From contig JAFSDS010000004.1 of assembly GCA_017436125.1 (NCBI GenBank), positions 1-44,552 on the forward strand: a stretch of DNA of 44,552 nucleotides, read 5' to 3'. Origin of the DNA: Oscillospiraceae bacterium (GTDB taxonomy: Bacteria; Bacillota; Clostridia; Oscillospirales; Ruminococcaceae). This document shows positions 1-44,552 of this stretch, piece after piece (the stretch's first letter is position 1; each line of letters starts with the position of its first letter). The notes beneath the pieces are model-generated. The model had not been told where the DNA came from. It made no database searches and saw nothing but the letters and a program-made list of their open reading frames with translations. The position numbers and the translations under genes were made by a program.

Positions 1-123
1 AGAATTTATAACGGAAGCCTTTCCATGATGGTCAGCGCTTTTACCGAAAAAGAAAAACTTTCTAAGGAGGAAATAAGTGAACTCTATTCAATTTTGCAAA
101 AAGCAGAGGAGGCGCAGAAATGA
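1..123 (+). CDS. BlaI/MecI-type repressor, C-terminal end only
   Basis: The window opens inside this gene; the visible 40 codons end in a TGA at 121-123. The pattern MVSAFTEKEKLSKEEISEL followed by a short helical tail is like the dimerisation end of BlaI/MecI winged-helix repressors. The stop overlaps the next start in an ATGA, and the next gene is a BlaR1-type M56 peptidase, which is the usual partner. In that family the repressor is inactivated when the membrane sensor is triggered. The DNA-binding half lies outside the window, so the assignment rests on the tail and the neighbour. Confidence 0.75.
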   Translation, partial: RIYNGSLSMMVSAFTEKEKLSKEEISELYSILQKAEEAQK

Positions 124-3100
124 CTCAGTGGATAATAACATCGTCCGTGCTTATTTTGATAATAGCCGTGCTCAGATTTCTTCTGCGCGGCAAAATAAGC
201 CTTAAACTCCAGTATGCTTTGTGGGGACTTGTGCTCATAAGGCTTCTTCTTCCGTTTTCGGTTTTCGAAAGCCCTGTGTCCGTGCTCAATCTTATGCAGG
301 AGAGGAAAGAAACTTTTGAACCGCCGGTTTATTATGAACCTTATGCGCCGGGAACAATCAATCCCGGAGTTCCCGACGATGACATTTATATACTTGATGA
401 CTATGTTGAGCAGATTGCTCCGGAAACGAACATAACCATTGATAAAGAAGGCTTTGTCACAGAACCGGAAATCAGGGTTTTTGATTTGGGCGACGTGCTC
501 ATTGGTGTATGGCTCGTTGGAACAGCCGTTTTCGGCGCTGTTTTTGCGGTTTCAAATCTCCGTTTCCGCAAAAAACTGAAAAATACCCGCGAATATGTAA
601 GCGGAACAAAGGCGTGGCTCCCGGTTTACGAAAGCTCCGCGGTAAAAACTCCCTGCCTTTTCGGAGCAATAAAACCGGTGATTTATGTTACTAAAGAAGT
701 GCTTGAGGACGAAAAAATTCTTTCCCACGTTCTTGAGCACGAAACCACCCACTACCGCCACGGTGACCATGTCTGGTCGGTGCTCAGATGCCTCTGCCTT
801 GCGCTCCATTGGTACAATCCGCTTGTTTGGCTTGCGGCGTTCCTTTCCATGCGCGATTCGGAACTTGCCTGCGACGAGGATACCATCAAAAGAATCGGCG
901 AAGAGGAACGGATTGGCTACGGCCGCACTCTTATAAACCTCACCTGCGAAAAGTCTGCGGTTGGAATTCTTTCCGCCGCAACCACCATGACCGGAAGCAA
1001 AAGCAGCATCAAGGAACGCATTATGCTCATTGCAAAAAAGCCGAAAATGCTTAAAATCACGGCGGCTCTTGTTGCGGTTGTTGCCGTTTTTGCGGTTGGC
1101 TGCACTTTTACCGGAGCGGTAAATTATAACCCGAAAACCACTGAAAAACCTGTTTTGGAAACCTATTCAAATGTGCTTTTTGCAGAATACTCGGACATAA
1201 ACAAAGCTGTAAAAATGAAAGTGACCGAAGCTTCCGAAAAAGAAATCACAACAGAGGTCTTTAACGGAACATCCGGAAACGTTGTTTACAGCATAGGTTA
1301 CAAACTCCATTTTGAACAGGACGGAAAATGGTATGAACTTCCTGTTCTTGATGAAGAAACTTCCGATATGAGGATGGCCGGAACAACGTTAAAGGTTACT
1401 CCGGAAATGGAAACATCTCCGTTTACAAATAACATCAAAGAATCGTATGGAAAACTTCCGGACGGAAAATATAGGATTCTCAGAACCTTTGAATACAGAG
1501 GTGTTTCGGAAAATCCCGAAGCAGAATCTTTTATTCTTGCGGCGGAATTCTTTCTTAAGGACGGAAAGCTTTCACCCGAATATCCTGCAAAGCTTGAAAA
1601 TGGCGAATATGTTCCGGTTGAGCAGATCTTTATGAATATCGCAAGTTCCTTCTTTGGAATTCCGGATGAAAAATACCTAATCACAGACGATGCTTTCGCA
1701 ATTCTTAATTCCAAAACCGGTTTGGAAATCGAAAATCAACCGGTTTCCGAATGGAAATGGCAGGAATTCCCCTATTCCGCGGAAGAATGGAAAAAACTTT
1801 TTATAGCGACGGAAACAATTCCGTTCCCGGATATTTCGGAATACCGCAGCAGATATTACCAGCCCCTTGATGACGGAAAAATCATCGCATCCCTCGACGG
1901 AGAACTTTGGCTTGTCGAAATAGGACCGAAAAAAATGTCCGCTCCGGATGACCTTTGGGTATGGGATATTTACAGAATTGTTCCGATGGAAACTGCCGCC
2001 TCAGAAGCTTTGGAAGCGGAAATTCTTGAAAAAGCAAAAACCGTAATAAATACTTCGGGTGCCGATATCAACAGTTTAGAGCTTGAAATCCTTGATGTAG
2101 AATCCGAAAAAGTGCCCTATGAAATCATACATTATTATTTTGATGGCTGCGGAAACAGAAAATACACTGTGCCGGTTGTGGGTTTCAGCGATGGGGAAAT
2201 CATTCTTGTACATTTAATCCGGGAAAACGAAGCGGTAATCCACCGTTTTGAAGAGAATTTTGATGGAGAATATGAGCATAAAGAAGATATACCGGTCGAA
2301 TATGAACCAGTACCTCAGTCATCGGATAATCCCTTACACACAACCGAAGAAAACTCTTCTTACCAGAAACGCTATTATTGTATTTATTCCGAAGAGGAAC
2401 TTTCTGCGATGACGGAAGAGGAATACAGAAATGCAGCGAAGATAATAGGATATACAGATGAACAGATCGATTATATAGAACCTTTCTTTGAAGAAGGGCT
2501 TACCCGCGCCCATGTGCTGATGCCTCTTGAAATGAGCAAAGAAATATCCACCGAAAATCTGGAGGGTATCAATACCGACAAAGTCCTGGGAACATTTTAT
2601 TTCGATCCGGAAGTTTTTGCCGATTACGAAGGCCCTCTCGGTTTTGCATATAAAATTCACGGTGACGGATTCAGAATCATTCCGGAAATACTGACAACTT
2701 CCACGAAGTATGGAACTTTCAGTGCATGGGACTATGTTTTTGCGGATTCAAAGGGAGTAAGATTTTATAGTGCTGACAGTATTACAAGCCCATATCTGAC
2801 ATGGGAAATTCCAAAGCAGGAAGGCGAACATAATTACGGCTATTGGCAGCTCGGGGTTTCAATATGTGAAAACACCGAAAATGTTGTAATTTTCTATGCG
2901 GATATCCCGGATGACTTTGACGTTATTTATGAAGGTAAGGAGCCGGATCTGAGTTCCACCTATCAGATATGCATATTGAATTCGGCCGGATATGAGATTA
3001 AATTTGATACCGGAATAAACCTTATGGTGGAATTTGAAGGTCTTCCGGATTGCGTAAGGCCGGATTATATTCGGGACGACGGAAGCACGGTTCTTTTCTC

Positions 3101-3167
3101 TCTCGGCGGAAAAAGCTATATTTTTGATTACGAAAAGAAAAACAATCTGACGATAAAAGAAATATAA
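120..3167 (+). CDS. BlaR1-like M56 membrane metallopeptidase with long C-terminal sensor region
   Basis: This is a 1015-residue protein, far longer than a minimal M56 sensor. Hydrophobic segments lie near residues 1-20, 30-47 and 125-145. A zinc-peptidase signature HETTH sits at 207-211, with the downstream SELACDE motif supplying the third ligand near E248. A membrane segment at about 311-328 ends in a Cys. The remaining roughly 690 residues are predicted outside the cell. They include an Ig-like region (about 350-480) whose pattern resembles the small lipoprotein at 8605-9096, followed by unrecognised domains. The start overlaps the BlaI-type stop by 4 bases, so the two are co-transcribed. 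By family analogy, ligand binding outside activates the peptidase and relieves BlaI repression. The ligand is unknown; nothing here shows a penicillin-binding sensor domain. Confidence 0.85.
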   Translation: MTQWIITSSVLILIIAVLRFLLRGKISLKLQYALWGLVLIRLLLPFSVFESPVSVLNLMQERKETFEPPVYYEPYAPGTINPGVPDDDIYILDDYVEQIAPETNITIDKEGFVTEPEIRVFDLGDVLIGVWLVGTAVFGAVFAVSNLRFRKKLKNTREYVSGTKAWLPVYESSAVKTPCLFGAIKPVIYVTKEVLEDEKILSHVLEHETTHYRHGDHVWSVLRCLCLALHWYNPLVWLAAFLSMRDSELACDEDTIKRIGEEERIGYGRTLINLTCEKSAVGILSAATTMTGSKSSIKERIMLIAKKPKMLKITAALVAVVAVFAVGCTFTGAVNYNPKTTEKPVLETYSNVLFAEYSDINKAVKMKVTEASEKEITTEVFNGTSGNVVYSIGYKLHFEQDGKWYELPVLDEETSDMRMAGTTLKVTPEMETSPFTNNIKESYGKLPDGKYRILRTFEYRGVSENPEAESFILAAEFFLKDGKLSPEYPAKLENGEYVPVEQIFMNIASSFFGIPDEKYLITDDAFAILNSKTGLEIENQPVSEWKWQEFPYSAEEWKKLFIATETIPFPDISEYRSRYYQPLDDGKIIASLDGELWLVEIGPKKMSAPDDLWVWDIYRIVPMETAASEALEAEILEKAKTVINTSGADINSLELEILDVESEKVPYEIIHYYFDGCGNRKYTVPVVGFSDGEIILVHLIRENEAVIHRFEENFDGEYEHKEDIPVEYEPVPQSSDNPLHTTEENSSYQKRYYCIYSEEELSAMTEEEYRNAAKIIGYTDEQIDYIEPFFEEGLTRAHVLMPLEMSKEISTENLEGINTDKVLGTFYFDPEVFADYEGPLGFAYKIHGDGFRIIPEILTTSTKYGTFSAWDYVFADSKGVRFYSADSITSPYLTWEIPKQEGEHNYGYWQLGVSICENTENVVIFYADIPDDFDVIYEGKEPDLSSTYQICILNSAGYEIKFDTGINLMVEFEGLPDCVRPDYIRDDGSTVLFSLGGKSYIFDYEKKNNLTIKEI

Positions 3168-3334
3168 AACCGAACGGAATACGCAGCAAAATGCGCTGCC
3201 TTTGATTACCATTTGCAATAAAAGAAAACCGTTACAACATTAATATTCAAATAGAAAAAACAGTAGAAAGCTGTTTTCCGGCGTAAAAATTCACAAAAAG
3301 TACATAGATTTCCATGTTTTGAAAGAAGTATAAT

Positions 3335-3446
3335 AATCGTGTAAAGGGTTTGCGATTCTGCAAAATCGTGTAATACTGTAAAGAAAAACTTCAAAAAAAT
3401 CGCATAAATAAAGGGAAAAATCGGTGGTTCGACTGGAAATCGTGTA
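3335..3446 (+). repeat. Three direct copies of AATCGTGTA
   Basis: The 9-mer AATCGTGTA occurs at 3335-3343, 3364-3372 and 3438-3446. The last copy lies in the anticodon-arm region of the tRNA-Ser remnant. The first two lie in otherwise empty sequence just upstream. Repeats matching a tRNA core could be recombinase binding sites or scars of repeated integration. This is inference from repetition only. Confidence 0.45.
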
Positions 3447-3491
3447 GGGGTCAGAAGCCTCTCAAGAGTTCGAATCTCTTCATCTCCGCCA
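3421..3491 (+). pseudogene. tRNA-Ser (GGA) 3' remnant
   Basis: The sequence carries a plausible anticodon loop CTGGAAA (GGA, Ser), a long variable arm (AGGGGTCAGAAGCCTCT), a T arm with GTTCGAATC, a 3' acceptor strand CATCTCC, discriminator G and an encoded CCA at 3489-3491. A terminator follows at once, as for a real tRNA gene. The 5' acceptor strand (expected GGAGATG) and the D arm are not found upstream; that stretch is AT-rich and unrelated. It therefore looks like the 3' half of a tRNA-Ser, the usual product of element integration into a tRNA gene. A very divergent 5' half cannot be fully excluded. Confidence 0.7.
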
Positions 3492-3492
3492 C

Positions 3493-3525
3493 AAATCCCG
3501 GAACTTTGTTCCGGGATTTTTTGTT
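3493..3525 (+). terminator. Rho-independent terminator after tRNA-Ser remnant
   Basis: Stem AAATCCCGGAAC / GTTCCGGGATTT with a 3-base loop, followed by a T run. It starts 2 bases after the CCA end of the tRNA remnant. The rest of the gap from 3168 to 3640 holds no gene that I can see. Confidence 0.85.
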
Positions 3526-3568
3526 ATATATTTTTATTAAAAAATATAAAAAATTTTTTGTAGCTGCA

Positions 3569-3598
3569 TTGTAAAAAGCAAATTTATTATGTTATAAT
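3569..3598 (+). promoter_or_regulatory. Promoter of the LRR protein gene
   Basis: TATAAT at 3593-3598 with an extended-10 TG at 3590-3591 and TTGTAA at 3569-3574, 18 bases apart. It lies about 45 bases before the start codon. Confidence 0.6.
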
Positions 3599-3643
3599 GT
3601 ATCTGTTGAATTATCTTTTCATATGAAAAGAGGAGGTGCTGCT

Positions 3644-6427
3644 ATGAAAAAATTTCTGTCAATTATTCTTTTTGCAGTTCTTGCAATAGCTCTTTCCGTA
3701 ACCGCATTTGCGGAGGAAACCCCGAAAAGCGGCTTTTGCGGAGTGGGTGAAAACCTTGAAAACGTAAGCTGGAGCGTTTCTGATGACGGTACAATTACCT
3801 TCAGCGGAACAGGCGAAATTGCTGAGTATGGTTTACCCTGGGATTATCCATGGTATCCTTTCAGATCTGAAATCCAAAAAGTCGCTTTTGAAGAAGGCAT
3901 AACCAATATTCCGGCGGAAGCCTTTTCCAGCTGTAATATTGCAGGCGAACTTGTGATTCCCGGGAACATTAAAAGTATCGGCAATTATGCTTTCAGCTAT
4001 GCCGAAATAACTTCCCTTAAATTGGAACACGGCGTTGAAAATATCGGCAACGGCGCTTTCAACGGCTGTAGACAACTTACCGGAGAACTTGTTATCCCCG
4101 GAAGCGTTGTTTCTATCGGAGGAAGTGCATTTTCCAGAACCGGATACACATCCATTAAATTTGAAGAAGGCATTCAGGAAATCGGCAAAAACGCTTTTTA
4201 CCAAATGGAAACCCTTACCGGTGAACTTGTTATTCCGGATTCTGTAACAAGCATCGGAGAGAAAGCATTTTATGGATGCGACGGTATCACATCCGTTGAC
4301 TTCGGAAACGGTGTTAAAACTATAGGTGAAGCGGCGTTTAGATCCTGCGACGGAATCACCGGCGAACTTGTTATTCCGGATAACGTAACAGAAGTTGGTG
4401 TATCGGCTTTCGATGGCTGCAGCTACACTTCCGTCAAAATCGGAAGCGGACTTCAGACTATCGGCGATGATGCATTCGATACGGATTATATGGAAAGCTA
4501 TTCCGTTTCCGAAGGAAATAATTATTTCAGCTCAAAAGACGGTGTTCTTTTCTCCAAGGATTTTTCCGATCTCATAGTTTTCCCTTATTGTAAAACCGGA
4601 GATTATACCGTTCCGGAGGAAGTAAAAGTAATCAAAGAAAATGCTTTTATCTATTATGAAGGAAGAGTAACGGTAAATCACGTTCTTGATGAAATTGAGG
4701 GCAATGCATTTTACTGGTGCTCCAATTCCATTTATTTTCTGGCCGGCGCACCCCTTAAAGGAGACGAATTCAGCTTTAACGGAAACATAAGCAAAATTTA
4801 TTACCTTAAGGGCACCGAAGATAAATGGCCCCTTGATGAGAACGGAACCTGGTACGGATATGTTCCGCTGCCCTATGAAGCAGCGGAAGACGTTGTTTTT
4901 GACCCGAGCCTTTATGTTGATTCCGGCTATTGCGGAAAAAACCTTAGTGACGGAAAAAACGTTGCATGGACGCTTGATGCAAACGGAACTCTTACCATAA
5001 GAGGCAAAGGCGAGATGCAGGATTATGAAATGGGTGTTGTTGACGGATATTATTTCCTGACCACCGCTCCCTGGGGAGAATATCAGAAAGAAGTCAAAAA
5101 GCTTGTTATTGAAGAAGGTATTACCTCCATCGGCGATAATGCTTTCCTCGTAATGAAAAATATTGAAGGCGAACTTGTTCTTCCCAGCACCCTTGTAAAT
5201 ATCGGCATGGATGCTTTCCGCGCATGTGAAGGATTCACCGGCGAGGTCATTATTCCCGAAGGCGTTATCCGTATCGGATCAGCTGCTTTCTATGGTATGC
5301 ATCAGATCACTTCCGTAACCATTCCTTCCACCTTTACCGGAAATGTCGGCGGTCAGCTTTTTGATATGCAGGCGGTTAAGGAATTTAAAGTTGCCGAAGG
5401 CAACCCCAGATACTGTGCAGTTAACGGTGCTATCATGTCCAAGGATATGAAAACTCTTGAAAGAGCGCCCCGTGCTCTTCCGGAAGTTTTTTATATTCCC
5501 GAAACTACCGAAGTGATTGCTGAAAAAGCATTTTACTATTCCGATATCAAAAAGATAGTTGTGCCTGCAGGCTATACCGCAGATTTCGACCGTTCCACTT
5601 TCATGAGCAACTATACCCTCCCCACCGAAATCGAATACCACAAAGATAACCCTAAATATTGCACTTTTGAAGGCGCAGTTTTCACCAAGGATATGAAAAC
5701 CCTTGTTTATGTCTGCTCTGCAAAAGACGGAAAATACGCTGTTCCCGAAGGAACCGAAACCATTGCAAAAGATGCGTTTTACTACGCAGAATGTGCTGAA
5801 ATCTTTATTCCTAAAAGCGTTACTTCCATTGAAGGCCGTATCCGCTGCAGACTTCTCCATACCAATATTATTATTGAAGGAAACCCCAATTTTGCGCAAT
5901 ATTTTATAGCTGCGCAGAACTATGATTTTATCATCGATATGTTCTTCCTCAACGGCGAACCTGAAAGCGTAAAACTTAATGCCAATTCCGGAACATTGAA
6001 TCTTTATTACCTTGCGGGAACCGAAGATAAATGGAATTTTGACGAAAACGGACTTTGGAGAGGCCGCACCGTAACTAAGTTCTATGGATTCGGAACAGAA
6101 GACGAAACCGACCACAGCGAACACAACACCGAAGTTAGAAATATTCTTGAAGCAACGGAAGAAGATTACGGTTACTCCGGAGATCATTATTGCAACGACT
6201 GCGGATATGTCTTCCAGATCGGTGATATTGTTGAAAAAGTTGTTACTGAAGAACCCGTTCCCGAACCCGAACCTGCTCCTGATCCGGAATCTACGATTAT
6301 TATCGATATGACCGAACGCAGCGAGGATGAGGTCAACCCGGATACCGGTGCTTTTGTTCCTGCCGCATCTGCTGCAGTTGTTTCTATTTTTTCTCTTGCA
6401 ATGATCCTCGGAAAAAAGAATAAATAA
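3644..6427 (+). CDS. Secreted, cell-wall-anchored BspA-type leucine-rich-repeat protein
   Basis: I place the start at the ATG at 3644 because AGGAGG at 3631-3636 is spaced correctly for it; the ATG 21 bases upstream has no such site. The protein (927 residues) begins with a signal peptide (MKKFLSIILFAVLAIALS, cleavage near AFA-EE). It then has many LRR_5/BspA repeats of the form GELVIPxSVTSIGxxAFxxC in two blocks, each introduced by a SGxCG...WxxxxxGTLTIxGxGEM module (near residues 24-60 and 430-465). A short Cys pair (YCNDCGY) module sits near residue 860. The end shows a Pro-rich spacer, NPDTGA, a hydrophobic stretch and KKNK, which matches a sortase-type anchor with a non-LPxTG signal. Likely role: surface adhesion or recognition; the ligand is unknown. 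A strong terminator follows. Confidence 0.9.
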   Translation: MKKFLSIILFAVLAIALSVTAFAEETPKSGFCGVGENLENVSWSVSDDGTITFSGTGEIAEYGLPWDYPWYPFRSEIQKVAFEEGITNIPAEAFSSCNIAGELVIPGNIKSIGNYAFSYAEITSLKLEHGVENIGNGAFNGCRQLTGELVIPGSVVSIGGSAFSRTGYTSIKFEEGIQEIGKNAFYQMETLTGELVIPDSVTSIGEKAFYGCDGITSVDFGNGVKTIGEAAFRSCDGITGELVIPDNVTEVGVSAFDGCSYTSVKIGSGLQTIGDDAFDTDYMESYSVSEGNNYFSSKDGVLFSKDFSDLIVFPYCKTGDYTVPEEVKVIKENAFIYYEGRVTVNHVLDEIEGNAFYWCSNSIYFLAGAPLKGDEFSFNGNISKIYYLKGTEDKWPLDENGTWYGYVPLPYEAAEDVVFDPSLYVDSGYCGKNLSDGKNVAWTLDANGTLTIRGKGEMQDYEMGVVDGYYFLTTAPWGEYQKEVKKLVIEEGITSIGDNAFLVMKNIEGELVLPSTLVNIGMDAFRACEGFTGEVIIPEGVIRIGSAAFYGMHQITSVTIPSTFTGNVGGQLFDMQAVKEFKVAEGNPRYCAVNGAIMSKDMKTLERAPRALPEVFYIPETTEVIAEKAFYYSDIKKIVVPAGYTADFDRSTFMSNYTLPTEIEYHKDNPKYCTFEGAVFTKDMKTLVYVCSAKDGKYAVPEGTETIAKDAFYYAECAEIFIPKSVTSIEGRIRCRLLHTNIIIEGNPNFAQYFIAAQNYDFIIDMFFLNGEPESVKLNANSGTLNLYYLAGTEDKWNFDENGLWRGRTVTKFYGFGTEDETDHSEHNTEVRNILEATEEDYGYSGDHYCNDCGYVFQIGDIVEKVVTEEPVPEPEPAPDPESTIIIDMTERSEDEVNPDTGAFVPAASAAVVSIFSLAMILGKKNK

Positions 6428-6436
6428 TTAAGACTT

Positions 6437-6474
6437 AACAATAACCGCCGGCTCTGCCGGCGGTTATTGTTTTA
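6437..6474 (+). terminator. Rho-independent terminator
   Basis: Perfect 16-base-pair stem AACAATAACCGCCGGC / GCCGGCGGTTATTGTT around a TCT loop, then a T run, right after the LRR gene. Confidence 0.92.
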
Positions 6475-6513
6475 TCCGAAAAAATCCTTATAAAACTGTT
6501 AAAAATTAAATCG

Positions 6514-6542
6514 TTGATTTGAAAAGAGATGCGTGCTATTAT
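6514..6542 (+). promoter_or_regulatory. Promoter of the aldo/keto reductase gene
   Basis: TTGATT (6514-6519), 17-base spacer, TATTAT (6537-6542). An in-frame ATG at 6529 lies inside this promoter, which supports the downstream start at 6586. Confidence 0.65.
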
Positions 6543-6585
6543 AGAAAAAACGAAATATAATCATAGAAAAGGGGCGATTTTTTTA

Positions 6586-7431
6586 ATGGAGTATGTAACA
6601 CTTAATAATGGAGTCAAAATGCCGATTATCGGTTACGGCGTAAATAAACTCGAAAAAGGAGAATGCGAGCGCTGTGTCCTCGATGCTCTTAATGCGGGCT
6701 ACCGTCTTATAGATACGGCTCAGGCTTATGAAAACGAAGAGGAAATCGCTTCTGCCATTAAAAAAAGCGGCCTTCCCCGTGAAGAAATTTTTATAACCAC
6801 TAAAATAAAGATTAAAAACTACGGCTATGAAAAATGCATGGAATCCGTTCTCGAGGATCTTAAAAAATTTGATACCGATTATATAGACCTCTGTCTTGTT
6901 CACCAGCCTTTCGGCGATTATTTCGGCGCATACAGAGCCCTCGAGGATCTTTATGAACAGGGAAAAATAAAAGCAATCGGAATTTCAAACTTCTATCCGG
7001 ACAGAATGGTTGATATTGCTTCCTTTGCAAAGGTAAAACCCGCGGTTAACCAAATAGAGATCCATCCTTTCAATCAGCAGGTTGAAAGCAAAAAATGGCA
7101 CGATAAATACGAAGTACAGATGGAAGCCTGGGCGCCTTTCGGCCAGGGAAGAGTTAATATGCTTGAACTTCCGGAACTTGTAAATATTGCAAGAAGATAT
7201 AAAAAATCTGTTGCCCAGATAATTCTTCGCTGGGATATTCAGCGCGGAATTATTGCCATTCCAAAATCCGAAAACATGGAAAGAATGAAAGAAAATCTTG
7301 ATGTTTTCGATTTTAAACTCACCGATTCCGATATGGAAAGAATCGGCCGCATTGACCGCGACAGAAGCCTTTTCTTCTCCCATACCGATCCGTTGACCGT
7401 TGAATGGTTTGCTAAAAAAATCAAAAAATAA
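6586..7431 (+). CDS. Aldo/keto reductase
   Basis: A 281-residue NAD(P)H-dependent oxidoreductase of the AKR superfamily, nearest to the AKR5 (2,5-diketogluconate reductase-like) group. The (beta/alpha)8 fold starts at VTLNNGVKMPIIGYG. The catalytic tetrad is visible as D43 and Y48 (DTAQAYENE), K73 (TTKIK) and H106 (LVHQP). The C-terminal cofactor motif IPKSENMERMKEN is also present. It reduces small carbonyls; the substrate is not predictable. The start is set by the internal promoter and an AAGGGG site upstream. It is a single-gene transcript between terminators. Confidence 0.9.
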   Translation: MEYVTLNNGVKMPIIGYGVNKLEKGECERCVLDALNAGYRLIDTAQAYENEEEIASAIKKSGLPREEIFITTKIKIKNYGYEKCMESVLEDLKKFDTDYIDLCLVHQPFGDYFGAYRALEDLYEQGKIKAIGISNFYPDRMVDIASFAKVKPAVNQIEIHPFNQQVESKKWHDKYEVQMEAWAPFGQGRVNMLELPELVNIARRYKKSVAQIILRWDIQRGIIAIPKSENMERMKENLDVFDFKLTDSDMERIGRIDRDRSLFFSHTDPLTVEWFAKKIKK

Positions 7432-7441
7432 GTAATGTATT

Positions 7442-7474
7442 AAAAAGGCGGCCAAAAGGCTGCCTTTTTTCTTT
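7442..7474 (+). terminator. Rho-independent terminator
   Basis: Stem AAAAAGGCGGCC / GGCTGCCTTTTT with an AAAA loop, followed by T residues. Confidence 0.85.
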
Positions 7475-7492
7475 TAATAGACTTATTATTTA

Positions 7493-7501
7493 TGTTATAA
7501 T
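7493..7501 (+). promoter_or_regulatory. Extended -10 promoter of the nitroreductase gene
   Basis: TG-T-TATAAT at 7493-7501 with no good -35. The -10 overlaps the first in-frame ATG (7500), so that ATG cannot be the start. Confidence 0.6.
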
Positions 7502-7532
7502 GAATACACAATTTTATTTTGGAGGGATAGAA

Positions 7533-8198
7533 GTGGATATCCATGAAGCAATAAAAAGGCGTCATTCTGTAAGAAAATATAAAAATATCCCTCTTTCGGA
7601 TGAACATAAAATTGCGCTTTTTAAAAAGATAGATGAAATCAACAAAAAAAGCGGACTTCATATCCAGCTTGTTACGGATGAGCCAAAGGCTTTTGACTGT
7701 CTTATCGCAAAATACGGAAACTTTTCAGGCGTTAAAAATTATGTTGCGATGATAGGGGAAAAGGGTGAAAATCTTGATGAGCTTTGCGGATATTACGGAG
7801 AAGAGCTCGTTCTTTTTGCTCAGCAGATGGGGCTTAATACCTGTTGGGCAAAAATGAGCTATAAAAAAGTTCCCGGTGCTTTCGAAGTAAAAAGCGGCGA
7901 GGAACTTGTTATAGTTATTTCCATAGGCTATGGAGAAAACGAAGGAAAACAGCATAAATCAAAAAAACCTTCGGAAGCTGCAAAAGATTACGACACCGCA
8001 CCGGATTGGTTCAAAAGAGGCGTGGATGCGGCCCTCTTGGCCCCTACAGCGATAAATCAGCAAAAGTTCAGCTTCTTTTATAGTGAAAATAAAGTTACCG
8101 CAAAAGCCGGCCTGGGGCCTTGCAGGATGATAGATCTTGGAATAGTAAAATATCATTTTGAAATAGGCGCAGGAAAAGAAAATTTTATCTGGGGATGA
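7533..8198 (+). CDS. Nitroreductase-family protein (TM1586-type)
   Basis: A 221-residue flavin-binding nitroreductase-fold protein. I choose the GTG at 7533 because GGAGGG at 7521-7526 precedes it and the upstream ATG lies in the promoter. The N-terminal IKRRHSVRKYK is the typical FMN-phosphate-binding start. Further family marks are GYYGEELVLFAQQMGLNTCW, SIGYGE and the second-half APTAINQQKF. The two-half layout is typical of the putative TM nitroreductase family in clostridia. Its electron acceptor is unknown. The next gene follows after 4 bases, so they form one transcript. Confidence 0.85.
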   Translation: MDIHEAIKRRHSVRKYKNIPLSDEHKIALFKKIDEINKKSGLHIQLVTDEPKAFDCLIAKYGNFSGVKNYVAMIGEKGENLDELCGYYGEELVLFAQQMGLNTCWAKMSYKKVPGAFEVKSGEELVIVISIGYGENEGKQHKSKKPSEAAKDYDTAPDWFKRGVDAALLAPTAINQQKFSFFYSENKVTAKAGLGPCRMIDLGIVKYHFEIGAGKENFIWG

Positions 8199-8202
8199 AA
8201 AG

Positions 8203-8553
8203 ATGACGACCCGTGAAGAAGCAATAGAAGTTTGCCTTCGGTATGAAGATGCCTATGAGGATCACCCATTTAAAAATGCGGACTGGGCGCTTATCCGCCA
8301 TAAAAGCAACGATAAAATGTTTGCCGCTTTTTTTGAAAGGGAAGGCAAAACATGGATGAACCTTAAAGCGGAACCAATGACCGGGGATTTTTGGAAAAAC
8401 GTTTTTTCTGCGGTGGTTCCGGCCTATCATATGAATAAGGAACACTGGATAAGCGTTATCCTTGACGGAAGCATGACCGATGAAGAAATAATCCCGCTTA
8501 TTGCGGACAGCTTTTATCTTACGATGCCGAAAAAGCATAAAACCATGCAATAA
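8203..8553 (+). CDS. MmcQ/YjbR family protein
   Basis: A 116-residue protein with the MmcQ/YjbR (CyaY-like fold) pattern: an N-terminal helix, DHPF, WALIRHKSNDKMFAAFFEREGKTWMNLK-type strands, and HWISVILDGSMTDEEI before the C-terminal helix. Members have been suggested to bind DNA, but their role is poorly known. It starts 4 bases after the nitroreductase stop and so is probably co-translated. Confidence 0.85.
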   Translation: MTTREEAIEVCLRYEDAYEDHPFKNADWALIRHKSNDKMFAAFFEREGKTWMNLKAEPMTGDFWKNVFSAVVPAYHMNKEHWISVILDGSMTDEEIIPLIADSFYLTMPKKHKTMQ

Positions 8554-8604
8554 AAACGGAATTTTTTGACACTAATATAATGAGATCCGAAAGGAGGTTT
8601 AAAA

Positions 8605-9096
8605 ATGAAAAAACTTTTAGCCATTATTTTTGCGCTTATGATGCTTTGTTCCTGTTCTACCGAAGCTCCGGAAGAACCGCAGAATGAACAGAAAACAGAT
8701 TTGACTGAAGTTCCGGAAGAATTGCAGAATGAACAGAACACAGAAGCTGATGAATGGGGTATAGAATTTTATGCAGTAAACGTAACTTCCTCCGGTGCGG
8801 ACGTTGTCTTCAGCCAGAGCGGCGGAAATCCCACAGGCGAACTTACTACCGGAAGCTATTACCGCATTGAAAAAGACGGAAAAGAACTTCCATATATTGT
8901 CGAAGACGACATCGCATGGACGGCGGAAGCATATCTCATCATGCAGGAAGATAAAGTAAATATGCACGTTGACTGGCAATGGCTTTACGGTGAGCTTGAG
9001 CCCGGCGAATATACCATCGTAAAAAACGTTATGGATTTTCGCGGACCGGGAGATTATGATTCCAAAGATTATTCTGCAAAGTTTATAGTTGAATAA
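8605..9096 (+). CDS. Small lipoprotein with Ig-like domain
   Basis: A 163-residue exported lipoprotein: MKKLLAIIFALMMLCSC gives a signal peptide and lipobox with the lipidated Cys at 17. A Glu/Pro/Asn-rich linker follows, including two near-identical segments around EEPQNEQKTD and EELQNEQNTE (an internal duplication). Then comes one beta-rich domain (about 50-163) ending in LEPGEYTIVKNVMDFRG...KFIVE. The same pattern appears outside the membrane in the M56 sensor at the start of the window. AAAGGAGG at 8591-8598 fixes the start. The ligand is unknown. Confidence 0.8.
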   Translation: MKKLLAIIFALMMLCSCSTEAPEEPQNEQKTDLTEVPEELQNEQNTEADEWGIEFYAVNVTSSGADVVFSQSGGNPTGELTTGSYYRIEKDGKELPYIVEDDIAWTAEAYLIMQEDKVNMHVDWQWLYGELEPGEYTIVKNVMDFRGPGDYDSKDYSAKFIVE

Positions 9097-9110
9097 AGGG
9101 GGATAATGCC

Positions 9111-10361
9111 ATGAAAAAGTTTTTATCCATCCTTTTGGCGCTTCTTATGCTCTGTTCCTGCGGCTCGGATGAATATACCGAACAGCCGGGAATAGATATT
9201 CCGGAAGAACTGGATTCCGACGTTCCGGGAGTTGAAATAAAGACAGAAAACCTCGGCGTTACCGAAAAGGCAACCGTCGGCAGATATAACTGGGAAGAGG
9301 ATAACGGCGACGGAACAAAGAAAAACGTTATCGCCTGCGGAGCGCATCCCCTCGATTTCAAAAACATAACTTATTTTGAAACCTCCGGCAAGGAGAAAAT
9401 GACCCTTGTTTTTGAAGAAAAACCGGTTTCCTATGATATCGTCCGCTATGAAGTGGAATATAACCGCTGGGCGGATGGCATAGGATATAACGGTGACGAA
9501 AAATCAAAACCTGTTGAAACGGAAAACGATTCCTTTGTTGCTGCCGGTGACGGAAAAAACTACGTTTACGTTATCAACGCAAATTATAAAAACGGAAATG
9601 TGGAATATGCTTTTGAAGTTCGCCACGCAGAACTTTCCGTTGGACTTTATAAAATTGTTGACGGTGCTGAAAATGGAACTCTTGTTCTTGCGGGAACCGG
9701 AGCGGGCGATATTTATACATTGAACGTTGGGGATATTCCGGTCTATCTTGACGGCGAACCGGCGGATGCTTCCGTAATTATGGACGGCATGACTGCAGAA
9801 ATACATCACGGCGGTGATATCCTCGAAACTTATCCTGCGTCTTTCGGAAAAGTTTACGGCATCCATGTTTATTCCATTGGAACAAAGAACCAGCCCGGCG
9901 GAACATATTTTGACCTCTGCGGACTTTATATCGAGGTGCTTTGGGATCTTTGGAGAGCGGACGAAGGACTTAATCACGGAATAAAATATATAAGCATCGA
10001 TCTTTCAAATGCTCCGGGAAATCTTTCCGAAAGCGAAAAAGACGCCATAATCTGGGTGCTTTCAAACAGAATCGGCATACCGGATGCAATGGGCCTTACC
10101 ATGGAAGAACTTAAAGAACAGGGCTATCTTACCGCGGCCGGAGGCACAAATGACCTTTATCAGTGGGACGACGGCGTTTACATGAATATAACCGATGATT
10201 CCGGAGAGGATTTTGAGGTGTATTCTCTTCCTGTGATAAAATTCAACGCCATGAAGTGGCGCAGTCCTCTGGGCGCATATTTCTTTGCAGACTGTAGCGC
10301 CGTCTGGCCGCAAATGGGAACATGGACGGAATATAACGTCGGCGCTTTCGCAATTTCTTAA
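9111..10361 (+). CDS. Lipoprotein of unknown function
   Basis: A 416-residue exported protein with signal peptide and lipobox (LLMLCSC, lipidated Cys near 17). The mature part looks beta-rich at first (about 40-230). Its C-terminal half contains an LS-SEKDAIIWVLSNRIGIP-type helix followed by a region ending in a conserved-looking WPQMGTWTEYNVGAFAIS. I do not recognise a family. It lies 14 bases after the previous lipoprotein and before a strong terminator, so the two lipoproteins form a pair on one transcript. Confidence 0.75.
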   Translation: MKKFLSILLALLMLCSCGSDEYTEQPGIDIPEELDSDVPGVEIKTENLGVTEKATVGRYNWEEDNGDGTKKNVIACGAHPLDFKNITYFETSGKEKMTLVFEEKPVSYDIVRYEVEYNRWADGIGYNGDEKSKPVETENDSFVAAGDGKNYVYVINANYKNGNVEYAFEVRHAELSVGLYKIVDGAENGTLVLAGTGAGDIYTLNVGDIPVYLDGEPADASVIMDGMTAEIHHGGDILETYPASFGKVYGIHVYSIGTKNQPGGTYFDLCGLYIEVLWDLWRADEGLNHGIKYISIDLSNAPGNLSESEKDAIIWVLSNRIGIPDAMGLTMEELKEQGYLTAAGGTNDLYQWDDGVYMNITDDSGEDFEVYSLPVIKFNAMKWRSPLGAYFFADCSAVWPQMGTWTEYNVGAFAIS

Positions 10362-10367
10362 AAAATT

Positions 10368-10399
10368 AAGGCAGAAGCTTTTTTGCTTCTGCCTTTTTA
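10368..10399 (+). terminator. Rho-independent terminator
   Basis: Stem AAGGCAGAAGC / GCTTCTGCCTT with a T-rich loop and trailing T residues. Confidence 0.9.
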
Positions 10400-10418
10400 T
10401 TCCCGTCGGGAATATTTG

Positions 10419-10447
10419 TTGAACATGGTGCATCATTATGTTAAAAT
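10419..10447 (+). promoter_or_regulatory. Promoter of the membrane protein gene at 10469
   Basis: TTGAAC (10419-10424), 17-base spacer, TAAAAT (10442-10447), close to AAAGGGGG and the ATG at 10469. Confidence 0.6.
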
Positions 10448-10468
10448 AAAACCGAAAGGGGGAATTAT

Positions 10469-11185
10469 ATGCGCGAATTTTACGATTCTCATAAAAAGCT
10501 TTGCATAACCTGCGGAATAATTATTTCCGTATTGATTTTTGCGGTTTATCTCTATGCGCTTTTTCTTCCTGGATATTGGTACAGAGATGTTTTTCTATAT
10601 AAACAAAAAGCACCTTTTGGGGGAATGGAGGTTTATTCCGGCCATGATGCCGTAAACGATGCGGACTATGAACTTGTGATGGTAAAAGAGGGCGCAAAAA
10701 CCCATATGGCTTTCACTGTAAACAAAACAGAAAGATCATATGAAATAATTTCCGATGATTCCGAAAATTATTATCCAAATGTCACCATTTATGAAAACGG
10801 AGAATTGATTTTTAAAGGAACATACAGAAGTTTTCTTTTGGATGAAAACGAAGAACCTTTCGAGCCAATAGTAAGAGTGGAGTATGGTCCATACAAACCG
10901 ACCGAAGAAGAACTTTTCCCTTCATATAACTGGCTTTATTCCGTTTCCCAAGAAAAAAACGCAATCCGCGGAAACATACTTTTCCTTCCGGCAATTATAA
11001 TAGTTGCGGCTGTTGTTGTTTTTGATATGATGCATCCGGATGTTTTCTGGCAAATGAGAAACTGCCTTGATGTTGAAGGCGGAAGGCCAAGCGATTATTT
11101 CCGCTTCATGCAAAAGTTAAGCTGGAAAATATCACCTTTTATAATTATCTCTTTGATGATTGCAAGCTTTGTTATAAAAGTATAA
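10469..11185 (+). CDS. Membrane protein, unknown function
   Basis: 238 residues. One hydrophobic segment lies near the N terminus (about 12-33), a roughly 130-residue soluble part follows (probably outside), then two more hydrophobic segments (about 172-190 and 215-237). The soluble part has short beta strands with the pattern FTVNKTERSYEIISDDSENYYP. I do not recognise the family. It has its own promoter and terminator. Confidence 0.75.
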   Translation: MREFYDSHKKLCITCGIIISVLIFAVYLYALFLPGYWYRDVFLYKQKAPFGGMEVYSGHDAVNDADYELVMVKEGAKTHMAFTVNKTERSYEIISDDSENYYPNVTIYENGELIFKGTYRSFLLDENEEPFEPIVRVEYGPYKPTEEELFPSYNWLYSVSQEKNAIRGNILFLPAIIIVAAVVVFDMMHPDVFWQMRNCLDVEGGRPSDYFRFMQKLSWKISPFIIISLMIASFVIKV

Positions 11186-11186
11186 A

Positions 11187-11220
11187 AAAACTCCCCGAAC
11201 AATGTTCGGGGAGTTTTTTT
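11187..11220. terminator. Bidirectional terminator between convergent genes
   Basis: Stem ACTCCCCGAAC / GTTCGGGGAGT with an AAT loop, flanked by A and T runs on both sides. It can serve both the + strand gene ending at 11185 and the - strand gene ending at 11225. Confidence 0.9.
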
Positions 11221-11224
11221 GTGT

Positions 11225-13738
11225 TTATTTCTGATTTCCTTTTGCGGTATCAATGGAAACGGCGCCTTCAAGGCCAAGGCGTTTTGCTGCTTCTTCGCGC
11301 ATTTTATATTTAAGTATCTTGCCGGCGGCATTCATGGGGAAGCCATCGACAAATTCGATATACTTTGGAACTTTATGACGCGCAAGGCGGCCTTTTATGT
11401 ATTCCGTCATTTCCTCAACGGTGATGCAGCCCGGTTTTTTAAGAACGATCTGGGCCATTATTTCTTCACCGTATTTTTTATCCGGAACACCGATGACCTG
11501 AACATCCTTTACCTTTTCGTGGGTATAGATAAATTCTTCTATCTCTTTCGGATAAATGTTTTCGCCGCCGCGGATTATCATATCTTTAAGACGTCCGGTA
11601 ATTTTATAAGTTCCGTCATCCTCGCGACAGGCAAGGTCGCCGGAATGGAGCCAGCCTTCGCTGTCGATAGTTCCGGCAGTGGCCTCCGGCATTTTATAAT
11701 AACCTTTCATAAGGTTATATCCGCGGGAACAGAATTCTCCGTTTGTTCCGTTGGGAACTTCCTCGCCGGTTTCCGGGTCGATTACTTTTGTTTCAACATG
11801 GGGAAGGTTATATCCAACGGTATAGCAGCGAAGGTCAAGAGGGTCTTCCCATGCGGAAGTGGTGCTTCCGGGAGAGGATTCTGTCTGGCCGTAAACGCTG
11901 ATGATTCCGCGCATATTCATTTCATCCGGCTGGGCTGCTCTCTTCATAAGCTCGGGAGGACAGCCCGCACCGGCCATGATACCGGTCCTCATATGTGAAA
12001 AATCGGTGTTTCGATAGTCCGGGTGGTTGAACATCGCAATAAACATTGTGGGAACGCCGTGGAATGCGGTTATGCGTTCCTGGTTTATGCAGGCAAGGGA
12101 ACTTTTTGCGGAAAAATAGGGAAGAGGACAAAGGGTTGTTCCGTGGGTCATTGCGGCGGTCATGGCAAGGACCATGCCGAAGCAGTGGAACATGGGGACC
12201 TGGACCATAAGGCGGTCCGCTGTGGAAAGTCCCATTCTGTCGCCTATGCATTTTCCGTTGTTGACAACGTTATAATGGGTGAGCATAACACCTTTGGGAA
12301 ATCCGGTGGTGCCGCTGGTGTACTGCATATTGCATACATCGTCAAGGCGGACGGCGGATGCCATTCTTGCAATCTCCTCTTCAGAAACGCTGTCTGCTCT
12401 TGACATGGCTTCGTCAAAGTCAAGGCAGCCGGGCTGTTTGAATCCAACAGTAATTACGTTGCGAAGGAAGGGGAGCTTTTTGCAGTGGAGAGGAGAGCCG
12501 GCCTTTGTATTCTTTATTTCCGGACAAAGTTCGTTGATGATCTGCGCATAGTTTGAATCAAGGCAGGATTCGACCATAACAAGGGTATGGGTATCGGACT
12601 GGGAAAGAAGATATTCAGCCTCGTGGATCTTATATGCGGTATTTACGGTGACGAGAACGGCGCCGATCTTTGTTGTGGCCCAGAAGGTGATGTACCATGC
12701 GGGAACGTTGGTTGCCCAGATGGCGACTTTGCTTCCGGCTTTAACGCCCATGGAAACAAGAGCCCTTGCAAAGCGGTCAACGTCCTCGCGGAATTCGGAA
12801 TAGGTTCTTGTATAGTCAAGGGTAGTATAGCGGAAAGCATACTGGTCCGGGAATTCATCACAGAGTTTATCAAGTACCTGGGGGAATGTAAGATCAATAA
12901 GAGAATCCTTTTTCCAGATAAACTGGCCGGAATGGTCAAAGTTATAATAAAGACTGCGTTTTTTGCCGCGGGGGCTTTCAAAGCGGCTCATATAGTTTAC
13001 AAAATGGGGGAAGATTACCTCATATTCCTGAAGGTCCTCCATCCATTCAGGCTTCCATTCAAGGGAGATGAATCCGTTATAGTCAATGGAAGAAAGGGCG
13101 CGCATCATTTCGTCGATGGGCATATTGCCCTCGCCGATGAGATTATATGTATCCGCATCGTCAGAATCGCGAAGATGAACATGTTTTACGTATGCTCCGA
13201 GGTTGCGGATAGTTTTATCTGCGGATTCTCCGTTAGTGCGGTAGGGATGATGCATATCCCAAAGCGCAGCAAGATTATCGGATGCGAAATCATTGAGAAG
13301 GTCACGAAGACGGCCGGTATCGGAATAGATGCCGCTTGTTTTCATAAGAAGAACAACATCAACTTCTTCTGCGTATGCAATTATATCCGCAACAGAAGCT
13401 CTTACGGTTTCTTCGTTGTCATTGAGCGCAACAGCACAGACATAAGGAACCTTGAGATTATGGGCGATATCGATGATTTCCTTCATGGTTTCGGTATTTC
13501 CGGGAACGGAGATATCACAGGAAGTATCAAGGCATGGAATTTTTATTCCGCGTTCGCGAAGAGTTCTTGCGGTTGCGGCGGTGTTGTATTTATGGAGCGG
13601 GCAGCCTTTTTCGGTAAAATCCGGGCGCTTTTGGATATTATAAAGCTCAATACCGGAAAAATGCATTTCATCGGCAATGTCGATTATTTCATCAAAACCA
13701 AGTTCTGCCCAACCTCTTGTTGAGAAAGAAAGATTCAT
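11225..13738 (-). CDS. TIM-barrel (sugar-phosphate isomerase-like) + acyl-CoA ligase fusion
   Basis: 837 residues. Residues 1-255 are a xylose-isomerase-like/AP-endonuclease-2 TIM barrel. D161 and H164 (WDMHHP), H188 (KHVHLRD) and E227 (SLEWKP) match the usual metal ligands, but the first Glu of the site is replaced by K133 (LLMKTSG). Residues about 275-825 are an AMP-forming acyl-CoA synthetase: YTSGTTGFPKG at 473-483, VYGQTESSP, WLHSGDLA, GRLKDMIIRGGENIYP, and the C-terminal Lys in AAGKILK. The ligase half resembles FadD-like ligases and probably adenylates a carboxylic acid and forms its CoA thioester. The start overlaps the stop of the LeuA-like gene (ATGA), so the two are translationally coupled. 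Substrates of either half are unknown. Confidence 0.85.
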   Translation of the reverse strand: MNLSFSTRGWAELGFDEIIDIADEMHFSGIELYNIQKRPDFTEKGCPLHKYNTAATARTLRERGIKIPCLDTSCDISVPGNTETMKEIIDIAHNLKVPYVCAVALNDNEETVRASVADIIAYAEEVDVVLLMKTSGIYSDTGRLRDLLNDFASDNLAALWDMHHPYRTNGESADKTIRNLGAYVKHVHLRDSDDADTYNLIGEGNMPIDEMMRALSSIDYNGFISLEWKPEWMEDLQEYEVIFPHFVNYMSRFESPRGKKRSLYYNFDHSGQFIWKKDSLIDLTFPQVLDKLCDEFPDQYAFRYTTLDYTRTYSEFREDVDRFARALVSMGVKAGSKVAIWATNVPAWYITFWATTKIGAVLVTVNTAYKIHEAEYLLSQSDTHTLVMVESCLDSNYAQIINELCPEIKNTKAGSPLHCKKLPFLRNVITVGFKQPGCLDFDEAMSRADSVSEEEIARMASAVRLDDVCNMQYTSGTTGFPKGVMLTHYNVVNNGKCIGDRMGLSTADRLMVQVPMFHCFGMVLAMTAAMTHGTTLCPLPYFSAKSSLACINQERITAFHGVPTMFIAMFNHPDYRNTDFSHMRTGIMAGAGCPPELMKRAAQPDEMNMRGIISVYGQTESSPGSTTSAWEDPLDLRCYTVGYNLPHVETKVIDPETGEEVPNGTNGEFCSRGYNLMKGYYKMPEATAGTIDSEGWLHSGDLACREDDGTYKITGRLKDMIIRGGENIYPKEIEEFIYTHEKVKDVQVIGVPDKKYGEEIMAQIVLKKPGCITVEEMTEYIKGRLARHKVPKYIEFVDGFPMNAAGKILKYKMREEAAKRLGLEGAVSIDTAKGNQK

Positions 13739-15150
13739 GCGTTTTCCTCCTCATATACGATTTTATTGAGCGCATTGAGATAGGCAAGGATACTTGCGCC
13801 AACGATATCGGTGGAAGTTCCGCGGCCGGAATAAAGCTTTCCGCCGGAAAGCAGTTTTACAACGGTTTGTCCCATAGCTTCGCGGCCTTCGGTAACGGAC
13901 TGGATCTGGAAATCATCCAGTTCATAATGAAGACCGATAATCTGTTCAATGGCAAGGAATGAAGCGTCAATAGGGCCGTCGCCTATGCAGATACCCTCAA
14001 GAACGTGCTCGCCCTTCTGGATGCGAAGATGAGCGGAAGAGGTGAGGATATTGCTTGCGTTTATAACATAGCTCTGGAGCTTATAGGTGGGCGGAACCTG
14101 AAGAGCGGAGGATGCAACAATGGCATCAAGCTCTTTTGAACCAACTTTCTTTTTGAGCACGGCAATTTGCTTAAAAGCTTCAAAAACCTTTATTCCGTCC
14201 TCTTCGGAAAGCTCGTATCCAAGGCGTTCCGCAGCTTTGAGCACGGCGGTGATATCATCGTGCTCGGTGAGCACCCATTCGCCTTCCTCACGAACGCTGT
14301 CATCAAAAGGAGAGTTTTTGCTCTTTTCGGTGTGACAGATGCGCTCTATCTGGGCAATAACGCGGTTTATTTCCGCCATTCTTACGCTTCCGCAGGAATC
14401 AAAAGCATCGCCCTTTGCATCAAGGATTTTTGCGATTTTTCCAAGGCGGACGTTATCGGTTGCAACGGCGGTGGCTTTAACTTCGCCTGCTCCGCAGCGA
14501 ACAGCAGAAACTGCGCAGGAATCTGCCATGGAAAGTGCATCGGAACAGCTTACGCCGACACAAACTTCTTTAAGTTCCGGAACAGCGGCATAGATGTTTT
14601 CAATAAATGCGGAAAATTCATCCGGAAGCATAACTCCGGCGGTATCGCAGAAGGTAACGGTGGAAGCGCCTGCTTTGATGGCCGCTTTTACTGCGGATTC
14701 AAGGAAGGAAGCATCGCTTCTGGTGGCGTCGCCCGCAACAAATTCAACATCGGAGCAAAGAGCTTTGCATGCCGCAACGGATTTTTTTATTGCTTCAAGC
14801 ATGGCGTCGGGTTTTTTATGAGAGATATATTCCATCTGAACAGGGCTGGTTGGTACAGAAACCTGAAGACGGGGCTTCTTGGCTTCTTTAAGCGCGTTCC
14901 AGACCTTTTCCGCACCGTCATCATCAAGAGATACCGGAACGGCAACAACGGCGTTTTTAACGGCGCTGGCGATGGATTTTATAAGGAGGCTGTCAATTTT
15001 GAGATTTTCGATGGGGTGTAGTTCAATGACGGATACCTCAAGACGGTCCAGTAGTTTTGCAAGCTCGATCTTCTCGCGGAAGCTGAGGGTAAAGCCTGCA
15101 TTTTTACCGGTCTGTTTCATGGTTACGTCACTGATTCTGATGTTCCTCAT
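13735..15150 (-). CDS. Isopropylmalate-synthase-like protein with degenerate active site and LeuA regulatory domain
   Basis: 471 residues with the HMGL/LeuA barrel (about 1-280) and a C-terminal LeuA dimerisation/regulatory domain (about 350-465, with GICIGDGPIDASFLAIE and GRGTSTDIVGASILAYLNALN). The catalytic landmarks are missing. The usual LRDGxQ near the start is VTMKQTGK. The metal-binding HxHND is SCSD (GVSCSDALSMADS). The GxGERAGN loop reads TDNVRLGK. The regulatory half is well conserved. It may be a non-catalytic or altered-chemistry relative rather than a true 2-isopropylmalate synthase. It is first in a two-gene unit with the TIM-barrel/ligase fusion. An AAAGGAG site precedes the ATG, and an attenuator-like hairpin lies in the leader. 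Confidence 0.85.
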   Translation of the reverse strand: MRNIRISDVTMKQTGKNAGFTLSFREKIELAKLLDRLEVSVIELHPIENLKIDSLLIKSIASAVKNAVVAVPVSLDDDGAEKVWNALKEAKKPRLQVSVPTSPVQMEYISHKKPDAMLEAIKKSVAACKALCSDVEFVAGDATRSDASFLESAVKAAIKAGASTVTFCDTAGVMLPDEFSAFIENIYAAVPELKEVCVGVSCSDALSMADSCAVSAVRCGAGEVKATAVATDNVRLGKIAKILDAKGDAFDSCGSVRMAEINRVIAQIERICHTEKSKNSPFDDSVREEGEWVLTEHDDITAVLKAAERLGYELSEEDGIKVFEAFKQIAVLKKKVGSKELDAIVASSALQVPPTYKLQSYVINASNILTSSAHLRIQKGEHVLEGICIGDGPIDASFLAIEQIIGLHYELDDFQIQSVTEGREAMGQTVVKLLSGGKLYSGRGTSTDIVGASILAYLNALNKIVYEEENA

Positions 15151-15176
15151 CTTAACATCTCCTTTTTGTGGAATAT

Positions 15177-15211
15177 AAAAAACCGGGAAACCTTTTTAAA
15201 AAGGTCCCCGG
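15177..15211 (-). terminator. Attenuator-like terminator in the leader of the LeuA-like gene
   Basis: On the - strand, CCGGG GACC TTTTT / AAAAA GG TTT CCCGG forms a hairpin followed by six T residues, about 27 bases before the start codon. An upstream AAGGTC (15231-15226) can pair with GACCTT in the 5' arm of this hairpin. That would give a mutually exclusive antiterminator. No leader peptide or T-box sequence is visible. Confidence 0.6.
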
Positions 15212-15268
15212 AATTTAAAAACGCTGACCTTAAAAAAGTCTGGTCGAAAAATTTAAATTAATAAATCT

Positions 15269-15297
15269 ATTCAACCACTTTTTTAATGATTTGTCAA
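15269..15297 (-). promoter_or_regulatory. Possible promoter of the LeuA-like/fusion unit
   Basis: A perfect -35 TTGACA at 15297-15292 with a weak -10 TTGAAT 17 bases downstream (15274-15269). It lies between the end of ilvE and the attenuator hairpin, giving a leader of about 110 bases. Confidence 0.45.
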
Positions 15298-15350
15298 TAA
15301 ATATAATTATTAATAGTGAATAATATACAAGATTATTTATATATTATGCA

Positions 15351-16427
15351 TCAGTCACAAACTTTAAAGGTCCAGCCGAGAGTATCTTCAACACATCCGC
15401 TCTGGATTCCGTAAAGAGTGTCATAAAGTTTCTGTGCGGTGGGGCCGATTTTTCCTTCGTTGATAACAACTTTTTTCTCATCCCAGCCCATAGAACCAAT
15501 GGGGGAGATAACTGCAGCGGTGCCGCAGCCCCATGCTTCTTCAAGAGTTCCGTTTTCAGCGGCTTCAAAAAGCTCTTCTGCGGTAACAAGACGTTCCTCA
15601 ACTTCAATGCCCCAGCTTCTGATAAGATCGATGCAGCTCTTTCTTGTAACACCGGGAAGAATGGAACCGCTGAGCATAGGAGTGATAACTTTTCCGCCAA
15701 CTTTGAACATAACGTTCATAGCGCCTACTTCTTCAACGTATTTGCGTTCAACGCCATCGAGCCAAAGAACCTGAACATAGCCTTTTTTCTCCGCAACTTC
15801 GCCTGCGCGAAGAGAAGCGGCATAGTTTCCGCCGCATTTTGCAAAACCGGTGCCGCCGCGGACTGCGCGGACGTCGCGGCTTTCAACGTAGATATCAACG
15901 GGGCTCATGCCGTTGGGATAATAGGAACCAGAAGGGCTGCAGATGATGCAGAAAAGATAGGTTGCGGATGCGTGTACGCCAAGATGTGCGTCGGTTGCAA
16001 AGATAAAGGGTCTGATGTAAAGAGAAGTACCCGGATTATGGGGGACCCAGTCCGCATCAACGGTAACAAGTTCTTTGATAGCTTCAACAAAAACATCTTC
16101 CGGAACAGCGGGCATGCAAAGACGCTCGTTGGAATTCTGCATACGTTTTGCGTTTTCATAGGGGCGGAAAAGATGGATTGAACCGTCTTCCCAGCGGTAT
16201 GCTTTCATGCCTTCAAAAACTTCCTGTGCATAGTGGAGAACCATGCAGCTGGGGTCAAGTTCAAGGGGAGCATAGGGAACAATGCGGCCGTCATGCCAGC
16301 CTTTTCCGGCGGTGTAGTTCATAAGGAACATGTGGTCGCTGAAAGATCTTCCGAAGCCGAGTTTGCTTTCGTCAGCAGGTTTTACCTTCGGGTTTTCGGT
16401 ATATGTTACAGGAAAAGTGAATTCCAT
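15351..16427 (-). CDS. ilvE: Branched-chain amino acid aminotransferase
   Basis: 358 residues, the length of type II (eukaryote-like) branched-chain aminotransferases. It is a fold-type IV PLP enzyme: FEGMKAYRWEDGSIHLFRP near 71-90, the PLP lysine K197 in GTGFAKCGGNYAAS, and YVEEVGAMNVMF and GSILPGVTRKS further on. It interconverts Val/Leu/Ile and their 2-oxoacids with glutamate/2-oxoglutarate. It is the last gene of the T-box-driven ligase-ATPase-VOR unit, 21 bases after the gamma subunit. This places it after VOR in a route that would make the amino acid from the 2-oxoacid, or before VOR if the route runs the other way. Confidence 0.93.
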   Translation of the reverse strand: MEFTFPVTYTENPKVKPADESKLGFGRSFSDHMFLMNYTAGKGWHDGRIVPYAPLELDPSCMVLHYAQEVFEGMKAYRWEDGSIHLFRPYENAKRMQNSNERLCMPAVPEDVFVEAIKELVTVDADWVPHNPGTSLYIRPFIFATDAHLGVHASATYLFCIICSPSGSYYPNGMSPVDIYVESRDVRAVRGGTGFAKCGGNYAASLRAGEVAEKKGYVQVLWLDGVERKYVEEVGAMNVMFKVGGKVITPMLSGSILPGVTRKSCIDLIRSWGIEVEERLVTAEELFEAAENGTLEEAWGCGTAAVISPIGSMGWDEKKVVINEGKIGPTAQKLYDTLYGIQSGCVEDTLGWTFKVCD

Positions 16428-16448
16428 TTTGTTATTCCTTCTTTCAAA

Positions 16449-16991
16449 TCATTCCTGGGTATAGTTTTTGCCGATTTCAAGAGCCTTGATGTTGAGATCG
16501 ATAAGATCGGCATGTCTTGCGGGAACAGCGTTGCGAAGACCCTCTTCAAGATGTTCTTCGGAAACGCAACCGGTTTCTTTAACGATAGCGCCGAGAAGAA
16601 TCATATTTGCAAGGGTGGGTGCACCCATATCTTTTGCAAGCTGGGTTGCGGGGATGTAATAAACGTCAATGTCGGTGCGTTCAACTTTTCTTCCGATAAG
16701 AGCGGAATCAATGAAAAGCTTGCCGCCGGCAGCAACAAGGTTCTCATATTTATCAAGGGAAGGGTTATTCATGACCATAACAACGTTCGGATGGTCAACA
16801 ATGGGGGAACCGATGGGTTCATCGGAAAGGATAACAGTGCAGTTTGCAGTGCCTCCGCGCATTTCTGGACCGTAGGAAGGAAGCCAGCTGAGCTGGCGGT
16901 TTTCGGCAAGGCCGGCGTACGCAAGTACCTTACCTGCAAAAAGAAGACCTTGGCCGCCGAATCCGGCAATGATAATCTGATGATCAGCCAT
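16449..16991 (-). CDS. 2-oxoacid:ferredoxin oxidoreductase, gamma subunit
   Basis: 180 residues from the ATG at 16991; an in-frame GTG further upstream is less likely. Family marks are [22 protein letters not shown] at the start, [17 protein letters not shown], and NPSLDKY. This is the gamma domain that binds near the CoA site in the PFOR/KOR/VOR superfamily. The start overlaps the beta-subunit stop by 8 bases, showing tight coupling. It completes a four-subunit complex with the beta, alpha and ferredoxin subunits upstream. Confidence 0.9.
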
Positions 16992-17736
16992 TGTTTTCAC
17001 CGTCCTTATCACGATATACGCCGAGAGGATAATAGGGGATCATTTTTTCGTCGATCCATTCAAGAGCTTTTTGCGGAGTCATGCCCCAGTTTGTCGGGCA
17101 GGAGGAAAGGACCTCAACAAGGGAAAATCCTTTTCCGTCGATCTGATTCTGGAAAGCTTTTTTGATAGCTTTTTTTGCGTTGCGAACATTTTTTACGTTG
17201 TTGACGGTAACGCGTTCAAGATATGCGGGACCGTCAAGCTCACTGAGAAGTTCGCAAACGCGGATGGGGAAGCCCTGGGTTTCGGTGTTTCTTCCGTAAG
17301 GAGAAGTCTGGGTGACCTGTCCGGGAAGGGAGGTGGGAGCCATCTGGCCGCCGGTCATGCCGTAAATTGCGTTATTGATAAAGATGATGGTGATATTTTC
17401 GCCTCTTGCGGCGGAATGAACGGTTTCACACATACCGATGGAAGCAAGGTCGCCGTCGCCCTGATATGTAAATACGATTTTGCTCGGGTCGGAACGTTTT
17501 ACGCCGGTTGCAACAGCCGGAGCTCTTCCGTGTGCAGCTTCGACCATATCAACGGTAAAGTAATCATAGGCCATAACGGAGCAGCCTACGGGTGCGATAC
17601 CAATGGTTCTGCCTTCGATTCCAAGTTCATCGATGACTTCCGCAACAAGGCGGTGAACTATACCGTGGGTGCAGCCGGGGCAATAATGAAGAACGGCATC
17701 GGTAAGTGCTTTCGGTTTTTCAAAAACAACTGCCAT
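16984..17736 (-). CDS. 2-oxoacid:ferredoxin oxidoreductase, beta (TPP-binding) subunit
   Basis: 250 residues. CPGCTHG near residue 19 and GDGDLASIG followed by NNAIYGMTGGQ form the thiamine diphosphate/Mg site. The AHGRAPAVATGVKR segment is typical of VOR/KOR beta subunits. The complex interconverts a 2-oxoacid plus CoA with acyl-CoA, CO2 and reduced ferredoxin. Only 2 bases separate it from the alpha-subunit stop. Context with ilvE favours branched-chain 2-oxoacids, but aryl 2-oxoacids or 2-oxoglutarate cannot be excluded from sequence alone. Confidence 0.9.
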   Translation of the reverse strand: MAVVFEKPKALTDAVLHYCPGCTHGIVHRLVAEVIDELGIEGRTIGIAPVGCSVMAYDYFTVDMVEAAHGRAPAVATGVKRSDPSKIVFTYQGDGDLASIGMCETVHSAARGENITIIFINNAIYGMTGGQMAPTSLPGQVTQTSPYGRNTETQGFPIRVCELLSELDGPAYLERVTVNNVKNVRNAKKAIKKAFQNQIDGKGFSLVEVLSSCPTNWGMTPQKALEWIDEKMIPYYPLGVYRDKDGENNG

Positions 17737-17738
17737 GA

Positions 17739-18806
17739 TTATTCCTCTCCTTTCTCTGCGGCTTCTTTAATGCTCGCAAGAATGTCGTCAACGGTGGTGA
17801 TCATGCCGCCGACTCTGGTGCAGCCGTAAACGGGCTTTTTGCAGCGGATTGCAAGTTCGATATCTTCTTTCATCTGGCCCATGTTAAGTTCAACGGAGAT
17901 GAAGGATTTAACTTTATCTGCAGCCGCAAGAAGGGGCTTTTTGGGGAAGGGCCAAAGGGTGATGGGGCGGATCATACCGACCTTGATGCCCTGTTTTCTT
18001 GCCTCAAGAATAGCATTGCGGGAAACACGGGCGGTGATTCCGCAGGAAACGATGCAGATATCCGCATCCTCCATCATGAATTCTTCCCAAAGGCATTCCT
18101 CTTCTTCAATTTTCTTATATCTTTCATAACGTTCAAGGTTGATATCCTCAAGTTTTTTCGGAGAAAGATAAAGGGAGTTTACGATATGGTGTTCGCGTTT
18201 GCATTCGGTTCCGGTAACGGCCCAGTCTTTCGGGGTGCTATCGATTTCAACAGGATCCGGAAGAACAACAGGTTCCATCATCTGGCCCATGGTGCCGTCT
18301 GCAAGAAGCATGCAGGGCATGCGGTATTTATCCGCAAGCTCAAAGCCCTTAAGGGTCATATCAGCCATTTCCTGAACAGAAGCGGGAGCAAGAACGATTA
18401 CGTGAAAGTCGCCGTGGCCGGGGCCGCGGGTCGCAAGAAAATAGTCGGACTGGGAAGGCTGGATTCCGCCAAGGCCGGGGCCGCCGCGCTGAACGTTGAC
18501 GATAAGAGCCGGAAGGTCGGAACCTGCAAGATAGGAGATACCTTCGCATTTAAGTGCAATACCGGGGCTTGAAGAGGAGGTCATGGCTCTTTTGCCGGTG
18601 GCGGCAACGCCGTAAACCATGTTTATAGCTGCGATCTCGCTTTCTGCCTGAAGAAAAACGCCGCCGATTTTGGGCATTTTTTTGGACATATAGGCCGCAA
18701 CTTCGGTTTGGGGAGTAATGGGATAGCCAAAATAATGGCGGCATCCCGCAAGGATAGCTGCTTCGGCAAGGGCTTCGTTACCCTTCATTAAAACTTTTTC
18801 CTGCAT
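17739..18806 (-). CDS. vorB: 2-oxoacid:ferredoxin oxidoreductase, alpha subunit (VorB type)
   Basis: 355 residues from the ATG at 18806, which has AAAGGAGG upstream; an in-frame start 24 bases earlier would overlap the ferredoxin gene. The pyrimidine-domain marks are GNEALAEAAILAGCRHYFGY, PITPQTEV, FLQAESEIAAI, SSSSPGIALK and QRGGPGLG. The C-terminal domain carries ITLWPFP and VELNMGQM. It matches the VorB/KorA subunit commonly named 3-methyl-2-oxobutanoate dehydrogenase subunit VorB. It acts in the cytoplasm with the neighbouring subunits. Confidence 0.88.
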   Translation of the reverse strand: MQEKVLMKGNEALAEAAILAGCRHYFGYPITPQTEVAAYMSKKMPKIGGVFLQAESEIAAINMVYGVAATGKRAMTSSSSPGIALKCEGISYLAGSDLPALIVNVQRGGPGLGGIQPSQSDYFLATRGPGHGDFHVIVLAPASVQEMADMTLKGFELADKYRMPCMLLADGTMGQMMEPVVLPDPVEIDSTPKDWAVTGTECKREHHIVNSLYLSPKKLEDINLERYERYKKIEEEECLWEEFMMEDADICIVSCGITARVSRNAILEARKQGIKVGMIRPITLWPFPKKPLLAAADKVKSFISVELNMGQMKEDIELAIRCKKPVYGCTRVGGMITTVDDILASIKEAAEKGEE

Positions 18807-18819
18807 GTTTCCGCCTCCT

Positions 18820-19032
18820 TTATTTTTCAACGGTGATTACGCAGTCCGGGCACATAGTTGCACAGAAAGCGCATCCGATGCATTTTTCGGGTTCAGTAAT
18901 TTCAACGGGAGAGTGGCCTTTCTGATTGAGCCTGTCTCTCGAAAGCTGGAGCAGATTTTTGGGGCAGGCGTTGACACAAAGTCCGCAGCCTTTGCAGATT
19001 TCTTCTTTGAATGTAAGTTTTGCCAAAATCAT
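18820..19032 (-). CDS. Ferredoxin (delta) subunit of the 2-oxoacid oxidoreductase
   Basis: 70 residues with two 4Fe-4S motifs: [13 protein letters not shown] near residues 13-25 and [13 protein letters not shown] near 51-63. It is the electron-relay subunit of four-subunit VOR/KOR enzymes and is the first VOR gene in the operon, 14 bases before the alpha subunit and 13 bases after the P-loop ATPase gene. Confidence 0.92.
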
Positions 19033-19044
19033 TACACCTCCGTT

Positions 19045-19728
19045 TTATGTGTTCAAATGATAATATAGCTTCTGAAGAGAAAGAGGGAAAAGGTTTTTAG
19101 CTCTGTCTTTCAGTTCTTCATAAAGTTTTTCGTCACAGCAGGTCATCTTGACCGGTATTCCAAGAGCTTTTGAAACTTCATCGGCATAGCTGATGCTTGA
19201 AAGCACGTCTTCAGCAGTAGTTTCCGGTCCAAGGTTGGTGTTGTTTACTATTCCGGTGAACGGAAGTTTGCAGGCCGCAACCATTTCATCAACAACTTCA
19301 AGCGTATCCGGGACATTTCTTGTAAGAGGTCTTGCCTTGTTGACAACAAGAAGCATCTCATAATCATTCTCCTCGATAATCGAAGGAACGTATCTTCCGA
19401 GGGCAAGGGCACCGCGGTCGTCACCTCCGATATCAAGAACGCCGTATTCGCTTCGGCTGGCGATAAGTTCATAAACTTCTTTCGGCATTGCGGGAGCATC
19501 AACATTGCTGTTCGCAAACTGTGAGCATATAAGCTTTATTCCGTGCTCACGGAAAACTTCCTCGCTGTCAAGGGTGCGGAAATACGGGTTTACGATATCA
19601 AGGTCCGCAACCGTTACCGGTAAACCTTGCTCACGCAAAAGCAGCGCATAGTTTACGGCGATATTTGTTTTTCCGCTGCCGTAATGTCCGGCAAAAAGGG
19701 TAAGTCTTTTAAAATCCAGGGAAAACAC
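19045..19728 (-). CDS. P-loop ATPase of the MinD/CobQ-like group
   Basis: 227 residues. A Walker A motif GHYGSGKTN lies at about 14-22, DLDIVNPYF near 43-51, and a Walker B-like LDIGGDDRGALALG near 97-110. The later NKARPLTRN motif resembles nucleotide-binding proteins of the ParA/MinD superfamily. It sits between the ligase gene and the VOR subunits, so it is made with them. A role in assembling or regulating the VOR complex is inference only. Confidence 0.8.
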   Translation of the reverse strand: MFSLDFKRLTLFAGHYGSGKTNIAVNYALLLREQGLPVTVADLDIVNPYFRTLDSEEVFREHGIKLICSQFANSNVDAPAMPKEVYELIASRSEYGVLDIGGDDRGALALGRYVPSIIEENDYEMLLVVNKARPLTRNVPDTLEVVDEMVAACKLPFTGIVNNTNLGPETTAEDVLSSISYADEVSKALGIPVKMTCCDEKLYEELKDRAKNLFPLSLQKLYYHLNT

Positions 19729-19741
19729 CTCCCTTTAAATA

Positions 19742-22030
19742 TTAAAGTTTGCTTCTTATAATCTTTCCGCTTGTTGTTTTGGGAAGTTCTGTACGGAACT
19801 CAACAATTCTTGGATATTTATAAGGAGCAGTGTGGGTTTTTACGTAATTCTGAATCTCTTTTTTGAGTTCTTCGGTGGGTTCGGTGCCTTTGGTAAGAAC
19901 GATGCAGGCTTTTACAACCTGTCCGCGAACTTCATCCGGAGCAGCGCAAACGCCGCATTCAAGAACATAGGGGAGTTCCATAATGACGTTTTCGATCTCG
20001 AACGGTCCGATGCGGTAGCCGGAGGACTTGATAAGGTCATCCGCTCTGCCGACATACCAGAAGAATCCGTCCTCATCCTTCCATGCAAGGTCGCCGGTGT
20101 GATAGAATCCGTCGTGCCAGGTTTCTGCGGTTTTTTCAGGGCTTCCGTAATACTGATAGCTGAGTCCGCAGGGAAGGCCATGGCTGATATCAATGCAGAT
20201 TTCACCGGTATCGCCGGCTGCGACCTCGTTTCCGTCAGCATCAAGAAGATGAACCTTATAAAGAGGGGAAGGCTTGCCCATGGAACCTATCTTATGGCTG
20301 CCGCCGGAAAGGTTGCCGATGATAAGGCTGGATTCGCTCTGACCAAAGCCTTCCATTATCTGAAGGCCGGTTGCGTTTTCAAACTGGCGGAAAACTTCCG
20401 GGTTAAGTGCCTCGCCGGCAATGGATGCGTGCTTGATGGAAGAAAGGTCAAATCTGCTAAGATCCTGTTTTATCAGCATGCGGTACATGGTGGGCGGAGC
20501 GCAGAAAGTGGTGATATGGTATTTTTCAAACATCGGAAGGATCTTTTCAGCGTCAAAACGATCAAAGTCATAGACGAAGATAGGTGCTTCGCAGAGCCAT
20601 TGACCGTAAAGCTTGCCCCAAAGGGATTTTGCCCAGCCGGTGTCGGAAATAGTAAGATGAAGTCCCTCCGGATCAACACAGTGCCAGTATTTTGCGGTGA
20701 TGAAGTGTCCGAGGGGATATTTATAGTTGTGCGCGGCGATTTTCGGATATCCGGAAGTTCCGCTGGTAAAGAACATGAGCATCGGGTCGTTTCCGCAGGG
20801 AGTTTCTTCATTTCTGCGGAAGGAACTGGAGAACATGGTGTAGTCTTCGTCAAAATTGAACCATCCTTCGCGGCTTCCGTTAACAATGATCTTGGTGTTA
20901 AGGGAAGGGCTGTTTGCGGCGGCTCTGTCAACAGCTTCGGCGGTTTCACCGTCAGCAGTGCAGATAATTGCGCTGATTCCTGCGGAATTAAAGCGGTATT
21001 CAAAGTCGTGCTCAAGAAGCTGGTTGGTTGCCGGAATGGCGATGGCGCCTATTTTATGAAGCGCAAGGATCGCAAACCAGAACTGATAATGACGTTTAAG
21101 AACAAGCATAACTTTGTCGCCTTTGCGGATACCGAGGGATTTGAAATAGTTTGCAGCTCTTCCGGATTCTTTCTTGATATCCTGGAAAGTAAAGCGACGC
21201 TCGGTTCCGTCGTTGGAAACATGGAGCATTGCAAGTTTATCCGGCTGTTCTCTGCCAAGGGCATCAACAACGTCGTATGCAAAGTTGAAATGTTCTTCAC
21301 CTTTAAAAGAGATTTTGGTGCAAAGACCGTTATTATCTTTTTCGGTTGTGATGAATTTATTATAAACACGCTCGGTATCGTCGGAACGGTGGGGAGCGTT
21401 TGGCATGATCTGTGCCTTATGGGTAGAAGTTTCCTTCTGGGGAGTAAGTACTATGGCATAGAAGATACAGTCTTTTCCGCCAACGGCAACCATTCCGTGT
21501 GGGGTGCTGCTGTCAAAATAAATGCAATCGCCTTTGTTAAGGATTTCGGTATGTTCGCCAATCTGGATCTTCATGCTGCCTTCAACAACAAGGTCGCATT
21601 CCTGACCGTCATGGGTGGTAAGGGCGATATCGCTGTGTTCCGCTTCTTCGCTGTATTTATTAATAACGAAAAGCGGTTCGGAAATACGGTTGCGGAAGTC
21701 GGAAGCCATGTTGTAATAAACCATTCCGTGAGCCTGTTCGATTTTCTGGCCCTGACCCGCTCTTGTAACAGTGTATCCGCGAAGCTTAGGGCTCTGGCCT
21801 TCGATGATATCGGTGATATCAACGCCGAGGCTTAGGGCACAGCGATAGAGGAAAGCAAAGTTAAGGTCGCTTTCGCCGGATTCGCAAAGAATATATTCTT
21901 CTTCGGAAACGCCGGTGCGCATAGCCATTTCCGCTGTGGAAAGTCCGGTTATCTCGCGAAGAGCACGGATACGTTCCGCCATTTCGCGGATTTTAAATTC
22001 AAGTCCGGTGATATGTTTTTCAGAATGCAT
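19742..22030 (-). CDS. XRE-HTH + cupin + acyl-CoA synthetase fusion (copy 1)
   Basis: 762 residues from the ATG at 22030, which has GGAGGAC upstream; longer readings run back into the T-box terminator. Residues about 14-72 form an XRE-type helix-turn-helix (LREITGLSTAEMAMRTGVSEEEY). Residues about 115-198 form a cupin (H140, E144, H178 as possible metal ligands). Residues about 225-762 are an AMP-forming acyl-CoA synthetase close to the medium-chain ACSM group: FFTSGTSGYPKIA, GFGQSES, FYHTGDLAW, GRADDLIKSSGYRIGP, and the terminal TSGKIIRSK with the catalytic Lys. It probably activates a free carboxylic acid to acyl-CoA. HTH-cupin heads occur in known transcription factors, so self-regulation or DNA binding by an enzyme is possible. 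It is first gene of the ATPase-VOR-ilvE operon and lies behind a T-box. Confidence 0.88.
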   Translation of the reverse strand: MHSEKHITGLEFKIREMAERIRALREITGLSTAEMAMRTGVSEEEYILCESGESDLNFAFLYRCALSLGVDITDIIEGQSPKLRGYTVTRAGQGQKIEQAHGMVYYNMASDFRNRISEPLFVINKYSEEAEHSDIALTTHDGQECDLVVEGSMKIQIGEHTEILNKGDCIYFDSSTPHGMVAVGGKDCIFYAIVLTPQKETSTHKAQIMPNAPHRSDDTERVYNKFITTEKDNNGLCTKISFKGEEHFNFAYDVVDALGREQPDKLAMLHVSNDGTERRFTFQDIKKESGRAANYFKSLGIRKGDKVMLVLKRHYQFWFAILALHKIGAIAIPATNQLLEHDFEYRFNSAGISAIICTADGETAEAVDRAAANSPSLNTKIIVNGSREGWFNFDEDYTMFSSSFRRNEETPCGNDPMLMFFTSGTSGYPKIAAHNYKYPLGHFITAKYWHCVDPEGLHLTISDTGWAKSLWGKLYGQWLCEAPIFVYDFDRFDAEKILPMFEKYHITTFCAPPTMYRMLIKQDLSRFDLSSIKHASIAGEALNPEVFRQFENATGLQIMEGFGQSESSLIIGNLSGGSHKIGSMGKPSPLYKVHLLDADGNEVAAGDTGEICIDISHGLPCGLSYQYYGSPEKTAETWHDGFYHTGDLAWKDEDGFFWYVGRADDLIKSSGYRIGPFEIENVIMELPYVLECGVCAAPDEVRGQVVKACIVLTKGTEPTEELKKEIQNYVKTHTAPYKYPRIVEFRTELPKTTSGKIIRSKL

Positions 22031-22055
22031 AAATGTCCTCCGATTCTTTTGGGAA

Positions 22056-22346
22056 AAACAAAAAAGCCCGTCCCAAAGAAATGATTCTTTGAGACGAGCT
22101 GTTAAAAGCAACAAACCCGCGGTACCACTCAAATTGCGTTTGCTATTGCAAAACACCGCTCATCGGGCTCAATTAAGCCCTAAGCATTAACGCAGCTGAC
22201 ACGGAAGAGTTCTACTTGCGAAAGACGCTTTCTTCTCTTCGGCTCGGAAGCTACAGCATAAAACGCTCATCATCGGCTCGCATCATCCGCCGACTCTCTT
22301 AAGATGAGGAATGCATTATGCACTCTTCGTCACAGCCTTTTATAAT
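22056..22346 (-). promoter_or_regulatory. T-box riboswitch leader (copy 1)
   Basis: On the - strand the T-box sequence AATTTGAGTGGTACCGCGGG lies at 22135-22116. Stem I has GACGAAG, the AGAGAG motif and a GGATGATG apical region. The leader ends in a terminator (stem at 22066-22080 / 22085-22099, then TTTTTT). Known T-boxes read uncharged tRNA and then allow transcription. The specifier-loop segment on the 3' side of stem I reads about ATGAG-CGTTT-TATGC; GTT (Val) and TTT (Phe) are both possible. I cannot settle the codon by eye. Confidence 0.92.
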
Positions 22347-22352
22347 AAAAGA

Positions 22353-22381
22353 ATCATAACACTTGATTATTTTATTGTCAA
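22353..22381 (-). promoter_or_regulatory. Promoter of T-box leader 1
   Basis: TTGACA (22381-22376), 17-base spacer, TATGAT (22358-22353) on the - strand, followed by the T-box leader. Confidence 0.8.
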
Positions 22382-22428
22382 GCAAAAAAACAAAAATTTA
22401 TATGTTTTAAGCTATGCTGCTGCGGATA

Positions 22429-24690
22429 TCAGAGCTTGTTTCTCTGAATCTTTCCGCTGATGGTTTTGGGAAGCTCGGTGCGGAACTCAACGATTCTCGG
22501 ATATTTATAGGGTGCGGTATGGCTCTTTACATAATCCTGAATTTCTTTTTTGAGTTCTTCGGTGCCTTCGGTGCCTTTAACAAGGACTATGCAGGCTTTA
22601 ACGACCTGTCCGCGGACTTCATCCGGAGCGGCACAAACACCGCATTCGAGAACGTAGGGAAGTTCCATGATGACGTTTTCGATTTCAAACGGTCCGATGC
22701 GGTAGCCGGAGGACTTGATAACGTCATCAGCTCTGCCGACATACCAGAAGTATCCGTCTTCGTCGCGCCATGCAAGGTCGCCGGTATGATACATTCCGTC
22801 ATGCCATGCGGCATCGGTCTTTTCCTGATCTCTATGATATCCGAGGAAAAGTCCGCAGGGAACGGATTTGTCGGTACGAACAACGATTTCGCCGTTTTCA
22901 CCGGTGGGAACGGGATTTCCGTCGGCGTCAACAATGTCGATATCATATCCGGGTGTGGGTCTTCCCATGGAACCGGGTTTAAGAAGTCCGCCGGTAAGGT
23001 TCGCAAGGGTAAGGGTGGTTTCCGTCTGGCCAAAGCCCTCTGCAATGCGAAGACCGGTAGCTTTTTCAAACTGATAGAAAACCTCGGGGTTAAGCGCTTC
23101 GCCTGCGGTGGTTGCATGCTCAATGGAAGAAAGATCGTATTTTGAAAGATCCTGTTTGATCAGCATGCGGTACATGGTGGGCGGTGCGCAGAAGGTGGTG
23201 ATATGATATTTTGCAAACATCGGAAGGATCTTCGATGCGTCAAATCTGTCAAAGTCATAGGTGAATACGGCACTTTCACAGAGCCACTGTCCGTAAAGCT
23301 TGCCCCAAAGAGCTTTTCCCCAGCCGGTATCGGAGATGGTGAAGTGAAGACCGTCCCTGCGTACCCAGTGCCAGTATTTTGCGGTAACATAATGGCCAAG
23401 GGGATATTTAAAGCTGTGGGTTGCGATTTTGGGATATCCGGTGGTGCCGGAAGTAAAGAACATAAGCATCGGATCGTCGCCGCAGGGAGTTTCTTCATTT
23501 CTGTGAAGGCGGCGGCTGAAAAGGGGATATTCGCTGCGGAAGTCATGCCATCCTTCTCTGGGATCACCGACGATGATCTTCGTGATAGGTTTATCATAAG
23601 CCTCACAGGCAAGTTCTGCCTGATGAGCAGTATCACCGACGGAGGTGCAGACTATTGCTTTTACGTCCGCGGCTTTATAGCGGTATTCAAAGTCATGCTG
23701 AAGAAGCTGATCCGTTGCGGGGATTACGATAGCGCCGATTTTATGAAGTCCGAGAATGGAGAACCAGAATTCAGCATGGCGTTTAAGAACAAGCATAACA
23801 GTATCACCCTTTTTGATGCCAAGGGAGGTAAAATAGTTTGCTGCCTGTGCGGATTTTTCCTTCATATCGCGGAAGGTATAGATGTTTTCTGTAAGATCGT
23901 TTGCAACATGTACCATTGCAACTTTATCCGGCTGCTGACGGCCAAGCTCATCGACTATATCGAATGCAAAGTTAAACTGGTCGGTATTGGTAAAATTGAG
24001 TTTTACCGGGTAACCGTTTTCGTCGGTTTCCGCCTTGACGAAGGAGTTTGCAATAAGGTCGTGTTCGTGAGTGGGCTTTTTTGGGATGATATAATCTGCC
24101 TTTTCGGGCTTTTTATCCGCCATTACCATTGCAAGGAAGGTGCAGTCCTCTCCGCCGACGGCAATCATTCCGTGAGGAGTGGAGGATTTATAGAAGATGC
24201 TGTCGCCTTCGTTAAGAATCTCAGTATGTTCACCGACCTGAACTTTAAGGGAACCTTTTATAACAAGGTCAAATTCCTGTCCGGCATGGGTTGCGGTATG
24301 AATTGGTTTATCCTGAAGATCCTCAGAATATTTATAAGTTACCCAGTAGGGTGCGCCAAGTTTTCTTTGGAACATAGGAGCAAGGTTCTGGATGCTGATG
24401 CCGTCCTCTTCTGCGGTAACAAGACCTTCACCTTTTCTGGTTACGGTATAATGAGAAAGGTTTGAAGCATGTCCCTCAAGAAGCTCGGTAAGCTCAAGGC
24501 CAAAGGCAAGGGCACATTTATGAAGGAAAGAGAAAGGAAGATCAACTTTTCCGCTCTCATAAATTCGATATGTTTCCTCCGAAACATCGGTGCGTTCAGC
24601 AAGCTGGGCGGGGGAGTAACCGACTATCTCACGCATTTCACGAATTCGCTGGGTGATCTCCATAAGTGATTGTTCTGTGAGTTTTTTCAT
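22429..24690 (-). CDS. XRE-HTH + cupin + acyl-CoA synthetase fusion (copy 2)
   Basis: 753 residues from the ATG at 24690; upstream in-frame codons lie in the T-box. It has the same domain order as copy 1. The XRE-HTH (REMREIVGYSPAQLAERTDVSEETY) is at about 18-55, followed by the cupin (THAGQEFDLVIKGSLK, then TPHGMIAVGG). The ACSM-like ligase has FFTSGTTGYPKIA, GFGQTET, MYHTGDLAW, GRADDVIKSSGYRIGP and a terminal SGKIQRNK. The ligase part is very close to copy 1 over long runs near the C terminus, while the N-terminal halves differ more. It has its own promoter and T-box and may be monocistronic, with possible read-through into the copy 1 leader. The pair looks like a duplication that has kept separate amino-acid control. 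Confidence 0.88.
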   Translation of the reverse strand: MKKLTEQSLMEITQRIREMREIVGYSPAQLAERTDVSEETYRIYESGKVDLPFSFLHKCALAFGLELTELLEGHASNLSHYTVTRKGEGLVTAEEDGISIQNLAPMFQRKLGAPYWVTYKYSEDLQDKPIHTATHAGQEFDLVIKGSLKVQVGEHTEILNEGDSIFYKSSTPHGMIAVGGEDCTFLAMVMADKKPEKADYIIPKKPTHEHDLIANSFVKAETDENGYPVKLNFTNTDQFNFAFDIVDELGRQQPDKVAMVHVANDLTENIYTFRDMKEKSAQAANYFTSLGIKKGDTVMLVLKRHAEFWFSILGLHKIGAIVIPATDQLLQHDFEYRYKAADVKAIVCTSVGDTAHQAELACEAYDKPITKIIVGDPREGWHDFRSEYPLFSRRLHRNEETPCGDDPMLMFFTSGTTGYPKIATHSFKYPLGHYVTAKYWHWVRRDGLHFTISDTGWGKALWGKLYGQWLCESAVFTYDFDRFDASKILPMFAKYHITTFCAPPTMYRMLIKQDLSKYDLSSIEHATTAGEALNPEVFYQFEKATGLRIAEGFGQTETTLTLANLTGGLLKPGSMGRPTPGYDIDIVDADGNPVPTGENGEIVVRTDKSVPCGLFLGYHRDQEKTDAAWHDGMYHTGDLAWRDEDGYFWYVGRADDVIKSSGYRIGPFEIENVIMELPYVLECGVCAAPDEVRGQVVKACIVLVKGTEGTEELKKEIQDYVKSHTAPYKYPRIVEFRTELPKTISGKIQRNKL

Positions 24691-24739
24691 AAAAGTCCTG
24701 TCCTTTCCGGCCGAAAAAATCGGTCTGCTATAAAAAATA

Positions 24740-25020
24740 AAACCCGTCCCAAGAAAAAATCTTGAGACGGGTAAAAATACAAAATCTTTATCCGCGGTAC
24801 CACTCAAATTGCAGTTGATACTGCCGCCTTCAGGCTCCAGCAAGCCCTATCCCTTAACGCGGGCAAACGGGGAACGTCTACTGAGTAAAAAAACAACCTT
24901 TCGGGCTCCCGGCTCAGAAGTGATAAGTCAATGGTCCAGCGCCCGCCGGTTTACACCAGCCACCGGCTCTCTTTGCGTCCGCAGTTCCGACCGTCTTCGT
25001 CAAAGCCTTTAACAATATAC
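24740..25020 (-). promoter_or_regulatory. T-box riboswitch leader (copy 2)
   Basis: On the - strand the sequence AATTTGAGTGGTACCGCGG lies at 24810-24792, identical over 19 bases to the copy 1 leader. Stem I has GACGAAG, AGAGAG and the apical GGTGGCTGGTG. The terminator stem is ACCCGTCTCAAG / CTTGGGACGGGT (24772-24742), then T-rich. The specifier-loop area reads about GCG-CTG-GACC, so CTG (Leu) or TGG (Trp) are candidates. This differs from copy 1, so the two leaders may sense different tRNAs. Confidence 0.92.
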
Positions 25021-25025
25021 AAAAT

Positions 25026-25054
25026 ACTTTATCACTTTTGTATTATAATGTCAA
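25026..25054 (-). promoter_or_regulatory. Promoter of T-box leader 2
   Basis: TTGACA (25054-25049), 17-base spacer, TAAAGT (25031-25026) on the - strand. Confidence 0.65.
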
Positions 25055-25091
25055 TAAAAATAATACGAAAAAATGATAAAAAATTCACTTT

Positions 25092-26033
25092 TTACTGCAG
25101 TCTTGTTATCACAAGATGAGCGGAAACAGGTTCAGTTCCACCTGCGTTTGGCGTAAGAGTAAGTGCCGTGGCTGTTCCTTCGGGGTTGCGTACCGTGAGA
25201 ACGGAATCTGCAACAGAAGTTTCAATAAGGGCCGTTCCTACGATCTGGGATGTTCCCGTTGCACGGCCGACTACGGTATATGGGATTTCCGCTCCGTTAA
25301 GGGTAAGAACGAGCTGACCGGCTTCATCAGCACTTGCCTGAAAACTGACCTGATAAACACCTATATCGGGAAGTGTGAACGAAGAAGCAGTTGCTCTTAC
25401 AATACCGTCTCCGCTGTTGGGACCATCCTGAGGAAATTCAACATCCGAACCGGCAGCGATAGGTGCAGTGTTGTCGCCGGGCATAATTGCATAAAAATCT
25501 GCAAAACCAAGAACGGTTCCGGCCGGTCCCTGCGGTCCTTGCGGGCCAACCGGACCCTGAGCGCCGGTTTCACCGGCAGGTCCCTGCGGACCAACCGGTC
25601 CGGTCAAACCAATGGGACCCTGGGGTCCGGTAGCGCCCGTTGCGCCGATAGCTCCGGCAGGCCCCTGCTCACCCTGAGGTCCCTGAGGTCCTGCGGGTCC
25701 GGTCAAACCGATGGGACCCTGGGGTCCGGTGGCGCCCGTTGCACCAATAGCACCGGCGGGTCCCTGTTCGCCTTGAGGTCCCTGAGGACCCTGTGGACCT
25801 TGCGGTCCGACCGGACCCTGAGCACCGGCAATACCTTGCGGACCTTCCGGACCCACTGCTCCCGGAATACCTTGCGGACCTCTTGGACCAATAGGCCCCT
25901 GTGGGCCGGTGGCGCCGCCGCTTCCGCCGTTACTGCAGCAGCATGCAACATATGGTGCCGCGTATGGTCTATAGCGGTTAAATCCACCCTGAAAATCCAT
26001 ATCCTGATTTTCAGAGCATTTATATCTGTTCAT
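25092..26033 (-). CDS. Collagen-like triple-helix repeat protein
   Basis: 313 residues. A short N-terminal region (1-39) contains a CCC cluster. About 45 Gly-X-Y triplets (40-174) follow, rich in GPQ, GAT and GPI. A C-terminal beta domain of about 137 residues (from [11 protein letters not shown] to VITRLQ) has the pattern of BclA-type trimerising (TNF-like) heads of exosporium or surface filaments. There is no standard signal peptide, as in many spore-surface collagen-like proteins. AAGGAGG precedes the ATG. Likely role: a surface or spore-coat filament. I see no clear terminator before the T-box 2 promoter. Confidence 0.85.
25597..25794 (-). repeat. Two tandem 99-base repeats inside the collagen-like gene
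   Basis: The stretch beginning GGTCCGGTCAAACC at 25597 recurs at 25696 with few changes, a period of 99 bases (33 residues, 11 Gly-X-Y triplets). Such in-frame duplication is the usual way the collagen region changes length between strains. Confidence 0.85.
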
Positions 26034-26132
26034 AAAACAACCTCCTTATCAAGATTGTATTACCATGATATGTTAAAGGCTAAAAACGGAAACAAAAAAT
26101 AAGATTAGATATAGTTTATAAAAATTCTCTTA

Positions 26133-26161
26133 TTGACACGAACAAAATAATGATATATTTT
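26133..26161 (+). promoter_or_regulatory. Promoter of the RNHCP gene
   Basis: TTGACA (26133-26138), 17-base spacer, TATTTT (26156-26161), 35 bases before the start codon. Confidence 0.6.
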
Positions 26162-26195
26162 ATAAATATAATATTTCGATAAACGGAGGACTCTT

Positions 26196-26621
26196 ATGAA
26201 CAGAGAAAATAAGAGAAAATCTTTTGAAAAAGGATACTATAAAACCCATGCCTGCAACGAAACTTTCGTATGTAAAAACTGCGGAAGAGAAGTTATCCCC
26301 GAAGGTGCAGGAAGCGACCACCGCAACCACTGCCCGAACTGTCTTTGCAGCGTTCATCTTGATAACGAGCCCGGCGACCGTGAAGCGGATTGCGGCGGCC
26401 TTATGGAACCTATCGCCGTATGGGTACGTAAAAACGGAGAATGGGCAATAATCCACCGCTGCCGTATCTGCGGAGCCATGAGCTCAAACCGTATTGCCGG
26501 AGACGATAATCCAATGAAGCTTATGTCCATAGCTATGAAGCCTCTTGCAAATCCTCCTTTCCCCATTGAGAGGATCGAAGAACTTACCAAAATGATGGGC
26601 GGCCAGGGAAGCCTTGAATAA
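26196..26621 (+). CDS. RNHCP-domain zinc protein
   Basis: 141 residues. Zinc-ribbon-like pairs are visible: FVCKNCGREV (near 24-33), the name-giving RNHCPNCLCSVH (near 43-54), DCGG (near 66) and HRCRICGAMSSNRI (near 87-100). It matches the RNHCP family, small zinc-binding proteins of unknown function in clostridia. CGGAGG precedes the ATG. It forms a single-gene unit with a promoter and a terminator. Confidence 0.88.
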   Translation: MNRENKRKSFEKGYYKTHACNETFVCKNCGREVIPEGAGSDHRNHCPNCLCSVHLDNEPGDREADCGGLMEPIAVWVRKNGEWAIIHRCRICGAMSSNRIAGDDNPMKLMSIAMKPLANPPFPIERIEELTKMMGGQGSLE

Positions 26622-26626
26622 CCAAA

Positions 26627-26657
26627 AAAAGCGGCGGAATTTTCCGCCGCTTTTATT
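26627..26657 (+). terminator. Rho-independent terminator
   Basis: Stem AAAAGCGGCGGA / TCCGCCGCTTTT with a short A/T loop. Confidence 0.9.
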
Positions 26658-26743
26658 TTAAAATTTTATAAAAAGTTATTTAAGAATTTGTTTCGGTATG
26701 ATAAAATATATTTTATGATAAAGGAAAGGAGGCTTTTTCCAAA

Positions 26744-27229
26744 ATGACTGAATATATAAGTGATCTTTCAAAACTTGATAAAGTTTTTGAGGAATATGAA
26801 AATCTGCCCGAAAACCTTATATCCGTTCTTCAAAAATCGCAGGAAATTTACGGCTTCCTTCCAAGGGATGTTATATATCATGTTGCAGAAAAACTCGGCG
26901 TAACACCGGCAAAAGTAATGGGCGTTGCAACATTTTATTCCCAGTTTAGACTTGAACCCATGGGAAAATATCTTGTTATGGCCTGCGGCGGAACTGCATG
27001 CCACGTTAACGGAAGCGAAAAAATAACAGCCGCAATTTCGGAATATCTCGGTATCAAAAGCGGAATGACCACACCTGACGGACTTTTTACTTTTGAAAAA
27101 GTTGCCTGTCTCGGATGCTGTTCCCTAGCTCCGGTGATTATGATAAACGGTGAAGCATACGGCAATCTTACGCAGGAAAAAGCCGTTGCGATACTTGAAA
27201 ACCTCCGGAAAAAGGAGGCGGAAAAATGA
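26744..27229 (+). CDS. NuoE/HndA-like [2Fe-2S] subunit of a bifurcating complex
   Basis: 161 residues. An N-terminal helical part is followed by a thioredoxin-like fold with the four cluster ligands C81, C86 (ACGGTACHV), C122 and C126 (ACLGCCSLAP). This is the 24-kDa NuoE family. Its stop overlaps the NuoF-like start in an ATGA. With the next two genes it makes a three-gene NuoE-NuoF-GltD set, the layout described for the Sporomusa-type Nfn (Stn) NAD(P)H:ferredoxin transhydrogenase. Confidence 0.9.
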   Translation: MTEYISDLSKLDKVFEEYENLPENLISVLQKSQEIYGFLPRDVIYHVAEKLGVTPAKVMGVATFYSQFRLEPMGKYLVMACGGTACHVNGSEKITAAISEYLGIKSGMTTPDGLFTFEKVACLGCCSLAPVIMINGEAYGNLTQEKAVAILENLRKKEAEK

Positions 27230-28974
27230 GGATAGTTATCGGTGAAGGTTCCTGCGGAATAGCCGCCGGAGCGCTCAAGGTACATAAAGCAATTGAAAGA
27301 CTTATCAAAGAAAAAAATTCTGTCGAACTCGGTATAACCGGTTGCATCGGAATGTGTTTTCTTGAGCCTATTGTTGATATTTACAGCGGAGAGAAACTTT
27401 TAAAAAGACTTGTAAAAGTAAGTGAAAACGATGCGGAAAGCATTGTTTCTGCGGCGGAAAGCGGCGATTTTTCCGCTGTTGAAAAGCTTTCTGTTTCAAA
27501 AGAGGACGAAAATTTTCTTGATTTACAGACGAGAATAGCTCTTCGCAACTGCGGAAAAACCGACCCCACCTCGATTGAAGATTATATAAAGCTCGGAGGT
27601 TACGAGGCGCTTAAAAAAGCACTTTCCATAGAACCCGAGAAAGTTATTGATGAAATAAAAACTTCCGGACTTGCCGGAAGGGGAGGCGCAGGTTTTCCAA
27701 CCTGGTTCAAATGGGACGCCGCAAGAAAAAACAAAGGTAAAAATAAATACCTCATCTGCAACGCAGATGAAGGCGACCCGGGCGCTTTTATGGATAGGGC
27801 GCTTATTGAATCCGATCCGCATACCCTTATCGAAGGAATGCTCATCGGTGCTTATGCCATAGGCGCATCGGAAATGATAGTATACGTTCGTGCGGAATAT
27901 CCACTTGCGGTAAAAAGGCTAGAAAATGCCGCAAAGCAGGCAGAAAAAGCCGGTTTTCTCGGTAAAAACATTCTCGGAACAGATTTTTCGTGCAGCCTTA
28001 GGATAAAAATGGGTGCCGGCGCATTCGTTTGCGGAGAAGAAACCGCGCTTATTGCTTCTCTTGAAGGTGAAAGGGGAATGCCAAAGTTAAAACCTCCGTT
28101 CCCGGCGCAGAAGGGTTTTAAGGATGAACCTTCAAATATAAACAACGTCGAAACTTTTGCAAACGTTGCATGGATAATAAAAAACGGCGGCGAGGAATTT
28201 GCAAAACTTGGAACGGAAAACAGTAAAGGCACAAAAGTTTTTGCCCTTACCGGAAAAGTAAACAGAAGCGGCCTTGTGGAAATTCCTATGGGAATGACCC
28301 TTCGGGATGTTATTTATAAAATCGGCGGCGGTATCAAAAACGGAAAAGGTTTTAAAGCCGTTCAGCTCGGCGGCCCTTCCGGCGGATGTATTCCGGAAAA
28401 ACTGCTTGATACGGTGATAGATTATAAAGAACTTTCCGCAACCGGGGCAATAATGGGTTCCGGCGGAATGGTCGTTATGGATGAAACCACCTGCATGGTA
28501 GGAATGGCAAAATTCTTTCTTGATTTTACCGCGGAGGAATCCTGCGGAAAATGCGTTCATTGCCGAATAGGCACAAAACGCATGCAGGAGATACTTACCC
28601 GCATTACCGAAGGAACAGGCAAACAAGAGGATATCGAAGCCCTCGAAAAACTTTGTGAAGCTATAAAAGACGGTGCGCTTTGCGGCCTTGGCCAGACAGC
28701 ACCCAATCCGGTGCTCACAACTTTGCGCTATTTCCGCAATGAATACGAAGAACATATTTTTGAGCACCGCTGTGCCGCAAAGGAATGCCAAAGCCTTATA
28801 AAATACGAAATTATTGCAGAAAAATGCCGGGGCTGTACTCTCTGTGCAAAGAACTGTCCTGCAAAAGCAATATCCGGAGAAGTCAAAAAAGCGCATATCA
28901 TAGATCAAAATATCTGCGTAAAATGCGGTGCGTGCTCAAAAGTCTGCCGCTTTGGCGCAGTGAGCATTGAATAG
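27226..28974 (+). CDS. NuoF/HndC-like NADH- and FMN-binding subunit with ferredoxin tail
   Basis: 582 residues. An N-terminal thioredoxin-like part holds a partial cluster motif (GSCGIAAGA and GCIGMCFLEP; three Cys rather than four). The NuoF core has GLAGRGGAGFPTWFKW (FMN/NADH) and GDPGAFMDR. The 4Fe-4S site is at ESCGKCVHCRIGT plus LCGLGQTAPNP. Two C-terminal ferredoxin motifs close the protein: CRGCTLCAKNCP and CVKCGACSKVCR. In bifurcating hydrogenases and Stn-type transhydrogenases this subunit holds the flavin that splits or merges electrons between NAD(H) and ferredoxin. FPTW replaces the more usual FPTG. Confidence 0.92.
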   Translation: MRIVIGEGSCGIAAGALKVHKAIERLIKEKNSVELGITGCIGMCFLEPIVDIYSGEKLLKRLVKVSENDAESIVSAAESGDFSAVEKLSVSKEDENFLDLQTRIALRNCGKTDPTSIEDYIKLGGYEALKKALSIEPEKVIDEIKTSGLAGRGGAGFPTWFKWDAARKNKGKNKYLICNADEGDPGAFMDRALIESDPHTLIEGMLIGAYAIGASEMIVYVRAEYPLAVKRLENAAKQAEKAGFLGKNILGTDFSCSLRIKMGAGAFVCGEETALIASLEGERGMPKLKPPFPAQKGFKDEPSNINNVETFANVAWIIKNGGEEFAKLGTENSKGTKVFALTGKVNRSGLVEIPMGMTLRDVIYKIGGGIKNGKGFKAVQLGGPSGGCIPEKLLDTVIDYKELSATGAIMGSGGMVVMDETTCMVGMAKFFLDFTAEESCGKCVHCRIGTKRMQEILTRITEGTGKQEDIEALEKLCEAIKDGALCGLGQTAPNPVLTTLRYFRNEYEEHIFEHRCAAKECQSLIKYEIIAEKCRGCTLCAKNCPAKAISGEVKKAHIIDQNICVKCGACSKVCRFGAVSIE

Positions 28975-28989
28975 AAAGGAGGCGGCGCT

Positions 28990-31020
28990 ATGGATGAAAT
29001 AAAAATAATTCTTGACGGAAAAGAAATCATCGGCAAAAACGGAGAAACGATACTCAATATCGCCGCCGAAAACGGGATAGAAATACCGAATCTTTGCAAC
29101 AGCAAAAAACTTCGTCCTTTCGGAGCATGCGGAGTATGCCTTGCAGAAGTTGAAGGCAATCCAAAACTTGTTCGCACCTGTTCCGCTTTAGCAAAGGACG
29201 GAATGGTCATTCGTACCGATACAAACCGCGTTATAAGAGCAAGAAAAACAGCTCTTGAGCTTATGATGAGCGACCACGAAGGGGACTGTGTCGGTCCATG
29301 CTCTCTTAACTGTCCTGCGCATACGAATGTTCAGGGATATCTTAAAGAAATAGCCGGAGGAAACTACAGCAAAGCGGTGGAAATAATAAAGGAAAAAATA
29401 CCGATTCCCGCATCAATAGGGAGAATATGTCCCCATCCATGCGAGGCAAAATGCCGCAGAAAACTTGTTGAAGAACCGCTTTCAATCGCTTATTTAAAGG
29501 CTTTTGCAGCAGACAATGATCTTGCTTCAAACGAACCTTTTGTTCCGAAAATCAATAGCAAAAGCGGAAAAAAGGCCGCAATAATCGGCGGAGGCCCTGC
29601 CGGGCTTGCGGCGGCATACCGCCTTTGTCTTTCCGGCCATGATGTAACAGTTTTTGATGCTATGCCGGAAATGGGAGGTATGCTCCGTTACGGCATTCCG
29701 GAATACCGCCTGCCAAAAGCTGTTATTGCAAAAGAAATAAAGAACATCGAAAAACTCGGTGTGACAATGAAAAATGGCGTTAAAATCGGAAAAGACATTA
29801 CACTTGACGATATCAGAAAAGAATTTGATGCGGTGCTTATCGCAATAGGCGCATGGAGTGACTGGAACATAGGATGTCCGGGAGAAAAACTTTCCGGCGT
29901 TATGAGCGGAATTGAATTTCTTCGTAATGTAAATATGGGCATCATTCCGGAAATAGGCGAAAAAGTTGCCGTAATAGGCGGCGGAAATACCGCAATGGAT
30001 GCCTGCCGCACCGCTGTAAGATGCGGCGCAAAGGAAGTTTATGTTGTTTACAGAAGAACGAGGGCAGAAGCTCCCGCAGAAGATACGGAAATCGAAGAAG
30101 CCATTGAAGAGGGCGTTATTTTTAAATTCCTCACAAATCCCGCGGAGATAATCGGAGAAGAGGGAAAAGTAACGGCTGTAAAGCTTCAGGTAATGGAACT
30201 TGGCGAACCGGATGCTTCCGGAAGAAGAAAACCCGTACCGGTGGAAGGAAAATATGAGATGCTCAAAGTGGATTCCATAATTTCTGCCATAGGACAGAAA
30301 TGTGATATATCCGGTTTTGAGGATATCGAACTTACGCCTAAAGGTACTGTTTTTGCGGAAAGGAACAGCGGCGCCACCAACATTGAAGGTGTTTTTGCTG
30401 CGGGAGATGCAACAAACAAAGGCGCATCAATAGCTATTGAAGCCATTGCCGAAGGCAACCTTGCGGCAAAAGCTATGGACGCATATCTTAACGGAGTGCC
30501 TTTTGATTTCCGTGAAAAAGTTTATTCCGAAAGGGTGCTCACGGAAAAGGATTTTTCCGAAAAGGAAAGAATACCGCGCATAAAAATGTCGAAAAAATCA
30601 CCCGAAGCAAGAAAAAATAGCTTTGACGAAGTGATAAACGGCTTTGATGAGCAGGACGCAAGAAATGAGGCAAAACGCTGTCTTGAATGCGGATGTCATG
30701 ATTATCCGGAATGCAAACTGATACGTTACGCGAATAAAAACCGCGTAGATATGCGAAAATTCAAAGGTATAAAGCATAATAGCTTTACAGAAAAGGAGCT
30801 TGTATCAATTGAACGTGACCAGGGAAAATGCATCCTTTGCGGCCTTTGTGTAAGGGTATGCGACGAGGATGTTGGCAAAGGTTTACTCGGATTTCGGGGA
30901 AGAGGTTTTAAAACAGCAATAAAGCCGGAGTTTGAAAACAGAGCGGATATTGAACAATGCATCGGCTGTCATAAATGTGCCGATATATGTCCCACAGGTG
31001 CTTTGAAAATTATAAAATAA
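28990..31020 (+). CDS. GltD/NfnB-like flavoprotein with NuoG-type head and ferredoxin tail (StnC-like)
   Basis: 676 residues. An N-terminal [2Fe-2S] domain has CNSKKLRPFGACGVC and a following Cys (RTCS). A GltD-type region starts at GDCVGPCSLNCPAH, with CPHPCEAKCRR and two Rossmann motifs: IIGGGPAGLAAAYR (FAD) and VIGGGNTAMDACR (NADPH). The GDATNKGASIAIEAIAEG motif near 470 binds FAD. C-terminal clusters are CILCGLCVRVC and CIGCHKCADICP. The fusion fits the StnC subunit of Sporomusa-type Nfn, linking NADPH to NADH and ferredoxin. No hydrogenase catalytic subunit follows, which argues against a bifurcating hydrogenase. AAAGGAGG precedes the ATG. Confidence 0.9.
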   Translation: MDEIKIILDGKEIIGKNGETILNIAAENGIEIPNLCNSKKLRPFGACGVCLAEVEGNPKLVRTCSALAKDGMVIRTDTNRVIRARKTALELMMSDHEGDCVGPCSLNCPAHTNVQGYLKEIAGGNYSKAVEIIKEKIPIPASIGRICPHPCEAKCRRKLVEEPLSIAYLKAFAADNDLASNEPFVPKINSKSGKKAAIIGGGPAGLAAAYRLCLSGHDVTVFDAMPEMGGMLRYGIPEYRLPKAVIAKEIKNIEKLGVTMKNGVKIGKDITLDDIRKEFDAVLIAIGAWSDWNIGCPGEKLSGVMSGIEFLRNVNMGIIPEIGEKVAVIGGGNTAMDACRTAVRCGAKEVYVVYRRTRAEAPAEDTEIEEAIEEGVIFKFLTNPAEIIGEEGKVTAVKLQVMELGEPDASGRRKPVPVEGKYEMLKVDSIISAIGQKCDISGFEDIELTPKGTVFAERNSGATNIEGVFAAGDATNKGASIAIEAIAEGNLAAKAMDAYLNGVPFDFREKVYSERVLTEKDFSEKERIPRIKMSKKSPEARKNSFDEVINGFDEQDARNEAKRCLECGCHDYPECKLIRYANKNRVDMRKFKGIKHNSFTEKELVSIERDQGKCILCGLCVRVCDEDVGKGLLGFRGRGFKTAIKPEFENRADIEQCIGCHKCADICPTGALKIIK

Positions 31021-31044
31021 AAAAAGCCGCACGAAAAACGTGCG
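31021..31044. terminator. Bidirectional terminator
   Basis: Stem AAAGCCGCACG / CGTGCGGCTTT with an AAAAA loop and flanking A and T runs, between convergent genes. Confidence 0.88.
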
Positions 31045-31062
31045 GCTTTTTTGCTTTTTTAA

Positions 31063-31614
31063 TTATTCTGCGTAAACGGGTTTATCAAGATGGAAGCCGT
31101 TATACTTTTTATAGAACCTCCACATATGGAGCATGAGCATTGCCTCGCAGTAAAGGTCTATTGCAAGGAAGATAAAGGAAGGGATTCCGTGGATGCCCAT
31201 TGCGTGGGAAAGAAGTTCGATGGAAGTTGCGATAATGTCGATCCACATATGGGTGATAAAGTGGTGGGACATATGATGGTCACTGGCTTCGTTTGCGTAT
31301 TTTGCATAGTTGGTGCACATGAGATAAAGCAAAACGCAGAAAGCTGCTTTAGGAAGAAGTTCAACGAGATGATCCAGTTCAGCCCAAAGCATGATAAAGC
31401 AGGAAGTGGTGCAGACCATGGAAGTCATGATTGAAAGGGTAAATCCGCCGGTTTCACGGTGGAGAAGATAAAGGCCGGCAGTGATAAGAACAAATCCGGC
31501 AAAGTCAAGAAGAACGCCGACTTCGCTCCAAATGAGTTCAAGCGGCGCAAGCATAAGGCACATACCGAAGATTATCGGAAGAGTACCCTGAAGTCTGAGT
31601 TGGTCTTTTTTCAT
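31063..31614 (-). CDS. Membrane protein, unknown function
   Basis: 183 residues with about five hydrophobic segments (near 12-30, 33-50, 58-78, 85-100 and 145-165). A His-rich stretch NEASDHHMSHHFITHMW lies near 107-123. The hydrophobic segments and a good A/G-rich start region support a real gene. I do not recognise the family; the His cluster may bind a metal, which is inference. It is a single-gene unit. Confidence 0.7.
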   Translation of the reverse strand: MKKDQLRLQGTLPIIFGMCLMLAPLELIWSEVGVLLDFAGFVLITAGLYLLHRETGGFTLSIMTSMVCTTSCFIMLWAELDHLVELLPKAAFCVLLYLMCTNYAKYANEASDHHMSHHFITHMWIDIIATSIELLSHAMGIHGIPSFIFLAIDLYCEAMLMLHMWRFYKKYNGFHLDKPVYAE

Positions 31615-31767
31615 TTTATAATAATCCCCCTAAAACTCTTTTGTTAAGTTCAACAAAAAGTGCTTCTATATTTATAACATTAAGTACGAAAAAAAGCAAC
31701 ATCTTTTGTAAAAATAAATCGAATTGCATTTTAATATGTAAATATATTTATAAAAAAGTACTCACTA

Positions 31768-31796
31768 TTGAAAAAAACAGAAAAATAATATATAAT
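31768..31796 (+). promoter_or_regulatory. Promoter of the ABC-F gene
   Basis: TTGAAA (31768-31773), 17-base spacer, TATAAT (31791-31796), followed by AGGAGG at 31816-31821. Apart from this, the gap 31615-31824 shows nothing. Confidence 0.75.
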
Positions 31797-31833
31797 ATTA
31801 TGGACTTTTGCAGAAAGGAGGGTTTTGCCCGCT

Positions 31834-33738
31834 ATGATCATCGACATGAACGGAATTTCAAAAAGCTTTGGGGCAAAAACTGTCCTTACTGACCTTAATT
31901 TAAAAATAGAAGACCATGACCGCATCGGCCTTATCGGCGAAAACGGTGCAGGAAAATCAACGCTTCTTAACATAATTATAGGCGACCTTGAATATGATAC
32001 CGGAACTTTTGCTAAAGGAACCGGAAAAAGAATAGGTTTTCTTCGCCAGGACAGCGGTCTTGCCCTTGGCGGAACAATTATTTCCGAAATGCGTTCTGTT
32101 TTTTCTTCCGTGCTCAAGGCGGAAGAAAAAATGCATGAACTTGAGCATCGTATGGCTCTTCTTGAGCACGATACAAAAGAGTACCATGAGCTTCTTGCGG
32201 AATATGAGCAGGAAAAAAACTTTTTTGAAGCAAACGACGGATACAATGTTTCCGTAAAAATAAACACTATTCTTACCGGTATGGGCTTCAGCACATTCGA
32301 TCCGGAAACCCCGGTTGAAAGACTTTCCGGAGGAGAAAGAACAAGACTTGCCCTTGCAAAACTCCTTCTTGAAGATCCGGATCTTCTTATGCTTGACGAA
32401 CCGACGAACCACCTTGATTTTAAAACTCTTACATGGCTCGAAGACTATCTTTCTTCCTATAAAGGCGCAATCCTCACCGTTTCCCATGACCGATATTTTC
32501 TTGATAAACTTGTAAATATCGTCTGTGAAGTCGAAAATAAAACCCTTGTTCGCTATAATGCGGGATATACAAAATATCTTGATTTAAAAGCGGCCAGACT
32601 TGCAAGAATGCAGAAAGAATATGACCGCCAGATGCGTGAAATCGCCGAACTGGAGGATTTTATTGCAAGAAACAAAGTCCGCGCATCTACCACCAAAAGA
32701 GCCCAGGCGCGCGAAAAAGAGATAGAGCATATGGAGATAAAGGAACGTCCTACTCCGCCGCCAAAGCCGCCAAAGTTCCGTTTTGGATATGAACGTGAGC
32801 CGGTCAAAGATGTGCTTTTTGTAAAAAATCTTCGACTTGAGGTGGGCGAGGGAAGAGAACGCAAGCTTCTTAACCCTTCCGTTGATCTTGAAGTTCGCCG
32901 AGGAGAAAAAATCGCCCTCGTCGGTATGAACGGAGTTGGAAAAAGTACTTTTATTAAAACCCTTCTCGGAATTCTGCCCCATGACGGTGGAGTTATCGAA
33001 TGGGGCCGCAATGTCCGCACCGGCTACTATGATCAGCATAACAGCTATCTCACAGGCTCCAAAACGATGCTTGATGAAATGTGGGATATGTTCCCCCGTT
33101 CCGACGAACTGACTTTACGCACCGCTCTGGGCCGCGCAAGACTTACCGGGGATAATGTATTCAAGCGTATTGATGTTCTTTCCGGCGGAGAAAAAGCAAG
33201 GCTCAGTTTTGCGGCGCTTACCCTTAAAGACGCAAACGTTCTTCTTCTTGACGAACCGACAAACCATATGGATATCGCCTGCAAAGAAGCGCTGGACGAG
33301 GCTCTTCGCGAATATACAGGAACCATAATCATGGTAAGCCATGACAGGTATCTCCTTAACCGTGTTCCAACCAAAATTATTGAGATGTTCCCGGATCATC
33401 TTTCCAGTTATGAGGGCGGATATGACGACTATATGCGCCTTAAAGAGGAGATAGCAGCACCGGTTAAAGAGGAAAAGAAGCCTTCTGTAAATGAAACGGT
33501 ATATTACCGCTCAAAACAGCAGAAGAGCGAGGATGCAAAACGCCGTAACCGTCTTAAAGCTGTAGAAAAAGAGATTTCTGATTGCGACGAGCGCCTTGCG
33601 GAAATCGAAACAGATATGGCGGATCCGGCAACCTGTGCCGATTATGAAAAAATGGCCGCCCTTTGTGCGGAAATGGAAGAGATCAAAAACCGCCAGAACG
33701 ATCTTATGGATGAATGGGCAGAACTTTCGGAGGATTGA
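31834..33738 (+). CDS. ABC-F family ATPase (ribosome-associated)
   Basis: 634 residues from the ATG at 31834; a TTG 9 bases upstream is a less likely start. Two ABC cassettes lie in one chain with no membrane segments. The first has GENGAGKST, LSGGERTRLALAKLL and LLMLDEPTNHLD. A charged linker (P-site tRNA-interacting region) covers about 235-300. The second cassette has GMNGVGKST, LSGGEKARLSFAAL and LLLDEPTNHMD. A C-terminal coiled coil (about 560-632) resembles the YdiF/Uup group. Members act on stalled ribosomes, and some protect against antibiotics; which applies here cannot be told. It is followed after 2 bases by a small membrane protein gene. Confidence 0.93.
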   Translation: MIIDMNGISKSFGAKTVLTDLNLKIEDHDRIGLIGENGAGKSTLLNIIIGDLEYDTGTFAKGTGKRIGFLRQDSGLALGGTIISEMRSVFSSVLKAEEKMHELEHRMALLEHDTKEYHELLAEYEQEKNFFEANDGYNVSVKINTILTGMGFSTFDPETPVERLSGGERTRLALAKLLLEDPDLLMLDEPTNHLDFKTLTWLEDYLSSYKGAILTVSHDRYFLDKLVNIVCEVENKTLVRYNAGYTKYLDLKAARLARMQKEYDRQMREIAELEDFIARNKVRASTTKRAQAREKEIEHMEIKERPTPPPKPPKFRFGYEREPVKDVLFVKNLRLEVGEGRERKLLNPSVDLEVRRGEKIALVGMNGVGKSTFIKTLLGILPHDGGVIEWGRNVRTGYYDQHNSYLTGSKTMLDEMWDMFPRSDELTLRTALGRARLTGDNVFKRIDVLSGGEKARLSFAALTLKDANVLLLDEPTNHMDIACKEALDEALREYTGTIIMVSHDRYLLNRVPTKIIEMFPDHLSSYEGGYDDYMRLKEEIAAPVKEEKKPSVNETVYYRSKQQKSEDAKRRNRLKAVEKEISDCDERLAEIETDMADPATCADYEKMAALCAEMEEIKNRQNDLMDEWAELSED

Positions 33739-33740
33739 GC

Positions 33741-33920
33741 ATGGAAATTGAAGTTATTTTAATGATCGCATCCTTCCTTTGCGGTGCATTTGGAATGGCC
33801 CTTGCAAAAAAAGCAAAGGAAAAATCAAGCTATCCTTATCTTATTGCGTCTTTTGCGGCCGCAGTGCTCACTTTTGCCGGATTGGTTGCTGCCGTTGTTT
33901 TTACATTTATCGTTAAATAA
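33741..33920 (+). CDS. Small two-helix membrane protein
   Basis: 59 residues starting 2 bases after the ABC-F stop. Two hydrophobic helices (about 3-21 and 33-57) are joined by a Lys-rich turn (KKAKEKSSYP). Its position suggests translational coupling to the ABC-F gene. No family is recognised. Confidence 0.65.
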   Translation: MEIEVILMIASFLCGAFGMALAKKAKEKSSYPYLIASFAAAVLTFAGLVAAVVFTFIVK

Positions 33921-33940
33921 AAACATTATATTTAAGCCAA

Positions 33941-33981
33941 AAAACAAGTGACAAGGTTAAAACCTTGTCACTTGTTTTTGC
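33941..33981 (+). terminator. Rho-independent terminator
   Basis: Long stem AAAACAAGTGACAAGGTT / AACCTTGTCACTTGTTTT, then T residues. Confidence 0.92.
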
Positions 33982-33993
33982 TTTAATTATAAA

Positions 33994-34021
33994 TAAAAAG
34001 CCCTTCGCAAAAGCGAAGGGC
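33994..34021 (-). terminator. Rho-independent terminator of the small HTH gene
   Basis: On the - strand GCCCTTCGC / GCGAAGGGC with a TTTT loop, followed by a T run. Confidence 0.88.
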
Positions 34022-34032
34022 AGTTTTATATC

Positions 34033-34206
34033 TTATTCAACAACTGCGTAGCAGCAGCGAACAGGGGAATAGATTTTTTCTTCTGCTTTAAGCTCTTTGA
34101 TTGCTTTGGAAACAGCGTCTTTGTCTTCACCGAGTGCAGCTGCAATTTCGCCGGGGCGAAGGGGTTTTTCTGCATTTTTAAGGACTTCAAGGATTCTTTC
34201 TTTCAT
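34033..34206 (-). CDS. Small winged-helix DNA-binding protein
   Basis: 57 residues from the ATG at 34206 (AAAGGAG upstream). It is almost wholly one winged helix: MKERILEVLKNAEKPLRPGE, IAAALGEDKDAVSKAIKELKAE (recognition helix), and a wing ending SPVRCCYAVVE. Small clostridial regulators of this shape are common. Targets are unknown. Confidence 0.8.
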   Translation of the reverse strand: MKERILEVLKNAEKPLRPGEIAAALGEDKDAVSKAIKELKAEEKIYSPVRCCYAVVE

Positions 34207-34334
34207 AATATATAATCTCCTTTCAAATATAACCATCAATTACTAAATAGGAATTGATATCATTTATTATGGTTTTATTATATACTATATTTTTTCGTTT
34301 GTCTATAGAAAAATGCAAATTTTTTATAATTATT

Positions 34335-34760
34335 TTATGATTTTTCTTTACGCAATTTGTTTATTCCTTCGGCTTTATTTTTAGTACAAAGATATATTAT
34401 AAGCCACACAAGAGCAAAACCGAGGGTAAAGATAATGGTAAAGATTCCGATTGCTTTAAAGTTTTTCGGGATCCAGTCATTAACAAGATACATAAAAAGA
34501 TAATCAAGATAAAGAACCCCGGCATGGATCAGTGCGGAAAAGGCCGTTGGAAGTTTTTCGCTTTGATAAATCGCGGTGATTCCGCCTGCCATAAATGCCA
34601 TAAGCATTATAGATATGATACCAAAAGATACTTCATATGGAGAAAGACTGTTGATTTTTTCGGTTTTTCCAACGATAAAGTAAATGACAGCAAGAATAAA
34701 CGGTCCGCCCCAGGCTGATATTAAACCACGTTTAAAAAATTCTTTAAAAAACATTTTCAT
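34335..34760 (-). CDS. DUF3021 membrane protein
   Basis: 141 residues with four hydrophobic segments (about 11-30, 45-62, 70-98 and 104-126) and a basic C terminus. The pattern and the position directly after a LytTR regulator fit the DUF3021 family. Its start overlaps the regulator's stop in an ATGA. In known pairs the membrane protein and regulator respond to envelope stress or control a nearby transporter; no transporter is adjacent here. Confidence 0.82.
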   Translation of the reverse strand: MKMFFKEFFKRGLISAWGGPFILAVIYFIVGKTEKINSLSPYEVSFGIISIMLMAFMAGGITAIYQSEKLPTAFSALIHAGVLYLDYLFMYLVNDWIPKNFKAIGIFTIIFTLGFALVWLIIYLCTKNKAEGINKLRKEKS

Positions 34761-35200
34761 TTTTCATAGTACCTCCTTTTTATTTCTGCAAAACAGCGGC
34801 GGGAAACATATTCTCTGTAACCGCTTTTAAAAACCGCATCAACTGCACCGCTGAAACCGACGGAAAAACGCTCGAGCAGTTTTTCGTTTGCGATGGCTGA
34901 TTTATTGATACGGATAAAGCAGGACGGAAGAATTTCTTCAATTTCATAAAGCCGCATTTTTATGCGGAATCTTTTTCCGGAAGAATCAATAGCAAAAGTT
35001 TTTCCCTCTTCGGAAGCAACACATTCGATTTCCGAAAATGGGAGCATTTTCATTTCATCCTCGGTATATGCCAAAATCCTGTCCGCTTTGCTGTACTGCA
35101 TAACAAGAGTTTCAATTTGATCGGTAAGGGCGTTGCGGCTGTGCACCGTCGCAATAATTTCCTCTTCCGATGTTTCATCGATGATGAGCTTAAATTTCAT
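34757..35200 (-). CDS. LytTR-family DNA-binding regulator
   Basis: 147 residues from the ATG at 35200 (GGAGGTGG upstream). The N-terminal part is short, with no response-regulator receiver domain. The LytTR domain (about 50-146) has ILAYTEDEMKMLPFSEIECV, an R-x-RLYEIEEILP stretch, FIRINKSAIAN and GYREYVSRRCFAEIK. Stand-alone LytTR proteins coupled to DUF3021 are common in Firmicutes. It may regulate its own operon. Confidence 0.85.
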   Translation of the reverse strand: MKFKLIIDETSEEEIIATVHSRNALTDQIETLVMQYSKADRILAYTEDEMKMLPFSEIECVASEEGKTFAIDSSGKRFRIKMRLYEIEEILPSCFIRINKSAIANEKLLERFSVGFSGAVDAVFKSGYREYVSRRCFAEIKRRYYEK

Positions 35201-35289
35201 CGTTCCACCTCCTGTGCTCATAATATAGCATAAATAAAAATTGAAATGTTAAAAAAACGCTGTTCGGTATTTTTAAAAAAATAAGCGGT

Positions 35290-35322
35290 AAAAAACGCCG
35301 CGGAAACCGCAGCGTTTTTAAT
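35290..35322 (-). terminator. Rho-independent terminator after the fRMsr gene
   Basis: On the - strand AACGCTGCGG / CCGCGGCGTT with a TTT-type loop, then a T run. Confidence 0.85.
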
Positions 35323-35325
35323 ATT

Positions 35326-35781
35326 TTATAAAACTTTTTCAAGGATCTTTACAAATTCCTCAAGGCCGTTTTTGTCCTCATCAGAAAATCGTCCTATTAA
35401 GGGGCTGTCGATATCAAGGACACCCCAGATCTTTCCGTTAACGTGGATTGGAACAACTATCTCGGAATTTGATGCACAGTCACAGGCGATATGACCGGGA
35501 AAATCATGCACATTATAAACAAGCTGGGTTTTATTTTCCAAAACAGCAGTTCCGCAAACTCCGCGGCCAACCTCAATAACAATGCAGGCGGTTTTACCCT
35601 GAAAAGGCCCAAGAACAAGTTTTCCTTCAACCATCTTATAAAATCCGGCCCAGTTCAAATCGGGCATATATTCCCAGAGAAGGGCAGAGGCATTTGCAAG
35701 ATTTGCAGTTTCATAAGGTACCCCTTCGGTGATGCCTGAAAGGCATTGACAAAGGAGAGGATAATCGGTTTTTCTTTCCAT
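35326..35781 (-). CDS. GAF-domain free methionine-(R)-sulfoxide reductase
   Basis: 151 residues forming one GAF domain. The catalytic cysteines are visible in GRGVCGTA (near 76) and HIACDCAS (near 99-101), and the domain ends with IWGVLDIDSPLIGRF. This matches fRMsr (YebR-like) enzymes, which reduce free Met-R-sulfoxide using thioredoxin. Only 1 base separates its start from the stop of the upstream membrane protein gene, so they share a transcript. Confidence 0.92.
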   Translation of the reverse strand: MERKTDYPLLCQCLSGITEGVPYETANLANASALLWEYMPDLNWAGFYKMVEGKLVLGPFQGKTACIVIEVGRGVCGTAVLENKTQLVYNVHDFPGHIACDCASNSEIVVPIHVNGKIWGVLDIDSPLIGRFSDEDKNGLEEFVKILEKVL

Positions 35782-35782
35782 G

Positions 35783-36223
35783 TTAGGCCTCCTTCTGACA
35801 AAAGGTCGAATAAATATGTCCTACTGCAAAAATAACGGAGGAAACAACAAGCAGCCAATGACGAAGAAGGATTCCGCAGATAATAAAAACGGTAATGCGG
35901 ATAACTGCAAGGATTACCGCTTTTGAAAAATCCTGTTTTTTATAATAGAGAAAGCTTACGATAATATAAAAAACAATAAGAACGGCCGTTGCGGCAAAAT
36001 AGATTATCATTTCTTCGGAGGATGTAAATCCAAATTCCCATATTCCAAGAGGAAGGATCATCAGCAGCATTGAAGCATAGCGTCCGATTTGTTCCACAAT
36101 ATTCATAACTTTATTTTTTGCCTTTTCGTTTTTGTGAGGAAGATGTATCGCAAAAAGAAGTTCCGGAATAATTATTGCCCAAAGAACGCCAGCCTGGATA
36201 AAATTTATAAGATTAAGTACCAT
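35783..36223 (-). CDS. Membrane protein, unknown function
   Basis: 146 residues with about five hydrophobic helices (near 5-25, 50-68, 75-92, 103-120 and 122-140). The short loop after helix 1 carries HLPHKNEKAKNK. Immediate linkage to the fRMsr gene suggests co-expression, but no shared role is known. Confidence 0.7.
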   Translation of the reverse strand: MVLNLINFIQAGVLWAIIIPELLFAIHLPHKNEKAKNKVMNIVEQIGRYASMLLMILPLGIWEFGFTSSEEMIIYFAATAVLIVFYIIVSFLYYKKQDFSKAVILAVIRITVFIICGILLRHWLLVVSSVIFAVGHIYSTFCQKEA

Positions 36224-36274
36224 AAATGCCTCCGATTTTTAAAACTGTATTTATTATATCACTACATTGTAAAA

Positions 36275-36307
36275 AAGAAAAGCGCCCTTTTTAAAGGGCA
36301 CTTTTTT
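36275..36307 (-). terminator. Rho-independent terminator
   Basis: On the - strand AGTGCCCTTT / AAAGGGCGCT followed by TTTT, just after the 80-residue gene. Confidence 0.8.
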
Positions 36308-36548
36308 ATCTTTTATTTATTAAATAGATTGCTTTTTCATAATCTTTATTTCGAACATAGATTTTATAATCATAGAGATATTCGCTGTTAAGTCCAAAAC
36401 TTCCGGTGCGGCCTCGGTTCCAAAAATTTCTGCTTTGGCATTTTACATAATGCTCTATGCCGTTATCACGAAGAATATTGCGGATGCGAAGCTGTTCTTC
36501 GCTGCTGAAAGTTATAAAAAGTTCTTTTCGGTTAAAAATCGTTATCAT
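36306..36548 (-). CDS. Small DUF2007-like protein
   Basis: 80 residues: MITIFNRKELFITFS, SEEQLRIRNILRDNGIEHYVK and a C-terminal DYKIYVRNKDYEKAIYLINKR. The alternation resembles the DUF2007 putative signal-transducing fold (ferredoxin-like, one copy). GGAGG precedes the ATG and a terminator follows. The function is unknown. Confidence 0.65.
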   Translation of the reverse strand: MITIFNRKELFITFSSEEQLRIRNILRDNGIEHYVKCQSRNFWNRGRTGSFGLNSEYLYDYKIYVRNKDYEKAIYLINKR

Positions 36549-36611
36549 ATCATACCTCCGTTTATCCTCACCATAACAGTAACATTTTGGGCTGTTTTTG
36601 TTGCAGATAAA

Positions 36612-37364
36612 TCAGCCGAAGGAGGAAAAAAGCTCCGCCTTTGTCATGGGTTCGGCATGCCCGCTGATACAGGTATCAAAATCGAGGGTTTCCATAAGGG
36701 AAAGATAATCCGCAACAAGTTTTTTATCATAGGGTATTTTTGAAATATTATCGAAGAAATCTTCTTCATGCTCAATATCAAAAAACCAGGGCTTTCCGTA
36801 AAAATCCCTGCTGTTGCTGTCCCCAAGAAAAACAATTTTTTCGGAAGGAATATAGCAGATTATAGAATCCGCTTCATGCGGTCCGCCGCAATGGATAAGT
36901 TCACAGGTAATGCCGCCAAGGTCGATGCTCATGCGGTTTTTAAAGGATATATCCGCTTTTATAACGTTGATTTTTGATCTGTCAGGATATTCGCGTTTTA
37001 TCATTTCACTGCAAAAAACGATGTCCTTGCCGCTTTTTATACGTCCTTCCATGGAAGAGTCGTCCCATTTCCATTTGGATACTTCCTCAAGTTTTTCGTT
37101 AGTTTTTTCGCCTGCTATTGTAACGCAGTTCCAGGCGCAAAGCCCAAAGCTGTGGTCCCAGTGCCAGTGGGAAACCGCAACAAAATCCGGATTCGGAAGG
37201 CCGCATATGGAAAGTTCTTTTTTCAGTTTTTCCGCGTTTTCTGCAGAATTTCCCGCATCGAAAAGAAGAGCATATTTTTCACCGAAAACAAGTCCGATGT
37301 TTGGGCGGTCGGTATAATGCTCCGCCGGTCTGTAATAAACATGTTCGGAAAGTTTTTTAAACAT
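36612..37364 (-). CDS. MBL-fold metallo-hydrolase
   Basis: 250 residues from the ATG at 37364 (GGAGGTG upstream); the longer in-frame start lacks a site. The metal signature SHWHWDHSFG (HxHxDH) lies near 72-81. Later ligands are CGGPHEADS (His, near 158), FLGDSN (Asp, near 178) and a SGHAEP His near 235. It is a general glyoxalase-II-like hydrolase; the substrate cannot be predicted. The gene lies just outside the mobile element. Confidence 0.88.
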   Translation of the reverse strand: MFKKLSEHVYYRPAEHYTDRPNIGLVFGEKYALLFDAGNSAENAEKLKKELSICGLPNPDFVAVSHWHWDHSFGLCAWNCVTIAGEKTNEKLEEVSKWKWDDSSMEGRIKSGKDIVFCSEMIKREYPDRSKINVIKADISFKNRMSIDLGGITCELIHCGGPHEADSIICYIPSEKIVFLGDSNSRDFYGKPWFFDIEHEEDFFDNISKIPYDKKLVADYLSLMETLDFDTCISGHAEPMTKAELFSSFG

Positions 37365-37442
37365 GGCACACCTCCGGGAGTTTATAAAAACATTATACAC
37401 TTATTTTATAAAAAAGAAAAGCAATGCTGTATTGCATCATGA

Positions 37443-37475
37443 AAAAAAGCACCGCCGTCACGGCGGTGCTTTTTA
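37443..37475 (-). terminator. Rho-independent terminator at the element boundary
   Basis: AAAAAGCACCGCCG / CGGCGGTGCTTTTT with a 3-base loop. On the - strand it sits 14 bases after the TAA of a short open stretch (37489-37551). It therefore looks like the terminator of a gene that no longer has its body here. Confidence 0.88.
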
Positions 37476-37488
37476 AAACGGATTATCA

Positions 37489-37551
37489 TTAATCTCTGGG
37501 TTTCATGGTGGGGAGAAGAATCAAGTATCGTTTTGGATAGTTAATATAAAT
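37489..37551 (-). pseudogene. Possible 3' end of a displaced host gene
   Basis: On the - strand an open 20-codon stretch (ending YLILLPTMKPRD and TAA at 37489-37491) lies directly before a strong terminator, but an in-frame TAG at 37554 cuts it off. It also borders repeats at the integrase end of the mobile element. It may be the tail of a gene whose 3' end was the integration site. I do not recognise the protein; 20 codons are too few to be sure. Confidence 0.35.
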
Positions 37552-37644
37552 CTACGAATTCCATATAAAAGCCTTTATTAAGCGATTTTTTGGATTTGCT
37601 GAAAAGAAAGACCTTAACGTAAATCTTTATAAATCTACTTAATT
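37545..37644. repeat. Direct repeat TATAAATCTAC..AATT near the element end
   Basis: TATAAATCTACGAATT (37545-37560) and TATAAATCTACTTAATT (37628-37644) flank an 67-base AT-rich stretch between the host terminator and the integrase gene. They could be attachment-core or accessory protein sites. This is inference. Confidence 0.4.
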
Positions 37645-37654
37645 TATGCATTGA

Positions 37655-37753
37655 TTGGCGTACGGTTGGCGTACAATTGGCGTACAGTTTATGCGGGTTC
37701 ATCGTACTTTTCACAACATGCATTGGCGTACGATTTATTATTTTTTGGCGTAT
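37655..37753. repeat. Five direct copies of TTGGCGTAC at the integrase end
   Basis: TTGGCGTAC begins at 37655, 37666 and 37677 (period 11), then at 37723, and as TTGGCGTAT at 37745. The last two are inside the 3' end of the integrase gene. Regular helical spacing next to int fits arm-type integrase binding sites (compare the DR2 sites of Tn916). Confidence 0.65.
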
Positions 37754-38996
37754 GTGAACCTAAAATCTTTAAATCTTCAAAACTGTGCTCAAAACCTTTA
37801 AACTCTTTGCGTTTAAAATCGTTGTTGACGTGAGTGTAAATATCCAGCGTAGTTGATATATCTCCATGGCCAAGGACCGATTGAATTACTTTAACATTTA
37901 CACCTTGTTCGCACATTCTTGTTGCAAAAGTATGCCGCAAAATATGGCAGCTAAAATGGGGAAGTAACATCTTTGTATCTGAGTTTTTTTCAAGCATTTC
38001 ATAATTACAATCACGTATGATTCTTGAAAGAGCTTTGTTCAAAGTACCTTGGTGTTGGGTGCCTCCGAACTTGTTTACAAAAATAAAATCCGTGTAACCA
38101 TCGATGGTTTCTGCGCACTTAATATTATTTTTCTCCTGGTAAGCTTTTTCCATGAGGAAAGCTTCTTTAACAAATCCGAGCATCGGAATAGTTCTAAAAC
38201 TGTTTTTTGTTTTAGGAGTATTGATATTACAATAGCATCCATTGGTTGCGTGGTTATAATATACCAAAGTGTGGCTAATGTAAATTAGATCGTTTTCAAG
38301 ATCTATATCACACCATCGTAATCCGACGGCTTCGCCTACACGAAGTCCTGTTCCGAGCATTATTGCAAATACAGGATACCAATGCCGGTATTTTTCTTCT
38401 TTAAGCAAAAAATTAAGAAAGATTTTTTGTTCGGATTCGGATAATGCTTCTTTTTTTGAATTGCGCGCATTTGAAACACGTTTCATATCTTTCATAATAT
38501 TTTCGCAAGGATTCCGGTTGATGTAACCATCATCAATAGCGATGTCGAAAACTTGATGAAGAATGCCATGAATTACTTCAACAGTTGAAATCTTAAAATT
38601 TTGAACGTCGGTTAGGCTGATATAATATTTTCTAATATCGGTCTTTGTTACATCGCATATTTTGTATTGTCCAACGGTATGTTCTACAAAAGTTCTGTAC
38701 ATGTAACAATAATTTTGAAATGTGTTATCTTTTAATCCTCGTTTGGTTTCCTTCCACATATCAAAAACGTCATTAACAGTCAATTGTCTTCCTTCGGGTT
38801 TCAATTGATGTACTTCATCTTTTAGGATGTCAAATTCTTTTTCTCTCAATTCTTCAAGGGTATTAGCATAAATAGAGCGACGTTTGCCATAATTATCAGT
38901 CCAACGGTAATCGTATTTTCCGTTCGGGCGTTGACTTTCACCGGGACGAAGGACCACGCGATTTTCGTCTGTCCTTAAGTTTGCATTCTTTGCCAT
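37689..38996 (-). CDS. Tyrosine recombinase (Tn916-type integrase)
   Basis: 435 residues from the ATG at 38996 (AAAGGAG upstream). An N-terminal arm-binding domain (YDYRWTDNYGKRRSIYANTLEELREKE) is followed by a SAM-like core-binding domain (about 75-165). The catalytic domain has Arg in GTGLRVGEA, Lys in TPKTKNSFRTIP, HILRHTFATR (HxxR), GHGDIS (His) and the nucleophile in DIYTHV (Tyr). All catalytic residues are present, so it is probably active. The xis-like gene lies just upstream, as in Tn916 relatives. Its 3' end contains two of the GGCGTAC repeats. Base composition is more AT-rich than the host genes to the left. Confidence 0.95.
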   Translation of the reverse strand: MAKNANLRTDENRVVLRPGESQRPNGKYDYRWTDNYGKRRSIYANTLEELREKEFDILKDEVHQLKPEGRQLTVNDVFDMWKETKRGLKDNTFQNYCYMYRTFVEHTVGQYKICDVTKTDIRKYYISLTDVQNFKISTVEVIHGILHQVFDIAIDDGYINRNPCENIMKDMKRVSNARNSKKEALSESEQKIFLNFLLKEEKYRHWYPVFAIMLGTGLRVGEAVGLRWCDIDLENDLIYISHTLVYYNHATNGCYCNINTPKTKNSFRTIPMLGFVKEAFLMEKAYQEKNNIKCAETIDGYTDFIFVNKFGGTQHQGTLNKALSRIIRDCNYEMLEKNSDTKMLLPHFSCHILRHTFATRMCEQGVNVKVIQSVLGHGDISTTLDIYTHVNNDFKRKEFKGFEHSFEDLKILGSHTPKNNKSYANACCEKYDEPA

Positions 38997-39111
38997 AGTG
39001 AACTCCTTTAACAATTATTTACGATAAAATCAAAGCGCTTTGTTAATGTAAATATACAAAATTATATTTTTTATCTCAAATGTGCAAATTCGTACATTCA
39101 TAAATTGTACC

Positions 39112-39321
39112 TTAAAACGAATATGCTGAATTGAGATAAGTCTCAAAAGCTTCTCTTTTAATCATTCTTTTAGTACCATTCCAAACAACAAATTTGTTTT
39201 TGGGATTATCGCAAAGAGTACGGAGTTTATTTACGCCTATTCCTGAATAAGCGGAAGCTTCTTCTAAAGTCAAAGTTGGCTTGTGCCAAATGGGTACTTC
39301 ATATTTTTCTGAACAACTCAT
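39112..39321 (-). CDS. Excisionase (Tn916 Xis-type)
   Basis: 69 residues from the ATG at 39321 (AAAGGAG eight bases upstream). VPIWHKPTLTLEEASAYSGIGVNKLRTL followed by FVVWNGTKRMIKREAFETYL is the winged MerR-like fold of Tn916-family excisionases. These bend the element ends and favour excision with Int. It lies 115 bases upstream of the integrase start. Confidence 0.9.
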   Translation of the reverse strand: MSCSEKYEVPIWHKPTLTLEEASAYSGIGVNKLRTLCDNPKNKFVVWNGTKRMIKREAFETYLNSAYSF

Positions 39322-39343
39322 TATTTTCACTCCTTTATTTGCA

Positions 39344-39697
39344 TTATTCTCTTAGACCAACGCTGATTTCTAACGGTATTTTAAGCTCTTCGAGTTGTTT
39401 TTCAGATAGTGAGCCAATATATCTATGTAATCTTTGTTTATCAATTGTGCGAATTTGTTCGAGCATTATTACAGAATGTCTGTAAAGTCCATCAACATTA
39501 CATACATTGAAATGTGTAGGAAGATGTTCTTTTTTGTTTGTTTTTGTCGTTGCTGGAGCGACAATTACGGTTGGACTATATTTATTACCAGTGTTGTTTT
39601 GCAAAATAACAACGGGGCGAATACCTTTTTGTTCGGAACCTATTCCGTCACCCAGGTCGGCATAATAAATTTCGCCACGTGAGCATGTCTTAATCAA
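39344..39697 (-). CDS. MazF/PemK-family toxin
   Basis: 117 residues from a TTG start at 39697 with GGGGGTG upstream. RGEIYYADLGDGIGSEQKGIRPVVILQNNTGN is the typical MazF/NdoA beginning, followed by IVAPATTK and VMLEQIRTIDKQRL. Active members cut mRNA at short sites. No MazE-type antitoxin gene of normal size is next to it; the nearest upstream genes are XRE regulators beyond a 380-base non-coding block. On mobile elements such genes can stabilise the element or may have been re-used as regulators. Confidence 0.88.
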   Translation of the reverse strand: MIKTCSRGEIYYADLGDGIGSEQKGIRPVVILQNNTGNKYSPTVIVAPATTKTNKKEHLPTHFNVCNVDGLYRHSVIMLEQIRTIDKQRLHRYIGSLSEKQLEELKIPLEISVGLRE

Positions 39698-39719
39698 AGG
39701 TATTCACCCCCTTTATTTA

Positions 39720-39990
39720 ATTGTATTATTAAGGTAAGACAGGACCTTGGAAAATAAAGATTTTAATGGCCTGTCTGGTTCTATTTTTTTAAACCTATTT
39801 GTCCTTGGCACCCCGGTTTAGGGAAATCATCAAACGGCTTAAAACAGCTCCACGGGAATCACACCCCCGGCAGGTTCTCTGCCGGCTGCCCTCATTGCCT
39901 GCGACGCTTCTAACGCTCGGACTGTGACTGGACAGGAGTTTCATTATCTGTGTAAGATGAATGTGTTTTTAATTTGTGTAACCGTTCTCC
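39720..39990 (-). ncRNA. GC-rich structured non-coding block, possible RNA or oriT-like site
   Basis: No ORF of note. The block is much more GC-rich than its surroundings and carries a perfect hairpin CCGGCAG / CTGCCGG around 39878-39896 and a second pairing GACAGG (39738-39743) with CCTGTC (39770-39775). It lies in the leader position of the mazF-xis-int unit. I cannot assign it to a known RNA class. A regulatory leader or an origin of transfer are both possible. Confidence 0.35.
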
Positions 39991-40034
39991 GGCTACAAAT
40001 AAATTATAAGTTATGGGGACAGAAAAGTTTATGG

Positions 40035-40073
40035 CGTAGTACGGCAAGTTAGTTTCCGTATTACGGCAAGTTA
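40035..40073. repeat. Two 17-base direct repeats, likely operators
   Basis: CGTAGTACGGCAAGTTA (40035-40051) and CGTATTACGGCAAGTTA (40057-40073), spaced 22 bases apart (two helical turns). Each starts with a small palindrome (CGTA-N-TACG). They lie between the end of an XRE regulator gene and the leader of the toxin-integrase unit, a fitting place for a repressor to act. Confidence 0.6.
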
Positions 40074-40077
40074 ATGA

Positions 40078-40365
40078 TCATAATGCTTTCATAAGATCAT
40101 TAAGTTGGTCAATTGCGAATTTTAGTTTAATCTTTGTGTCGTAAGAGTGAGTGTCTTTTCCTAGAAGTATGTAATCGGTTGAAACATTAAATTGAACAGA
40201 AATGTCAGCAATTAAATCAAGCGACATTCCATGAGCACCAATTTCAATTTTACTTATATGAGAACAGCTAGTGTTTAGTATATTTGCAAATTGTTCTTGG
40301 GTAAGACTGTAATCAGTACGAATTTTTGCAATTCTTTGCCCAATTTCTTTTTGATTAATATTCAT
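40078..40365 (-). CDS. XRE-family transcriptional regulator
   Basis: 95 residues from the ATG at 40365, which has GGAGG 8 bases upstream; an ATG 15 bases earlier is part of that site. The helix-turn-helix spans about 8-62: GQRIAKIRTDYSLTQEQFANILNTSCSHISKIE, then STDYILLG. The C-terminal helix may dimerise. It lies next to the paired repeats at 40035-40073 and ahead of mazF-xis-int, so it may regulate element excision. Confidence 0.88.
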   Translation of the reverse strand: MNINQKEIGQRIAKIRTDYSLTQEQFANILNTSCSHISKIEIGAHGMSLDLIADISVQFNVSTDYILLGKDTHSYDTKIKLKFAIDQLNDLMKAL

Positions 40366-40450
40366 TTTTACGTCCTCCATTTTGTCGTTTCATGCTGTCG
40401 AACGAAAACGAAACGGAGGACTTCTTGGAAGATGAATTGAAAAAATAAAT

Positions 40451-40500
40451 AAAAAGACCCAAGCATAGGCATTTTTGCCAATGCAAGGGTCTTTTGCTAT
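40451..40500. terminator. Long imperfect hairpin, likely bidirectional terminator
   Basis: AAAGACCC-AAGCATAGGCA / TGCCAATGCAA-GGGTCTTT with a short T loop, flanked by A and T runs. It separates the XRE gene from the small ORF upstream. Confidence 0.65.
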
Positions 40501-40590
40501 TTCGTATAAAATTTTGGGTTTTGTTCGATTTTTATGCATTTTTTGTCTCCCTTTTGAAGAACAATGGGGACATTTGCCATCAAACAAAAA

Positions 40591-40755
40591 TTATAAAATT
40601 ACTTTATTTTTACCACAGAAAAGCATTCCTCCGGGGAACCAGAGGAACTCATTCAGACATTCGATTGTTTCATATAGATACAGATTATTTTGTCGGTTGT
40701 TGTTCGGTTTGGTCATTAGATAGGTGGCAGAATAGTAATAAAAAAATCTGAACAT
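40591..40755 (-). CDS. Small ORF (54 residues), unknown
   Basis: It starts at an ATG at 40755 with AAGGAGG ideally placed upstream and a possible promoter (TTGATT, 16 bases, TATACT at about 40792-40765). The product begins MFRFFYYYSATYLMTKPNNN and is aromatic-rich with two Cys. It reads between the two XRE genes. No family is recognised. The strong ribosome site is the main support. Confidence 0.45.
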   Translation of the reverse strand: MFRFFYYYSATYLMTKPNNNRQNNLYLYETIECLNEFLWFPGGMLFCGKNKVIL

Positions 40756-40882
40756 GTTGTACCTCCTTATTTTTTGTGGGAAAACAAGTATAACATGTCA
40801 GATAATCGAATCAAGTCGATATTTTGATCAAATATATAGAAAAACAAAAAGAACAGCATTTTATGCTGTTCTTAAACGAAAA

Positions 40883-41173
40883 CTAACGAAGAGTATTAAC
40901 AAGAGAAATGATTGCGCTTATTTGTTCTTTTGTTAAACCATCTAAGCTTATTAAATTATTTACGTTGTACTGTTGTCTTCCTAATAAATAATCTACGCTG
41001 CAACCATATAAATATGAAAGGGAAAGTAATATTTCCACACTAGGTGTTCTTTCACCGGTTTCATAACCAGAAATAATAGATGTTGAGATACCTAATCGTT
41101 TGGAAACAGAAACCTGAGAATATCCACATTTTATTCTTTCTTCTTTCAGCCTTTCAGCCAATCCGCTTATCAA
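40883..41173 (-). CDS. XRE-family repressor-like regulator
   Basis: 96 residues if translation starts at the TTG at 41173 (AGAGGTG just upstream); a GTG at 41182 overlaps that site. The helix-turn-helix is GLAERLKEERIKCGYSQVSVSKRLGISTSIISGYETGERTP, followed by SVDYLLGR and a C-terminal helix. It is the typical small repressor of mobile elements. It is transcribed away from the kinases, and the 205-base gap between them holds no other gene. Confidence 0.85.
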   Translation of the reverse strand: MISGLAERLKEERIKCGYSQVSVSKRLGISTSIISGYETGERTPSVEILLSLSYLYGCSVDYLLGRQQYNVNNLISLDGLTKEQISAIISLVNTLR

Positions 41174-41387
41174 TATTATCACCTCTTAACGCTAATTGTA
41201 AATAAAAACTATACGCTATGGGTGGCTATATTATTCACTTAAAGTGTTGTTTTTTGTCATAATTAGTATTATAATAAAATTTAATAATTTATTAATAAAA
41301 TGCGATTATTTGACCTTATTATAGCTTAAAACGAACACAAGTTGAGATCCTTAAAGAATCTGATTTTTTTATTTAAGGAGTGAAAAA

Positions 41388-43856
41388 ATGATAGATCCAA
41401 ATAAACTTTGCCTTGGATGCATGAATGAACTTGAAGAAGAAAACAAAACATGTAAAATCTGCGGTTGGAATAACGAAGCTGATGAGAACAATTCGCATCA
41501 GCTTAAGTGTGGTACTGTTTTACAAGGGAAATATCTTGTAGGAAAAGTCCTTGGTGAAGGCGGTTTTGGTATAACTTATCTTGGATGGAATCTTTTTGCG
41601 GAAGATAAAATTGCTATAAAAGAATTTTATCCTCATGGTTTTGTAGGAAGAGATTCAACAATAAAATCAACAGTTTTACCATATGTGGGGCATGAAAGCA
41701 CTGCTGAAAAGGCAAAAGAAAGTTTTGTAAAAGAAGCTAAAACACTTTTTAATTTGAACAGTATCCAAGGTGTTGTAGAAGTAAAAGATATTTTCAGCGA
41801 AAACCAGACTGTATATATTGTTATGAGTTTTATTGAAGGTGAAACTCTAAAAGAATACACAAGAGAAATTGGAAATAAGTTGTCGATGAGCAAAGTACTG
41901 GAACTTCTTGCACCTGTAATGTATGCGCTTGAACAAGTACATGCTCAAGGACTTATTCACAGAGATATTAGCCCGGACAATATTATGATAGGATCAGACG
42001 GAAAAGTTACTCTTGTTGATTTTGGTGCAGCAAGACAAATTTCCGAGGATGGGGGGCATAGTCTTACTGTAAATCTTAAACACGGTTATGCTCCGGTAGA
42101 GCAATATCAAACTCACGGAAAACAGGGCCCATGGACGGATGTTTACGCTCTTTGTGCAACAATATATCGATTGATTACCGGTAAAGTACCTGTCAGTGCT
42201 GTAGATAGAATTGTTGAAGATACATTGACTTTACCTAGAGTTCTTAGTGCGGATATAACGGAAGAACAAGAAAAAATTCTTATGAAAGGTCTTTCACCCA
42301 ATATACAAGACAGGTATCTTAATGTTTCCGAACTCAGAGAAGCATTTTACGGGAAAAGTGAAGATACAGTGCCTGCGTTACCGATTGTTGCAACAGAGGA
42401 TAACGAGGATAAAAAAGATATTATAGCAGAGGACCTCCCGGAGAATAATTGTAAAAACAGAAAACATTTAAAAATTGGCATTGCAATTATAGCATCATTG
42501 CTGGCTTTTGGCGTTTTATTTACTGTAATATCGGGAAATATGGAAAAAACAGATGTGCTTAGACCGGATGAGATGAGCAGCATTGATGTCGAAAAAAACG
42601 ATGTTGAAAGCAATAAAAGTAGTGTTCTTGAAAAGCAAGATTGGAGTGAATGGAGCGAAAAACTGCCTAAAAAGGTCGATGAATCAAAATATGATATTGA
42701 AGAGAAAATATTATATAGTAGTAGAAAACTTGAAACGACAACATCAAACAGCAAAGTAATGATTGGATGGGAATTGTTTGACGAAGCGGAAGGTGGAGGA
42801 TATGGTCCATGGAATGATTGGAGTCAAAATGTAATTTCTGCGACAGATAATCGTGAAGTTGAAACAGAAGCAAGATATCGTTACAGAGATAAAGAAACTA
42901 CTATTGATTCATCTTCCGTTTTGGCGGGTTGGACTCACTATGATACAACATACGAATACGGAGATTACGGTAATTGGAGCGAATGGGATACAACAAGCGT
43001 TTCTTCTAACGATGACAGAAAAGTAGAAACAAAAACTCAATATAGTTATAGAGAGAAGCTTTATGGTTGTAGAGGACCGGTAGAAGCAATAGATGGTGGG
43101 TATTATTTATTAGATACAACAGGATGGACTTATTATAAAACAGTTACATCTTACGGAGAATGGTCAGAGTGGATAAATACTGATGGAGGAATGTCGATTC
43201 CTTCAAATTCATATGAGACAGAAGAACGTGAAATTGACGGAGAAATAAAGTATGAGGTTGGCCATTGGTGTAGCAATGATATCAATTATTGTGGAAGTAG
43301 TCCTAATCCACCTGGTGAATATTTTGGATCTGTGACTTGTTTTAAACACTATAAAGGTTCTTACACAGAAGAGGAATTAAAACACTTGGATTTAAATAGT
43401 TTGGGAACTTGTTCAAATGGATATGGGCAGTATTTTATTTTAGAATCATTTGTAAGCAAACAAAAACAATATAGATGGAGACATGTTTATAAAGTTGATC
43501 ATTATTATAAATGGGACGAATGGTCTTCCTATAGCGATACTGTCTATACCCCATCTGAAGATAGAGAAGTTCAGACAAGAACTGTGTATAGGTATTGTGA
43601 GAGAGAACAGATTCCTGTATATCATTTTTATCGTTGGGGATCGTGGTCTGAATGGAGTACAACAAAATATCAAACTTCAAATAGCAGAGAAGTCGAAAGT
43701 GCTACATATTACAGATATAGAGACCGCGTGATGAAGAAAACATATTATTTTAGAAGGTGGACAGAATGGTCGGATTATTCAGAGAATCCGATTACGCCAA
43801 GTGAATATCTTGATGTCAGAACTAAAACAGTTTACCGCTATAAACCGAAATCTTGA
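41388..43856 (+). CDS. Membrane Ser/Thr protein kinase with zinc ribbon and WSEWS-repeat ectodomain
   Basis: 822 residues. A zinc ribbon (C8, C11, C22, C25) starts the chain. The kinase domain (about 48-320) has GEGGFG 56-61, K78 (AIKEF), HRDISPDN with D193 and N198, and DFG 211-213, so it looks active. A membrane helix lies at 361-382. The outside part holds seven modules that start W-x-x-W (near 419, 475, 530, 592, 709, 750 and 791) and mostly end in REVETxTxYRYR. This resembles thrombospondin-type-1 repeats in pattern, but without their disulfides. A Cys-bearing insert sits between modules 4 and 5 (about 625-690). Likely role: sensing an outside cue and phosphorylating cytoplasmic targets. 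A paralogue starts 12 bases downstream. Confidence 0.88.
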   Translation: MIDPNKLCLGCMNELEEENKTCKICGWNNEADENNSHQLKCGTVLQGKYLVGKVLGEGGFGITYLGWNLFAEDKIAIKEFYPHGFVGRDSTIKSTVLPYVGHESTAEKAKESFVKEAKTLFNLNSIQGVVEVKDIFSENQTVYIVMSFIEGETLKEYTREIGNKLSMSKVLELLAPVMYALEQVHAQGLIHRDISPDNIMIGSDGKVTLVDFGAARQISEDGGHSLTVNLKHGYAPVEQYQTHGKQGPWTDVYALCATIYRLITGKVPVSAVDRIVEDTLTLPRVLSADITEEQEKILMKGLSPNIQDRYLNVSELREAFYGKSEDTVPALPIVATEDNEDKKDIIAEDLPENNCKNRKHLKIGIAIIASLLAFGVLFTVISGNMEKTDVLRPDEMSSIDVEKNDVESNKSSVLEKQDWSEWSEKLPKKVDESKYDIEEKILYSSRKLETTTSNSKVMIGWELFDEAEGGGYGPWNDWSQNVISATDNREVETEARYRYRDKETTIDSSSVLAGWTHYDTTYEYGDYGNWSEWDTTSVSSNDDRKVETKTQYSYREKLYGCRGPVEAIDGGYYLLDTTGWTYYKTVTSYGEWSEWINTDGGMSIPSNSYETEEREIDGEIKYEVGHWCSNDINYCGSSPNPPGEYFGSVTCFKHYKGSYTEEELKHLDLNSLGTCSNGYGQYFILESFVSKQKQYRWRHVYKVDHYYKWDEWSSYSDTVYTPSEDREVQTRTVYRYCEREQIPVYHFYRWGSWSEWSTTKYQTSNSREVESATYYRYRDRVMKKTYYFRRWTEWSDYSENPITPSEYLDVRTKTVYRYKPKS

Positions 43857-43868
43857 GGAAGTGACAAA

Positions 43869-44552
43869 ATGATAGATCCAAACCGTTTATGCCTTGGATG
43901 CATGAATGAACTTGAAGAAGAAAACAAAATATGCAAAATCTGCGGATGGAATAGTGAAGCCGATGAGAACAGTCCTCATCAGCTTAAGTGTGGTACAGTT
44001 TTGCAGGGAAAGTATCTTGTAGGCAAAGTCCTTGGTGAAGGCGGATTTGGAATAACATATCTCGGATTTAATCTTCTTTTACAGGAAAAAGTTGCAATAA
44101 AAGAATTCTATCCACATGGATTTGTCGGAAGGGATACGACTGTCAATTCTACAGTTATGTCTTATGTAGGACAAGAATCTTTTACAGAAAAATCGAAAGA
44201 CGGATTTATCAGAGAAGCGAAGACGATGCAAAGCCTTAACAAAGTGGAAGGCATTGTTGAGATGAAAGATGTTTTTGCGGAAAACAATACCGTTTACATA
44301 GTAATGGAATATGTTGAAGGAAAGACACTTAAAGAATATGTCAAAGGAAATGGCAACAAACTCCCGATGAGCACGGTGCTCAAATTGCTCGAACCGGTAA
44401 TGAATGCACTCGAACAGATCCATGCTCATAACCTTATCCACAGAGATATCAGTCCGGATAATATCATGGTGGGACCGGATGGGAAGGTGACACTTCTCGA
44501 TCTTGGAGCGGCAAGACAGATATCCGCAGACGGCGGACACAGCCTTACGGTA
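43869..44552 (+). CDS. Ser/Thr protein kinase, second copy (runs off the window)
   Basis: The first 228 residues are visible. MIDPNRLCLGCMNELEEENK repeats the first kinase's zinc ribbon almost exactly. GEGGFGITYLG, AIKEFYPHGF and HRDISPDN follow. The activation motif reads DLGAAR rather than DFGAAR; Leu at this place is tolerated in some kinases. The nucleotide sequence is nearly the same as copy 1 over the ribbon and P-loop, then diverges to about family level, with a slightly higher GC content. This suggests a duplication with later change or partial gene conversion. The ectodomain is not in view. Confidence 0.88.
   Translation, partial: MIDPNRLCLGCMNELEEENKICKICGWNSEADENSPHQLKCGTVLQGKYLVGKVLGEGGFGITYLGFNLLLQEKVAIKEFYPHGFVGRDTTVNSTVMSYVGQESFTEKSKDGFIREAKTMQSLNKVEGIVEMKDVFAENNTVYIVMEYVEGKTLKEYVKGNGNKLPMSTVLKLLEPVMNALEQIHAHNLIHRDISPDNIMVGPDGKVTLLDLGAARQISADGGHSLTV

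Follow-up and report, generated by a model that had tools for sequence, protein, structure and literature searches.

Tandem HTH-cupin-acyl-CoA synthetase fusions behind isoleucine and valine T-boxes: candidate genes for branched-chain acid assimilation in an Oscillospiraceae bacterium

Here we report that two tandem genes of an Oscillospiraceae bacterium each encode a helix-turn-helix (HTH) domain, a cupin and a complete acyl-CoA synthetase in one chain, and that their context within the window (the whole stretch of 44,552 nucleotides analysed) points to a metabolic job, namely the activation of branched-chain acids for isoleucine and valine, the HTH-cupin being a partner attached to the enzyme. 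Our main reading, to which we give a probability of about 0.72, is that 2-methylbutyrate and isobutyrate are assimilated into isoleucine and valine under T-box control, the HTH-cupin being a protein-level module without DNA binding. The host, an anaerobe that probably dwells in the gut, would take up branched short-chain acids from outside; the ligase of gene 1 would most likely activate 2-methylbutyrate and that of gene 2 isobutyrate, the adjacent 2-oxoacid:ferredoxin oxidoreductase would reductively carboxylate the acyl-CoAs, and the adjacent branched-chain amino acid aminotransferase (BCAT) would transaminate the products to isoleucine and valine. Each ligase would be turned on through its own T-box by the uncharged matching tRNA, while the HTH-cupin may act at protein level, either as a sensor that contains metal or as a regulatory subunit of the ligase. 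We infer the substrates and the direction of the reactions from relatives and from the T-box specifiers.

A preliminary description of this DNA had proposed that an XRE HTH, a cupin and a full ligase with intact catalytic motifs are joined in chains of about 755 residues, and our analysis bears this out. Both frames are open from their ATG codons (at 24690 for gene 1 and at 22030 for gene 2), both chains carry the core motifs of the ligase, and HTH_19, Cupin_2, AMP-binding and AMP-binding_C all exceed their Pfam cut-offs in both when slightly longer open frames are searched, with HTH_3 and HTH_31 also above cut-off in gene 1 only (Table 1). A true start downstream of the HTH-cupin, which the same description had raised against itself, was considered and rejected as unlikely, because each ATG lies behind a T-box (69 nt from the end of the leader in gene 1, 56 nt in gene 2) and a stretch resembling a Shine-Dalgarno sequence, clear in gene 2 and weaker in gene 1, and because relatives show purifying selection on the HTH and cupin codons. 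None of the papers listed in a literature search described the HTH-cupin-ligase architecture, in agreement with the earlier statement that no such protein was known.

Table 1. Positions of the two fusion genes, their leaders and domains, and neighbouring genes in the window
Feature	Coordinates	Strand	Basis
T-box leader of gene 1, specifier AUC (Ile)	24760..25012	-	cmscan 73.9 bits, E 3.8e-15, model 1-219
Gene 1, HTH-cupin-acyl-CoA synthetase, 753 aa, Ile type (Gly458)	22429..24690	-	open frame, Pfam domains
HTH_19 of gene 1, residues about 14-73	24472..24651	-	Pfam 36 bits, cut-off 30.2
Cupin_2 of gene 1, residues about 133-188 (H135, E139, H173)	24127..24294	-	Pfam 45.2 bits (cut-off 27.2); the triad aligns with that of HppE
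Ligase domains of gene 1: AMP-binding 250-618, C-terminal 669-747	22450..23943	-	Pfam
Gly458 codon of gene 1, follows DTGW and aligns with V310 of E. coli Acs	23317..23319	-	alignment
T-box leader of gene 2, specifier GUA (Val)	22087..22342	-	cmscan 86.6 bits, E 2e-18
Gene 2, HTH-cupin-acyl-CoA synthetase, 762 aa, Val type (Ala467, corresponding to residue 458 of gene 1)	19742..22030	-	open frame, Pfam domains
Ala467 codon of gene 2	20630..20632	-	alignment
CbiA/MinD-like P-loop protein, frequent neighbour	19045..19728	-	PF01656 23.8 bits, slightly below the 25.4 cut-off
Two-[4Fe-4S] ferredoxin-like subunit, 70 aa	18820..19032	-	two CxxCxxCxxxCP motifs in translation
2-oxoacid:ferredoxin oxidoreductase alpha subunit (VorB type)	17739..18806	-	NF005507 533 bits, cut-off 399
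2-oxoacid:ferredoxin oxidoreductase beta subunit	16984..17736	-	PF02775 over cut-off
2-oxoacid:ferredoxin oxidoreductase gamma subunit	16449..17012	-	PF01558 over cut-off
Branched-chain amino acid aminotransferase (IlvE type II)	15351..16427	-	TIGR01123 410.6 bits, cut-off 250
LeuA-like synthase, nearby	13735..15150	-	HMGL-like and LeuA_dimer (Pfam)

Judged by its sequence, the ligase part of both proteins is an AMP-forming acyl-CoA synthetase of the ANL superfamily, of the Macs/ACSM type. The earlier label “ACSM-like” calls for one correction: among solved structures the closest is 3ETC, that of archaeal Macs (query residues 229-751, E 9e-190), which comes before human ACSM2A. Macs of Methanosarcina acetivorans is reported to prefer 2-methylbutyrate as its substrate (PMC10455477); it shares with our proteins the ligase domain and, with the Ile type, a glycine after its DSGW motif, but it is archaeal and its chain of 580 residues is the counterpart of the ligase part only. 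The best NCBIfam model was MbcS (NF047394), at 437.7 and 424.6 bits about half of its equivalog cut-off of 850, and genes 1 and 2 are therefore not filed as MbcS. In Staphylococcus aureus this enzyme is reported to activate both 2-methylbutyrate and isobutyrate (PMC10026030). MbcS differs in feeding membrane fatty acids, and its model spans only the ligase part of the window proteins.

The T-box promoter named in the preliminary description is real, though both leaders (E 2e-18 and 3.8e-15) score under the Rfam gathering cut-off of 93, at 86.6 and 73.9 bits. Both cover the full RF00230 model (1-219), with specifier and antiterminator, and three further T-boxes of the same genome, including those before valS-like and alaS-like genes, likewise fall under 93. 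To calibrate the specifier column, we used eight further genes of this genome with T-boxes, which we take to encode PheS, TyrS, LeuS, TrpB, ValS, AlaS, CysE and a MetN-like ATPase; the GUA specifier of gene 2 also stands before the valS-like gene. Among the named loci, a T-box motif was not seen before 7 of 80 first copies and 11 of 51 second copies, some of these lying near contig ends.

The specifier is matched by a single residue of the ligase, position 458 of gene 1. Glycine goes with an Ile specifier in 89/89 cases and alanine with a Val specifier in 38/38, with no exceptions among the 127 ligase rows (out of 196, the window's own two genes not being among them) in which both specifier and residue could be read. 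Of the 69 unused rows, 54 lack both a T-box motif and an Ile or Val specifier, 12 have a T-box that could not be read, and 3 have a Val specifier but no residue at 458; for 32 Ala-type rows among the 196, no T-box motif was present in the stretch searched. The specifier pattern sometimes gave extra candidates; only Ile or Val codons were used to label a row, and none received both labels. In 98 fused proteins the HTH-cupin tree and the ligase tree each need one label change, on which grounds wholesale gene conversion was rejected. The clean split of the 98-protein ligase tree is partly due to residues 440-475, or to the narrower set of proteins, because a ligase tree without these residues, which took in 24 more ligases, changes specifier label 8 times; the residue 458 rule still holds there in 122/122.

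The subunits of the 2-oxoacid:ferredoxin oxidoreductase and the BCAT adjoin the two ligase genes, and the substrate class of the oxidoreductase rests on its alpha subunit, because the beta and gamma subunits fall under the NCBIfam cut-offs. Two HTH-cupins occur at 51 of the 80 named loci, 42 of which have the VOR alpha gene in their flank, and a relative of the CbiA/MinD-like protein is present at 57 of the 80. The nearby LeuA-like synthase, under cut-off for all 16 NCBIfam models that it matched, may have a role in leucine synthesis. Neither ilvC nor ilvD gave a match in the window's own genome, and ilvC was found in 4/51 named tandem genomes and 0/4 tandem genomes of the family sample, compared with 88/144 other family genomes; such absences are soft because the genomes are mostly metagenome bins (the window's own is 86.8% complete). 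Tandem and single-copy named genomes show no clear difference in ilvC (4/51 versus 7/29, p = 0.09). Across 148 family genomes, 57 have both ligase and ilvC, 39 the ligase only, 31 ilvC only and 21 neither (Fisher p = 1), and because the two are unassociated in this sample the ligase is not simply a substitute for the classical route; replacement of ilvC was rejected family-wide and kept for the tandem pair only.

The same set of genes could in principle run in reverse, degrading branched amino acids to acids for energy, and VOR-type enzymes are reported to oxidise branched-chain 2-oxoacids in the amino acid oxidation of gut anaerobes (PMC13290082). Such a direction is at odds with the ATP-spending, AMP-forming type of the ligase and with the failure to find ilvC in 47 of the 51 named tandem genomes. 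T-boxes switch genes on when charged tRNA is scarce, which also speaks against degradation, and we consider the reverse pathway very improbable. For the assimilatory direction there is a known parallel. Robinson and Allison reportedly observed in 1969 that rumen anaerobes form isoleucine from 2-methylbutyrate. Reductive carboxylation leading from 2-methylbutyrate to isoleucine is described for rumen anaerobes and for Methanobrevibacter ruminantium (PMC2812497), and the chemistry would be the same as proposed here; the difference is that the cluster described here is bacterial and that its Ile-type and Val-type ligases are separate, each under T-box control.

The HTH-cupin part matches the layout of XRE-cupin proteins, with an N-terminal XRE HTH and a C-terminal cupin. 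The preliminary description had suggested an enzyme that also binds DNA; such a trigger enzyme would control its own promoter or downstream genes by the level of substrate or acyl-CoA. This would agree with the HTH models above cut-off, with the conservation of the HTH codons and with reports that metabolic genes of Pseudomonas are transcriptionally inhibited by free XRE-cupin proteins encoded next to them (PMC7901475). The HTH, however, is acidic in 43/43 proteins, with a median charge of -5 (-10 to -2, n=43) against +3 (2 to 6, n=11) in XRE-cupin controls, ranges that are disjoint, and the recognition helix is also more acidic than in the controls, though overlapping with them. Charge bears only indirectly on DNA binding. 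Among 86 promoter regions (104 nt each), no dyad other than A/T ones occurs in more than 3, although A/T dyads recur somewhat above shuffles (8 versus at most 5). Where the HTH-cupin is a separate gene with a T-box, it lies behind the T-box in the same direction as the ligase and is not independently promoted. On these sequence data DNA binding by the enzyme appears unsupported and the trigger enzyme unlikely, and we favour a protein-level regulatory module.

ErfA, PauR, PsdR and the E. coli proteins PuuR (185 aa) and SutR (178 aa) have the same order of HTH and cupin and are reported to be local regulators of metabolic genes, but they are free-standing, with palindromic sites and positive HTH charge (11 compared), whereas the window proteins and their relatives have an acidic HTH that is fused to an enzyme or encoded just before it. 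BzdR, in which an XRE domain is joined to a shikimate-kinase-like domain, is likewise a union of XRE and enzyme fold, but its enzyme part is reported to have lost catalysis (PMC3602430), while the window proteins keep the ligase core motifs.

In the cupin, the His-Glu-His columns do not vary across a 41-row alignment; two Bacteroidota also keep them, and 2/11 controls have them as aligned. They also align with those of HppE (hydroxypropylphosphonate epoxidase; 1zz6, 4j1x), which is colinear over an HTH-like part and a cupin (E 1.2e-8) but is an oxidising enzyme. An HppE-like oxidation was considered for the aligned triad and set aside, as the active-site lysine of HppE, which we take to sit in its HTH-like part, has no counterpart in the alignment with the window protein. 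More tentatively than for the metabolic role, we infer that the HTH-cupin is a former transcription factor module without DNA binding, serving as a metal-containing sensor or as a regulatory subunit of the ligase. A further idea, that the HTH-cupin columns separating the two clades reflect sensing of isoleucine versus valine, was weakened by a by-eye reading of the alignment, in which split Ile-type proteins share several “Val” states.

The HTH-cupin might instead be a passive leftover of fusion, or an aid to folding or oligomerisation, with no sensing. The linker behind it is indeed poorly conserved (dN/dS 0.19 in relatives), and 2/40 fetched regions (L064, L074) have a ligase for which no HTH-cupin was found. 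The HTH and cupin themselves, however, evolve at about the same slow pace as the catalytic part (median dN/dS 0.089 and 0.051, compared with 0.060 and 0.038 for the ligase), values that are rough because dS, with medians of 0.89 to 1.17, is near saturation. The invariance of the His-Glu-His columns also argues against a leftover, as does the absence of any sign of exchange in this part: the exchange signal is confined to parts of the ligase, and among 32 genomes in which both copies carry a label, this label changes once each in the HTH and cupin versus 12 and 14 times in the ligase ends. We regard a passive role as distinctly unlikely.

The association of regulator-like module and ligase extends well beyond this genome. 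Fusion is found in 80/80 of the best named relatives, mostly gut metagenome Clostridia, and other relatives, Bacteroidota included, have a split form with a separate HTH-cupin gene directly upstream of the ligase. The HTH-cupin is fused to the ligase or directly upstream of it in 37 of 40 fetched family regions and at 16 of 18 loci from the phylum search, and the association is also present in Parabacteroides and Bacteroides; the ratio of fused to split forms in the 40 regions is not a survey, because they were chosen from family matches favouring the best ones and those with an internal stop. The same species may recur among family, named and phylum loci, and at most seven candidates per genome were scored in the search giving family matches and at most two in that giving relatives with an in-frame TGA. 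Codon recoding was considered for the latter and, at the five loci checked, not found in the ligase part. Proline or arginine genes surround the pair in the two Bacteroidota with annotation, and the stretch examined there contains no VOR gene.

Based on these observations, we put forward, at about even odds, that an XRE-cupin became a metal-dependent subunit that gates the ligase and does not bind DNA, as a separate gene in at least two phyla and then as a fusion, with the T-boxes as a second level of control and with specifier and pocket residue encoding the branched acid used. The tandem genes are paired candidates for the conversion of branched acids to isoleucine and valine in many gut anaerobes, in which the RNA leader would tell which amino acid each ligase gene serves and a one-residue rule for substrate choice is open to simple enzymology. 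They may also offer a clean case for the wider question of what follows when a regulator that binds DNA is joined to the enzyme encoded beside it and, if the proposal is true, T-box and metal-dependent regulatory subunit would together constitute two-level control.

The two tandem genes each encode an XRE-type helix-turn-helix (HTH), a cupin and an AMP-forming acyl-CoA synthetase (ligase) in one chain, as the preliminary description had proposed: HTH_19, Cupin_2, AMP-binding and AMP-binding_C all lie above their Pfam cut-offs in both chains, and the core ligase motifs, described there as intact, were found in both. Among solved structures the ligase part comes nearest to 3ETC, Macs of Methanosarcina acetivorans (E 9e-190), with human ACSM2A ranking behind; for both ligases the top NCBIfam model is MbcS, with scores near half of the cut-off. 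The window is one of 83 contigs of a 1.75 Mb genome (86.8% complete), and its closest relative among the matches listed from named genome contigs, at 95% identity, is L088, a contig binned from a roe deer rectum metagenome.

Coordinates of the fusion genes and other features in the window
Feature	Position	Strand	Remark
Gene 1	24690..22429	-	HTH-cupin-ligase
Gene 2	22030..19742	-	HTH-cupin-ligase, tandem with gene 1
CbiA/MinD-like P-loop protein	19045-19728	-	
LeuA-like synthase	13735-15150	-	LeuA_dimer domain
TIM-barrel/ligase fusion	11225-13738	-	837 aa
Collagen-repeat protein	25092-26033	-	upstream of gene 1; BclA_C-like end just below cut-off
pemK cis-regulatory RNA	39850-39947	-	59.8 bits; only Rfam match in the window above gathering score

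The T-box that had been placed upstream of these genes is borne out for both by full-length model matches (E 3.8e-15 for gene 1 and 2e-18 for gene 2, both below the gathering score). Eleven T-boxes in this genome are convincing, with two further candidates at E 0.19 and 0.88; one, L079, precedes an ABC-type binding protein gene. To calibrate the specifier column, we used eight T-boxes before genes whose products were recognised from translation (UUC/PheS, UAC/TyrS, CUC/LeuS, UGG/TrpB, GUA/ValS, GCC/AlaS, UGC/CysE and AUG/MetN-like ATPase). The specifier of gene 1 is AUC (Ile) and that of gene 2 is GUA (Val). In the best 80 of at least 587 relatives (at least 594 stretches) from a scan of named genome contigs, first copies carry AUC alone in 53 loci, AUC with another candidate in 9, and GUA with another candidate in 2, both single-copy; the T-box is unread in 9, and 7 show no motif. 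The 51 second copies carry GUA or GUC in 35 cases, with 5 unread and 11 without a motif.

The specifier is matched by a single position in the ligase part. In the fused proteins, of which 63 are labelled Ile, 35 Val and 28 carry no label, column 458 is the only ligase column separating the labels completely, with Gly in 63/63 and Ala in 35/35; the remaining fully separating columns fall in the HTH-cupin and linker. Residue 458 lies directly behind DTGW, and its counterpart in E. coli Acs is V310, which lines the acyl pocket. When every fetched ligase is counted, residue and specifier are both available for 127 of 196 rows, and these divide into 89 Gly/Ile and 38 Ala/Val pairs with no exceptions, split forms included (e.g., L058, a locus with Ala and GUA). 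With residues 440-475 left out, the ligase tree shows 8 label changes, which may partly be exchange or tree error, and residue and specifier still agree in 122/122. Several more distant split-type ligases (L057, L058, L059-L062 and L069) have DSGWAK (Ala), and only L058 among them has a readable T-box. Four Bacteroidota ligases have Gly at this position.

Within the family, the query is matched at E 1e-60 or better in 96 of 148 genomes, many by the ligase part only. In 37 of 40 regions picked and fetched from these genomes the HTH-cupin is fused to the ligase or just before it; a ligase without a detected HTH-cupin was seen in two (L064, L074), and the L063 item is a short fragment. With the window's two, these regions hold 43 HTH-cupins, 20 fused in one frame, 22 separate, the ligase match beginning 19 to 231 nt past the HTH-cupin stop, and one (L068) not assigned. 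All of the best 80 named loci carry one fused gene or more, and two HTH-cupins are present in 51; of their 131 HTH-cupins, 126 are fused, 1 is apparently split, and for 4 no ligase was seen downstream, in a selection that gives no measure of the overall share of fused forms. Their titles mostly point to metagenome bins of Clostridia, Oscillospiraceae, Ruminococcaceae or the like, with ruminant gut as a frequent source, and to a few others (e.g., a Solobacterium bin). When 398 genomes were drawn evenly from the phylum, 93 matched at E 1e-100 and five (G000, G063, G200, G287, G462) had an uninterrupted full-length frame; in 16 of 18 loci taken from these results the HTH-cupin is fused to the ligase or precedes it. 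Parabacteroides distasonis and Bacteroides finegoldii also have the two parts as neighbouring genes, with the annotations 'cupin domain-containing protein' and 'AMP-binding protein', and two more Bacteroidota records, without annotation, match both parts. The two annotated pairs (L190, 7004-9226; L191, 6989-9206) adjoin proline or arginine biosynthesis genes, and the stretches shown around them contain no gene annotated as 2-oxoacid:ferredoxin oxidoreductase (VOR). The adjacency seen in two phyla, with fusion as its end point, speaks for HTH-cupin and ligase being physical or functional partners.

The HTH-cupin profile matches 1y9q, an HTH_3/cupin regulator, and HppE, and H135, E139 and H173 are invariant across 41 sequences. 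Net HTH charge runs from -10 to -2 (n=43, including two Bacteroidota), against +2 to +6 in 11 controls (PuuR, SutR and nine plasmid-borne SutR relatives, these nine hand-picked from 20 rows spread over the ranking; a curated entry lists DNA binding for PuuR and SutR only); the His-Glu-His triad, as aligned, is present in only 2/11 controls. A sigma-A-like promoter was found in 59 of 86 promoter regions, whose longest inverted repeats are slightly above those of shuffles (mean arm 6.05 vs 5.59). A/T runs head the recurrent dyads (8/86 and 7/86 regions, at most 5 in shuffles); among the ten commonest, none that contains G or C recurs in more than 3/86. Given the acidic HTH and the retained metal-type triad, our preferred reading is a protein-level sensor.

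Median dN/dS, from 26 to 32 usable pairs of 43, is 0.089 for the HTH, 0.051 for the cupin, 0.19 for the linker, and 0.060 and 0.038 for the ligase. In 32 genomes with both copies labelled, the resemblance between the two copies of one genome exceeds that of permuted pairs most at the ligase ends (z 7.0, 9.6), less in the three middle ligase segments (z 2.9, 5.2, 3.2) and hardly in the HTH (z 1.6) and cupin (z 2.0). Third-position identity is raised in all segments (z 2.8 to 14.4), an effect that shared codon use would likewise produce. Label changes on segment trees number 1 for the HTH, 1 for the cupin and 12, 6, 2, 3 and 14 for the five ligase segments, the larger numbers being inflated by the little tree signal in short conserved segments. 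From these values, the HTH-cupin and largely the pocket segment remained copy-specific, and the other parts appear to have been exchanged.

Downstream on the same strand follow the P-loop protein, a 70-aa two-cluster ferredoxin, VOR alpha, beta and gamma subunits, a type II branched-chain aminotransferase (BCAT), the LeuA-like synthase and the TIM-barrel/acyl-CoA ligase fusion. VOR alpha passes the VorB model, BCAT its equivalog model, and VOR beta and gamma Pfam cut-offs only. For the LeuA-like protein, every NCBIfam model matched scores below its cut-off; the protein could make leucine from VOR-derived 2-oxoisovalerate or be some other synthase. The P-loop protein travels with the oxidoreductase genes (57 of the best 80 of at least 587 named loci). 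The second odd fusion joins a xylose-isomerase-like TIM barrel (AP_endonuc_2) to a complete acyl-CoA synthetase, and a relative of its TIM part occurs in 26 of the same 80 loci.

KARI, the ilvC product (PF01450), was found neither in this genome nor in the sample's one other genome of the genus, and ILVD_EDD_N was not found in this genome. KARI is present in 88 of 148 family genomes, without association with the ligase (both 57, ligase only 39, KARI only 31, neither 21). Tandem genomes mostly lack it (present in 4/51 named, 1/7 + 3/44, and 0/4 in the family sample); single-copy named genomes have it in 7/29 (1/3 + 6/26). The p-values for tandem genomes, about 7e-12 against the other 144 family genomes and 0.09 against single-copy named genomes, are only indicative, since the genomes are related and partly incomplete.

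The pathway chemistry is already known: Methanobrevibacter ruminantium is believed to form Ile from 2-methylbutyrate (PMC2812497), and enzymes with 2-methylbutyrate and isobutyrate as substrates are described in PMC10455477 and PMC10026030. In the open-licence papers searched we found no description of T-box control of such ligases or of an HTH-cupin-ligase fusion, and the main text of a 2008 T-box survey (PMC2494555) mentions none of acyl-CoA, CoA ligase, acetyl-CoA, ferredoxin, fatty acid and AMP-binding. We propose that uncharged tRNA-Ile or tRNA-Val would open the matching T-box, that the ligase would form 2-methylbutyryl-CoA or isobutyryl-CoA, that VOR would add CO2 using reduced ferredoxin, and that BCAT would yield Ile or Val. 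The T-box logic and the missing ilv genes point to this direction, towards Ile and Val; sequence evidence supports the first step together with its specificity.
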